This document shows, piece after piece, positions 1 to 38,173 of a DNA stretch of 38,173 nt (its first letter is position 1; each line of letters starts with the position of its first letter). This DNA is from a virus. The position numbers and the translations under genes were made by a program. Location: positions 1 to 38,173 of the IMG/VR virus record IMGVR_UViG_3300046009_006975; one strand, 5' to 3'. Below the pieces are notes generated by a model. That model was not told the DNA's origin. It saw only the letters and a list, made by a program, of their open reading frames with translations, and made no database searches.

Positions 1-738
1 AAGGAGGTCACGCGGCTTGATGTCTGTCGATCCGAAGTCCGAAGCAATCGTGACCGGATACCCGTTGCAGATCGCGTCTCGGCAATCAATCGCTGTCGCA
101 ACCGGGGCGGTCGTCTTGACCAGCCGCTGCATCGCGAGGCGGATCATCGCATCAGGAGGACCGCTGTTGCCCCACTGGCGAGCGATGGCGGCGGAGTAGG
201 GCGGGCAACCTGGATCATCGAGCGACAGCACTCCGTACTTAGCGACACCTTGCGCGGCCCATGCTCCGACCGAGCCATCGCCGCGAACCCGCTTCTGCCC
301 GATCTGGACGCGAGAGATACCGTAAACGTACGCCGTCGAGACCCGGCGAAACTCGGTCGCAGGCCCATCACGGGCAATGCGGATGCAGAGCAGGTATTCA
401 ATCGCGTTTTTGGTGCCGAACGAAACACAATCCCCGACCTGCTGCGGGTAGTTGTCCGTGTGCTTGCCCAGCACTTTGACAGTCGCATCCCATAGCTTCA
501 CCACGGCCCGCGAATTGTCCTGATAGACCGGCACGCCATCGGGTCGCACGATCTGGAACGGCGTCGATTGTGCGACGACCGGCGCGGCAATCTCCGCGTG
601 GTTCTCGACCAACCCGTAGCGGTGATCCTCGGGCGTGACCGATGGCGGCGTTGTCAGCCACACAGCCAAGCCGGCAGCCATCACGCCGAGGAAAAACGGC
701 GCGCCCCATTTCAGAATGGACCACTGGCGGCGAGACAT
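1..738 (-). CDS. Membrane-anchored papain-like (C1 family) cysteine peptidase, 3' end beyond window
   Basis: The reading frame opens at ATG 738 and is still open at base 1 (246 codons seen). An SD-like GGGAG lies seven bases upstream, inside the stop region of the preceding gene (TAAATG junction). Residues about 8-30 form one hydrophobic segment after a basic start, giving a signal anchor. Residues 99-108 read QQVGDCVSFG, which fits the oxyanion-hole Gln and catalytic Cys (Q100, C104) of C1 peptidases. The family's catalytic His and Asn would lie about 100 or more residues later, past the edge. It is the last gene of the early strand, next to a holin-like fusion protein, so a role in lysis or envelope breakdown is inferred. 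A virion or host-modifying protease is also possible. Peptidase fold: fairly sure. Role: unsure. Confidence 0.6.
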   Translation of the reverse strand, partial: MSRRQWSILKWGAPFFLGVMAAGLAVWLTTPPSVTPEDHRYGLVENHAEIAAPVVAQSTPFQIVRPDGVPVYQDNSRAVVKLWDATVKVLGKHTDNYPQQVGDCVSFGTKNAIEYLLCIRIARDGPATEFRRVSTAYVYGISRVQIGQKRVRGDGSVGAWAAQGVAKYGVLSLDDPGCPPYSAAIARQWGNSGPPDAMIRLAMQRLVKTTAPVATAIDCRDAICNGYPVTIASDFGSTDIKPRDLL

Positions 739-1926
739 TTACTTCTCCCACCGCAAACCAGCAGCGACTTCGCGGAACAGCCCCGCCCAGTCATCGAGCG
801 TCTTCAACTGCGGCGCAATCTCTTTCAGCCTCGCATTGAGCTTGCCCACGACAGCCAGCAGGCTCGGGCGAGGAATGCCGATCTTGGCCAGAAACGCGGC
901 GGCGATCTTGCGGGCCATCTCGTTGATATTCGCCCCGCTGAAATTGGCAGGAGTAGCCACGATCTCCGCCGCCATCGCATCGCAAATCAGCGCGTACGAT
1001 TCGCGTTCCGCTTTCGGCACCCCCTTCGACCACTCGGCGATATCGCGTATCAGGCCGAACCTTGAATCAGGCGGACCGGGCGGCGTGGGGGGAGAAGGTT
1101 CCGGGGCCGGTGGTCCCGGCACTGGCGGCGTCGGTGCAGGCGACGGCGGCGTCGGTGTCGGCACCGGAGCGGGAGGAGAGGGCGGAATAGGCGATGGCGT
1201 CGGCTGGGGGGTCGCGGGGATCGTCACGGTCCACGTCAGCAGGTCAGCCCCTTCTGCGTTGCTGACGACGAGCGTGTACTGCCACGAACCCGGCAGACTC
1301 GCGATATTGATCCTTGACCCATCTTCGCCGCAGGTGCGAAACATCACGCGACCCGGCAAGTCCGGTTGCACCCGCCAGAGGTAGCGAACCTTGTCGCCTT
1401 GCGAACCGCTAGCATCGAGCGTCAGCAACTCGCCAGCCGTGCCGGTCGTCGGCCCGTTGATGACGGCTTTGGGAGCGGCGGCAGAGGCGGCACCGGCGAT
1501 GGACAAAAACACCAGCAGGGACTTGGTAACTGCTGGTAAATCGACTATTCCGCTGTCGTCTTCGGTCGAACGGGCCTGCGGAAACACGTCCGGCACAACC
1601 GGCGTCTGGTACGGCTCGAACGCCTTCCGCACGATATCGACCAGCAACTGAAACGCTTCCGGCGTCAGTTGACGGCGAAAACTTTCGATTGCCGACCGAA
1701 GCCCAGCAACCGCAAGCGAGCCACCGAGGCCCAGCAGCATCACCCACAGGTCCGGCGTCATCCAGGCCGGCAGCGCGAATCCGTCGGCGTTCATCACCCG
1801 TGGGCAGGTCGCGTAGTAGCCTACCGAGCCAGCCGCAATCAGGGCCGCGCCCGTGTAGCTCTTGAAACCGTTTGTCGCCCGCCAGATAGCGAGGCCGACC
1901 TGCACGACTACGACGATCCAGCCCAT
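739..1926 (-). CDS. Holin-like membrane protein fused to a PKD-like domain and a Pro-rich linker
   Basis: 395 residues from ATG 1926, preceded by GGAGGTG. In order: hydrophobic segments at about 3-15, 26-40 and 60-77 (holin-like hairpin with a basic tail near 80-86); a fourth hydrophobic stretch at 136-150 ending in Ala-rich residues that looks like an internal signal peptide; a PKD/Ig-like beta domain at about 154-236; a Pro/Thr/Ser-rich linker at 239-287; and a helical C-terminal domain at 288-395. No start codon with an SD exists near the internal signal-like segment, so the sequence encodes one fused protein. It ends at TAA directly before the peptidase gene. Position and topology suggest a lysis or cell-envelope role. 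A phage-encoded surface protein is the alternative. I know of no characterised protein with this order of parts. Confidence 0.55.
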   Translation of the reverse strand: MGWIVVVVQVGLAIWRATNGFKSYTGAALIAAGSVGYYATCPRVMNADGFALPAWMTPDLWVMLLGLGGSLAVAGLRSAIESFRRQLTPEAFQLLVDIVRKAFEPYQTPVVPDVFPQARSTEDDSGIVDLPAVTKSLLVFLSIAGAASAAAPKAVINGPTTGTAGELLTLDASGSQGDKVRYLWRVQPDLPGRVMFRTCGEDGSRINIASLPGSWQYTLVVSNAEGADLLTWTVTIPATPQPTPSPIPPSPPAPVPTPTPPSPAPTPPVPGPPAPEPSPPTPPGPPDSRFGLIRDIAEWSKGVPKAERESYALICDAMAAEIVATPANFSGANINEMARKIAAAFLAKIGIPRPSLLAVVGKLNARLKEIAPQLKTLDDWAGLFREVAAGLRWEK

Positions 1927-1988
1927 TCGCCTGCACCTCCGCACGAGAAATCTCGGACAGAGGTATTGGAGGCGATTGAATAATTAAA

Positions 1989-2171
1989 TCAACACGATTT
2001 ACTGCGCCTCGCTAAGTCTTGCCGCCACCTAGCTTTGCCGTGACCGAGCAATCGGTTTAGGCAGGCACAGAACGACTCGCCGGGTAGTTGTCGCGCCGAG
2101 ACATAGCGTTTGTCTTCTGGCCAGATAGGAGCGGTCGTTGACGGCTCACGTAGTTTTAGGCGCGGCATCAT
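1989..2171 (-). CDS. Small basic hypothetical protein
   Basis: 60 residues starting at tandem ATGs (2171 and 2168) directly after an AAGGGGG SD. Spacing favours the second. The protein is rich in Arg and Lys and contains two Cys near the middle. It overlaps the end of the preceding gene by 26 bases in another frame and is the last gene of the early operon before a 62-base AT-rich gap. Function not recognised. DNA or RNA binding is possible from composition alone. Confidence 0.45.
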   Translation of the reverse strand: MMPRLKLREPSTTAPIWPEDKRYVSARQLPGESFCACLNRLLGHGKARWRQDLARRSKSC

Positions 2172-2361
2172 GCCCCCTTTTCGCTGAATCAAACACCCGA
2201 ACATACCCGTGGCCCCCGCACTGCTCGCAGCCCGCTTCGCAGCACTTCGCAACATGCGTCACGCGGTAGCCCAAGGCGGCGAACAGAGCATCAGGCATCG
2301 CGCAGAGGCGGTTGAAGGCGTCTAGTTTTTCGCCAGTCGGTGGCGTCTCGGACCAGTTCAC
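2146..2361 (-). CDS. Small Cys-rich protein, zinc-knuckle-like
   Basis: 71 residues starting at GTG 2361, which overlaps the previous stop as GTGA. GGCGGTG lies just upstream as SD. Residues 40-50 contain CCEAGCEQCGG, a compact four-Cys cluster followed by GHGYVRVFD. This resembles short zinc-binding or DnaJ-type CxxCxGxG segments in small phage proteins. The likely use is metal binding, but no function can be assigned. Confidence 0.55.
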   Translation of the reverse strand: MNWSETPPTGEKLDAFNRLCAMPDALFAALGYRVTHVAKCCEAGCEQCGGHGYVRVFDSAKRGHDAAPKTT

Positions 2362-2663
2362 GGGGCACCGCCAGTCAGGATTGCGGTGATCTTTTGCTGC
2401 ATCTTGACCAACTCGGCGTTCACCGCTTGTTCTTCCGCCTCGTTCGCATCACCAAACTTAATCCCCCACGCTATGGCGTCCTCAATCAGCGGTCCCAGCC
2501 CTTCCAGCGACTCAACGCGGGCCTTGAGCGGTGCCGTCGCCTCGTCGATTGCGGCGCAAATATGCTTGTCGATAATCGAAATAACTTCAGGCTCCGAGCG
2601 GTCCAATTCATCCAAATCTGCGATTTCCTCAAACGCAGCTTCCGCGTGTTGCTCCACACTCAT
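2358..2663 (-). CDS. Hypothetical acidic helical protein
   Basis: 101 residues from ATG 2663, coupled to the previous gene through a TGATG junction, with GGGGAG close upstream. The sequence is acidic and predicted largely helical, with heptad-like spacing from about residue 40 to 95, so a coiled coil is plausible. No family recognised. It belongs to the chain of overlapping small genes in the early operon. Confidence 0.55.
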   Translation of the reverse strand: MSVEQHAEAAFEEIADLDELDRSEPEVISIIDKHICAAIDEATAPLKARVESLEGLGPLIEDAIAWGIKFGDANEAEEQAVNAELVKMQQKITAILTGGAP

Positions 2664-3208
2664 CACTCCCCACTCTCCTTTCCCATGTCGGCCATCGCCT
2701 CAACTCCCGACTGAACACAGCCGTTAGTCACAACCAATGACGGTGCCCAGCCGATACCGTTGACGAACTTCTCCGCAGACTCACGGGACCATGGATCGCA
2801 GTTCATGACCGTGCATCGCTCACGCCTGCGTTGCTGATCCCAGAAGTCGCCGTTTTCCACGAGGTAGTCGATCAACTCCTCGCGAGTCGCGAATGGTGGC
2901 GTAACCGGCGTGCCTTCGCTCACGGTCTCCCACACTTGGAACCACGTCGCGTCCTCTGAATCCCACGGACAGTAATACGCCCGCTCCGGTGGACCGCCGC
3001 TGTACTCCCAGAACTCCAGCTTGCGGCTTTCTTCGTCCATCCAATCTTCGCGCTCGCCAGCTTCCCACTTGGCGAAGTCTGCCTTCCAGTCCGCTGCGGC
3101 TTCCTCAAACGAGCCGCTGTACATCGGCTGATATCCGTCTTGCCCGTTGCGTCGAACAACAACAGGGTGATCCCAATTCGGCGGAACCATTCGCAATTCA
3201 CGTCCCAT
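2663..3208 (-). CDS. Conserved phage protein of unknown function (MGRELR type)
   Basis: 181 residues from ATG 3208, six bases after GGGGGAG. The alternative GTG at 3214 overlaps the upstream stop but fits the SD less well. The N-terminus (MGRELRMVPPNWDHPV), a central WETVSEGTPVTPPF segment followed by a Tyr/Leu-rich REELIDYLVENG stretch, and the late SRESAEKFV...GWAPS motif together match a protein I have seen widely in phages of many hosts, with no known biochemical role. The aromatic-rich middle suggests a folded globular protein. Family recognition is from memory, not a search. Confidence 0.75.
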   Translation of the reverse strand: MGRELRMVPPNWDHPVVVRRNGQDGYQPMYSGSFEEAAADWKADFAKWEAGEREDWMDEESRKLEFWEYSGGPPERAYYCPWDSEDATWFQVWETVSEGTPVTPPFATREELIDYLVENGDFWDQQRRRERCTVMNCDPWSRESAEKFVNGIGWAPSLVVTNGCVQSGVEAMADMGKESGE

Positions 3209-3210
3209 TT

Positions 3211-3521
3211 TCACTCCCCCAGTGCCGCGACGAGGCGGCGTAGATGGCCAAGAGATTTAATCTCGGTAAAGAATGAGGCCGTCCAGAGCGTTGCGCCAGT
3301 CTCGTCCAGATCGAGGCTCAACCCTTCCGTGTCGTTCCATAGCCAAGCGTCTTCGTCGTCTCCGAAGTACCGCCCATCAGCCTCAAGCCGCTCCCGCGTG
3401 ACCGGCTCGTCGTCGTCGGGGCGGACTGTGGCAAGGATGTGGTCTGCCAGCAGTCGCGTGTCGGCTGTCGGGATGTTTTTAGCACTCGCTTTGCTGCGTC
3501 AGTCAGGTCTTTCGGTTTCAT
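3211..3521 (-). CDS. Hypothetical protein interrupted by a one-base frameshift
   Basis: ATG 3521 overlaps the previous stop (ATGA). The first frame reads sensibly for 15 residues (ending RVLK) to a run of five A (plus strand TTTTT at 3476-3480). From there the -1 frame reads NIPTADTRLLADHILATV and continues through an acidic, Trp-containing protein to the TGA at 3211-3213, which overlaps the next gene's region as expected in this operon. In the uncorrected frame the product becomes Ser/Thr/Arg-rich and stops at 3318. A sixth A would give a clean 103-residue protein. So this is a homopolymer error, a recent mutation or a -1 slip on the A run. Function unknown. Confidence 0.6.
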
Positions 3522-3688
3522 TCGCTCGCCTCCTCGATCTCGCATCTGTATCCAATCAGCCGAAGCTCGTCGCGGCGATCTCCGGTCTTGTCTTCGGCGT
3601 CATACCACGCTGCCTGCTCGCTGATGTGCGACTCGCCCACGATTGCTCCGCTTGGGCTAAAGACGACCCATTGATTTTTGTATTTCAT
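3518..3688 (-). CDS. Small hypothetical protein
   Basis: 56 residues from ATG 3688 (MKYKNQWVVFSPSG), overlapping both neighbours by four bases (ATGA at each end). The N-terminal strand-rich part followed by an acidic helix looks like a small folded domain. Family not recognised. Coupling to neighbours at both ends is the main support for its reality. Confidence 0.55.
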   Translation of the reverse strand: MKYKNQWVVFSPSGAIVGESHISEQAAWYDAEDKTGDRRDELRLIGYRCEIEEASE

Positions 3689-3891
3689 TCGCTCGCCTCG
3701 CTTTCCATGATCAACCGGCGGCACTGGCCGGGGAGAAGGTCGGGGAATAGCCGCTCGTGCAAGGTGCCCACAGAGCAGCATGGAAACTGTCCGCTAATCC
3801 ACTCCCGATCAGAAATCACCCACTGTGGGCGACCATCGACAAACATCCACAGAGATTCGTTTCCATCCCGTGCCACCCAAAGCTCGTTCAT
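3685..3891 (-). CDS. Small hypothetical protein
   Basis: 68 residues from ATG 3891, with ATGA overlaps at both ends. Trp-rich (five Trp in the first 35 residues) with a PCC pair near residue 37. Family not recognised. It lies in the row of small early genes between the replication functions and the lysis region. Confidence 0.55.
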   Translation of the reverse strand: MNELWVARDGNESLWMFVDGRPQWVISDREWISGQFPCCSVGTLHERLFPDLLPGQCRRLIMESEASE

Positions 3892-4250
3892 CTCGCCCCC
3901 AGCATCTCAGTTAGCGGCCTGCCCCACTTGATTGACCATCTTTCAAATTGATAGGACTTCCGGCACATTCGCAGTTCATTCAACGCTTCCTGTGCCACCA
4001 TCGCGTTGCCGTCGTCAGGGTCGGGCGTGAGGGGCCTTGGGGTTGGCGTGAGAGTCGCCTGCTCGCGGCGGACGCCGAGGTAGCCGATGGCAATTGCTTC
4101 CCACTGGTCGATTGGCGGAGCGGTGTTTCCTTTTGTTACCCACACGTCGCCAGTCCACAGCGCTTGCTTCCAAGTCGCCCCGGAATCGTGAACTAGATCG
4201 TAAACGCCGGGTTTGTCGTCGCTCGGCCAGTAGTGCGTTGCCTCACTCAT
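3888..4250 (-). CDS. Hypothetical protein
   Basis: 120 residues from ATG 4250 (ATGA with the preceding gene). The first 60 residues have alternating aromatic and polar residues (HYWPS, GVYDLV, WKQALW, DVWVTK), typical of a small beta-barrel. A Pro/Thr linker at about 66-78 joins a helical C-terminus. No family recognised. Confidence 0.55.
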   Translation of the reverse strand: MSEATHYWPSDDKPGVYDLVHDSGATWKQALWTGDVWVTKGNTAPPIDQWEAIAIGYLGVRREQATLTPTPRPLTPDPDDGNAMVAQEALNELRMCRKSYQFERWSIKWGRPLTEMLGAR

Positions 4251-4465
4251 TCCCCACCGCCTTTCTCAACACTCTCGATTGCTTTCACGACGCTCTCAAT
4301 TGTCAACGGCAAAACCTCGGCGTGAACCCTCAGAGGCGATCCACCAAACAGGTAGATCGCATTAGCCACGCCGTCGTATTGCTCCTGATCAAGAAGCACC
4401 TGCCGCACGGTGCCGTCTGACAACTTGGCGACCACGCCAAATCGCACGGCGGTTGAATCACTCAC
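4247..4465 (-). CDS. Small hypothetical protein
   Basis: 72 residues from GTG 4465, whose last bases form the previous gene's TGA (GTGA). GGGGGTGGC lies just upstream. The open frame extends further upstream without a usable start, so the coupled GTG was chosen. The N-terminal half is strand-like (FGVVAKLSDGTVRQVLLD) and the C-terminus is a Val-rich helix. Not recognised. Confidence 0.5.
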   Translation of the reverse strand: MSDSTAVRFGVVAKLSDGTVRQVLLDQEQYDGVANAIYLFGGSPLRVHAEVLPLTIESVVKAIESVEKGGGE

Positions 4466-4707
4466 CACGCCACCCCCGTTCTCGAATAAAGCACTATCGA
4501 CCCCACGCGATACCGCTTCAGCAGGCCCCGCGCTACCAGCGACGACAGCAAAATCGACACCTGTCCAAATCGCTTCTGGCTGAACCGCTGCTTGACCTGC
4601 GCCGCCAATTCCACCGCCGTCATCGGTCGCGGCGCGTCCGTGAGAACAATCATCGCCCACCGCTGACGGAGCGTTAGCGGCTGCGTTATCAAGCTGGTCA
4701 CGATCAT
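4462..4707 (-). CDS. Winged-helix-like DNA-binding protein
   Basis: 81 residues from ATG 4707 (ATGA overlap with the upstream nuclease gene). It contains a helix-turn-helix followed by a wing: TAVELAAQVKQRF, then a recognition helix FGQVSILLSSLVARGLL, then KRYRVGSIVLYSR as wing strands. This pattern fits a MarR/ArsR-sized winged helix, so a small early-region regulator is likely. The target is unknown. Confidence 0.6.
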   Translation of the reverse strand: MIVTSLITQPLTLRQRWAMIVLTDAPRPMTAVELAAQVKQRFSQKRFGQVSILLSSLVARGLLKRYRVGSIVLYSRTGVAW

Positions 4708-5111
4708 CTCGGTTTGAACTCCCGAACCACCCACGCGCCCTTCACCCACTGAAACGCCCTGAACACGAACCACGGGAACATCTCGGCCGCCACCTTGATT
4801 TTGACCAGCGCGTCGTCTTCCCACCTGCCCTTCGTCTCGTGAATCTCAACCGACCCGTCTGGCAGGATCACCAGAAAGTCAGGGTTGTAGGTGCAGCCCT
4901 CGGCCAGCCTCAGCCCTACAGGCTCGAACCGCCACGCATGAACACGCCCGTGTAGCCGCTCTTCTTCGAGAAAGTGCGCGTACTGCGTTTCAAGTCCGTT
5001 CATTTCGCCAGGCTTGCGCGTGTTCCTCGCCCTTGCTGGCGTCGCCGGCGTGTTGGCTCCGCTGGCGTATCTGGGAAACGCTGGCAATCTGATCTTGGCT
5101 CGCCGCACCAT
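4704..5111 (-). CDS. DUF1064/VRR-like PD-(D/E)xK nuclease, resolvase-type
   Basis: 135 residues from ATG 5111 with AAAGGCGG upstream. The pattern NGLETQYA (E41), YNPDF (P77, D78) and EIHETKG (E92, K94) is the PD-(D/E)xK nuclease core found in DUF1064 phage proteins, which are thought to act on branched or recombination DNA. The basic N-terminal extension (about 36 residues) could aid DNA binding. A later start at residue 37 is possible. Next to SSB and the replication genes, a Holliday-junction or flap nuclease role is the natural inference. Confidence 0.7.
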   Translation of the reverse strand: MVRRAKIRLPAFPRYASGANTPATPARARNTRKPGEMNGLETQYAHFLEEERLHGRVHAWRFEPVGLRLAEGCTYNPDFLVILPDGSVEIHETKGRWEDDALVKIKVAAEMFPWFVFRAFQWVKGAWVVREFKPR

Positions 5112-5483
5112 TCACGCACCGCCTTTCAGGAGCGATTCCACTTCCGCCTCAACTGCCGCCAGAGCCTTGCGCCAAAGCTCAAACTCGGGCGTGCCGGGCT
5201 CAGACACTGCCATCAAGACCGCTGCCGACCTGATTGCCGCGCACTTCGGCCCCAGCGCCTCAAGCTGGGCGATGCGTGCCGCCTGCGACAGCACCTTCTC
5301 GGCCATCCAATCCGGCCAGTCGCAGCCGTGATGTTCGTGTGGCACGCCGCAGCGTTCACCGGCCTTTTGCTCACGCTCGTCCTGTGCGGCGATTGCGCCT
5401 TTTAGCAGGGCGATCTCTTCCAGCTGCTCGACGATCCTCGCATGCGCCGCCTCAATAATTCTGACTGCTTCCAAATCCGTCAT
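5112..5483 (-). CDS. Hypothetical helical protein
   Basis: 123 residues from ATG 5483, preceded by AGGGGGGTG. Predominantly helical with heptad-like Leu/Ile/Ala spacing at about 8-45 (coiled coil). A Cys/His-rich segment around residues 46-55 (ERCGVPHEHHGCDWPDW) could bind metal. A second helical region extends to the C-terminus. It sits directly after ssb. Function not recognised. Confidence 0.55.
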   Translation of the reverse strand: MTDLEAVRIIEAAHARIVEQLEEIALLKGAIAAQDEREQKAGERCGVPHEHHGCDWPDWMAEKVLSQAARIAQLEALGPKCAAIRSAAVLMAVSEPGTPEFELWRKALAAVEAEVESLLKGGA

Positions 5484-5494
5484 GCTGCACCCCC

Positions 5495-5929
5495 CTAAAA
5501 CGGAACGTCTTCGCCGCCCGTCACCTGCGACTCTGCCGCCTTCGTCCAATTGCTGTCGCCTTCCGCAACCTGCGGCGTCTCCGACTTCTCGCCCTTGCCG
5601 CCGATCAGCGTCAGCCGCTCAGCCGTCACCTTGAGTTTGCTTCGCTTCTGCCCGGTGGCCTTGTCGTCCCAGGTGTCCATCGTTAGCCGCCCTTCAATCA
5701 GGACCGAGCGGCCTTTCGCCAGATACTCGCCAGCGACCTCGGCATCCTTGCCCCAGAGCGTCACATCAACGAACGTGACTTCCTCTTTTTTCTGCTGGGT
5801 CGCCTTGTCGAACCACGTCCGGTTGACCGCGAGGCTGATTGACCCGACCGCCGAACCGTTGGGCAGGTACTTCGTCTCCGGGTCTCGCGTCAGGTTGCCC
5901 ATCAGGATCACTTTGTTGAAACTCGCCAT
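5495..5929 (-). CDS. ssb: Single-stranded DNA-binding protein
   Basis: 144 residues from ATG 5929 (MASFNKVILMGNLTRDPE), with GGGGAG upstream; the ATG at 5938 is too close to that SD. The OB-fold signature is complete: NKVILMGNLTRDPE, SLAVNRTW, VDVTLWGKDAEVA, GEYLAKGRSVLIEGRL. A short acidic tail ends in EDVPF, matching the bacterial SSB C-terminal tip that recruits repair and replication partners. It coats single-stranded DNA during phage replication and RecT/YqaJ recombination. Confidence 0.95.
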   Translation of the reverse strand: MASFNKVILMGNLTRDPETKYLPNGSAVGSISLAVNRTWFDKATQQKKEEVTFVDVTLWGKDAEVAGEYLAKGRSVLIEGRLTMDTWDDKATGQKRSKLKVTAERLTLIGGKGEKSETPQVAEGDSNWTKAAESQVTGGEDVPF

Positions 5930-5947
5930 CTCTCGCATCTCCCCGTG

Positions 5948-6397
5948 TTAGTCCACTGTTAAGCCCATGTCCTGCGCAATCTGCCGAACCACATCCTTGC
6001 CCGGCTTCCCCATGTCGTCATCACCCGCCATCGGGACGTAAGCCCGCGGCATCTTCCGCTGACAGAGCCTGAATAGGTCTGCGACCTCCGGGAATCGCGT
6101 CTCCGACGTTGCTAGCTCCACGACCGATAGATTGACCACCTTCGCCGGGAACCGCCGCAGAACGCAAAACCACGCGCTCAGTTGCTGCTTTGTGAAATTC
6201 GAGGTTCTTTTGAGCGTGGTGAGCGCCACCATCGCCCGGAAGAATTCCTTCTTCGATAGCCCAGTCGGCGAGGGCTGCGTTGTTAGCGGCCTCGCGGTCG
6301 TATTCGTGAGTTGCGAGTCCGCCACGCTTGCCGTGACCGGCGGCAGAGAAAACACCAGCCGCGTTGGCGTTGCCACTTCCGATTCGTCGCTCAGCAT
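5948..6397 (-). CDS. Phage replication-associated hypothetical protein
   Basis: 149 residues from ATG 6397, seven bases after GGGAG. After a polar 40-residue lead, a helical domain runs from LSKKEFFRAMVALTTLKR through LSAWFCVLRRFPAKVVN and ETRFPEVADLFRLCQRK. This looks like a folded protein, and its position between the initiator and ssb is where lambda-like phages place a helicase-loader-type protein. It overlaps the C-terminal 377 bases of the replication initiator frame. Function is inferred from position only. Confidence 0.6.
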   Translation of the reverse strand: MLSDESEVATPTRLVFSLPPVTASVADSQLTNTTARPLTTQPSPTGLSKKEFFRAMVALTTLKRTSNFTKQQLSAWFCVLRRFPAKVVNLSVVELATSETRFPEVADLFRLCQRKMPRAYVPMAGDDDMGKPGKDVVRQIAQDMGLTVD

Positions 6398-7145
6398 CGT
6401 TTTTCTCCCATGTTCGGACACACGCCTGCCAATCCTTGATTTGCCGCCCGTTGCTCATGACCCAGCCCCTGGCCGCGTAGTGATCCACGAACCGCTCGGG
6501 GTCCACCGCGTTCGCCCGCTCGGTGCAGTAGGCTCGAACTTCTTGAACGGTTGGCGGAACGAAGCGGCGCGAAGGCTTCGGTTTTTCCTTTGTGACACTC
6601 AGAGATGTTGCGCTAGCAACATCAGGGACAAAGTTAGGGTTAGGGTTAGGGTTAGGGTTGAATGTTGCCCACTTGTCTCCCGGTTCTTTCCCGGTTGTCT
6701 CCCCACTTACTTCCCGGTTGTCTCCCGGTTCTTTCCCCACTTTGTTAGTCAAATTTGACGTAGCAAGTGGGGAGGCAAATTCGGACGCTTCGCCTTCGTC
6801 GGTCGGGTTGTCGTCCAGTGTTTGGAACTGAGACGGCACGTTAATCCAGTACCGCCCAGGCTTCGCCTTGCCGCCGGGAATGTACGTCAGCCAGCCCGCT
6901 TCAATCGCCTTCTCCCGCTGGCGGTCCATCGCCTTGACGTTCGCAAACCCCGTCACGGCTGCCAGTTGCTCATTCCAGAACGTCACGGCGCTCGTGTAGT
7001 GCCGTGCGTCTTCCGTGTGAGCAATCACGCACAGGAGCGCAAAGACACCCTGCCCGTGTTCTTGGGCCACGCAGGTCTTAACCATCGACCGCACGGCCTT
7101 GTGCGCAAAGTGTGACGGTCGCTTCGGGTAGGTAGGTGCCGACAC
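6021..7145 (-). CDS. Replication initiator-like protein (winged helix, O-like)
   Basis: 374 residues from GTG 7145 with AGGGGA upstream. Residues about 12-105 look like a winged-helix domain (AHKAVRSMVKTC..., TGFANVKAMDRQREKAIEAG, WINVPSQF). A low-complexity centre at about 110-190 encodes repeated KEPGD and NPNPNPNPN. A C-terminal module at 195-260 (RRFVPPTVQEVRAYCTERAN...DHYAARGWVMSNG...DWQACVRTWEKN) is the replication-protein tail often seen in phage initiators. The DNA encoding the centre has iteron-like repeats, as lambda O does. The last 125 residues overlap another good gene and may be an untested read-through. Confidence 0.65.
   Translation of the reverse strand: MSAPTYPKRPSHFAHKAVRSMVKTCVAQEHGQGVFALLCVIAHTEDARHYTSAVTFWNEQLAAVTGFANVKAMDRQREKAIEAGWLTYIPGGKAKPGRYWINVPSQFQTLDDNPTDEGEASEFASPLATSNLTNKVGKEPGDNREVSGETTGKEPGDKWATFNPNPNPNPNFVPDVASATSLSVTKEKPKPSRRFVPPTVQEVRAYCTERANAVDPERFVDHYAARGWVMSNGRQIKDWQACVRTWEKNDAERRIGSGNANAAGVFSAAGHGKRGGLATHEYDREAANNAALADWAIEEGILPGDGGAHHAQKNLEFHKAATERVVLRSAAVPGEGGQSIGRGASNVGDAIPGGRRPIQALSAEDAAGLRPDGG
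6604..6772. other. Candidate origin of replication inside the initiator gene
   Basis: In order on the plus strand: hairpin GATGTTGC/GCAACATC with GCTA loop (6604-6623); four TTAGGG units (6634-6657); four CCCGGTT boxes at 6679, 6690, 6713 and 6724 (spacing 11, 23, 11), within two exact 18-base repeats (6675-6692, 6720-6737); two CCCCACTT boxes and an inverted copy (6701, 6735, 6765); and the AT-rich perfect palindrome GTCAAATTTGAC (6748-6759). Iterons plus AT-rich DNA within the initiator gene is how lambda ori is arranged within O. Confidence 0.6.
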
Positions 7146-7148
7146 TCG

Positions 7149-7679
7149 TCAGTCCCCTTTGATCTTGCGCCAGCACACGCCGCAAAAGTACAACCACTGA
7201 TCCTTCATGGCTGACTTCCGGGCCACAGCAATATCCACCGCCTCAAACACCTCGTGGATGTCCAGCTTTTTGACGAACTGCCGCAGGCTGGAAAGTTTTG
7301 AATCGTCGAGACTGTTTCCAGACGCAGCCGACCAGTACCGAACGGCATCGCCAAGCAAGTCCTCTTCCTGCGACAGAATCGCCGACCGCAACTCGGCCAG
7401 CATTTCCATCTGCTCCAGTTTGGCCCGCCGTCGCTCGATCACATCCTCTTGCGATAGCGGCACGTCTCCTATCTGCTTCGCCCCCTTGCCTCGATTGCAG
7501 TCGAAGCACGCGGTGACAAGGTTGTCCAGGTCGTTTCCACCACCGGCACTAACCGGATGGATGTGATCCACTTCCAAAACCGTGCTGGGCGGCTTGCGTC
7601 CGCAGTATTGACACACAAAGCCGTCCCGGTGAAACACCTCGAACCGCTGCGACTTCGTAAGCTGGATTCGTTTACTCAT
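7149..7679 (-). CDS. HNH endonuclease
   Basis: 176 residues from ATG 7679 with TGAGGA upstream. HNH core: CQYC (C23, C26), EVDHIHPVSAGGGNDLDNLV (D38, H39, N53) and CFDCN (C58, C61), that is, a ββα-metal nuclease with structural zinc Cys pairs. A helical C-terminal region of about 110 residues follows, ending with another Cys pair (FCGVCWRKIK). It overlaps the upstream gene by eight bases. Nicking or cleavage during replication is possible. The location away from the terminase argues against the HK97-type packaging HNH. Confidence 0.85.
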   Translation of the reverse strand: MSKRIQLTKSQRFEVFHRDGFVCQYCGRKPPSTVLEVDHIHPVSAGGGNDLDNLVTACFDCNRGKGAKQIGDVPLSQEDVIERRRAKLEQMEMLAELRSAILSQEEDLLGDAVRYWSAASGNSLDDSKLSSLRQFVKKLDIHEVFEAVDIAVARKSAMKDQWLYFCGVCWRKIKGD

Positions 7680-7971
7680 GACTGTCTATCCTCAGTTGCT
7701 TTTCGATGTCGCCTTGGACGTTCCACTGCAACACCTCGAACTCGTCGCAGAACTCCAAGACCGTCTGCCAGCCGCCCAAGCTGCCCGGCACGGCAACGAT
7801 GTCGTCCATCAACTTGACCTCTTCACACCGCGACAGGATCACCGGCACGGCACGCTCCATAACGCTGGCGTACCGCTGCCAGTGATTGTCAGCCCAAGTC
7901 ATGGCGATCAGGTGCCACTGCCGCTTCGTGAGGCTGACGGGTCGCTTGTCGGTCGCTGTGCGGGCGGTCAT
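7672..7971 (-). CDS. Hypothetical protein
   Basis: 99 residues from ATG 7971 (ATGA overlap with mazG). Trp-rich and largely helical (KRQWHLIAMTWADNHW, LGGWQTVLEFCDEFEVLQW), with no recognised motif. It sits between MazG and the HNH gene in the replication/recombination block. Confidence 0.5.
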   Translation of the reverse strand: MTARTATDKRPVSLTKRQWHLIAMTWADNHWQRYASVMERAVPVILSRCEEVKLMDDIVAVPGSLGGWQTVLEFCDEFEVLQWNVQGDIEKQLRIDSHE

Positions 7972-8300
7972 CGGTTGTCACCGCTTCCGCTCAGCACGCC
8001 CCGGTTCTGCCGGTCGTGCAGCTTCGCGACGTTCGCGTTGGCCAAGTCCTGCAGCGACACGCCCAGTTCAAACGCGAGGTTGGCGACATACCAAAGCACG
8101 TCCCCAAGTTCCCCGGCGACCATCCCAGCCTTGTCCACCGTCAGCACGCCGCCGTTATCTCGCAGCACTTTTTTCCACTTGCCCGCGACTTCCCCGGCCT
8201 CGCTGGTCAGTCCGTGTACGCAGTAGTCGATAGCTCGGTCTGCCGGGTAGATTGCCGTCTTACGGGCCAGTGCCTGATATTCATCGAGAGTCATCGCCAT
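7968..8300 (-). CDS. mazG: MazG-like nucleotide pyrophosphohydrolase
   Basis: 110 residues from ATG 8300, six bases after AAGGGG. The MazG metal-binding pattern ExxE...ExxD is complete: SEAGE (E34, E37) and GELGD (E64, D67) in a single helical domain, the usual size of phage MazG-like proteins. The family hydrolyses nucleoside triphosphates to monophosphates. In phages it is thought to adjust nucleotide pools or alarmone signals during infection. The final residues overlap the next gene by four bases. Confidence 0.85.
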   Translation of the reverse strand: MAMTLDEYQALARKTAIYPADRAIDYCVHGLTSEAGEVAGKWKKVLRDNGGVLTVDKAGMVAGELGDVLWYVANLAFELGVSLQDLANANVAKLHDRQNRGVLSGSGDNR

Positions 8301-8335
8301 ACAATCCCCTTCGTGAGAGAAGCCACCACGTCAAA

Positions 8336-8402
8336 TCCGGGGCAGAGAATCGAACTCTGTGGGCAGCGTGTCCATCCGCTGCGCAGCCCGCGCACCCCCG
8401 GC
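8336..8402 (-). ncRNA. tRNA-like element (short, atypical cloverleaf)
   Basis: In the 106-base gap between recT and mazG the minus strand folds like a short tRNA. A CCGGGG/CCCCGG acceptor-like stem encloses a TGCGC-GGGCT-GCGCA hairpin in the D-arm place, a CAGCG/CGCTG stem with an eight-base loop, and a near-perfect T arm (CAGAG, loop TTCGATT, CTCTG) joined directly to the acceptor. It is about 66 bases long, the D-loop is too small, the anticodon loop is one base too long, and no CCA follows. It may be a degenerate tRNA, a tRNA mimic or a processing signal. Confidence 0.4.
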
Positions 8403-8406
8403 GTCC

Positions 8407-9330
8407 TTACTTCGCCTTCTTCAGCGCATCCGCCCGCGCCCGCAGTTCAACGCCCAGGTCCGTCTTTTCCTTCGGCGTGAGCGTCTCATCCGTCTGGATG
8501 TCGTTGTTCAGTCCGGGAAGGTCGTCGGTCGTCGCCGTACTGATGAACGGCAGATAGCTCGCGTATCGTGACGCTGGCGGTTGCTCGACTTCCGGCACCA
8601 CCACCGCCTCGATCACTTCCGGTTCCGCGACAGCTTGCACCGGCGTTGCCTGCGTCTCCATCGTCATCGCCAGCCGGTCGGACTTGCTCGCCCCTTCGGT
8701 GTATGTCACCGTCACCTGCGGGCGTTGCTTCTCGGCCATCCGCTCCAAGTCGTCGTCAGTCAGTACGCCTAGCACTACGTCAGACGCAAACCGCCGCGCC
8801 CACTTGATCGTTGCCGAGTAGACGAGCTTCTGGTCTGGGTCTTTCACCCACATCTCGTTGCTCGTCTTGGCCTGCGCCACCGACAGCGAAACCGTGCGGA
8901 CTTCCGTTTCGCCCTCGAACGTCCCCGAGACCGTCACCGTCCGTTGCGGCCCCTCGCCGGTGAACTTGTAGGACAGGCGATTGACCAGCCCGGCCCGCTT
9001 GTTCACCAGCGCCTGAATTACCTTGCCCTGATAGGCCAGCTTGCCGCCGATCTCGTACGATTCCCCGGCCAGCGCGAACGGGTCCATCTGCCACCGCATC
9101 GCCTGATTGACCACTAGGAACGAGTTAGCGACCACCTTCGACGGCGGATGCTCGATAAAGTTTCCGCCCTTCTTCGTGCCCCGCAGGTGTTGCGGTAGCA
9201 GCGGGGACTCGGCCATCAGCCGGGCGATCCGCTGCATGTGTTCAAACATGCCGGTGTCCATGACCGGAATCGGGTCCGAGACGATGATCTTTTGTGATTG
9301 CTGCGGCAGTGCCGCCAGTTCCGTACTCAT
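8407..9330 (-). CDS. recT: RecT-family single-strand annealing protein
   Basis: 307 residues from ATG 9330 (ATGA overlap with the exonuclease). RecT family pattern: HMQRIARLMAES near the start, then MRWQMDPFALAGESYEIGGKLAYQGKVIQALVN, then a strand-rich core and IKWARRFASDVVLGVLTDDD. A Pro/Glu/Val-rich linker leads to a helical C-terminal tail that is not part of the core. RecT proteins anneal complementary single strands. Together with the YqaJ nuclease upstream it forms a two-component recombination system like lambda Red. Confidence 0.85.
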   Translation of the reverse strand: MSTELAALPQQSQKIIVSDPIPVMDTGMFEHMQRIARLMAESPLLPQHLRGTKKGGNFIEHPPSKVVANSFLVVNQAMRWQMDPFALAGESYEIGGKLAYQGKVIQALVNKRAGLVNRLSYKFTGEGPQRTVTVSGTFEGETEVRTVSLSVAQAKTSNEMWVKDPDQKLVYSATIKWARRFASDVVLGVLTDDDLERMAEKQRPQVTVTYTEGASKSDRLAMTMETQATPVQAVAEPEVIEAVVVPEVEQPPASRYASYLPFISTATTDDLPGLNNDIQTDETLTPKEKTDLGVELRARADALKKAK

Positions 9331-10223
9331 TTCTGTTTGACCTCCCGAATCGTGATATAGCTCTTGCGAACGAATGACGGCACCACCGTCTCCTTGACTT
9401 CCTTCCGCACCAGTTGCAGCGACTCCCCAACACCCGTCCCGGCGTTGCCCAAAGCAAAAGCGACCTTCGACCGGCACAGTTCCCGCTCTGTTTCGAGCGT
9501 CTTAATCTGCTGGGCCAATTCCTGCTGGCGACCCCACAGCGTTTCAATCTCTGGCGGCAACTCAACCACCTCGTCATTGACCGCCTTGCTCAGCGTCCTA
9601 ATGAGGTCCGGCGTCGCGTCGTGCTGCCAGTTCGGCTCGGGCGGGTCGCGGCGTTGAATCCGGTCCCACAACTCGGCCTCGGCTGCGGTGATCCGCTCGA
9701 TCAACGCCTCGTTCCGCTCGACTCGGCCTTCCCAAATTCGGTCCTTGTCGATTAGGACGACCAAAAACATCGCCTCAAGGTCGCAGACCGCCATCGCCTG
9801 CTGACATTGCAGCACCCACTCGGCAGGGGCTTCGTCAGTCCCCTCGGCACCCAGTTCTGCGGCCCGTCGCCACGTCGTTGACTTGATCTCAACGCCCTCG
9901 CCGCCGTAGAGAATTGCGTCAGGTGTCGCAGTCTGAAACGTGAACCCGTCGCGGCGGAACATTGGGCAGGGATAGCGGTGAGGCATCTTCCCGCCCCGCT
10001 TTTGAAACCACCGCTCCAGAATCAGCGGCTCTAGTTGCCGCCCCCACCACATCGCGTCCGTGTCTTCGATCTCTGGTAATTCGCCGGTCTTGCGTGCGTA
10101 GATATGAAGCGGTGTTTCATAGGATGACAGTCCGCACGCTCCAGCAGCCTCGCTCGACCCAATGCTAAACGGCCTCGCCGCAAGCCACGCTGGCGTTCCT
10201 GACATTGCTACCTCAATTGGCAT
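9327..10223 (-). CDS. YqaJ-family phage recombination exonuclease
   Basis: 298 residues from ATG 10223 after GAGGGGGAG; a second possible start is ATG 10205. The nuclease fold is visible: GSSEAA (22-27), MWWGRQLEP (58-66), TPDAIL (D102), VEIKS (E112, K114) and LQCQQAMAV (138-146), the order of the YqaJ/lambda exonuclease PD-(D/E)xK core. A coiled-coil-like segment (about 225-265) follows the nuclease domain. It would resect double-stranded ends to give single strands for RecT. Confidence 0.88.
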   Translation of the reverse strand: MPIEVAMSGTPAWLAARPFSIGSSEAAGACGLSSYETPLHIYARKTGELPEIEDTDAMWWGRQLEPLILERWFQKRGGKMPHRYPCPMFRRDGFTFQTATPDAILYGGEGVEIKSTTWRRAAELGAEGTDEAPAEWVLQCQQAMAVCDLEAMFLVVLIDKDRIWEGRVERNEALIERITAAEAELWDRIQRRDPPEPNWQHDATPDLIRTLSKAVNDEVVELPPEIETLWGRQQELAQQIKTLETERELCRSKVAFALGNAGTGVGESLQLVRKEVKETVVPSFVRKSYITIREVKQK

Positions 10224-10527
10224 CGCTCCCCCTCGCTAAATCCGCTTCACACAACTCCTCAAGCCGCTCCATCAGCAGTCGGCTCGCCATTAACTTCCGC
10301 TTCCAATGCCCTTCGCACGCCGGGGCGTCACCAGTGCTGTGCCACTCGATCCGCTCGCCACCAACGACCCCGAAGGCATCGAGCCGCATTACCCAGACGC
10401 TATCGACGGCGTCACCGATAGCAGGCGTCTCGTGGTCGCCCTTGTCGCCTTTCCGCACCGAGTAGTGAGCGACCCCGCGATAGGCCCACTCGGTGTCATC
10501 AATCTCAAAGCTAACGGCCCGCATCAT
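10213..10527 (-). CDS. Hypothetical protein
   Basis: 104 residues from ATG 10527 (a second ATG follows at once), after GAGGGCGGG. The upstream gene is overlapped by 17 bases. The N-terminus is beta-rich (RAVSFEIDDTEWAYRGVAHYSV, with a short cut at each side) and the C-terminus ends in a helix with Cys. No family recognised. It precedes the exonuclease gene. Confidence 0.5.
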   Translation of the reverse strand: MMRAVSFEIDDTEWAYRGVAHYSVRKGDKGDHETPAIGDAVDSVWVMRLDAFGVVGGERIEWHSTGDAPACEGHWKRKLMASRLLMERLEELCEADLARGSDAN

Positions 10528-11314
10528 TCCCGCCCTCGCTCGTCGTCTGCCCTGACAGATGCAGAATCGCCAGATCAATCGACGATGCCGCGTGAGCTAG
10601 TTCCATCTCCTCACCTTCGATCAGTCCGTTTACGATGTCGTCGCGAATGTCGATTAGTTGAACGACGAACACGTTGACCTTTTCGCGAACAGCCTGAAGC
10701 GGCATCCGTCGCGGCTGCGTCCGCACGATTCGCGGCGCGGCAATCGGTTCTTCTGTAACGACCGGCACCGGCTCTGGTTCAGGCTCGGGCGGCTTTGCGG
10801 GACGCTGCGGGACTGTTCGCGTCTTTCCGTCCTGCGATTCAACGCGGCGAGGCTCCTGCGGCTTTTCAACTGGTAACGTTACCAGTTGAACCGGGTACAA
10901 CTCTGCACGCATACCAGCTACAAATGGATGCGTAACCTTTGCCACATCGGCAATCCACCGATCCGACTTCGCCCGCCACTCTTCGTCCCGCAGCAGCGTG
11001 TCAATAGCTCGCCGCTTGTCGGCGTTTGTCCTACGGTGCCCGTGCGCCGCATTTGCCCCAGCCGCGTACAGGATTGCATCTCGCAGCGTCCCAGCCTTGA
11101 CCTCACACGCAATGTCAGCAGCACCCGCCCGGATGTGCGCCGCAAGCCTGTGAAATCCATCGGCTAAGATGTATCGCGACCCGTCGTAAAAAACTGTGAC
11201 CGGCGGCAGGCTATCCAGACACGCGGCGTAGTCGTCAACGATCTTGTCCATCACCTCGGCCCGCATCTGCGTGCCGCAGTTGTTGGCGACTTTCTGTAGT
11301 GGTATCCGTTCCAT
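10511..11314 (-). CDS. ParB/Srx N-terminal-domain protein
   Basis: 267 residues from ATG 11314, joined to the previous gene through TAATG. The ParB-like signature is RYILADGFHRLAAHIRAG (about 47-64), followed by a helical region with AAGANAAHGHRRTNADKRRAI, as in many phage ParB-like proteins where this stretch contacts DNA. A Pro/Glu-rich linker (about 170-195) leads to a helical C-terminus. It could be a plasmid-style partition protein, a regulator or a nuclease-like protein; the sequence does not decide. A second protein with a related motif is encoded just upstream. Confidence 0.7.
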   Translation of the reverse strand: MERIPLQKVANNCGTQMRAEVMDKIVDDYAACLDSLPPVTVFYDGSRYILADGFHRLAAHIRAGAADIACEVKAGTLRDAILYAAGANAAHGHRRTNADKRRAIDTLLRDEEWRAKSDRWIADVAKVTHPFVAGMRAELYPVQLVTLPVEKPQEPRRVESQDGKTRTVPQRPAKPPEPEPEPVPVVTEEPIAAPRIVRTQPRRMPLQAVREKVNVFVVQLIDIRDDIVNGLIEGEEMELAHAASSIDLAILHLSGQTTSEGGNDAGR

Positions 11315-12204
11315 TACTCGCCTTTCTCCTCAACAACCGGCCAAACGGACCCAGGAATCTTAGACAACCCAACTGGAAACATTTCGGACTCATTTCGACG
11401 CAGTGCGTGCATTGGTTTTCGGCTCAGGAAAGCTACGAGCGCGCTTGTCGTTTTCTCGTAGCATTCTTTTCGCTCCGCTGTTCCAGATGTTCCAAGCGCT
11501 CGCGAGATAACTGCATCGCGAAGACGCAAGGCCCCAAAGTCGCCGTCGTCGCGGCACTGGCCGTCTGACAATCGCTGGAGAAAATCCAAGACGCGGTCGC
11601 GATTCTGCCCAGACAGGATGGCGCGAATACAAATCGCAATCGCGACAGAATTGCACGCCTTGTGGGTAGAGAACGGCAAAACCGCTTCAAGTTCTTGGAA
11701 CCAATCGTCGAACAGGTCGCGAATTTGTGACGGCGTGAGTCTGTTTGCAGCAACCCAATTTGGGCAAAGTGACTTACGCCCGCCAACAGCAATATTGAGC
11801 GTAGCGACAACGCTATTGCTAATCTTTCCGTAGCCCGCAACGCGGTAGTTATCTGCCGTTGATCGAGTCGTTCCTGTGTCGATGACCTCCCGGCTGGCGG
11901 TTGGCAGATTCCAAGTGACAAGCAACCACTGAGGCCGCTTGGTTTCAACAATCGCCTTGAGGCGATGTTGCCCATCGGCCAAACGCCCGTCAGTGTCAAA
12001 CGCCACGCCCTGATGTGTCAGCCGGTACTGACCCGACTGCATTTGCCGCACCAATCGAGACAGCGGATTAACCTTGACCCGCCGGTTAATGTCGTTCTTT
12101 TTGAGGAAGGCTTCCGCCACCTCTGGCGTGACCTCAAGCCACTGCGAATAAACCCCGTTCGGCCCAATGGCAACCGTGCTTGCCATCGCTGCTTTGTCGC
12201 TCAT
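11314..12204 (-). CDS. ParB-like regulator-type protein (DGQHR motif)
   Basis: 296 residues from ATG 12204, eight bases after GAGGAG. The first 90 residues include NPLSRLVRQMQSGQYRLTHQ and the ParB-like box RLADGQHRLKAIVET (about 74-88), then VIDTGTTRSTADNYRV, a combination known in phage and plasmid proteins of uncertain function. The rest is helical. It lies between csrA and the second ParB-like gene, so the pair may work together. Confidence 0.6.
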   Translation of the reverse strand: MSDKAAMASTVAIGPNGVYSQWLEVTPEVAEAFLKKNDINRRVKVNPLSRLVRQMQSGQYRLTHQGVAFDTDGRLADGQHRLKAIVETKRPQWLLVTWNLPTASREVIDTGTTRSTADNYRVAGYGKISNSVVATLNIAVGGRKSLCPNWVAANRLTPSQIRDLFDDWFQELEAVLPFSTHKACNSVAIAICIRAILSGQNRDRVLDFLQRLSDGQCRDDGDFGALRLRDAVISRALGTSGTAERKECYEKTTSALVAFLSRKPMHALRRNESEMFPVGLSKIPGSVWPVVEEKGE

Positions 12205-12274
12205 CTCAAAAACTCCTCGCCTTGAATTGAACCGCCGCGACTCGCCAAAACTGGACTTGTCGTGCCTAGCCGTG

Positions 12275-12448
12275 CTACTTCTGCTCGCCTTCCTTCTGAA
12301 TCGCCGCCCAAACCTCTTCCCGATGAACCGGCACATCAAGCGGGGCTTCAATCCCCAGCCGCACCCGGTCGCCGACGATTGCCACGACCATCACCTTTAC
12401 GTCGCCGATTCGGATTGCCTCGTCCTTTTGTCGTGTTAGCACCAGCAT
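12275..12448 (-). CDS. csrA: CsrA-family RNA-binding translational regulator
   Basis: 57 residues from ATG 12448, just under the usual 60. It starts [17 protein letters not shown], contains [18 protein letters not shown] and has the RNA-contact Arg residues in place (R6 and R43). CsrA dimers bind GGA in mRNA leaders and block or stabilise translation. Its own leader carries ACGGAAGGAACGGAA, three GGA motifs covering the SD, so self-repression is likely. The first 101 bases overlap the end of the upstream gene in another frame. Recognition is firm; the targets are unknown and may be host or phage messages. Confidence 0.93.
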
Positions 12449-12830
12449 TTTTCCGTTCCTTCCGTGGAGATTGTTTCTTCCGAACTCTGAGAACTATCTG
12501 CCGCTCCAAAACGTCAATCACCCTGTCCGGCACTCCGTCAATCAGCTTGTCTTGTGCGTGGTCCAGATCGACGCCCATTGCATCGCATAGGAACGCGAAC
12601 GACACACCGCGTATCCCGTCGTGCGGCATGGTGAGCCAGTGCCACGCCCGCTTGCCCTGCGACACCTTGTCGGCGTCTTCACGCCAATAAGGGTTTCCCT
12701 CGATGTAGTTCCGTGCCGTCGTCACGTCCTCGACAGCCGCCTCAACCATTGCGGCGGCGAGCGTCATGTATGGGGCGAGCAGCGACGGCACTTCACGCGG
12801 CGAATGGTCGTATGTTCCTTGGTGTGGCAT
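12348..12830 (-). CDS. Hypothetical protein with basic C-terminal tail
   Basis: 160 residues from ATG 12830, coupled to the 31-residue gene upstream by TAATG, with AAGG nine bases upstream. Helical N-terminal part ([20 protein letters not shown]), then [25 protein letters not shown]. The last 40 residues are mainly Arg, Lys, Gly and Asn. That tail is encoded over the csrA start region, so its composition may simply reflect csrA codons read in another frame. No family recognised. Confidence 0.6.
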
Positions 12831-12925
12831 TACTGGCCCTTTCGTTCCTGCCACGCGAACCACAACAGACAGGCCAGCACGGCGAGGCATGGCCCAGCGG
12901 ACTTGATGAGGGCGGGGTCGATCAT
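12830..12925 (-). CDS. 31-residue single-pass membrane microprotein
   Basis: MIDPALIKSAGPCLAVLACL and eleven more residues, ending in ERKGQ. ATG 12925 overlaps the previous TGA (ATGA) and its TAA overlaps the next ATG (TAATG), so the small frame fills the gap between two genes exactly. It has one hydrophobic helix with two Cys and a basic end. Function unknown; the size resembles small regulatory membrane peptides. Confidence 0.5.
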   Translation of the reverse strand: MIDPALIKSAGPCLAVLACLLWFAWQERKGQ

Positions 12926-13191
12926 GACGCACCTCGCTTGCTAGTCTGTTCCATGATGCCCTCGATCTCTTTTTCGATGGCCGTTTGCAGATCAGTCACG
13001 GATTGCATTCGCGCCCGATGCTGTTCGCAGGCTTTTTCCATCAAACCCGGCATTGGGTAGTAATCCCTGCCGTTCGGTGCGCACTGCTTCAGCGCTTCCA
13101 TCAGCTTGTTCGCGGCGTCGTAGGCATCAGATAACGCCTCGCAAAGCCGGTCGGGTGACGTACCGTTTAGGTGGATGATTGGCACGATCAC
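12922..13191 (-). CDS. Conserved phage hypothetical protein (HLNGTS type)
   Basis: 89 residues from GTG 13191, which overlaps the previous stop as GTGA, with GGAAGG nine bases upstream. Contains PIIHLNGTSPDRLCEALSDA, then APNGRDYYP, then EQHRARMQSVTDLQTAIEKE. This Asn-Gly-Thr-Ser, GRDYYP and HRAR pattern recurs in short proteins of many phages and has no known function. Mainly helical. Recognition is from memory. Confidence 0.7.
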   Translation of the reverse strand: MIVPIIHLNGTSPDRLCEALSDAYDAANKLMEALKQCAPNGRDYYPMPGLMEKACEQHRARMQSVTDLQTAIEKEIEGIMEQTSKRGAS

Positions 13192-13361
13192 GAGGCACCG
13201 CCTTCCTGTGCTTTGGCCAACAGTCCATACAGAGCCACCAGCAGTTGCGCAGTCGCCTTGTTCTCGCACCGGGCCACCACTCGGCCTTGGCTGCGGATCG
13301 ACTTGCCGTCGAGAGTCACACGCCACGGGCCGGATGCCACGTTGGTTCGCGTCTTCGCCAT
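13188..13361 (-). CDS. 57-residue hypothetical protein, first gene of the early operon
   Basis: ATG 13361 follows GGGGTGAT. The product reads MAKTRTNVASGPWRVTLDGK and then a beta-hairpin-like GRVVARCENKATAQLLVALY helix region. It ends in a GTGA overlap with the next gene. The compact βββα look resembles tiny phage proteins that accompany HLNGTS-type genes. Function unknown. Confidence 0.6.
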   Translation of the reverse strand: MAKTRTNVASGPWRVTLDGKSIRSQGRVVARCENKATAQLLVALYGLLAKAQEGGAS

Positions 13362-13648
13362 AGATCACCCCACAGGCGCGCACATACGGCGCGGAAACCT
13401 GCGGGCGGTCGGTGCAGACGGCTCAACGCGACACTTGGAGAAAGTCGCGGAACTGCTTACCAAATGCGAAGCGGCAACAACGCACTCCCGACCGCCCGCG
13501 ATGGACGGTCATGCCGCGCTGGTCGCCAGAAGGGCGAAGAGGTTGGCTGGTCAATCACTCGTCGCGGTCGGGCTTTCAACTCCGAGTCGCGACGGTCTTA
13601 AATCTACCAACGTTAGAACCGTTGTCAACAGACGTTATCGACAATCTG
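13362..13648 (-). promoter_or_regulatory. Early-operon leader region with promoter and hairpin
   Basis: No convincing gene lies in this 287-base gap. A minus-strand promoter is visible: TTGACA (13623-13628), 16-base spacer, TAGATT (13601-13606), predicting a start near 13594. The first 30 or so bases of that transcript form a hairpin (13561-13593; GTCGCG/CGCGAC and TCGG/CCGA). The predicted leader of about 230 bases before the first start codon is long for this compact genome, which suggests control at the RNA level. Confidence 0.45.
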
Positions 13649-13664
13649 TCAAGAATTCTTGACA
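13647..13664. repeat. 18-bp perfect palindrome at the end of the xis-like gene
   Basis: TGTCAAGAATTCTTGACA reads the same on both strands and covers the stop codon of the excisionase-like gene. A second TGTCAA lies at 13623-13628. Each arm resembles a -35 box or a protein-binding half-site. Candidate operator or recombination (attP) site. Confidence 0.5.
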
Positions 13665-13834
13665 GGGGGCCGCCCCGGTTTCCGCTCGGTGGATGCGTAC
13701 CGCTGCACGTCGGCGCGATCTACGATCCACATTCGAGGGTTGATCTGCATGCCCTTAATGATGCCCGTCTCGATCAGTTGCAAGACGCGACGACCCGACA
13801 CGCTCAGGGCCTCTGCGGCCTCGCGAACTGTCAT
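13649..13834 (-). CDS. Excisionase-like helix-turn-helix protein
   Basis: 61 residues from ATG 13834; in-frame ATGs at 13855 and 13861 are possible starts. The domain MTVREAAEALSVSGRRVLQL, then IETGIIKGMQINPRMWIVDR and DVQRYAS, is a MerR/HTH_17 DNA-binding fold: helix-turn-helix, wing and short helix. Xis proteins that steer integrases use this fold. It diverges from the integrase gene, supporting a role in excision direction or in int control. A candidate promoter (TTGATA 13891-13896, TACCAT 13869-13874) would start the transcript at about 13862. Confidence 0.7.
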   Translation of the reverse strand: MTVREAAEALSVSGRRVLQLIETGIIKGMQINPRMWIVDRADVQRYASTERKPGRPPVKNS

Positions 13835-14156
13835 CCCGTTGATAGATGCGCCCATGATCATGCCCGTAATGGTACCGAGGTCCGAACGATTATCAACACG
13901 AAAAGACACTGAGACGTTGAAAGCCCGCGACCAGTCGAAGCGGATACCGGACCTCACGGTGTCGGTCGTCTCAGTGTGTCAGCCTTCAATTGCCGAAGGT
14001 GGCAATCAGCGTTGCGAAAACGCCACATGGTCGCCCTGTCGGCAGGCCCGGTCCCAGACTTTTCGGAAACTGGGCGCAGATTTCGCAACGCTCTGTATCG
14101 CAGCCTCGCGGCTTTACACAATCGGCCCCCGTGTCTGCACTCCGGGGAGAACTCTT
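13835..14156. promoter_or_regulatory. int-xis divergent region with nested inverted repeats
   Basis: Non-coding by appearance. It holds three perfect inverted repeats: ACACTGAGACG (13906-13916) with its complement at 13967-13977; ATTGCC (13989-13994) with GGCAAT at 14001-14006; and AGCGTTGCGAAA (14008-14019) with its complement at 14081-14092. It also holds the proposed xis promoter. The arrangement is what integrase arm sites, Xis sites or an att region could look like. A clear int promoter was not found. Confidence 0.6.
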
Positions 14157-15023
14157 GTGACGCTTTACGAATTGTTCGCGCAGTACGAACGCGAAACGCT
14201 GGTTGGGGCGACGACCAACACCGTCGCCAAGTTCAGAATGGCCATCGCGGAACTGTCCCGCGTCGTCGAGCGGATTGCGACACTCGACGACTTGAGCGAC
14301 AGCAATCTCTCAGAGGTTGCCCGCAGGAAGCTGGCAGCGGGGAGAAGCCCAGCCACGGCCAACGTCAGCCTTCACAAGCTGGCCGCGCTCTGGTCGTACG
14401 CTCACCGCGACGGGCTGACCGCGAAAGGCCCGCGGGTCAAGGCGCTGACCGAGCCGGAACGCAACCCGACAGCCTGGAGCCGCGAGCAACTCGACCGGCT
14501 GTTCAAGGCCGCTGAGACGTACCCGGTGCCGGTCGGCCCGATCCCCGGCGGTCTCTGGTGGTCGGCGTGTCTCGCGGTCTTGTGGGACACTGGCGAGCGT
14601 TGCGGGGCGATCATTCACCGGGCGACGTGGGACGACCTGCTCGACGGCGTGCTGTTGGTCCCGGCCTCGCATCGCAAGGGGAAGACTCGCGACAAGCTCT
14701 ACACGCTGCACCCGGAGACAGTGGCGAAGCTGGAGCGGTTGAGAGAGTACAATTCGCCGCTCTTGCTGCCGTGGCCGCTCCACAAGTCGAGCCTGTTTAA
14801 CCACCTCAAGAGAATGCTACGCGGCGCGAACCTGCCTGCGGATCGGTGGCACATGCTCCACGCGATCCGCCGCAGTGTCGCGAGCCACGCGGCAAAAGCG
14901 GGCGCGGATGCGTCGGCGTTGCTCGATCACTCAGACGCCTCGATCACGCGGCGGTATTACATCGACAGGCGGATTGTGCCAGCGCCGAGGGCGATTGACG
15001 TGTTGTTTCGGCCTGCTGGCTAG
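14157..15023 (+). CDS. int: Tyrosine recombinase / phage integrase
   Basis: 288 residues from GTG 14157, seven bases after GGGGAG. The open frame continues upstream without sensible protein, so this start was chosen. Residues about 1-90 are an SAM-like core-binding domain (VTLYELFAQYERETL). The catalytic domain has R148 (DTGERCGAI), K176 (HRKGKTRDK), H235 and R238 (MLHAIRRS), H258 (LLDHSD) and the tyrosine pair Y267/Y268 (TRRYYID). All expected active-site residues are present. It would catalyse attP-attB integration. It is one of only two plus-strand genes supported here and converges on the small gene at 15020. Confidence 0.93.
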   Translation: MTLYELFAQYERETLVGATTNTVAKFRMAIAELSRVVERIATLDDLSDSNLSEVARRKLAAGRSPATANVSLHKLAALWSYAHRDGLTAKGPRVKALTEPERNPTAWSREQLDRLFKAAETYPVPVGPIPGGLWWSACLAVLWDTGERCGAIIHRATWDDLLDGVLLVPASHRKGKTRDKLYTLHPETVAKLERLREYNSPLLLPWPLHKSSLFNHLKRMLRGANLPADRWHMLHAIRRSVASHAAKAGADASALLDHSDASITRRYYIDRRIVPAPRAIDVLFRPAG

Positions 15024-15205
15024 GCTGGCTTGACCGGCTGGAACTCGCCGCACCAGCACGAGGGGTACACCACCGGGAAGAAAAGGTCGCCGTGGCGATC
15101 AACTCGTGGCGGTCTCCGCCGACACTCGGGCACGTCTGGTAGGTCCGCTGCGTGCGGTCTGGAAAAACGGCACTTCGCGCAGCACTCGCCTGGCAGTTCA
15201 CTCAT
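15020..15205 (-). CDS. Small zinc-binding phage protein (WCGEF type)
   Basis: 61 residues from ATG 15205, after GGGGGTGGGCG. The pattern CCAKCRF, PECRRRPP, FFPVVYPSCWCGEF is a well-known small phage or plasmid Cys-rich family in which four Cys probably bind zinc; its function is not known. The stop overlaps the integrase stop on the other strand by four bases. The preceding gene overlaps it by eight bases. Confidence 0.65.
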   Translation of the reverse strand: MSELPGECCAKCRFSRPHAADLPDVPECRRRPPRVDRHGDLFFPVVYPSCWCGEFQPVKPA

Positions 15206-15398
15206 CGCCCACCCCCTTGCTCTTTGGCTTCCCCGGCTTCGGCATCGTCCGAATCAAATCCTTCCGCCCCGCAGCCTTGAGCATCAGCCGCCGCGCCCAG
15301 TCCGCAACCTCGACGCTCTGGCTGGCACAATACTCGTCAATTACCTGTTTGATGACGGCGGTCATCGGGACAGAGATACGCGGTCTTTTTGGTGGCAT
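15198..15398 (-). CDS. Small DNA-binding-like protein, possible ribbon-helix-helix
   Basis: 66 residues from ATG 15398 after GAGG. Basic N-terminus with a strand (RPRISVPMTAVI), helix (KQVIDEYCASQSV), turn and helix (EVADWARRLMLKAAG), then a Lys/Pro-rich end: the order of ribbon-helix-helix repressors such as CopG and Arc. An inverted repeat GCGTGA/TCACGC lies 15 bases upstream and could be its operator. Family assignment is tentative. Confidence 0.5.
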   Translation of the reverse strand: MPPKRPRISVPMTAVIKQVIDEYCASQSVEVADWARRLMLKAAGRKDLIRTMPKPGKPKSKGVGDE

Positions 15399-15412
15399 TG
15401 TGTCATCCTCGT

Positions 15413-15429
15413 GCGTGACAGTCTCACGC
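15413..15429. promoter_or_regulatory. Inverted repeat before the ribbon-helix-helix-like gene
   Basis: GCGTGA (15413-15418), loop CAGTC, TCACGC (15424-15429), ending 15 bases before the start codon of the 66-residue gene. As DNA it could bind a dimeric repressor; as RNA it would form a hairpin just upstream of the SD. Confidence 0.4.
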
Positions 15430-15440
15430 GGGACGTTTGA

Positions 15441-15692
15441 CTATCGGCAATCGGCGTCGATTTTCTGCCAGTGGGCGAGCGTCTCAGCGTCCAAGCGGAA
15501 CGTATCGCTCGCCTCGCTGTGTCGCCCGTTGGTGTTCACCTTGCGACCGATCAGGCCATTGACGCCACGTCGTGCCTGTAGGTGGCAGACGGCCCCGTGT
15601 GCGGCCCGGTCCTCGTCCTTCGCGATGCCCGGCATGTAGCCGACTGTGGCAATCGTCGTCCATCGCGTGGTGATCTTGGTTTCTGTCGTCAT
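15441..15692 (-). CDS. Small hypothetical protein
   Basis: 83 residues from ATG 15692, eight bases after GAGGAG; ATG 15698 is too close to that SD. Contains TTIATVGYMPGIAKDEDRAA, then HLQARRGVNGLIGRKVNTNG, and a C-terminal segment with Trp. Looks like a small single-domain protein, not recognised. It lies 72 bases after the zinc-binding gene, separated by a strong hairpin. Confidence 0.5.
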   Translation of the reverse strand: MTTETKITTRWTTIATVGYMPGIAKDEDRAAHGAVCHLQARRGVNGLIGRKVNTNGRHSEASDTFRLDAETLAHWQKIDADCR

Positions 15693-15733
15693 GCTCATCT
15701 CTCCTCGTGCCGGTCAGTCATCGGCGGGACGTG

Positions 15734-15755
15734 GCCCGGTCGCGATTGACCGGGC
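15734..15755. terminator. GC-rich hairpin between two small genes, no U tract
   Basis: Perfect eight-base stem GCCCGGTC/GACCGGGC (15734-15741 and 15748-15755) with a six-base loop, 16 bases after the stop at 15771 on the minus strand. No run of T follows on either strand, so it is a weak candidate for termination and may instead protect an RNA end or pause polymerase. Confidence 0.35.
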
Positions 15756-15770
15756 GTTGGTGTTGGCGGG

Positions 15771-16100
15771 TTAGGAAACGACAATCCCGTTGGGAAAGTG
15801 GATCGTGTCACCAACAACCCAGCAGCGGCAAAACAGATTGACGCGGTTGAACACCACGCGGGCCGTGTGGGCAGGCGTTGCGTTCAACCACTTGCGGGCG
15901 TAGCTGATCCCCTTCGCGAGCGTCTCGACCGACTTGACCGAGCCGGACTTGTTGTTGCCCATCAGCGAGCGGGCCGCACAGTCGCGACCGTAGTGACGGA
16001 TGTCGCCGTGTTCCGTTTCGAGAACAACCGTAGCCTTGAGGTTCGGGCGACCGCAGCACTCGCAAGTTGTCACGTCGTCATTGATCCCGAGAACCTTCAT
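15771..16100 (-). CDS. Small Cys-rich phage protein of unknown function
   Basis: 109 residues from ATG 16100, six bases after AAGGGG; an in-frame ATG at 16106 lies inside the SD. The N-terminus reads MKVLGINDDVTTCECCGRPN, then LKATVVLE, HGDIRHYGRDCAARSLMG. The C.CC..PNLK.TVVL...YG.DCAA pattern is a small family I recognise from phages and plasmids; it probably binds zinc. It has its own promoter (16143-16171) and is the first gene of the block before int. Confidence 0.6.
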   Translation of the reverse strand: MKVLGINDDVTTCECCGRPNLKATVVLETEHGDIRHYGRDCAARSLMGNNKSGSVKSVETLAKGISYARKWLNATPAHTARVVFNRVNLFCRCWVVGDTIHFPNGIVVS

Positions 16101-16142
16101 CGTCATCCCCTTGGTTTGCGGTGTTGGTTGCGTCACGTCCTA

Positions 16143-16171
16143 ACTGTACACACCATATCGTCGAGCGTCAA
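16143..16171 (-). promoter_or_regulatory. Sigma-70-like promoter P2
   Basis: TTGACG (16166-16171), 17-base spacer, TACAGT (16143-16148) on the minus strand. The predicted start near 16136 is about 36 bases before the ATG at 16100. The spacer and -10 carry CGATATGGTGTGTACAG, which closely matches promoter P1 300 bases upstream. Confidence 0.65.
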
Positions 16172-16177
16172 GCGAAC

Positions 16178-16187
16178 TGTGTACACA
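16178..16187. promoter_or_regulatory. TGTGTACACA palindrome, candidate operator
   Basis: Perfect ten-base palindrome seven bases upstream of the -35 box of P2. TGTGTACA also occurs across the -10 regions of both P1 and P2, giving three copies of the motif in 270 bases. A regulator binding site is inferred. Confidence 0.5.
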
Positions 16188-16234
16188 ATTCGGAAAGATT
16201 TCGGCAGGTCGCGAAAAGCCTCGCGAATCACCGC

Positions 16235-16279
16235 ATAAAACGAAGAAACCCGGCGAGCCTTTTGAGGTCTGCCGGGTTT
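16235..16279 (-). terminator. Rho-independent terminator closing the late operon
   Basis: Stem AAACCCGGC/GCCGGGTTT (16246-16254 and 16271-16279), with a 16-base loop that can pair further. On the minus strand it is followed by TTTCTTCGTTTT. It lies about 207 bases beyond the glycosyltransferase stop and downstream of promoter P1, so it would end both late read-through and the short P1 transcript. Confidence 0.75.
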
Positions 16280-16428
16280 GCTTGCTTGGCGTTTAGTACC
16301 TTGCTCCCTGCCAGCTTGATTCCCCGCTGACTCGGTATTCACCGTCTCGCCGTGATTCGCAAGGCCTGTTTCCCCGGCTCCCGGTAGGTCTGTTTCGCCG
16401 ACTCCCGCTAGGATTGGTTGCCCTCGTC
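16236..16428 (-). ncRNA. Putative small RNA with tandem repeats
   Basis: Between promoter P1 (start near 16428) and the terminator lies about 190 bases with no usable start codon and SD. It contains two 22-base direct repeats (plus-strand 16362-16383 and 16386-16407, three mismatches) of the type CGGGAGYCGGSGAAACAGRCCT, and a weaker third related stretch. A promoter, repeats and a terminator without a gene suggest a regulatory RNA. An open frame of 103 codons spans the segment, but only from a GTG lying on the -10 box. Confidence 0.45.
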
Positions 16429-16435
16429 TGGATGT

Positions 16436-16463
16436 ATTGTACACACAGTATCGGCAGCGTCAA
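16436..16463 (-). promoter_or_regulatory. Sigma-70-like promoter P1
   Basis: TTGACG (16458-16463), 16-base spacer, TACAAT (16436-16441) on the minus strand, 23 bases after the glycosyltransferase stop. It shares TTGACGCT and CGATA..GTGTGTACA with P2, so both are probably under one control. Confidence 0.65.
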
Positions 16464-16485
16464 TTCGGGAATCTTTAGATTTTTC

Positions 16486-18180
16486 TCAGCCAGCAATCCC
16501 GGCATGGTCGCACCGCACCGACCAGTCCACTTTCGCCACGCTTCCCGGCGGCAGGTCGCGATAGAACGCCGGGTCGTAGTCCCCGTTGCCGCCGTGGTGA
16601 ATCACCGTTGACAGCAGCACGCTCGACCGCAGCATGACGCAGCCGAACCCGTTCCCGCCGACCACTTCGACGCCCGTGCCCGGCTGGCTGTACGTCGTGC
16701 CATCAGCCCGCCACGCGACATAGGACGGCTGGTAACGCGATCTGTACACGCCCGACACGCTGACGGTTGCCGGGTCGAAGCCACGCAGCAGACGTTCTAC
16801 CGCGTCGTCAGGCGGCAACACGTCATCCTCGACGATCATTGCCCACGGCGTCGCGATCTCTTGTCGCACCCGGTTGTAGATGCGCGGCATGGCCCGCTGG
16901 ACTGCCCTGTACGCTTCCTGCTGCGTCCGGTCCGCGTCTGCTAGCCCGCTATCGCCCACGTCGAGCGCGACGTATTGCACCTGCGGATAGTCGCACGTCA
17001 TCAGCCACGCCCGCACCTCTCGGGCAAACTCCGCATCTGACGAGGTGTTGACCAGCAGCAAACGCACCTGCCCGTGAGGCCACGTCTGCCACTCCAGCCA
17101 GTTGCGCAGCCTCGGCCACCACTTCCACCGGCCCGAGAGCGGCACCGCGATTGTCACGTCATCGGCTGCGATTGCCGCAAGGTCGTAGTAACTCGCCTGC
17201 CGCTGGACGATCCGCCACGACATTGATCCGCTGTGCTTGCGGTAGCGGTAGACCGATGGCGATTTCACCGCCCGCCAGCCGTCCCGCATGATCGCCCGCC
17301 AAAGTTGCCAGTCCTCAAGCGACAACGGCAGCTTCGGTTTCTCCAGCCCCCGCACGCTTTCGACGGCGACCCGCCTCACGACGCTCCCCGCGTGGATGTA
17401 GTTCTCCCGCGTGATGTCGGCCTTCGACGGATCGCGAGGGTGAACCATGCGCCCGGAGTCGGCCCCAAACGTCACCATATCCGTGAACGCAATTGCCGCC
17501 CCAGGGTCTTTGTCGAGAGCCGCGACCGCCGCCGCGATGTAATCCGGGGCGAGCATGTCATCAGCATCGAGAAAGCAGAGCAGGCCCGCGGAAGTCTCGG
17601 CCATGCCCGCGGCCCTCGACAGGTTGACATTGCCGCACTCGACCCGCAGATACTTCACGCCACGATCAGCGTACCGGGCCGCCACCTTTGCCGTGTCGTC
17701 CGTGGAAGTGTCATCGACGACCACGATTTCAGCAGGCTGAGCGGTCTGGGCGAGAACGCTCTCAAGGCATTCCGCGAGGTAGCTGCCGTAGTTGTGACAG
17801 GGGATGACGACCGCGACCGGCGCGACAGGCCGAGCGTCTGCCCGGTCGTCGCACCGGCGGCACACCTTGACCGCCGGAATGGCGTGCTGATTGACCGTGC
17901 AAAGTTGGTGCAGGTCGCACGCAAACACGTCCACCGCTGGCCCGCCGATGCAGCTTTCGAGGCGGCAGTTGTCTTTTCGCGAGAACGCCCCACGGTGAAC
18001 GCAGGGCAGTTCGTCCGGCGTCTTCAGGTCGCGTTCCGTCGCGGGCTTCGCGTCTTTGGCGAACGCCTCGCGGTAGTCAGCCCGCGTCTGGCAGAGGTGA
18101 TGCAGGCGCGGAGTCATCTGCCGACCGAATCGGTGGCACAGGCCGGGCGTGTCGCAGGTGCAGGGGGCTGGCGTGTTCAT
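16486..18180 (-). CDS. Two-domain glycosyltransferase with Cys-rich N-terminus
   Basis: 564 residues from ATG 18180 (ATGA overlap upstream). Residues 1-115 hold about 14 Cys in short spacings (CTCDTPGLC, LC, PCVHRG, NCRLESC, ACDLHQLC, VCRRC), probably zinc-binding. Residues 121-330 are a GT-A family 2 domain: VAVVIPCHNYGSYLAECLES, IVVVDDTSTDDT, and the metal-binding LDADD (204-208). A second GT-A-like half follows, with AMIVEDDVLPPDDA (EDD 451-453). It is the last late gene, after the adhesins. It might glycosylate virion tips, host surface sugars or DNA. The substrate cannot be read from sequence. Confidence 0.85.
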   Translation of the reverse strand: MNTPAPCTCDTPGLCHRFGRQMTPRLHHLCQTRADYREAFAKDAKPATERDLKTPDELPCVHRGAFSRKDNCRLESCIGGPAVDVFACDLHQLCTVNQHAIPAVKVCRRCDDRADARPVAPVAVVIPCHNYGSYLAECLESVLAQTAQPAEIVVVDDTSTDDTAKVAARYADRGVKYLRVECGNVNLSRAAGMAETSAGLLCFLDADDMLAPDYIAAAVAALDKDPGAAIAFTDMVTFGADSGRMVHPRDPSKADITRENYIHAGSVVRRVAVESVRGLEKPKLPLSLEDWQLWRAIMRDGWRAVKSPSVYRYRKHSGSMSWRIVQRQASYYDLAAIAADDVTIAVPLSGRWKWWPRLRNWLEWQTWPHGQVRLLLVNTSSDAEFAREVRAWLMTCDYPQVQYVALDVGDSGLADADRTQQEAYRAVQRAMPRIYNRVRQEIATPWAMIVEDDVLPPDDAVERLLRGFDPATVSVSGVYRSRYQPSYVAWRADGTTYSQPGTGVEVVGGNGFGCVMLRSSVLLSTVIHHGGNGDYDPAFYRDLPPGSVAKVDWSVRCDHAGIAG

Positions 18181-19025
18181 TCGGTGATGCTGATGATCTG
18201 TGAGGCCGTGCCTTTGAGGTGCGGGACTGTACCGCCGCACGTCAGGGACGACCCGTTGATTCCCGGAAACATGGCCAGCGAGTTTGCAGTCAGGTCACGG
18301 TGATACATCAGCGTCCCGAGTGTTGGCGCGAGGAGAAACGGGGCGCATGAGTCCACCGCGCCAGAACCGGGAATGAAGAATCCCCGCGTCGTTTCGATAT
18401 CGTTTCCGCTTCCAGTGTTTTGCCCTCGAATCTTCTGGATCGCACCGGCACCGTCGTGCCCTTCGCCGCAACCCCCCTTGATGTAAAACAGGTACTTCTC
18501 GCCCCAACCTGCTCCAGAAATGTCGATCCCCGGATACGTTACATCCGAGTCCATAACCCAGCCGATGCCGCACCCGCCAACCTGCGGAATCGCGTCGATT
18601 GTCGGCGTGCCCGAGAACACCGCATCGCGAGCGTAGAACATGCGGCCCGTGTAACCGTTACCGTTGAACATAGGACTGTTCAGGTCCAGCACGTTGAGCG
18701 TCTCGGAAACATACCAACCCGCAGGCCGGTACAGCTTCATCCCAATCGGATGTGCGGTTCCGTCGTTGCGGTAGATCGGCTCATCGGCAGATGTTGGGAT
18801 TGTCGCCTCATAGGTCAGCGTGATCGTTGATGACGACGAAAACAGCGTAGCGCACGTCAGGTCTGGACAGTAGACCGTGCCGTACTCTTCGGTTTCGGTG
18901 GGCGTCACCGGATAGGTGTACATCGACGACGAGACGTACAGCGTGTTGACGCTGTTCGACGCATCGCCCCGGAACATGCGATCCGGGCAGCAGAGCGTGT
19001 TACAGCAGCAGGCCCCCATTCCCAT
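18177..19025 (-). CDS. Tail-region hypothetical protein, Cys-rich start
   Basis: 282 residues; ATG 19025 chosen, with ATG 19019 also possible. It opens with a cluster of Cys (MGACCCNTLCCPDRMF), then long Ser/Thr/Gly strand-rich sequence with many Cys (GGCGIGWV, GGCGEGHDG, SSLTCGG). The composition suits a disulphide- or metal-stabilised extracellular beta protein, perhaps an adhesin or tail-tip part. No family recognised. It lies directly before the glycosyltransferase and overlaps it by four bases. Confidence 0.6.
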   Translation of the reverse strand: MGMGACCCNTLCCPDRMFRGDASNSVNTLYVSSSMYTYPVTPTETEEYGTVYCPDLTCATLFSSSSTITLTYEATIPTSADEPIYRNDGTAHPIGMKLYRPAGWYVSETLNVLDLNSPMFNGNGYTGRMFYARDAVFSGTPTIDAIPQVGGCGIGWVMDSDVTYPGIDISGAGWGEKYLFYIKGGCGEGHDGAGAIQKIRGQNTGSGNDIETTRGFFIPGSGAVDSCAPFLLAPTLGTLMYHRDLTANSLAMFPGINGSSLTCGGTVPHLKGTASQIISITE

Positions 19026-19032
19026 GCCCACG

Positions 19033-19299
19033 TTAGCACTCCTTGCCGGTGATTTCCCAGCCATGCGGGAATCGCGTCAGGTGAACCCAGCGCCCGGAGT
19101 CAACGTACGTCATCCGCGTATAGGCCGAGACCGTCAACGACGTTGCCGAGAGCGAAGCTGCCGTCGAGCCTCGCCACAGTGTGACCACGCCCGACGCCCC
19201 CTTCGCGATGTAGGCATTGGCCTTGCCCACGGCGACAGTCCCGTCCGTGACCGCGAGTCGTGGCGCGTCACCAATCGGCCTGAGGTGTCCCGCTTCCAT
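19033..19299 (-). CDS. Small tail-associated hypothetical protein
   Basis: 88 residues from ATG 19299, after GGGGGTG. Begins with LRPIGDAPRLAVTDGTVAVG, rich in Thr, Val and Ser; the likely fold is beta. It lies two bases after the large tail-tip gene. It ends RFPHGWEITGKEC. Possibly a tip or fibre-attachment protein; not recognised. Confidence 0.5.
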   Translation of the reverse strand: MEAGHLRPIGDAPRLAVTDGTVAVGKANAYIAKGASGVVTLWRGSTAASLSATSLTVSAYTRMTYVDSGRWVHLTRFPHGWEITGKEC

Positions 19300-19301
19300 G
19301 T

Positions 19302-21353
19302 CTACACCCCCGCCGCAATGTCGTCGAAAGTTTGGAGCGTGAGAACCGTCGTCATCTGCGTAAACTCGATGCCGGTGATCTGCGGATATCGCTTCGTGGC
19401 ATTTGTCGCGGCGTTGCTGTTGAACGACAGGCCGCGCCCTTCCACCTCTTTGACGAGGTCGCCGATTTCGTATTCCGGGTGGTAGCCTTCGAGCGTGACT
19501 TGCGGCGAAACTCGGGCAGATTGCTCCTGGTCCCGCAGCTTGACCGCGTAGGTTTCCAGTGCGGTCGTGTCGTCTGCCGTGTCTGCCGTCGAAAGCGGCG
19601 TAATGAGCGCCAATTCGCTGTACCGCGATTTGTACGTCGCCCCGCTATCAGTGATTCGAACCCGCTTGTGAAACCGCCCCGACAGGTCCACCACGAGCTT
19701 GATATCTTCCGCATTCGGCGACGTTGCCGCCCGCGAGGTCGTGTATGACAACCGCTGGTCAGACCGCAGACACGCGGTAATCCGCAATTGTGCATCGGCC
19801 CCCAGCGCGATCAGTTCTTCCGGTGGCTTCTGGCCCGTGAACAGGATGCCGCACTCACGTTCGAGAACCTGATAGTGCCCGTTTGTCAGCGACAGCACGT
19901 CTTTCCAGTAGCCCGTATACGCTGGCGTTCCTTCCTCGGCATACGCATCAGCCGGAACGAAATACTCAACCAGCACATCCCGCCGCCCGTCGTCGGGCCG
20001 CTTAGTCAACGGCGCGTAGAACTTCCGCCGCCTCGGGATGTTGTTTGAGCCAAGCGGGCGCAGAGCGTCAGCCCCCGCAGCCCGGTCGAGAATGTTGTTG
20101 ACGTTGAACGTGGTGTTGCCCGACCGCGTTGCCGTGTAGTCACCGACTTCGTTCAAGACCCACTTGCGCCACACGTCCGGCTTCTTTTCGTACTGGCTCG
20201 GAAGGTCGGTCGTCGGGTCGGTTGACTTGGCCAGCGCGTCCGCCGTCAGGCTATCATCGGTTGCCACCCACGCGCGTTGCAGCGGGAAGGTTCCCTCGAC
20301 TTCCAGATGCGACCCGTACGCCTGCACCAGATTGAACGCCTCGGCAATGTTCCATTCGCACGAGACTTGCGCCACGTTCGCTTTGTTGTTCTCGCGGGCC
20401 TTGCCCTCGGCGGGGAGCTTGACGGTTTTCTCCGTGCCGCTGCCCCGTTTGAAAACAGTAATCCGCCGTTGGACTTCGTCCTCGTCGTCTGCGTTCTTGC
20501 CGATTGAATAGCGGACAAACCACAGGTAGCCGTGAGGCACGAGCAGTTTATCCAGCGCCTCGGGCAGATAGACGCCGCGCGGAATCGTCCAGTCTCGCAG
20601 CACCGGCGCGGCGTCGAACACCTTCGCCAGTGCTTGGAAGTCTGGGTTTTTGATGTACTCCTCGTCCGGGTTGAGCAGGTAGCACAGCGACATAACCGCC
20701 TGTGCGAGCGTCCATTCCTCGGCAGACTGGTCAAGGATTGTCTGCGCCCCGGTTGTCCGCACCGACTCCGGGTCAATCCATGTGTACCATCGCGAGCCGG
20801 TTGCCGCGTCGAGTTCGATGTACCAGTTCGACCGGTTGTTCAAAATTCTGCGGTCTATCTCGGGGTTGAAGCGTACGTCGTCTTCGATGGTCCGATAGAC
20901 CGTCTGCGATTCGCTATCCTCGGTCTTGAAACGCCAGCCCACGAGCGGACCGCCAAAATGCCACTGTTCGGTGCGTGCCGTCGCCTTTGCGATCTGCTGG
21001 CCCCGGTCGTCGAGAGTCAGCGAGGCAACGCCCATTTCGCCGCGAAACACCACATCCGCAGGCGGCTCGGTTTCCTCGTCGTCCTTCGCCGCCACTGCCG
21101 CGATCACGTCCACTTTCTTCCGGTAGTCAACAGGCGTTTTGATGTCGCTGATAATCGACTCGGTGGCGTACGTGAACTCCGCAGTATCAAGCCGCTGCCC
21201 ACCAGCAGACCGCTTAATCGACTCGACGCGATATTCTTTCGTTTCGTCCGTGTCGTCTGGCTGGTCGTCGCCGTCTGACAGGCGCACGGCGAACCGCTGC
21301 ACCGGCTGCGATGCAGTGTTGTTGACCTTGCTTGTGAGGGGCGGAGCAGCCAT
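19302..21353 (-). CDS. Large tail tip / baseplate hub-like protein
   Basis: 683 residues from ATG 21353 (TGATG junction). Features fit a baseplate hub: about 110 residues of strand-rich start, a region with Trp and Tyr (NRSNWYIELDAATGSRWYTW), a middle TLAQAVMSLCYLLN...LDKLLVPHGYLWFVRY segment typical of tail hub domain 2, then LTLEGYHPEYEIGDLVKEVEGR near the end. It follows four smaller tail-tip genes and precedes the adhesin-like genes. Comparison with T4 gp27 or lambda J type hubs by structure prediction would settle it. Confidence 0.6.
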   Translation of the reverse strand: MAAPPLTSKVNNTASQPVQRFAVRLSDGDDQPDDTDETKEYRVESIKRSAGGQRLDTAEFTYATESIISDIKTPVDYRKKVDVIAAVAAKDDEETEPPADVVFRGEMGVASLTLDDRGQQIAKATARTEQWHFGGPLVGWRFKTEDSESQTVYRTIEDDVRFNPEIDRRILNNRSNWYIELDAATGSRWYTWIDPESVRTTGAQTILDQSAEEWTLAQAVMSLCYLLNPDEEYIKNPDFQALAKVFDAAPVLRDWTIPRGVYLPEALDKLLVPHGYLWFVRYSIGKNADDEDEVQRRITVFKRGSGTEKTVKLPAEGKARENNKANVAQVSCEWNIAEAFNLVQAYGSHLEVEGTFPLQRAWVATDDSLTADALAKSTDPTTDLPSQYEKKPDVWRKWVLNEVGDYTATRSGNTTFNVNNILDRAAGADALRPLGSNNIPRRRKFYAPLTKRPDDGRRDVLVEYFVPADAYAEEGTPAYTGYWKDVLSLTNGHYQVLERECGILFTGQKPPEELIALGADAQLRITACLRSDQRLSYTTSRAATSPNAEDIKLVVDLSGRFHKRVRITDSGATYKSRYSELALITPLSTADTADDTTALETYAVKLRDQEQSARVSPQVTLEGYHPEYEIGDLVKEVEGRGLSFNSNAATNATKRYPQITGIEFTQMTTVLTLQTFDDIAAGV

Positions 21354-22033
21354 CAGGACGCAATCAAAGAAGCGGAAGGGGCAGATGGGCCGGTCGTGTC
21401 AGCCGTGAACGTGATACCGGTCAGCAGGTCGTACGTCGCAACGCCGACCGTGGCGAAAATCTTGACCGTGTAGGCAGACGCAGCCGACAGGCCCGTATAG
21501 TCAAAGTCGATGAACGTGTCGCCGCCCGTGTACGTCACCAGCACATTCGCGGGCGACGTTGGCCCGGCTGTTCTGGCAACAGTGAACGATTCCGGCTGCA
21601 GGCCCGAGAGCGACGGCGTGTACCGCGTCTTGATGCGCACGTCACCGCCTGCCCTCACCTGCGTTTCGAGCAGCACGAGCGAGCCGAGAACGCCCGAGGT
21701 GTCGTTGCCGCTGCCGTTGAGTATCAACAACCGCGTGCCCTGCGACACCTCCAACTCCACGTCATCGAGGTACGGGCGAAGTTGAAACCGCACCGCCAGC
21801 CCGGCATAGGCCGAGACGTCGAGCGTAAACGACTCGGTCGGCGAAGCCTGCGAAGCCACCCGCGCCGTCTTGCTCGTGCGGAAAGCTCGCATCGACTGCG
21901 GCAGGTCGCACCTGTCATTGCGGTATGTGATCGCCGCCGCGCCCGGATCGCTGGCCCCCGAGGCGAGGTAAAGCGACACACCTTCCCCGGTAAACGGGCG
22001 GTGCGAGTAGATTCGTCGTCGAGCCTGCAGCAT
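21353..22033 (-). CDS. Tail-tip protein with FN3-like C-terminal domain
   Basis: 226 residues from ATG 22033, four bases after the previous stop. The first 100 residues contain strands around SFTLDVSAYAGLAVRFQLRP. The last 90 look like a fibronectin type III domain (SLSGLQPESFTVARTAG, then DFDYTGLSAASAYTVKIFA), common in tail proteins for loose carbohydrate or cell-surface contact. An upstream extension of the frame is Arg-rich and is taken as non-coding. Confidence 0.55.
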   Translation of the reverse strand: MLQARRRIYSHRPFTGEGVSLYLASGASDPGAAAITYRNDRCDLPQSMRAFRTSKTARVASQASPTESFTLDVSAYAGLAVRFQLRPYLDDVELEVSQGTRLLILNGSGNDTSGVLGSLVLLETQVRAGGDVRIKTRYTPSLSGLQPESFTVARTAGPTSPANVLVTYTGGDTFIDFDYTGLSAASAYTVKIFATVGVATYDLLTGITFTADTTGPSAPSASLIAS

Positions 22034-22037
22034 GCGA

Positions 22038-22712
22038 TTACCCGAAGTTGGCGACAGGGAGCTTGAACGTCGTTGCCGTGCCCGAGACAGTGGCAGCCAG
22101 CGTGTGTTGATACGCCCGGTCTGCGGTGTAGCCCGGAGACGACTGCGACACGTTGAAATCGCCCTGAGTCGTGACGGTTGCTGCCGACGAAGCGTAGAGG
22201 TCAACCCCCGCCCCGTGTTCGCGAGCGGTGACGGTGCAGGTTGCCGTCGAGTCGAGCGAGTACACGTCAATTGGCTTGCCGTTGCGCAGGATCGTCACGA
22301 TACCGCGCATCGTCGGCGTACCGCTGATCGTCGTGTAGACCGGGCAAAACTCAATGTCGAGTTCGTCCTCCCCAAACTCCGCAGCCTGCACACTGAACGG
22401 CGTGCGGTAGTTGATCGCGGTATCCGTCAGCGGTGCAGCAGACCCGCCAGCCCGTTCGTAGAACGTGATCCAATACCGCACCGTCGCAAGGCTCTTGTTC
22501 AGCCGCGACAGGTCCAGCGTGTAGACGTAGTTCGACTTGCCCGACCCGCCGCCGCCGGTCTGCTCGGTGAGGGCGACCGTTGGAGTGGTGGCCGAGCCGA
22601 GAGCCTTGAACGTGTTGTCGTTGAAGTCCAGCACGTTGCCCGCCGCGTTCGTGACGACGGCGTAGACGTTTTTGGTTTCGGTGTAGTCGATGTTCCAGAC
22701 GTACGAAGCCAT
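22038..22712 (-). CDS. Tail accessory / baseplate-like protein
   Basis: 224 residues from ATG 22712 (TAAATG junction). Mostly beta: SYVWNIDYTETKNVYAVVTN at the start, a Gly-rich loop (GGGGSG) near 55, and Ig-like repeats at the C-terminus (TATCTVTAREHGAGVDLYAS). Looks like a baseplate or fibre-attachment upper protein. Not recognised as a named family. Confidence 0.5.
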   Translation of the reverse strand: MASYVWNIDYTETKNVYAVVTNAAGNVLDFNDNTFKALGSATTPTVALTEQTGGGGSGKSNYVYTLDLSRLNKSLATVRYWITFYERAGGSAAPLTDTAINYRTPFSVQAAEFGEDELDIEFCPVYTTISGTPTMRGIVTILRNGKPIDVYSLDSTATCTVTAREHGAGVDLYASSAATVTTQGDFNVSQSSPGYTADRAYQHTLAATVSGTATTFKLPVANFG

Positions 22713-24419
22713 TTATGCAATCTCCGCATCTGCCGTGAGGTGAAAAGTGTTTTCTGCGCTGGTCGCGCCCGTGGTGATCCCGACGAAAACGCCTGTGTCG
22801 TTGGCACCGCCGACTGTTGCCGTTCGGTCTGCCGAGTTTGTTGTGTCGCGAATCGTGCCGGTCGAGCTACTGATTGGGTTGTAGACGACGACTTCCGACG
22901 ACGACGGAGAGCGAAACAACCGCTGGCGGAACTTTGTGGCGAAACCACCGGTCGCATAGGACGTGTAGAACCGCTCGGCCCCTTGGTTGTTTCCGACCGC
23001 TACGACGGGTTGCTGAGTTCCAGCAAACGTCTTGTAGTAGTACCGCTCACACCGCGCGAAGTTTGCTGCCGGGTCTGCGATCTGTGCTGTTCGAGTCGAT
23101 CCGCCCTCAAAGAACTGTGCGTTAGACAAGTTGATTGACGTAACCGAAGCACTGTCACTCCAGAACATTACGCAAAGGTTTTTCGCTGCACTTGACACCG
23201 TGCCAGTACAAGAGACCGTCGTGAGGGAGTTAACGCTACCCGAGCCTGTGGCAACAACAGTGAAATTGGACGACTTGAAAAACTGGCCAGCCGTGAACGT
23301 GCCGTTGGTCCAGTCATTGACTGGGTCGCGCGATGAGCCAAGCGAGTCTTCCGTCACGTCAGAAAATTCGAGAATCGCAACACGTCCAGTAAACGCGCCG
23401 CCTCCAGCCGCATTGACTTGGAACGTAACAGTTTTTCCGTTAAGCGCGATTGCGTCTCTGTACTCAATCCATTGCGCAAGTCCCCATCTGCCAGACCCAC
23501 CGGCGTTAAATTGCCCCTGAGTGTATGTTGGGAAAGCAAGTCGCTGCCCAAGCCCAGTCAGATACTGGCCAGTATCACCCAAAAACAACCATCGGTCGCA
23601 GCCAGAAAATCGGTTATCCGAGACACCACACCCGATTGTGACTCCACCAGACGCCGTCGCGTTTGCACTCATTGTAAACGCTGACGACGACGTGATAGCC
23701 GTGATCGTCGTGCCAGCGGGGATGCCTGTTCCGATAACAGACATGCCAACCGACAACGCCGCGACGCTGGAAACGCTGGTCACGCTCGCTGACCCGCTCG
23801 ACGTTGTTCCTGAGACGGTAAAGCCAGCAGACTGCCCACGCTGCCATACGTCGAATGTTCCATTGACCAGCACGTTGGGCGAGACCGCGACCGTGCCAGA
23901 AACAGAGATTGTCGGGTTCCCAGAAACACCGTCGCCGTTTGTAACACTGACCCCACTGCCAGCGGTAATCGTCCGCGTCGTCGCCGTCCCGTCGCCCGTC
24001 CGCACGACAACGCCGGTCGTAGACAGCCCTTCGAGCGCCGCAAGGTCATTCGCGAGAGCGAGCGTAGGATTTCCGCTCACCCCGTCGCCATTGCTCACGG
24101 TGATCCCGGCAGCAGGCGCGGTGATCGTCCGCGTGGTCATCGTGTCCGTAGCCGTGCGAGCCACAAGGCCCGTACCGCTCAGCCCCTCGACAGCGGCAAG
24201 GTCGTTCGCCAGAGCCAACGTCGGATTCCCAGCGACCCCACCGCCATTCGTCACGGTTACGCCGGCAGCCGGTGCCGTAATCGTCCTCAAGGCCCAGGTA
24301 TTGTCTGCCGTGCGAGCGGCCAGCCCCGTTCCCGTCAGCGCCTCGATAGCCTGCACATCGCTGGCCCCGGTCAGGTCGGCGAAGTTCGTCTTCATCTGGA
24401 TTGTCGGTTCCGCACTCAT
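22713..24419 (-). CDS. Tail fibre with tandem repeats and receptor-binding-like C-terminus
   Basis: 568 residues from ATG 24419 (TAATG with the gene before). Residues 45-175 are 52-residue tandem repeats built around RTITAPAAGVTVTNGGGVAG, NPTLALANDLAAVEGLSGTG: two complete copies and a partial third, plus half a copy at the front. The sequence LVNGTFDVWQRGQSAGF at about 180 begins a jelly-roll-type domain that is common at the ends of phage fibres (NLLxNGxFxxWQRG). It is probably a trimeric fibre contacting the receptor. Confidence 0.75.
   Translation of the reverse strand: MSAEPTIQMKTNFADLTGASDVQAIEALTGTGLAARTADNTWALRTITAPAAGVTVTNGGGVAGNPTLALANDLAAVEGLSGTGLVARTATDTMTTRTITAPAAGITVSNGDGVSGNPTLALANDLAALEGLSTTGVVVRTGDGTATTRTITAGSGVSVTNGDGVSGNPTISVSGTVAVSPNVLVNGTFDVWQRGQSAGFTVSGTTSSGSASVTSVSSVAALSVGMSVIGTGIPAGTTITAITSSSAFTMSANATASGGVTIGCGVSDNRFSGCDRWLFLGDTGQYLTGLGQRLAFPTYTQGQFNAGGSGRWGLAQWIEYRDAIALNGKTVTFQVNAAGGGAFTGRVAILEFSDVTEDSLGSSRDPVNDWTNGTFTAGQFFKSSNFTVVATGSGSVNSLTTVSCTGTVSSAAKNLCVMFWSDSASVTSINLSNAQFFEGGSTRTAQIADPAANFARCERYYYKTFAGTQQPVVAVGNNQGAERFYTSYATGGFATKFRQRLFRSPSSSEVVVYNPISSSTGTIRDTTNSADRTATVGGANDTGVFVGITTGATSAENTFHLTADAEIA
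23895..24380 (-). repeat. 156-bp tandem repeats in the tail fibre gene
   Basis: Full units begin at about 24287 and 24131 and a partial one at 23975, each 156 bases (52 codons) in phase with the reading frame. Slippage or recombination here would change shaft length in whole repeats. Confidence 0.65.
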
Positions 24420-25057
24420 TATCGCTCCTGGTAGTCGTAGGTGATCGTGGCCGTACCGCTCGTCGCGGTGACTTGAAAACGTGCGCCGTCCGTCGCGAGG
24501 GCGACGTCCGGCGGTTGCGTCGAGAGCGTTGCCGTGAGCGACGTGACGGAACCCCGGTTGCCGTTGTCCGGCTTGTCGTCAATGCCGTACGCAGCGAAGG
24601 CATACTCCCCGCTTGGCCCGATTGGCTCGCTCGTGAGCGTGTAGCTGCCGTCCGCGTAGAACAGGCCGCGAACCTCGTTCGAGTAGTTCACCGCACCGCC
24701 CGGAGTGTCGCCCCACGCGATGGCCACGAGTCGCGTATCGGATGGCCAACCGCTGGTGGTGATCGTCACTTCCGCTTTGTTGTACGGTCGCTGCGGCAGG
24801 TCCGGCCCGTAGTCCGTCAGCACGTTGTCAGGATCGACCGCCACCACGGCGAAAAACTGCGGCCAGAGCGACACCGACACAGGCGCGGCGATGAACCGCT
24901 CGTTGGTGTTGACCGTCGAGCCGATCAGCGACCGACCCGCGTAAAGCTGGTACTGGTACAGGCTCCCATAGGTCGATGTGAAATCGGCCCGGATGGCGGT
25001 CGGATTGGACCAGCGGAGCGAGGTGATTCGCAGCCCGCCGAGGTATGGAGCGGCCAT
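24419..25057 (-). CDS. Tail protein with beta-sandwich domains
   Basis: 212 residues from ATG 25057, with GAGG upstream. Alternating strands and many aromatic residues (LRITSLRWSNPTAIRADF, SLYQYQLYAGRSL, YSNEVRGLFYAD) suggest two fibronectin-like beta-sandwiches. It comes directly before the fibre and after the small tail gene at 25061. A structural tail-tip or adaptor role is inferred. Confidence 0.55.
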   Translation of the reverse strand: MAAPYLGGLRITSLRWSNPTAIRADFTSTYGSLYQYQLYAGRSLIGSTVNTNERFIAAPVSVSLWPQFFAVVAVDPDNVLTDYGPDLPQRPYNKAEVTITTSGWPSDTRLVAIAWGDTPGGAVNYSNEVRGLFYADGSYTLTSEPIGPSGEYAFAAYGIDDKPDNGNRGSVTSLTATLSTQPPDVALATDGARFQVTATSGTATITYDYQER

Positions 25058-25060
25058 CTG

Positions 25061-25465
25061 TCACGTCCTCAACTGGCGGAAGGTTAATTCGAGTTCGGCC
25101 ATCCAGCCGGAGTAGCCGGACCGGCTTGACGCTCCCGTACAGGGAATCGGCCCACGCAACCGGCGGACGTTTAGCAGCGTGCAGTTCTTGAATGTCTGGG
25201 CAATCAACTCGTTTTCGACCAGCGTGCCGTTGGTGTTTTGCAACGCCTCAAGGTTGACAATGGCGCTGACGCAAGCTGACGATGTCGAATACGAATTGAA
25301 CAACGTGACTCTCACAACGAATTCTCTTGCACCAGTTTGGCCCCGGACCTCCGTAGCGCCGCGAGTCCCCGCAGTGACGGTCTCGGTCCGCAGTGGATCG
25401 GCTGCAGGCGTGAGAATGTCGCTGTGGATTCCCGGAATCGACGTTCCTCGAAAGGTGAGTGCCAT
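25061..25465 (-). CDS. Tail tip / distal-tail-like protein
   Basis: 134 residues from ATG 25465. The first residues MALTFRGTSIPGIHSDILTP are typical of tail proteins with a compact beta core; the rest includes TRGATEVRGQTGAREFVVRV, then a C-terminal WMAELELTFRQL. No SD is obvious, and on the opposite strand another start codon shares the same CATG. It is the first gene after the tape measure, the usual place of a distal tail protein. Confidence 0.6.
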   Translation of the reverse strand: MALTFRGTSIPGIHSDILTPAADPLRTETVTAGTRGATEVRGQTGAREFVVRVTLFNSYSTSSACVSAIVNLEALQNTNGTLVENELIAQTFKNCTLLNVRRLRGPIPCTGASSRSGYSGWMAELELTFRQLRT

Positions 25466-25658
25466 GATTAACTGGGTCGACCGTGTGGCTGGGTTTTACG
25501 CCGAAGCGGTTCGGGCTGTGTGCCTTCTTGCCGCGCCTGTTTCTGTGCTAGCTTTGGGATCGTCTCCGGTGATTCCTGTTGTTTGTCTCGGCCTCTTTGC
25601 CCTGCTGCTCTTGTCTCAAATTGCGATCAACGGCCTCCGGTCCCAGCCGCCGCGCTAG
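25464..25658 (+). CDS. Opposite-strand two-helix membrane microprotein
   Basis: 64 residues from ATG 25464, whose CATG is shared with the minus-strand gene start at 25465. A strong plus-strand SD (AAAGGTGAG) lies upstream. Two hydrophobic helices, about 15-32 (AVRAVCLLAAPVSVLALG) and 35-54 (PVIPVVCLGLFALLLLSQIA), are followed by a basic tail. It fills the only gap in the tail operon, where the minus strand has no start codon, and overlaps the end of the tape measure gene by 32 bases. It may be a membrane peptide (exclusion, holin-like) or an accident of sequence. Confidence 0.45.
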   Translation: MINWVDRVAGFYAEAVRAVCLLAAPVSVLALGSSPVIPVVCLGLFALLLLSQIAINGLRSQPPR

Positions 25659-27294
25659 CTGGCTTCTTAGCGACGGCTGGCTTCTCGATGACGACTGGAG
25701 GGCGCGCCGTGTTTCTTGCGATCTGGTCGAGTTTTTCGGCCAGCTTGTCTAATCCGCCGCCTCGCATCGCCTCGACGGCATCCCGGCCCGCCGCGTCATG
25801 CCCACCAGAGAACGCCCCAGCGTTCATCGCTTCGGCTAGGTTGCGCGGTCCGCTAGGTGCCCGCTTCCTTTCTGGGCCTGCATCAGCGCCGCCCATGGCT
25901 GGGCCTGCCGCAGCCGTCTCGCCAAGAATACGATTCGTGTCCTCGGCTAGCCCACCGCCAAACGTCCCAACTGAACCGTCTGGCCTCACGCCGAATCGCC
26001 CCGAGTATCCGAATCCAACAGCAGATTCCGGCGAGACTCCAAACATCATGGCCGTGTTCGCCTCAAACCGGGACAGCGCCCGCATAGCAGGAGACAGCCC
26101 GGCCTCGGATGCCGCGAGGTCTGCGGCATCAAGCATGTTTTTCTCATTCTGAAACTTGCGGGCCGCTTCTGTTTCAGCCCTAAGCGCCAGTCTCCTTCGT
26201 TGTGCTGCTGGCCCGCTTGCCGCTTCCGCCGCGTCAGACTCAAACCCGGCACGGTTTGCCATGCGGTCGGCGTAGAATCCGATTCTGTTGCGGTTGTCGA
26301 TCAGGTAGGAAGCCGCACTCGCCCCCTCGCCGCCGAAAAACTTTTGCATAACAGCGGCGCGTTCTTTTTCAGGCAGACTCTCCACACCCTTTGCCATGGT
26401 CTCCAAAACCTGATTGATGTTTTCGCCAACAAGGTCGATATCGTCCGCCTTGATATTCATTCGCTTCAGCATCTCCATCCGCATCGGGTCTTCCCGTGCG
26501 CCGGTCACTCGCTCGCCAAAAATCTTCAGGCCGGTTGAAGCCTGCTCCCCGCCCATCGTCTCGCGGATCGTGGCAAACGCCCCAAGCGTTTCTTCCGGGG
26601 ACAGTTTGCCTTTGAGTCCAGCCGACTTCGCCGCAATCTGCGTCAGGTCTTCAAGCTGCAGGTCCCCAGCCTTGTAGGACTGCTGGACCGCGACGGCGAT
26701 TCGCTGAAGGTTTTCCGCGTTTCTGTCCATCCCCATCGCGGAAATGAACTGCGTCATAGACTGCGTAAGCTGGCCAGCGTTGCCAGTGCCCGTCTGGCCA
26801 GTCCCGCCAAACAGCTTGAGCATTGCATCAAGTGCGCCGCCGCTTGCGTCTGCCGTCGAGAATCCGGCCCCGGCTAACTGCTGTGCCGTTGAGGCAGACT
26901 CCTCGATTGTCGATGCGTTTCGGATTGCCACGTCCGTGATCGACTTCTGCATCCCCGCTGATTCAAGACCACGAACGCCAGCCTGTACGTTGATCTTCCG
27001 AAACAGTTCGTCGTACTTGATCGCCGCCCTGTCGGCTTGGTCAATCATCTGCTGATTGGCTTGGATAACGCCGCTCATTGCCCCTTGGAATGAAAGCGCC
27101 CCAGTCACCATTCCAGCAAAACCGGCGACCGACTTTGAAAAGAACGTATCTTGACTTGTCTTCGCCTTGTTCTGCGCCTCTTCCATCTTGCCGATACGCG
27201 CAATCACCGCATTGATAGCGTTCTGCTGCCGATCCCAAGCCGCCTTTGCGCCTTGGTCGTTTGCGGTGATGTCGAATTCGGCTTTCGCTGTCAT
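25627..27294 (-). CDS. Tail tape measure protein
   Basis: 555 residues from ATG 27294, six bases after AGGGTGG; GTG 27303 lies within that SD. Helical N-terminus with coiled-coil character (NAVIARIGKMEEAQNKA). A Gly/Ala-rich hydrophobic segment is at about 50-70 (KSVAGFAGMVTGALSFQG). A middle rich in Gln, Ala and Met contains TAQQLAGAGFSTADASGG, the pattern of siphophage and TP901-type tape measures. It is short, implying a short tail. Its length sets tail length; the central hydrophobic segment may help DNA entry. Confidence 0.85.
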   Translation of the reverse strand: MTAKAEFDITANDQGAKAAWDRQQNAINAVIARIGKMEEAQNKAKTSQDTFFSKSVAGFAGMVTGALSFQGAMSGVIQANQQMIDQADRAAIKYDELFRKINVQAGVRGLESAGMQKSITDVAIRNASTIEESASTAQQLAGAGFSTADASGGALDAMLKLFGGTGQTGTGNAGQLTQSMTQFISAMGMDRNAENLQRIAVAVQQSYKAGDLQLEDLTQIAAKSAGLKGKLSPEETLGAFATIRETMGGEQASTGLKIFGERVTGAREDPMRMEMLKRMNIKADDIDLVGENINQVLETMAKGVESLPEKERAAVMQKFFGGEGASAASYLIDNRNRIGFYADRMANRAGFESDAAEAASGPAAQRRRLALRAETEAARKFQNEKNMLDAADLAASEAGLSPAMRALSRFEANTAMMFGVSPESAVGFGYSGRFGVRPDGSVGTFGGGLAEDTNRILGETAAAGPAMGGADAGPERKRAPSGPRNLAEAMNAGAFSGGHDAAGRDAVEAMRGGGLDKLAEKLDQIARNTARPPVVIEKPAVAKKPASAAAGTGGR

Positions 27295-27377
27295 CGCATC
27301 CACCCTAGCAAAACAAGATCGCCCAACGTCGGCACAAACTTCGGCAACAACCCATCACGCCACGCCCGGACCCTCAT
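27291..27377 (-). CDS. 28-residue coupled ORF between tail chaperone and tape measure
   Basis: ATG 27377 is shared with the previous TGA (TGATG), and its own TGA overlaps the tape measure ATG (ATGA). The product is MRVRAWRDGLLPKFVPTLGD plus eight residues. The exact fit between two genes and translational coupling at both ends are the main evidence; no homology is known. A tail-assembly peptide is possible. Confidence 0.45.
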   Translation of the reverse strand: MRVRAWRDGLLPKFVPTLGDLVLLGWMR

Positions 27378-28063
27378 CAGGTGCGGGCTGCGGACTCCCC
27401 CGCGTTGATCTCCGTTTTCAGGTTCAGCAGCTTCTCGCGGTCCACCGTCGCACCCATCGCGCCAATCCAGCAGTCGGAATCGAGCAGGCCCAGCGCGTAG
27501 ACCATCTCGGGCACGAGGCGATAGTTCACCGCCAGCATTTCCGCGACGTACATGCGGCACAGCTTTTCCGGCAGCAGCACGCCCTTATGGAAGTGATCCG
27601 CCAGCGTGCCCAGTGCCCACGTCGCCCGGTCCTCGATGTGTCGCCACTCGTCCCGCGTTCGTCGCACTTCCTCGCCCGTCTCGTCGATGTCGTACACGGC
27701 AGGCAACTGCATCACGTTGGGCAAGACGTACTCGTTGCCGTCGCCCATCGGTATCGAGTAGCCCTTGATGCAGTTTGCTCTGGCCAGCCCTTCGGGATTC
27801 GGCTTTCGGTCGTTCTGCACACCGAGCCAGTAGCCGCCCGGCATCTTCCGCCACGTCTGCCGAGCAGGGTCGTAGACGACGGCGACACCGTTTGCGGGAT
27901 TCTTGGGATCGCCCCAGGTGCAGAACAGGCCCGGCTCGTCGCTCGGCGTGACCGGCGAGGTAAACCACTTTTCACTCCCCGCCAGTGTACTCAGCCCCAC
28001 CGCTTGGAAGGTCGCTTTGCTCTGGCTCGTCGCTTGGGGAAAGAAGAGCAGATAGGAGTTCAT
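27377..28063 (-). CDS. Second tail-assembly protein (T-like), overlapping frame
   Basis: 228 residues if started at ATG 28063, seven bases after AAGG. A Trp-rich domain begins near residue 32 (GLFCTWGDPKNPANG, RKMPGGYWLGVQ) and a helical C-terminus carries DEWRHIEDRATWALGTLADH. It occupies the position of lambda GT and overlaps the 54-residue gene by 92 bases in the +1 frame. It may be made by its own start or by frameshift from the smaller gene. Confidence 0.6.
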   Translation of the reverse strand: MNSYLLFFPQATSQSKATFQAVGLSTLAGSEKWFTSPVTPSDEPGLFCTWGDPKNPANGVAVVYDPARQTWRKMPGGYWLGVQNDRKPNPEGLARANCIKGYSIPMGDGNEYVLPNVMQLPAVYDIDETGEEVRRTRDEWRHIEDRATWALGTLADHFHKGVLLPEKLCRMYVAEMLAVNYRLVPEMVYALGLLDSDCWIGAMGATVDREKLLNLKTEINAGESAART

Positions 28064-28136
28064 CGAAGACCTTGTCATTCTGAGGCTGCGGGTCAGGCCC
28101 GCCGTATTGCTTGTGTGGCTTCGTTTCGTCCGCCAT
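27972..28136 (-). CDS. Small tail-assembly chaperone-like protein (G-like)
   Basis: 54 residues from ATG 28136 with AAAGGG upstream: MADETKPHKQYGGPDPQPQN, then a helix (VFDELLSALLS) and an acidic end. It is the first gene after the major tail protein and is overlapped by the next, larger gene. The order tail tube - small ORF - overlapping ORF - tape measure is that of the G/GT chaperones of siphophages, which place tape measure in tail assembly. Confidence 0.55.
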   Translation of the reverse strand: MADETKPHKQYGGPDPQPQNDKVFDELLSALLSPSDEPEQSDLPSGGAEYTGGE

Positions 28137-28147
28137 GTTCACGCCCT

Positions 28148-29071
28148 TTACGAAATCGCGGTTGCCAGTGACTGCGACAGGTTGCCGACGATCTGGGCCG
28201 AAATCGTGGTGGTCACGTCGCCCATTCCGCTGACGTTCTGCCCGGTCACGTTCCACGCCCCGGTTGAGGCCGAGAACGAAACGTGTTCGGCGGTCGCGAA
28301 CGCAACGCGCCCGCCGCCAGTCGCCGCGACCTTCTGGAGATAGACCACAACGCCCGTGCCGCTGAACGCGGAGATAATGCTGTCGAGCGTCGAAATCATG
28401 GCGGGATTGAGGACTTCAATCTCGATAGTCGGCGTCCGCTGCGTGATCCCGACTTGCGTCTGAAACACGGCACCACTCGTGCGCGATCCGCTTTCCGCCT
28501 TGATTCCGCTATTGATCGTGACCTTCGTCACGCCAGCGACCGCAGTTCCGTTCGCGTAGACCGGCCCGAGCGCCAACCGCGAGTTGATCGCAGGCGACCC
28601 CGCCAGACTCTGCGACGTGTTCTCGGCCACCGGCGACGTGTAGCCGGGCGAAGCCCCACCAGACAGGGGAATCAGTTCGAGCGTGCCCTCGGCCCCGTCC
28701 GCAGCGTCCTGCGAAGCCGAGATCGAGGTCCAGTACAAAAACCCGTCCGTGCCGTTGAGCGTGACGTGGTTCGTGCTGCTGGCAAACGTGCCGCCCGCCA
28801 GCCGCTTTTGGTACTGCACTTCCCAAGCCCCAGCCGCGACCGACTGACCAGCCGTCAGCGTGCAGGTCGAAAGAACGGTCTGGATATCCCCCGTCGTGAT
28901 CGTGATCTTCGGGTCGGCGTAGTTGGCCGCAATCAGGGCCGCAGTCACGGCACCGCCGGGAATCGCGATCATGTTGGTTACGCCCGAGTTGTAGGCGACC
29001 GACCGCACATCGTTAATGGTCGTCGAGTCAAACGAACACGGGTAGGCACCGTGGCGAAGTGGCGTTGTCAT
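28148..29071 (-). CDS. Major tail (tube) protein
   Basis: 307 residues from ATG 29071 with AAGGGA upstream. Ser/Thr/Gly/Val-rich beta sequence throughout, with a Trp-Tyr TSIS segment near the middle and VSFSASTGAWNVTGQN near the C-terminus, like tail tube proteins and phage Ig-like tail modules. It lies directly before the tail chaperone pair and after the head-tail joining genes, the expected place. The lack of a textbook family match limits confidence. Confidence 0.65.
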   Translation of the reverse strand: MTTPLRHGAYPCSFDSTTINDVRSVAYNSGVTNMIAIPGGAVTAALIAANYADPKITITTGDIQTVLSTCTLTAGQSVAAGAWEVQYQKRLAGGTFASSTNHVTLNGTDGFLYWTSISASQDAADGAEGTLELIPLSGGASPGYTSPVAENTSQSLAGSPAINSRLALGPVYANGTAVAGVTKVTINSGIKAESGSRTSGAVFQTQVGITQRTPTIEIEVLNPAMISTLDSIISAFSGTGVVVYLQKVAATGGGRVAFATAEHVSFSASTGAWNVTGQNVSGMGDVTTTISAQIVGNLSQSLATAIS

Positions 29072-29074
29072 CGG

Positions 29075-29605
29075 CTATCCCTTAGCTCGTTTGCGAATTC
29101 GCCCACCGGACGAGATGTGTTTATTGACCAACGCGGCATACATATCGCGCCGAAACGTAGCCAAACTGGCAATTTCAAAGGCGCTGATCGCTTCCAGTTC
29201 GGCAACCCGTCGCATCATTTCGATTTGACCCTTAACCGCTTTAAGCTTCATACCGGGGCGGACGCGGAACCGTCCTGTCCCGCCGACCAGCGGTATTTTC
29301 ATCGTCAGCCGTGCGCCTTTTGGCGTGGCCCTGATCTGCCTGTTCGCCAGCATCTCCCGCCGAGTTGCACCGGTGAATACGTTGGGGAGAGCGTGGTGGT
29401 AGATTCTGTATTTGCGTTTTTTGTACTTTGCCGACCGCTCGTCGATTTTGTAGTTTGAGTAACCGACCATCTTGAAATGGTCCGGCATGTGATGCTTGTG
29501 GTGGTAATCGGCTGCCTTTTCGTTGGCTGTTCTCAGCGCCCGATTGTGTTCGCGGATGAACAGCCGCGGATCAGGAACAATCAACTCGGCTTTTGTGTAC
29601 GCCAT
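29075..29605 (-). CDS. Tail completion / head-tail joining protein
   Basis: 176 residues from ATG 29605, one base after the previous stop. Positively charged with many His and Lys (ADYHHKHHMPDHFKM, RSAKYKKRKYRIYHHA), then LTMKIPLVGGTGRFRVRPGM. It fits the size and basic character of proteins that finish the neck or tail terminator, such as lambda Z or U analogues. The assignment rests on position. Confidence 0.5.
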   Translation of the reverse strand: MAYTKAELIVPDPRLFIREHNRALRTANEKAADYHHKHHMPDHFKMVGYSNYKIDERSAKYKKRKYRIYHHALPNVFTGATRREMLANRQIRATPKGARLTMKIPLVGGTGRFRVRPGMKLKAVKGQIEMMRRVAELEAISAFEIASLATFRRDMYAALVNKHISSGGRIRKRAKG

Positions 29606-29606
29606 A

Positions 29607-30083
29607 TCACACCCAGCGGCAGAGAATGGCACAGGTGAAGTATTGCGAAGCCGGGTCGCCAGCCTGCTCTTGAACCAGATACGGCGACTCGGCTTGAGAG
29701 ATTGCCGTGAGGTTCCAGTAGTTCGACCCGTCACCCTTCGACGTGTTTGAGTTCGTCGAAATCTGGTCCATGATGTCGTCAACGTCGCCCGCAAACGCGA
29801 GCCACTTTGTTTTGTCGGTCGAGTAGCCAGAGTAGTAAGACTCGGGCACCTCAATCGTGAGCATCAGGCTACCGCCAGCGCTCAGCCGGATTTGTTCTTC
29901 CCACTCTGTGCCAGTCCCGCCGTCGATCAGTGCCCACGGTCTGGCATCGCTCGATAGCGGGTAGGGGTAGTGGATAAACGCCAGAGCAGCCGTCGCGTTT
30001 GCTGCCCCGGTGATTGTGCGGAACTTGGCAGACGAAGCCACAAGCCCGCCCAGCCCCTGGTATGAGTTGACGATCCGGCCCAC
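29607..30083 (-). CDS. Head-tail joining / tail terminator-like protein
   Basis: 158 residues from GTG 30083, after GGGGGTC. Beta-rich with many Tyr and Ser (FIHYPYPLSSDARPWAL, GSLMLTIEVPESYYSGYS, WNLTAISQAESPYLV). Size, fold type and place between the connector-like gene and the tail tube gene match tail terminator or joining proteins. Family not recognised. Confidence 0.55.
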   Translation of the reverse strand: MGRIVNSYQGLGGLVASSAKFRTITGAANATAALAFIHYPYPLSSDARPWALIDGGTGTEWEEQIRLSAGGSLMLTIEVPESYYSGYSTDKTKWLAFAGDVDDIMDQISTNSNTSKGDGSNYWNLTAISQAESPYLVQEQAGDPASQYFTCAILCRWV

Positions 30084-30086
30084 GGC

Positions 30087-30446
30087 TTAGACCCCCATCG
30101 GTCGGGCGCGTCGTTGCTTGCTTTGGTCGATGCGCCGAACAGTCACGACCTTCAACCCGTCGTGCGCGTCCGTACACGCCACCGTTTCCCAACGGTCTCC
30201 AGACACCTGCCATTGATCCGCCCGCGTGACACTTTGAGACGCGGCGACCTGCAGGGACTTCATGCGAACCACGTCAACGCCGTGGCTCTGCTGGAGTTCC
30301 ATCCCGCCATCGTCCAAGTCGGTGACGATGGCGAGGATGGAGGTTCCATTGCCTGCGCCGTTCTCGTAGTAGGTCACGCTGTCGCCCTGATAGGCGAGCA
30401 TTTGCGCGCCCCCAGAGGCAGCGAAATCACTACTGAACGACGACAT
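30087..30446 (-). CDS. Head-tail connector-like protein
   Basis: 119 residues from ATG 30446, nine bases after a GGAG that lies in the end of the previous gene. Beta-rich: GAQMLAYQGDSVTYYENGAG, then VRMKSLQVAASQSVTRADQW, and a basic C-terminal tail (RRIDQSKQRRARP). Matches in length and position a neck/connector (gpFII-like) protein. Not recognised by family. Confidence 0.5.
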   Translation of the reverse strand: MSSFSSDFAASGGAQMLAYQGDSVTYYENGAGNGTSILAIVTDLDDGGMELQQSHGVDVVRMKSLQVAASQSVTRADQWQVSGDRWETVACTDAHDGLKVVTVRRIDQSKQRRARPMGV

Positions 30447-30450
30447 TTGA

Positions 30451-31422
30451 TTACTGCTCCGAGAAGCGAGCGACGAACTGGTCAATCACAACGCGACCCG
30501 TCGCCGTGCTGCTGGTCTTTTCGAGGTGCGCCAACAGGCCCAGCGGGCCAGTCGCCGCCGAGATATTGAACGTCGTCCCGCTCAGCACCCGGACACCGTC
30601 GATGTACAGGGCAGCCGAAGCCGGGTTGCGCAGGTCAATCCAGAATTCGAGCCGGTTGGCGACCGCCGAACCTTCCGTAGCGTTGACCGTGGTATCGGTC
30701 GCGGCCACCTCGGTCGTGCCGTCGTCCGACTCGGCGAAAATGTCGAGCGCCCCGCCGTCGATATGGAAAAAGATCGACTCAGCAATCGCATCGGCGTCGG
30801 TCGTCGAAGTGCCGTTGGCGACCCCGATATTGAAGTCGACCGCCGAGGTCGAGCCATTGGCGGGAATCCGCACGGTCGCTTCAATGATCGCATTGGCCGA
30901 CAACGCGAACCGGTTAACCGACAGCATGTCGATACACTGGGCTTCGTTCGTCGCCGTCAGTTCGATGCTATTCGCACTGCCGAGCGGCTTCGGGAATCCA
31001 AACCCGCCCACAGCCTGCGTGCCGGTCGGAACCGACAGCAGCGCGTGATGCGTGAAACTGATGTCGTACTCCCACTCGGGAGCGTTCAGATTGACGCGAG
31101 CCGTGGTGTCGGTCGAAGCCGCATCACCGACAGCCCGGCCAATGTAAAAGTCTCGGTCGTTGACCTTGCGGAACGTGGCAGCGTTCGCGCTGTGGTCCCA
31201 ATACACCCGCCCGCCGTCCAGAAAGACGACTCCCGAGGTTTTGGTAACGAGGAACTGGCCACAGTCATAGAACGCCACCCGGTCGCCAGACTCCGGGGTA
31301 GCCAGACCAGCGAGAACACCAGCACGCCCGCCGGGCAACTGCTGAACCTCGCCGCTCCCAGCAGCAGCCGCAAGAAAAATCTTGCGTTCATCGCACGAAT
31401 CAACCAAAGCCGCGTCAGCCAT
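30451..31422 (-). CDS. DUF2190-like capsid decoration protein fused to a lectin-like domain
   Basis: 323 residues from ATG 31422, nine bases after AAGGGG. Residues about 35-110 resemble DUF2190 decoration proteins (AGLATPESGDRVAFYDCGQF, then VFLDGGRVYWDHSANAA, FYIGRAVGDAAST). Residues about 115-320 look like a concanavalin/LamG-type jelly roll (strand repeats, EFWIDLRNPASAALYIDGVR, GPLGLLAHLEKTS). The gene follows the major capsid gene, so the product would sit on the capsid surface and could bind carbohydrate. The fusion is the unusual point. Confidence 0.7.
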   Translation of the reverse strand: MADAALVDSCDERKIFLAAAAGSGEVQQLPGGRAGVLAGLATPESGDRVAFYDCGQFLVTKTSGVVFLDGGRVYWDHSANAATFRKVNDRDFYIGRAVGDAASTDTTARVNLNAPEWEYDISFTHHALLSVPTGTQAVGGFGFPKPLGSANSIELTATNEAQCIDMLSVNRFALSANAIIEATVRIPANGSTSAVDFNIGVANGTSTTDADAIAESIFFHIDGGALDIFAESDDGTTEVAATDTTVNATEGSAVANRLEFWIDLRNPASAALYIDGVRVLSGTTFNISAATGPLGLLAHLEKTSSTATGRVVIDQFVARFSEQ

Positions 31423-31460
31423 TGTATGAACCCCTTTGAACTTGAATTGCGGGAAGAATC

Positions 31461-31488
31461 AGCCGGGGCAGCACACGCCACCCCGGCT
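31461..31488 (-). terminator. Hairpin after the capsid gene (attenuator-like)
   Basis: Perfect eight-base stem AGCCGGGG/CCCCGGCT (31461-31468 and 31481-31488), 14 bases beyond the end of the major capsid gene, in the 80-base gap before the decoration gene. No T run follows on the minus strand, only ATTCTT. It may reduce read-through so that capsid protein is made in excess. Confidence 0.45.
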
Positions 31489-31502
31489 ATCACAGACTGA
31501 CA

Positions 31503-33578
31503 CTACGCACCGGCGGACTTGTACATGCCCTTGTGGTCGATGGCCTTCACACCGATGTCGAGAACGATGTCCCAACCAATGCCGTACTGGCCCTTGTCCA
31601 GATTGAACCGGCGAATCTGAGGAGCGCGGCCCGTGCCCGACAGGTAGCCCACTCGGACGGTGCGACCCGGCTCCGAAGCGAGGAACCAGTTCGTCGCCGT
31701 CCCGGTGTAGGCCGTCTCGGTGGCCGGGTCGATCACGCCACCAGCGTTTAGCCGGTTGTCCATGACCAACTCGATACCCAGACCGTTGAGCGTGTTCGCG
31801 TTGCCGCGTTCGGTAACGCTGCCAGCCGTCCCCGCGATGACGATTCCGGTCGATTGCAGAAGTTCACGAGCGGTGAACATCAGGTCGGACGGAATCAGCA
31901 TGTAGCGCGGCTTGATGTTGAGTTGCTTCACGCCACCGGTCGGGTCGTACTTCACGACCTTTGCCATGGCGGTGATCGCGGTCTTCAGCGACGAAGCCGA
32001 CAGAGCCGAGCTACCACCCGTCGCCAAGTTCGCGTGCCCCGTGCCGGTCGCCGTCTGGGCGGTCGCGTTGAACAACGCCCCACCAGTCGCCGAAAGCGTC
32101 GGGTTGGCCAGCAACAGAGCGTAGACGAGGTCAGGCCGCAGGTTGCGAGCCGTCTGCCCGTACTCGGTCGGCAACTGGTTGAAGAAGCCCAGGTTCTCGT
32201 CGACGATGTCCTGCTCGTCGATCACCATCTGCTGGGCGTAGCGGGCGATCTTGTACTGCTCGCGCTTGTCGTCGGTCTGGCCATGCTCAGCCGTGCCGCC
32301 GCGAGGCAGTTTCTTCATCCGCGTGACGCTGCCCGGCGTAATGATGTCGTTGGTTTTGAAGTTCGGCACATCTTCTTCCGAACACCAGACCGTCGTGTCG
32401 TCCGTTTCCTGGTACGCAGCCAGCAAGCGGGCCTGCATCGAGGTCGTGAACACGTACGACAGCGTCGAACCCGACACCGCCGCACGAATGTAGCTCAGGT
32501 TCCCAGCCGGGTCGCTGTTGTTGTGAGGATCACGCGCACAGTCGATCCGGGCGCACTCGCGAACCATCTCCATCAGCGAGTAGCCCGCGTAGCGTTCCGC
32601 CGTGTTGGCGACCTGCTCCCGCGTGGCTTCGGGCTGCGCGTTGAAGTCGTACGTCCCGCACCGCTGTTGCAGAGCGGCCACGAGAACATCTTTCGACAGG
32701 TCGGATTCCTTGTTGCGGACGTGACCCGCAGGGGCTTCGCCAGCAGGTTTCGCCGTCTTGGCGCGGACATGCTCCAGAGCGGTCGCGGTGAACCGGGCCG
32801 TGTCCCAACCCTCGGTAATCGAACGGTTGACCACGTCCTCGGGAACGTCCTTCCCGGCGATCTTGCGAATCTCCGCGATCCGCGAGCGTTCCGACTCGAC
32901 GGCTTCACGACGCAGCTTGTCGGCGTCAATCGCCATCCGCGTCACGTCCGGCACCGGCGTAGCGCTGACATTGGTGGACACTTCCGAGCGAACCGCCGTC
33001 TCGCCAGCGGTCTGCTCAACGGCAGTTTCTTCGGCCATGTTCCCATCTCCTGTGGTGGTTGCGTCGGCGCGAAACTTAGCTGCCTGGTCCGCGCCAACGG
33101 GAACCAAGCTGACTTCTCGAATCGTGTAAGAGGTCGTGACCCGCAGAGGTCGCGGGCCTGTGCGATACTCCAGCCCGTTGACAATGCGGGCCGAGTTCGC
33201 GGGGATGTCTTCCCAGTTGTTCACGCGGTAGCCGATAGACACGTCTGTGAGGTGCCCTTGCCGCAGCAAGTCCCAAGCGCGGTTGCCAGCGTCTGTCTCG
33301 GCAAACGCCACTCGCCCCACAACGCGATTGCCTTCCAGACGGATATCCCGCACCGAACCGCGAATGTTGTCGGTCGATGTCGTGTTGTGGCCGTCAATGA
33401 GCGGCAGTTGCGTGCCGAACTGCGCACCGTCAGCCCGCAGCACTTCCTCGACGACGCCCTTCCCGCTGCGGACAATCGACGGAGTTTCGGTCGATAGCAC
33501 CGCCTCGACGGAGCGTGTTGCCTCGTCAATCGTGCCGGGCGTCAGCGTCATTGCGCGGGTTGTGATTTCGCAAGTCAT
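31503..33578 (-). CDS. Prohead protease fused to major capsid protein (HK97 fold)
   Basis: 691 residues from ATG 33578 (ATGA overlap with the portal gene; GGGGG upstream). Residues 1-170: HK97-family prohead protease, with LIDGHN (H64), TDVSIGYRV (S114) and IREVSLVPVGAD at 153-164. A linker/delta-like helical stretch of about 100 residues follows (REAVESERSRIAEIRKIAGK). The C-terminal 400 residues are the HK97-type major capsid region (LRPDLVYALLLANPTLS, PRYMLIPSDLMFTARELLQS, GYLSGTGRAPQIRRF). One chain would deliver protease, scaffold and capsid protein, then be cut during maturation. Confidence 0.85.
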   Translation of the reverse strand: MTCEITTRAMTLTPGTIDEATRSVEAVLSTETPSIVRSGKGVVEEVLRADGAQFGTQLPLIDGHNTTSTDNIRGSVRDIRLEGNRVVGRVAFAETDAGNRAWDLLRQGHLTDVSIGYRVNNWEDIPANSARIVNGLEYRTGPRPLRVTTSYTIREVSLVPVGADQAAKFRADATTTGDGNMAEETAVEQTAGETAVRSEVSTNVSATPVPDVTRMAIDADKLRREAVESERSRIAEIRKIAGKDVPEDVVNRSITEGWDTARFTATALEHVRAKTAKPAGEAPAGHVRNKESDLSKDVLVAALQQRCGTYDFNAQPEATREQVANTAERYAGYSLMEMVRECARIDCARDPHNNSDPAGNLSYIRAAVSGSTLSYVFTTSMQARLLAAYQETDDTTVWCSEEDVPNFKTNDIITPGSVTRMKKLPRGGTAEHGQTDDKREQYKIARYAQQMVIDEQDIVDENLGFFNQLPTEYGQTARNLRPDLVYALLLANPTLSATGGALFNATAQTATGTGHANLATGGSSALSASSLKTAITAMAKVVKYDPTGGVKQLNIKPRYMLIPSDLMFTARELLQSTGIVIAGTAGSVTERGNANTLNGLGIELVMDNRLNAGGVIDPATETAYTGTATNWFLASEPGRTVRVGYLSGTGRAPQIRRFNLDKGQYGIGWDIVLDIGVKAIDHKGMYKSAGA

Positions 33579-35023
33579 CGCGTTGCCCCCTCTTCCATGT
33601 GGGCTTCGATCTGCTCGGTGATCCATCTCTGTTGAGCCGGCGTGAGCGGTTGAGCGACTGGTACGGCAGGCACTGGCACAGCCTCAAGCCCCAGGTCTTT
33701 CAGCAGTGCCTTTTCTCGGGCCTGCTGACGTAGCACCTGCTCCCAATCCTTGCCGCCTGTCGCGCACACATCCGCAAGCGTCGTAGTCTTGTTCGCCAAC
33801 TGCTTTTCCGCCGCGTCGGCTTCCTTGCTCGGGTCAACGTGAGGCATCGCTTCCCACGTCCAGCGCTTGTCGTAGGAGTCCGGCACCGTCACGCCATCGA
33901 CGAGGCTGGATTCTCGCATCACACGATCCGCCAGACGGTTCAACGCAGTTCGAGCAAGCCACCGCTGGCACGACCCGACACCACGCGAAAACAACTGACC
34001 GTCAAAGCGAGCCGACGAGTAGTTGTGGTTCGAGCTATCCAGCCGAACCATCATCAGCGGCATATTGACCGGGCGACCAATTTCCCGCAGTTTCTCGGAG
34101 CGGTAGTCTTGGTATTGCGCGGCAGGCTGTTGGGACTGCATCTGAGCAGCCTTCCAGCCGGGCGGAAGCGTGCGGATCGTCCGGCGTTCAATCGAGGTCG
34201 ATTCGTTGACGGCAACGTATGTTGCGTCACTGTGGTCTGTGTACAGCAACACAGCCATATCCGCAGCCGCCCGAGCCGCGTCCATGACCTGTTCGTCATA
34301 GCAACGCAGGTCCGCGCACGTTTGCAGTACCGGAGCGAGCCACGGGATTCCGCGAATCTGCCCCGGCTCGCGATGCTTGAACCCGTGAATCACCGAATCG
34401 GCTTGGTACTCTGTGACTTCGCCGGTCGCGGCGATGGAGTTCTCAGCCGACAGGAACGATTCGATGTAGTAGCTGACCGGCTTGCCCAGCGCGTCCCGCT
34501 TGATCCCGTCACGCTGTAGCGGCGAAATCGCGTTGTACAGCGGGGCTTTCAGCCGTCGCGGATGTACGTCCTGAATCCGCAGCGTGATCGGCTGGCTTTC
34601 GTCAGCCACCAGCAGCGACACAAACTCGCCGCAGGTCCACAGGCTGCGAACCCATTGCCGCATGATGTCCACACCGGACAACACGCCGTTTACGTCTGGC
34701 GACTCCCACCACTTGGCCCAGGCTTGTTCCGCCCAGTCGTTGAACTCCGCGTCGTCAGACTGAATCTGCAACGACGGGCCGTCGATTCCGACGACCGAGG
34801 CAACGTAGGTTTCAATCATGCCTTCGACAAACGGATTCCGTTCCGCCTCGTCGATGGCGCGATCCCGCAGCGTCACCAGATCAATCGCGATCTTGTCGTT
34901 GACGTGCTGGCCCTTGGCGTGCGCCCATTGAGCTTCGTTAAGTCTGGTCGTTTTGGCCGCATCCCAAGCGCGGGAAGCGTCGCTACCAAACATCGCGCGG
35001 CGAATAGAAGACCAGACACCCAT
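33575..35023 (-). CDS. Portal protein (lambda B family)
   Basis: 482 residues from ATG 35023 (TGATG with the previous gene). Typical portal order: start with Trp/Arg-rich RAWDAAKTTRLNEAQW, then LVTLRDRAIDEAERNPFVEG, WWESPDVNG, SLWTCGEFVSLLV, IQDVHPRRLK, HREPGQIRGIPWLAPVLQ, and the late SSARFDGQLF. It forms the dodecameric ring through which DNA enters and leaves. Family membership is firm. Confidence 0.9.
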   Translation of the reverse strand: MGVWSSIRRAMFGSDASRAWDAAKTTRLNEAQWAHAKGQHVNDKIAIDLVTLRDRAIDEAERNPFVEGMIETYVASVVGIDGPSLQIQSDDAEFNDWAEQAWAKWWESPDVNGVLSGVDIMRQWVRSLWTCGEFVSLLVADESQPITLRIQDVHPRRLKAPLYNAISPLQRDGIKRDALGKPVSYYIESFLSAENSIAATGEVTEYQADSVIHGFKHREPGQIRGIPWLAPVLQTCADLRCYDEQVMDAARAAADMAVLLYTDHSDATYVAVNESTSIERRTIRTLPPGWKAAQMQSQQPAAQYQDYRSEKLREIGRPVNMPLMMVRLDSSNHNYSSARFDGQLFSRGVGSCQRWLARTALNRLADRVMRESSLVDGVTVPDSYDKRWTWEAMPHVDPSKEADAAEKQLANKTTTLADVCATGGKDWEQVLRQQAREKALLKDLGLEAVPVPAVPVAQPLTPAQQRWITEQIEAHMEEGATR

Positions 35024-35313
35024 CAGTATGACGAAAGCTCCGAGGGGTTGACGTAGTTCACCTTCTGCACCTGCATGATCCCGGCCGAGTTCCCCAGCCC
35101 AGTGGATGCAGATTGCAGCTTGCGAACCTGATTGATAAACGCCTCAACGCCAGCAGTCCGCCACCGCATTTCGCCAGACCCGTGCCGTGAGTCCGGCAGG
35201 ATCGCCATCAGCCCGAGAGCCTTTGTCGCCTGCGCAATAGCCGCGCCGTAATCGCCCGTGCCCATGTAGGCAACGGCGGCATCCATCGCGGTATTGATGT
35301 CGGCAACGCTCAT
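35023..35313 (-). CDS. Small head protein (gpW position)
   Basis: 96 residues from ATG 35313. Helical start (ADINTAMDAAVAYMGTGDYG), then a middle helix with AGVEAFINQVRKLQ and a polar C-terminus. In lambda this slot between terminase and portal encodes gpW, which completes the head-to-tail joint; the length and helical style fit, but gpW is shorter (68 residues) and no motif proves it. Confidence 0.5.
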   Translation of the reverse strand: MSVADINTAMDAAVAYMGTGDYGAAIAQATKALGLMAILPDSRHGSGEMRWRTAGVEAFINQVRKLQSASTGLGNSAGIMQVQKVNYVNPSELSSY

Positions 35314-35380
35314 GACCTAAGTTTCGCAGGAAACTCGGCGAGCGATAGAGGCGCAGAGGTGTTGTATTACAGGCCGTGTA

Positions 35381-35677
35381 CTAGTCCTCGACGGACTGAA
35401 ACGACTTTTCGCAGTCGCCGCACTTGTGCCAGCGGATCGTTCCGCGCGTTGAAGTCGTGCGGACGTTCTTCGATCCGCAGCCGGGGCACCTCATGCGGAT
35501 GTATTTGACCACGCTTTTTGCGGGCGCAATCTTCTCGACCACCTTCGCGGTGTAGATCACCCCGCAGTTCGCGCACCGCAGCCGCTCGACGGCCTCGCCC
35601 CACCAGCGAGACTGCGACACGACTTCGCTCTCTTCACATCCGCAAGACGTGCAGGCCGCTCCGGTCACGCGCTCCAT
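35381..35677 (-). CDS. Double zinc-ribbon protein
   Basis: 98 residues from ATG 35677, one base after the terminase stop; GGCGGTG lies just upstream. Four Cys pairs: CTSCGC (9-14), CANCGV (35-40), CPGCGS (64-69) and CGDCEK (86-91), forming two ribbons that each bind one zinc. Such a protein can bind DNA or act as a transcription or packaging accessory. A role with terminase is suggested only by position. Confidence 0.65.
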   Translation of the reverse strand: MERVTGAACTSCGCEESEVVSQSRWWGEAVERLRCANCGVIYTAKVVEKIAPAKSVVKYIRMRCPGCGSKNVRTTSTRGTIRWHKCGDCEKSFQSVED

Positions 35678-35678
35678 G

Positions 35679-37649
35679 TCACCGCCTTTGTTGGGATGCG
35701 AACCAAGTGGTAACTGGTGCAGCAGGACTTCCGGGCGTGTCTGCGTCGTTATCATTCAGCTTTACCCCCGCGTGACACCCGGCAACGGTCGCCAGAATCG
35801 TTGAGTCAAACCAGTGATTGGGCCGTTTGTGCTTGTTGATCCAACGCACCACCTCGCCGCGCCGCCGGTCGATCTCGTATTGCTTCTCTTCGGCGGTCTG
35901 ATGTTTGGCAAACGCAAGATGCGTGTTGGCCTCGCCCGACTGAAACAGCGTGATCGCACCAGCCCCGGCTTGGCCGCATTGGTAGCCCTCGTGCAAGCGG
36001 CTTTTCCAATGGTCCGCGTCCACTTCGACCAGCTTCACCCCGCCAGTTGAGGCAAGCCGCTCGACGTGGTAGCCCTCGCCAATGTGGGCTGTGTGTCGCC
36101 CGGTCGCCGTAGGCCTGCTGTATTCGGTCGTCGAAAACCCCTTGGTCGGATAGAGCCGAGACGGGTTGTTTTTGCAGAATGCATAAATCAGTTCGGGGCG
36201 GTATCCAGAGTCGATGAAAACGTATTGCGCCCCAATTGAGGTCTCGCCCTTTCGCCAGCCGCCTTCCCACGTTTCCGCGAGTTCTAACAGTGCCGCAGGA
36301 ATGCCCACGTCCTCGCCACGCTGGGCCGCGTACGTCTCAACGATGCCGTAGTCGATGATCTGGCCCCGCCCCTGTGACCGCCACGCTACCGCCGTCCAAT
36401 GGATCATGTGCTTGCCGATGTCGATTCCCATCGTCACCGTGTCGCAGTCGCTCGGCACATACCCCCGGCCCGGATGTTGCATCCGCTCAGCCAGCGAGCG
36501 AGCATCGAGCGACACCAGCGCCTCTACGCTCGGCTTAGGCGGCACAGCCCAGACGAACTGGCACAACTCCCGCTCCGTCGCTTCCTCGTTTTCGGCCTTC
36601 GTCGCCCGCCACTCTGCCGCCCCGATCTCCGCAGCCGACCGGAAAAAGTTGTTGGGAGCGGCGTACCGGTATCCAAGGGTGAACGTACGCGGCGCATCAC
36701 CGACCACCTTGCCCGACTCGTCAACCGTTTGATCTCCGTGCAGTAGCTTGGCCTCGCGATGTGCCCCCAGACGCTCCGCTTCGCTCCACATCTCGCCGCA
36801 GTCAGGGCAGTAGTACGCAGACCTCTCATAGGCTTGCATCTCGTCCGCGGCCCCCTGGTGGCCAATCAGGCTATCCCGGCCCGGCGTCACCCACTTCAGG
36901 CAGTGCGGACAATGCAATGCGATTCGCGAGTTACTGCCGTTCTGCAACTCCTGCCACGTCCGGCCCAATTCGGTTGAGACGGTACACTCGAGAAAGATAC
37001 GGGCACGCTCGCCAAACGATGCCGTACGGGCTTCCAGTTGCCGCAGCGGGTCGGCTTCGCGGCTCGAATCACCGGCCTCGTCCAGCCCGTCTGTCTCGGT
37101 GACGATCAACACCCGCGACGTGAACGCAGACCGCTTTTTGTCCGACCCGCCACCCGACATAAACTTCAGGGTCGCACCGTTCTTGAACGTGATCGACTCG
37201 AACTTGCCGCCCCGCGATCCCGTTCCAGAAGTCGGAATCAGGTCTCGATACCGGCTGGCCCGGATCGCCGGTTCGATGTCCATTTCCCACTTGTCGGTCG
37301 CCATTTCCATTGATGGCAGGCCGAGAATCACCGTCTCGTTGCACTCGAACAGGTAGTACATTGCGACGATGACAAACCCGATCAGCGATTTCCCCGACTG
37401 CACCGGCCCGGTTAGAACGTGCCGCCGCCATCGCTGGCTGTCGATCTCCGCGAACCACAACGCAACGTGAGGCTGGCGCGACACCGAGAACTTGAAGCCC
37501 TTAAACGGACCGTCAGGGATGACGATCTCTTGTTCCGCAAACTCCCGCATGGTCCGCAGCCGAGGCGCACGAGCCAACATCGAGAATCGAGGCATCATCT
37601 GCCGCAACGCCCCGACGTTCACCCGCCCGCTACTCGTCGTCGCAACCAT
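35679..37649 (-). CDS. Terminase large subunit (GpA family)
   Basis: 656 residues from ATG 37649 with AAGGTGG upstream; the frame continues 40 codons further upstream over the small-subunit gene, without support. ATPase: Walker A GPVQSGKS (81-88) and Walker B VLIVTETDGLDE (180-191). Two Cys pairs (CPHC 247-250, CPDC 281-284) form a zinc site. Nuclease-domain acids at GIDIGK (D410), VFIDSG (D480) and NHWFDS (D615). This is the GpA-type terminase that cuts at cos-like sites and drives packaging. It overlaps the small subunit by 20 bases. Confidence 0.95.
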   Translation of the reverse strand: MVATTSSGRVNVGALRQMMPRFSMLARAPRLRTMREFAEQEIVIPDGPFKGFKFSVSRQPHVALWFAEIDSQRWRRHVLTGPVQSGKSLIGFVIVAMYYLFECNETVILGLPSMEMATDKWEMDIEPAIRASRYRDLIPTSGTGSRGGKFESITFKNGATLKFMSGGGSDKKRSAFTSRVLIVTETDGLDEAGDSSREADPLRQLEARTASFGERARIFLECTVSTELGRTWQELQNGSNSRIALHCPHCLKWVTPGRDSLIGHQGAADEMQAYERSAYYCPDCGEMWSEAERLGAHREAKLLHGDQTVDESGKVVGDAPRTFTLGYRYAAPNNFFRSAAEIGAAEWRATKAENEEATERELCQFVWAVPPKPSVEALVSLDARSLAERMQHPGRGYVPSDCDTVTMGIDIGKHMIHWTAVAWRSQGRGQIIDYGIVETYAAQRGEDVGIPAALLELAETWEGGWRKGETSIGAQYVFIDSGYRPELIYAFCKNNPSRLYPTKGFSTTEYSRPTATGRHTAHIGEGYHVERLASTGGVKLVEVDADHWKSRLHEGYQCGQAGAGAITLFQSGEANTHLAFAKHQTAEEKQYEIDRRRGEVVRWINKHKRPNHWFDSTILATVAGCHAGVKLNDNDADTPGSPAAPVTTWFASQQRR

Positions 37650-38088
37650 ACGCCCCGACCACCTTATCCAGCGTTTCGCCAGCCTGCTCCAGCACTCCAT
37701 CGAGGTCGCCGACAAGCTCCGGTGCGACCTTCGCCACCTTTTCCCCAAAGCCCCGCAGCAGTACCGCAAACGACTGAAGCCACTGCTGGATGTGTTCGGA
37801 CTCGACCAGTTCAGACCGCAGCCGAGCCAGCTTCAACTCTTCCATCTGGGCACGGGCGAGCCGGTAGCGTTCGAGGGCAGGGGAGTCCCCGTCGTCAGGC
37901 AGGTCGTCCGTGTCGCGACTCGTCCGCTTGTTCTCCCTTGCGTCGATCCACGCTAGGCAATCTTCGACGACGTAATGCCCCGGCGTTCCCGGCATGCCTT
38001 CGGCGATGTACATTGCCACCGTGCGGACCGATTTCCCGACAGCCTTCGCCAGTTCGTCGCGGGTTTTAACGACCGTCTTGCGTGCCAC
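37630..38088 (-). CDS. Terminase small subunit (Nu1-like)
   Basis: 152 residues from GTG 38088, with no strong SD. N-terminal winged-helix-like segment: DELAKAVGKSVRTVAMYIAE, then GHYVVEDCLAWID, the Nu1 fold that reads the cos/pac site. Acidic linker (about 55-67), then a long helix (ERYRLARAQMEELKLARLRS) that joins the large subunit. It overlaps the large subunit start by 20 bases. Together with position at the head of the late operon this is a secure assignment. Confidence 0.75.
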   Translation of the reverse strand: MARKTVVKTRDELAKAVGKSVRTVAMYIAEGMPGTPGHYVVEDCLAWIDARENKRTSRDTDDLPDDGDSPALERYRLARAQMEELKLARLRSELVESEHIQQWLQSFAVLLRGFGEKVAKVAPELVGDLDGVLEQAGETLDKVVGAYGCDDE

Positions 38089-38173
38089 ATGCCAAACCGT
38101 GTTAAACTGGGCCGATTAGAGGGGAGGCAACCGGGTTTTGAATCGTTTTGATACAAAAATTATGCGTCCTTCT
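38089..38173 (-). promoter_or_regulatory. Upstream region of the terminase genes, possible promoter or cos vicinity
   Basis: The 85 bases upstream of the small subunit hold AT-rich stretches (AATTTTTGTATCAAAACGAT on the minus strand) and a weak -35/-10 pair (TTGCCT, about 18 bases, TTTAAC). In lambda-like phages cos lies here, so the missing DNA to the right may carry it. Nothing stronger can be said. Confidence 0.3.

Follow-up and report, generated by a model that had tools for sequence, protein, structure and literature searches.

Replication origins lying inside the gene of their own initiator are already known in phages. The iterons and the AT-rich tract of the lambda ori are established within gene O, as they are in Stx phages (PMC7466680), and the O protein binds to a single strand of this AT-rich tract (PMC3349717). 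The oriL of phage SPP1 is located within gene 38 (PMC6316719), and the ori of phages TP901-1 and Tuc2009 within the replisome organizer gene (PMC8965321). Outside phages, the TrfA protein of plasmid RK2 binds one strand of the repeats in the opening region, and altering these repeats abolishes origin activity (PMC4081077). The DnaA-trio/DnaD element of the B. subtilis oriC also comprises opening-region repeats, read as a single strand by the initiator or the loader (PMC10201434).

The window, i.e. the whole stretch of DNA analyzed here, corresponds to an entire virus record of 38,173 bases. The preliminary description had pointed to an origin-like cluster within a replication gene, at the position that ori occupies in lambda gene O, and this assignment holds, the iterons and palindrome of the cluster being under DNA-level constraint. 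The cluster very likely represents an intragenic theta-type replication origin of the lambda O or SPP1 gp38 kind, with a short tandem array as its strand-opening region. This reading is based on the anatomy of the cluster, the constraint on its DNA, the recurrent order of its elements, and its low helix stability. The features of the locus are the following:

5495-5938, minus strand: single-strand binding protein (SSB) of the replication module (PF00436, E 7.7e-34)
5948-6421, minus strand: next gene, which may encode a helicase loader given its position (phrog_2289 helicase loader, E 0.51, not significant)
6021-7145, minus strand: initiator gene, an open frame of 374 residues with an N-terminal winged helix, a disordered linker, and a small helical C-terminal domain
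6390-6578, minus strand: C-terminal domain (residues 190-252), common to many phage initiators and proposed to recruit the replisome
6604-6623, no strand assigned: 8-bp hairpin GATGTTGC-GCTA-GCAACATC, just 3' of the array in the gene sense
6633-6659, no strand assigned: tandem hexamer array and proposed strand-opening element, (TTAGGG)4 on the plus strand and (CCCTAA)4 on that of the gene, where it encodes NPNPNPNPN
6668-6742, minus strand: iteron array of seven AACCGGG/AAGTGGG boxes with an 11/12-bp period, in all three reading frames
6734-6773, no strand assigned: 40-bp imperfect palindrome around the core GTCAAATTTGAC (6749-6760), with an iteron box on each side, the two in inverted orientation
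6822-7115, minus strand: N-terminal winged-helix domain (residues 11-108, from a structure model and fold comparison), proposed to bind the iterons

The initiator gene belongs to a replication and recombination block containing RecE-like, RecT-like, MazG, HNH, SSB, and resolvase-like genes, and its SSB and RecT/RecE-like neighbors count in favor of an origin. Against an origin stands the lack of a significant helicase or helicase-loader match among the window proteins scanned. Outside ssb, no named phage is close to this region at the DNA level. The change of sign of the GC skew anticipated for an origin does not occur at the cluster, which counts against one here; the skew is negative throughout the region and uninformative. 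The gene that follows (5948-6421) overlaps the last ~120 codons of the initiator (6021-6421) in another frame. The overlap holds nine differences to the locus L002, which encodes an 85%-identical protein; most of them affect a third codon position in the following gene and a first one in that of the initiator, suggesting that the tail of the initiator is probably not under selection.

The initiator protein has no Pfam match, and its only family matches are of unknown function, namely phrog_15768 (E 2.6e-19, residues 140-253, profile search) and, weakly, phrog_28809. Its relatives L016 and L012 return weak matches to O-like or DnaD-like families. The structure model comprises a winged helix (residues 14-108), a linker (113-190), and C-terminal helices (200-253). 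The linker has low pLDDT values, is presumably disordered, and coincides exactly with the origin region, so DNA signals could be carried there without harm to the protein. The closest folds to the N-terminal domain are those of primosomal DnaB (Z 9.2), staphylococcal Rep (7.6), and DnaD (7.4). As many unrelated winged helices score alike, this ranking supports, without proving, that the modeled protein is an initiator. Planctomycetia genome bins contain relatives of the N-terminal domain, as does plasmid pPLIM01 of Planctopirus limnophila, and for this reason the phage host is probably a planctomycete bacterium. The pPLIM01 relative (L015, positions 2923-3951, NC_014149.1, PLIM_RS21975) is a distant one annotated as a hypothetical protein; its gene contains 12-bp repeats and CCCTAACCTTAACCC at mid-length, making it a candidate initiator and origin of the plasmid. 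A copy of the N-terminal domain in a planctomycete genome (L028, about 1840-1930) stops just before the array, and CCTGACCCTATCC hexamers persist after the stop. The locus L003 (6001-8410) combines an N-terminal domain and origin as in the window with a C-terminal part of another kind, ahead of a DnaB-like gene; modules may have been exchanged there at the origin.

Along the gene strand, the 40-bp palindrome comes first, followed by the seven iterons, the four CCCTAA hexamers, and the 8-bp hairpin, all of them within the linker between the winged-helix and C-terminal domains. Four CCCGGTT boxes had been noted at the outset, and they are indeed present (starts at 6679, 6690, 6713, and 6724, spacing 11/23/11), as are two 18-bp direct repeats (6675-6692 and 6720-6737) that extend to 20 bp. 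The iteron array is nonetheless larger than those four boxes: on the plus strand, CCCGGTT alternates with CCCACTT in seven 11/12-bp units, and an eighth, inverted box lies at 6764-6771. The seven boxes fall in gene frames 1,1,0,2,2,1,0, and among 20,000 synonymous redraws, none reaches the number of seven boxes or the 11-bp repeat score of the actual sequence. Since all three frames are used and synonymous redraws do not reproduce the boxes, neither chance nor protein constraint explains them, and they are a DNA signal: direct repeats inside the initiator gene, selected as DNA. As the preliminary description had suggested looking for, the boxes are kept while codons vary. Of the 22 iteron-region residues that the window and L002 have in common, 21 are encoded by the same codon, as compared with 60% of those in the N-terminal domain. 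Iteron boxes and palindrome are both kept in L002 and L003. In L003, the loss of 23 bp of iterons shifts the frame, but the sequence that follows, GTGGGCAACATTCAACCCTA, stays the same and is translated in another frame; the junction GGGGGAACCTTCTTACCT of L013 and L014 is likewise read in two frames.

The 12-bp AT-rich palindrome reported earlier (GTCAAATTTGAC) is present and forms the core of the 40-bp imperfect one. Five consecutive codons of the latter are identical in three genomes against a background of 38% (p about 0.008 by itself), and its TACGTCAAATTTGACTAA is invariant in L002 and L003; the palindrome is seen only in the three closest relatives. It would possibly serve for autorepression or as an extra dimer site. 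Autorepression operators of iteron plasmids resemble this palindrome with its inverted boxes, and the hairpin lies in the transcribed strand, so that the repeats could be taken for regulatory sites of the replication operon, an operator and an attenuator hairpin, instead of an origin. This is very unlikely: the array occupies an internal part of the gene, remote from the start, and the recurrent order of iterons, array, and hairpin matches that of the experimentally mapped lambda and SPP1 origins. The 8-bp hairpin, also correctly reported before, has a counterpart in L002, GATTCTGC-TGGC-GCAGAATC, with two compensatory pair changes, and would have a role in the origin.

The tandem array contains four perfect TTAGGG hexamers (6634-6657) in a period-6 tract (6633-6659) that is 100% matched and encodes NPNPNPNPN, as first described. 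Its excess is weaker than that of the iterons, as about 3% of codon draws give some perfect hexamer once NPNPNPNPN is fixed. With 50% G+C, the window array is less AT-rich than usual; by computed helix stability, only 0.2-0.5% of the record is as unstable as its region, and a tract predicted to open easily adjoins the iterons on their C-terminal-coding side. The relatives have CCTNNN units at this position, with CCT kept every six bases except in L014 (7,6,7,6) and L015. L002 has ATACCTATACCTAAACCTGTACCTATCCCT, made of CCTATA/CCTAAA units, in place of the TTAGGG array, while the counterparts are CCCTATCCCTATCCCTCCCCCT in L003, CCTATCCCTGAC units in L012, and CCTATT/CCTAAA units in L013. Among planctomycete-type relatives, (CCCTAA)4 recurs only in L119, next to different iterons. 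In all, 29 viral stretches contain the 21-base AACCCTAACCCTAACCCTAAC; three of them look like initiator linkers (L118, L119, and L128), the others being other ORFs, linkers, or non-coding ends. In the viral contigs L121, L134, and L136, (CCCTAA)n and then (CCCGAA)n directly follow a terminator-like CGCCCCTTCGGGGGCG-T run. The telomere repeat, singled out in the preliminary description, was hence rejected as a special origin signal, being found mostly outside initiators and missing from L002, and the telomere likeness of the tract is probably incidental. The four GGG tracts with 3-nt loops do fit the canonical G-quadruplex motif, as do L003, L012, and L119, i.e. four of the eight planctomycete-type sequences with the window, and the array might act as a one-strand G-quadruplex at the origin. 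However, neither TTAGGG nor the GGG tracts are kept in relatives: the motif is absent from the close relative L002 and from L013, L014, and L015, and in the wider set described below only the window array has it (1/59). G-quadruplex formation is an unlikely function for the array, its conservation as such was discarded, and we give next to no credence to its action at the origin. The tempting telomere and G-quadruplex story is thus unsupported and removed by the analysis.

The wider set comprises 80 viral loci collected from the C-terminal domain alignment alone, together with the window and three named phages. It includes 75 non-redundant members, 74 of them with enough upstream sequence, and repeats were not used in the selection. 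Repetition at the iteron spacing exceeds codon shuffling in 73 of 74 genes and synonymous resampling in 58, bearing in mind that short arrays can feed lags 12 and 24. For the joint count, the array was cut off first, with cut-offs of at least 11 for the iteron score and at least 9 for the array score. Arrays are found in 59 of the 74 genes, iterons in 55, and both in 42, as compared with 1, 1, and 0 of 68 controls, which are random stretches of other ORFs from the same loci. The iteron score is higher 5' of the array in 53 cases and 3' in 5. Compared with synonymous resampling, the excess of hairpins is weak, reaching the 5% level in 7/74 genes. Their position gives a stronger result: 26/59 arrays are followed within 60 nt by a stem of 6 bp or more, vs 5/59 when the 60 nt beyond are taken. 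The order of elements that recurs in phage initiators is iterons, then a tandem array of 5-9-nt units, often then a hairpin. From these sequence comparisons, the telomere-like repeat is one variant of a short tandem repeat that most of the 74 initiator genes carry at this position.

The array units are 6 nt long in 33 cases, 5 in 11, 7 in 7, 9 in 5, and 8 in 3. The mean G+C content is 29% for the arrays and 43% for their genes, and 42/59 arrays fall within the least stable tenth of the gene that carries them. The arrays might only reflect the protein, with codon reuse and replication slippage making the DNA of a proline-rich or charged low-complexity linker repetitive, the iterons alone being of importance. 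Perfect AACCCT repeats do encode NPNPNP linkers in unrelated phage proteins too, X-Pro is kept in most planctomycete-type relatives, and in 39/74 genes the lag-5/6 array is not clearly above synonymous resampling. Nevertheless, 5- and 7-nt units are common, lengths that no peptide repeat requires, and L003, L014, and L015 keep the CCT register while reading it in different frames. Arrays are also nearly missing from other ORFs (1/68), adjoin the iterons on one fixed side, and rank among the least stable parts of the gene, leaving a protein-only origin of the array rather unlikely. Array types group with the N-terminal domain clusters (0/2,000 permutations reach this grouping); as the array is physically linked to the N-terminal domain, common descent may explain it.

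If the cluster is an origin, the N-terminal winged helix of the initiator would bind the helically phased 11-bp iterons, thereby straining and opening the adjacent unstable hexamer array. The initiator would then hold one opened strand, and its C-terminal domain would bring in the helicase loader and the helicase. A bolder proposal, which we hold only tentatively and at less than even odds, is that the array is a sequence-specific single-strand docking site for the initiator. It would be a general third element between iterons and hairpin in phage in-gene origins, a phage counterpart of DnaA-trios or RK2 13-mers, with a unit type that co-varies with the DNA-binding domain. Membership in the DnaA-trios proper is not indicated, the units being mostly 5-9 nt and the adjacent boxes not being DnaA boxes by inspection. 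A DnaA-trio register of TAG every six bases was tried and fails in the wider set, where AAAGAG and gene-strand TTAGG arrays are common. While the in-gene origin kind is already known, the short-unit array as a common origin part is apparently new, as no description of it was found in the open-access full-text literature. In this light, the unusual dipeptide repeats in phage initiator linkers (NPNPN, KDKDK, RLGKD) become readable as origin signals, which could allow computational mapping of origins in many uncultured phages. How initiators open and hold the strand is still debated, and array unit lengths that travel with different DNA-binding domains provide natural test pairs.

The closest parallel is lambda, although no sequence relation was found between its O protein and the window initiator. 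The gene O sequence displays four iterons, an A-rich tract, and the inverted repeat GTCAGAG...CTCTGAC. In both phages, iterons, an opening tract, and an inverted repeat thus follow each other in this order within the linker of the initiator gene, between an N-terminal DNA-binding part and a C-terminal part contacting the helicase loader, these being proposed roles in the window protein. In contrast, the lambda iterons are 18-bp inverted repeats ~20 bp apart instead of 11/12-bp direct units, and its opening tract is A-rich instead of a hexamer array of 50% G+C. By their descriptions, SPP1 and TP901-1/Tuc2009 share with the window a direct-repeat origin inside the gene of the binding protein, and SPP1 oriL has an AT-rich unwinding element beside its direct repeats (PMC6316719). 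Finally, RK2 oriV with TrfA and the B. subtilis oriC resemble the window in the repeated elements of their opening regions, which are 13-mers or trinucleotides and lie outside the initiator gene.

Follow-up and report, generated by a model that had tools for sequence, protein, structure and literature searches.

A probable C4-like antisense RNA between the integrase and excisionase-like genes of a phage and its relatives

Phage immunity is known to depend on an antisense RNA in only a few cases, and RNAs of the C4 type belong to these. The annotated C4 RNA of phage P1, 77 nt long, folds into a stem, a hairpin, a second hairpin whose loop holds the segment b', a 7-nt junction containing the segment a', and the returning side of the stem; the annotated a and b targets of P1 match this junction and the second loop. 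According to extracts of PMC5320573, C4 is composed of three stem-loops and is cut by RNase P, its b' segment partly covers the ribosome-binding site and its a' segment gives specificity, a difference of 4 nt between the a' segments of P1 and P7 being sufficient to prevent cross-action. C4 was listed for Proteobacteria and phages by Weinberg et al. (extract of PMC2864571). In the satellite phage P4, a processed immunity RNA, the CI RNA, pairs with sites in its own transcript and prevents replication-gene expression in the lysogen, acting by transcription termination (extracts of PMC4825925). Within the titles, abstract openings and text passages covered by our literature search, in which subscription papers are sparsely represented, we found no C4-like RNA located between integrase and excisionase genes. 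The int-alpA RNA motif of Rfam occurs near integrase and AlpA-type excisionase genes.

Here we report the analysis of a virus record of 38,173 bases (the window, meaning this whole stretch of DNA), in which an integrase gene on the plus strand and an HTH_17/excisionase-like gene on the minus strand diverge from each other. An initial annotation had described three perfect inverted repeats of 11, 6 and 12 bp between the two genes, with outer arms about 50-60 bp apart. All three were recovered at the same coordinates: repeat 1 (ACACTGAGACG/CGTCTCAGTGT, 13906-13916/13967-13977) with 50 nt between its arms, repeat 2 (ATTGCC/GGCAAT, 13989-13994/14001-14006) with 6 nt and repeat 3 (AGCGTTGCGAAA/TTTCGCAACGCT, 14008-14019/14081-14092) with 61 nt. 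When 13857-14156 was shuffled 500 times by a first-order Markov model, with gaps of up to 90 allowed, 1.6% of the shuffles contained an inverted repeat of at least 11 bp and 0.8% one of at least 12 bp; two of at least 11 bp within 90 nt never arose together (0/500). The 6-bp repeat 2 taken alone is within chance expectation, 7-bp pairs occurring in 73% of the shuffles. The three inverted repeats are real, but they belong to two different things. The features of the region are, from right to left:

14157-15023, plus strand: gene for a tyrosine recombinase (integrase, Int) of 288 aa, with core-binding and catalytic domains only
13986-14135, no strand assigned: conserved non-coding block with repeats 2 and 3, giving no RNA structure signal, a candidate attP or promoter region
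13905-13978, minus strand: putative C4-like antisense RNA element of about 74 nt, a three-way junction supported by covariation, alifold and model scores
13967-13978, minus strand: 5' arm of the closing stem (right arm of repeat 1)
13946-13966, minus strand: first hairpin (position of C4 P2), with a hypervariable stem of up to 6 bp and a conserved 9-nt loop, NYCGYGAGR
13925-13943, minus strand: second hairpin (position of C4 P3), whose loop at 13929-13939 holds b' (CTGGTC on the minus strand, 13929-13934)
13916-13927, minus strand: a' segment CGGGCTTTCAAC, a mostly single-stranded junction before the 3' arm of the closing stem
13905-13916, minus strand: 3' arm of the closing stem (left arm of repeat 1)
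13869-13896, minus strand: promoter-like hexamers for the HTH gene, TTGATA-16-TACCAT, by consensus match only
13649-13861, minus strand: HTH_17/excisionase-like gene, 70 aa from its ATG, between the RNA element and its target
13569-13580, minus strand: target a1, GTTGAAAGCCCG, fully complementary to a'
13547-13552, minus strand: target b1, GACCAG, which lies 16 nt downstream of a1 and is complementary to the loop holding b'

Relatives for comparison were found by protein and DNA patterns. Three of them (L003, L004 and L006) carry nearly the same module and two (L010 and L011) are distant; Int identity to the window is 98% in L003, 96% in L004 and 48% in both L010 and L011, and the Int of L006 is cut off by the contig end. 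A seventh phage, L045, whose Int is 53% identical to that of the window, was found via the RNA itself. Pattern matches L018-L022 were judged to be due to chance and dropped. No relatives of Int were found in phage, plasmid and genome collections; a motif scan of genome contigs likewise gave none, and hence no integrated copy from which attL and attR could be read.

Repeat 1 is, on the comparison of these phages, the closing stem of a predicted 74-nt RNA with a three-way junction. Read on the minus strand, one side of the stem is followed by a hairpin, a second hairpin that carries b' in its loop, a single-stranded a' and the returning side of the stem, and all seven phages keep a closing stem of 12 pairs, a first hairpin of 6 pairs with a 9-nt loop and a second hairpin of 4-5 pairs with a loop of 10-13 nt. 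In a hand alignment of the seven, made with the structure in mind, 18 of the 23 pair columns contain a double change and 144 of 157 cells are standard pairs; since the alignment was produced in that way, three controls weigh more than these counts. When unadjusted MAFFT columns were used, RNAalifold gave z-scores of -7.5 (plus strand) and -8.2 (minus strand) relative to column shuffles, a level reached by none of 200 shuffles. A structured model built from four phages scored the held-out L011 at 44.3 bits, as against 15.7 bits for a sequence-only model. The held-out L010 was missed by the four-phage model with default filters and scored 18.3 bits with the filters off in a 601-base stretch, and a five-phage model scored it at 36.3 bits in 22.8 kb. 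No known RNA family in Rfam reached its threshold near the element. The initial annotation had seen in the outer arms a looping or arm-site geometry rather than an RNA hairpin, which for repeat 1 proved wrong: its arms change in step and enclose two covarying hairpins, and their distance across the phages, 47-51 nt, does not follow whole helical turns.

The partner that proved key had been overlooked: 13916-13927 is complementary in 12 of 12 bases to 13569-13580. The two targets lie about 335 nt downstream of the RNA on the same strand, past the excisionase-like gene and in the same order as a' and b', and both pairings (a'/a1 and b'/b1) are kept in 7/7 phages while the letters change. In five of the first six phages the complement of a' extends over 9-12 bases with at most one mismatch or gap at a spacing of 334-336; in L010 it comprises 10 of 12 bases, 7 of them in a row. 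In the first six phages b1 is found 14-17 nt beyond a1 on the minus strand. The b'/b1 pairs read CTGGTC/GACCAG in the window, CGGTTC/GAACCG in L003, CTGTTC/GAACAG in L004 and L006, CTTGTC/GACAAG in L011 and GCTAGA/TCTAGC in L010, and each phage's own b' and b1 match over 6, 7, 7, 7, 6 and 7 nt in the first six phages, as against 3-5 nt between classes. The true b'/b1 assignment was the best of 120 permutations of five classes and the true a'/a1 assignment the best of 24 permutations of four classes. Taken singly, some of these matches carry less: by chance, a shuffled target could match b' as well as b1 does in the window (P 0.11) and in L010 (P 0.08), and a' of L003 pairs over 12 nt with a1 of L004 and over only 9 nt with its own a1. 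Upstream of the RNA no second target was detected; matches in the 230 upstream nucleotides of the seven phages never exceeded 6 nt for a or 5 nt for b. No start codon or reading frame right at b1 is conserved across the phages; a small reading frame there was dropped, its frame shifting in L003 and its start codon not being conserved. At the level of sequence comparison, a conserved three-way junction with two complementary, covarying segments has been demonstrated.

The last scan used a loose RNA pattern in which part of a' was specified and the targets were left free, and it returned 39 stretches, 4 of them known and 35 new. One new locus, L045, was confirmed by the RNA model at 82 bits, the next match reaching 19.5; the other 34 were discarded, no R3 score above 19.5 bits being present among the matches listed. 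The L045 Int gene is directly beside its RNA. Its targets were found only after the RNA, in the DNA on the far side of the L045 HTH gene, and lay at the expected places, a1 matching in 12/12 bases and b1 over 9 nt, longer than in the window. In the L045 element (275-348) the letters of a' and b' are the same as those of the window although the two integrases are only 53% identical, as if the two phages formed one immunity group or had exchanged a module.

Placed beside C4, the element agrees in architecture and differs in several surrounding features. The closing stem and two hairpins that in C4 occupy about 77 nt are found here in 71-75 nt; neither RNA has a spacer between the stem and the first hairpin, and the spacers elsewhere are nearly equal. 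The a' junction measures 7 nt in P1 and 5-8 nt here; a' terminates with UCAA(C) in both P1 and 6/7 of these phages and with UCA in L010. In all seven phages b' is in the second loop, a' in the 3' junction and the targets are ordered 5'-a-b-3', downstream on the same strand, as in C4. In both systems, moreover, the letters of a' and b' vary within a constant frame while complementarity stays, which is the pattern of P1 and P7. On the other hand, the stem differs in sequence from that of C4, and the GG with which the RNase P site begins is missing, the minus-strand 5' ends being CACACT, CACGCT, TTCGAC or ACACGG instead of GGW. C4 of P1 has two target sites, whereas one was found here, and the C4 target adjoins the RNA, whereas the present one is behind the excisionase-like gene. 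The element itself lies between int and the excisionase gene, no ant or icd gene was seen, and the gene behind b1 was not identified as an antirepressor. A search of six phage records with the Rfam C4 model (RF01695; gathering threshold 45 bits) gave no match at E up to 10, while phage P1, the positive control, scored 68.8 bits. The element is therefore C4-like rather than a member of RF01695, as no Rfam match, GG start, upstream second target or antirepressor was seen. In the reverse direction, our model R3, run on 17.5 kb of P1, gave its best score to C4, at 16.3 bits (E 0.024) and on the correct strand, the next P1 match reaching 12.6, and the plus-strand model R1 gave no C4 match in P1; a score of 16.3 bits is little above background (12.6 for R3, 15.5 for R1), and the match lends modest sequence-based support to common descent and to the minus strand. 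The P4 CI RNA may be similar in structure as well; by description, it has targets, seqA and seqC, on both sides, whereas one was found here. The int-alpA motif shares a similar gene setting, but it has no Rfam match in the window, the comparison being one of location alone.

It is quite likely that 13905-13978, read on the minus strand, specifies a small antisense RNA with the build of C4 from P1 and P7 and that this RNA acts on the genes behind a1 and b1. Because an RNA resembling that of P1 immunity would pair with two sites downstream of the excisionase-like gene, the phage group probably uses antisense control to hold back the genes lying behind it. Leftward transcription from the conserved block (13986-14157) would produce the RNA, whose a' and b' segments would pair, in cis or in trans, with the leader that precedes the genes located beyond the HTH gene. 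Pairing would then block translation of the minus-strand operon, as C4 blocks ant, or end its transcription early; since the P4 CI RNA acts by termination, the two outcomes are equally possible. The operon continues behind the HTH gene to YqaJ and RecT homologues. The prophage would thereby be kept quiet, and lysogens would be immune to any phage whose a' and b' letters match.

The minus strand is likely to be the RNA strand, and the main rival places the RNA on the plus strand, in the leader of the int mRNA, where it would regulate the integrase and the far sites would offer an alternative way of pairing within a long transcript of that strand. Wobble pairs do not settle the matter (125 standard cells on plus, 124 on minus). 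Alifold favours the plus strand in the four close phages (-36.7 vs -29.7), and single-strand energies are mixed. The integrase gene and the block that separates it from the element are conserved together. Promoter-like hexamers sit between the element and the HTH gene, with similar hexamers at the equivalent place in all five relatives tested (consensus match only), so the element may be absent from the HTH mRNA. Yet on the plus strand the order of hairpins and a' would be the reverse of that in C4, the target would lie upstream, in RNA antisense to the HTH gene, no promoter was seen on the plus strand, and it is R3, not R1, that finds C4. We accordingly hold plus-strand regulation of int to be improbable. 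A DNA-looping operator bound by the HTH or Xis protein would explain the symmetric arms of repeat 1 near a promoter-like site and the adjoining gene for an HTH-family regulator, but the arm spacing is not in helical steps, the HTH proteins of L010 and L011 differ while the arm core (CGGCAGAGG/CCTCTGCCG) is the same, and neither covarying inner hairpins nor covarying distant sites are expected of it; its probability is practically negligible.

The attachment site is the remaining reading, and it turns on the block to the right of the RNA. The initial annotation had proposed an integrase/Xis regulatory or attachment region, of which the part concerning int/excisionase regulation held, while repeat 1 as a looping or arm site did not; of the arms whose conservation was at issue, those of repeat 1 covary as a stem, and repeats 2 and 3 are not intact in the most distant phages. 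As an attP, the whole region would have repeat 2 (ATTGCC-GAAGGT-GGCAAT) as a core with a 6-bp overlap and repeats 1 and 3 as arm or accessory sites. The region adjoins int; across the first six phages 13986-14135 aligns without gaps, and the window shares 67% identity with L010 and L011 there, against only 48% for Int. No codon period was seen in this block (substitutions 12, 18 and 19 by position, window vs L010), and the intergenic open frames were for this reason not taken as genes. RNA structure across the whole of 13896-14157 was rejected for the right half, in which column shuffles gave z-scores of -0.5 (plus) and -1.2 (minus) and the 3 helices with double changes (shuffled mean 1.1) were equalled in 19/200 shuffles; an int leader with a hidden Shine-Dalgarno site was dropped because the right half lacks a structure signal. 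Repeat 2 keeps 6/6 pairs in the close phages, one of them compensated, and 4/6 in L010 and L011; repeat 3 keeps 9-10 of 12 in the close phages and 8/12 in L010 and L011; both look broken in L045, as judged by eye on the alignment. The structural model of Int (pLDDT 66.8, moderate confidence) starts with a four-helix core-binding domain and has no N-terminal arm-binding domain, so that arm-type sites are not expected and a lambda-type arm layout appears unlikely. Two-domain integrases, such as that of Brujita, can use short attP sites, and Brujita Int was among the fold matches of the integrase. Block 13986-14135 may hold promoters or a short attP; an attP spanning the whole region is very doubtful, given that repeat 1 shows the behaviour of a paired stem enclosing two hairpins and that no integrated copy showing attL and attR was found.

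Apart from the antisense RNA favoured above, we regard as evenly poised the wider proposal that, in an environmental temperate phage lineage, perhaps of Planctomycetota, a C4-type antisense RNA between integrase and excisionase genes serves as an immunity switch, and that the letters of a' and b' define superinfection immunity groups readable from sequence. The groups would be the window with L045, L004 with L006, and L003, L010 and L011 each by itself; it would follow that the C4 kind is wider and more diverse than the Rfam model covers. What is new here is the C4 architecture in phages that this model misses, its tie to the integration/excision module and the target letters that change in step. 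The comparison gives directly testable immunity groups in phages available only from metagenomes, together with model R3 for finding more.

Several further observations concern the window and its relatives. Directly behind a1/b1 in L010, at 1409-1648 on the minus strand, is a second HTH-like gene, a candidate regulated gene, with a weak match to DUF1580 (E 0.006, below the family cut-off); DUF1580 is typical of Planctomycetota, and a host in that phylum is a guess from this match. L010 also has a tRNA gene by Rfam at 1026-1097 on the minus strand (43.7 bits). At 2491-3891 of L015, an Xre-like HTH gene is divergent to a more distant Int (32%), the frame behind it is presumably PEP-CTERM-like by its motif, and no R3 match or C4-like element was found in that record. 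In the window, a perfect 20-bp palindrome (CTGTCAAGAATTCTTGACAG, 13646-13665) spans the HTH stop codon, possibly an operator; L011 has an exact copy of 17 of these bp at the equivalent position, and the palindrome is imperfect in L003, L004, L006 and L010. The non-coding stretch 15702-15767 is 98.5% identical to L004 although the adjoining genes are far less similar, and part of it also matches L003 and L010. A family 2 glycosyltransferase gene (16486-18240, minus strand) is conserved in L003 and L004.
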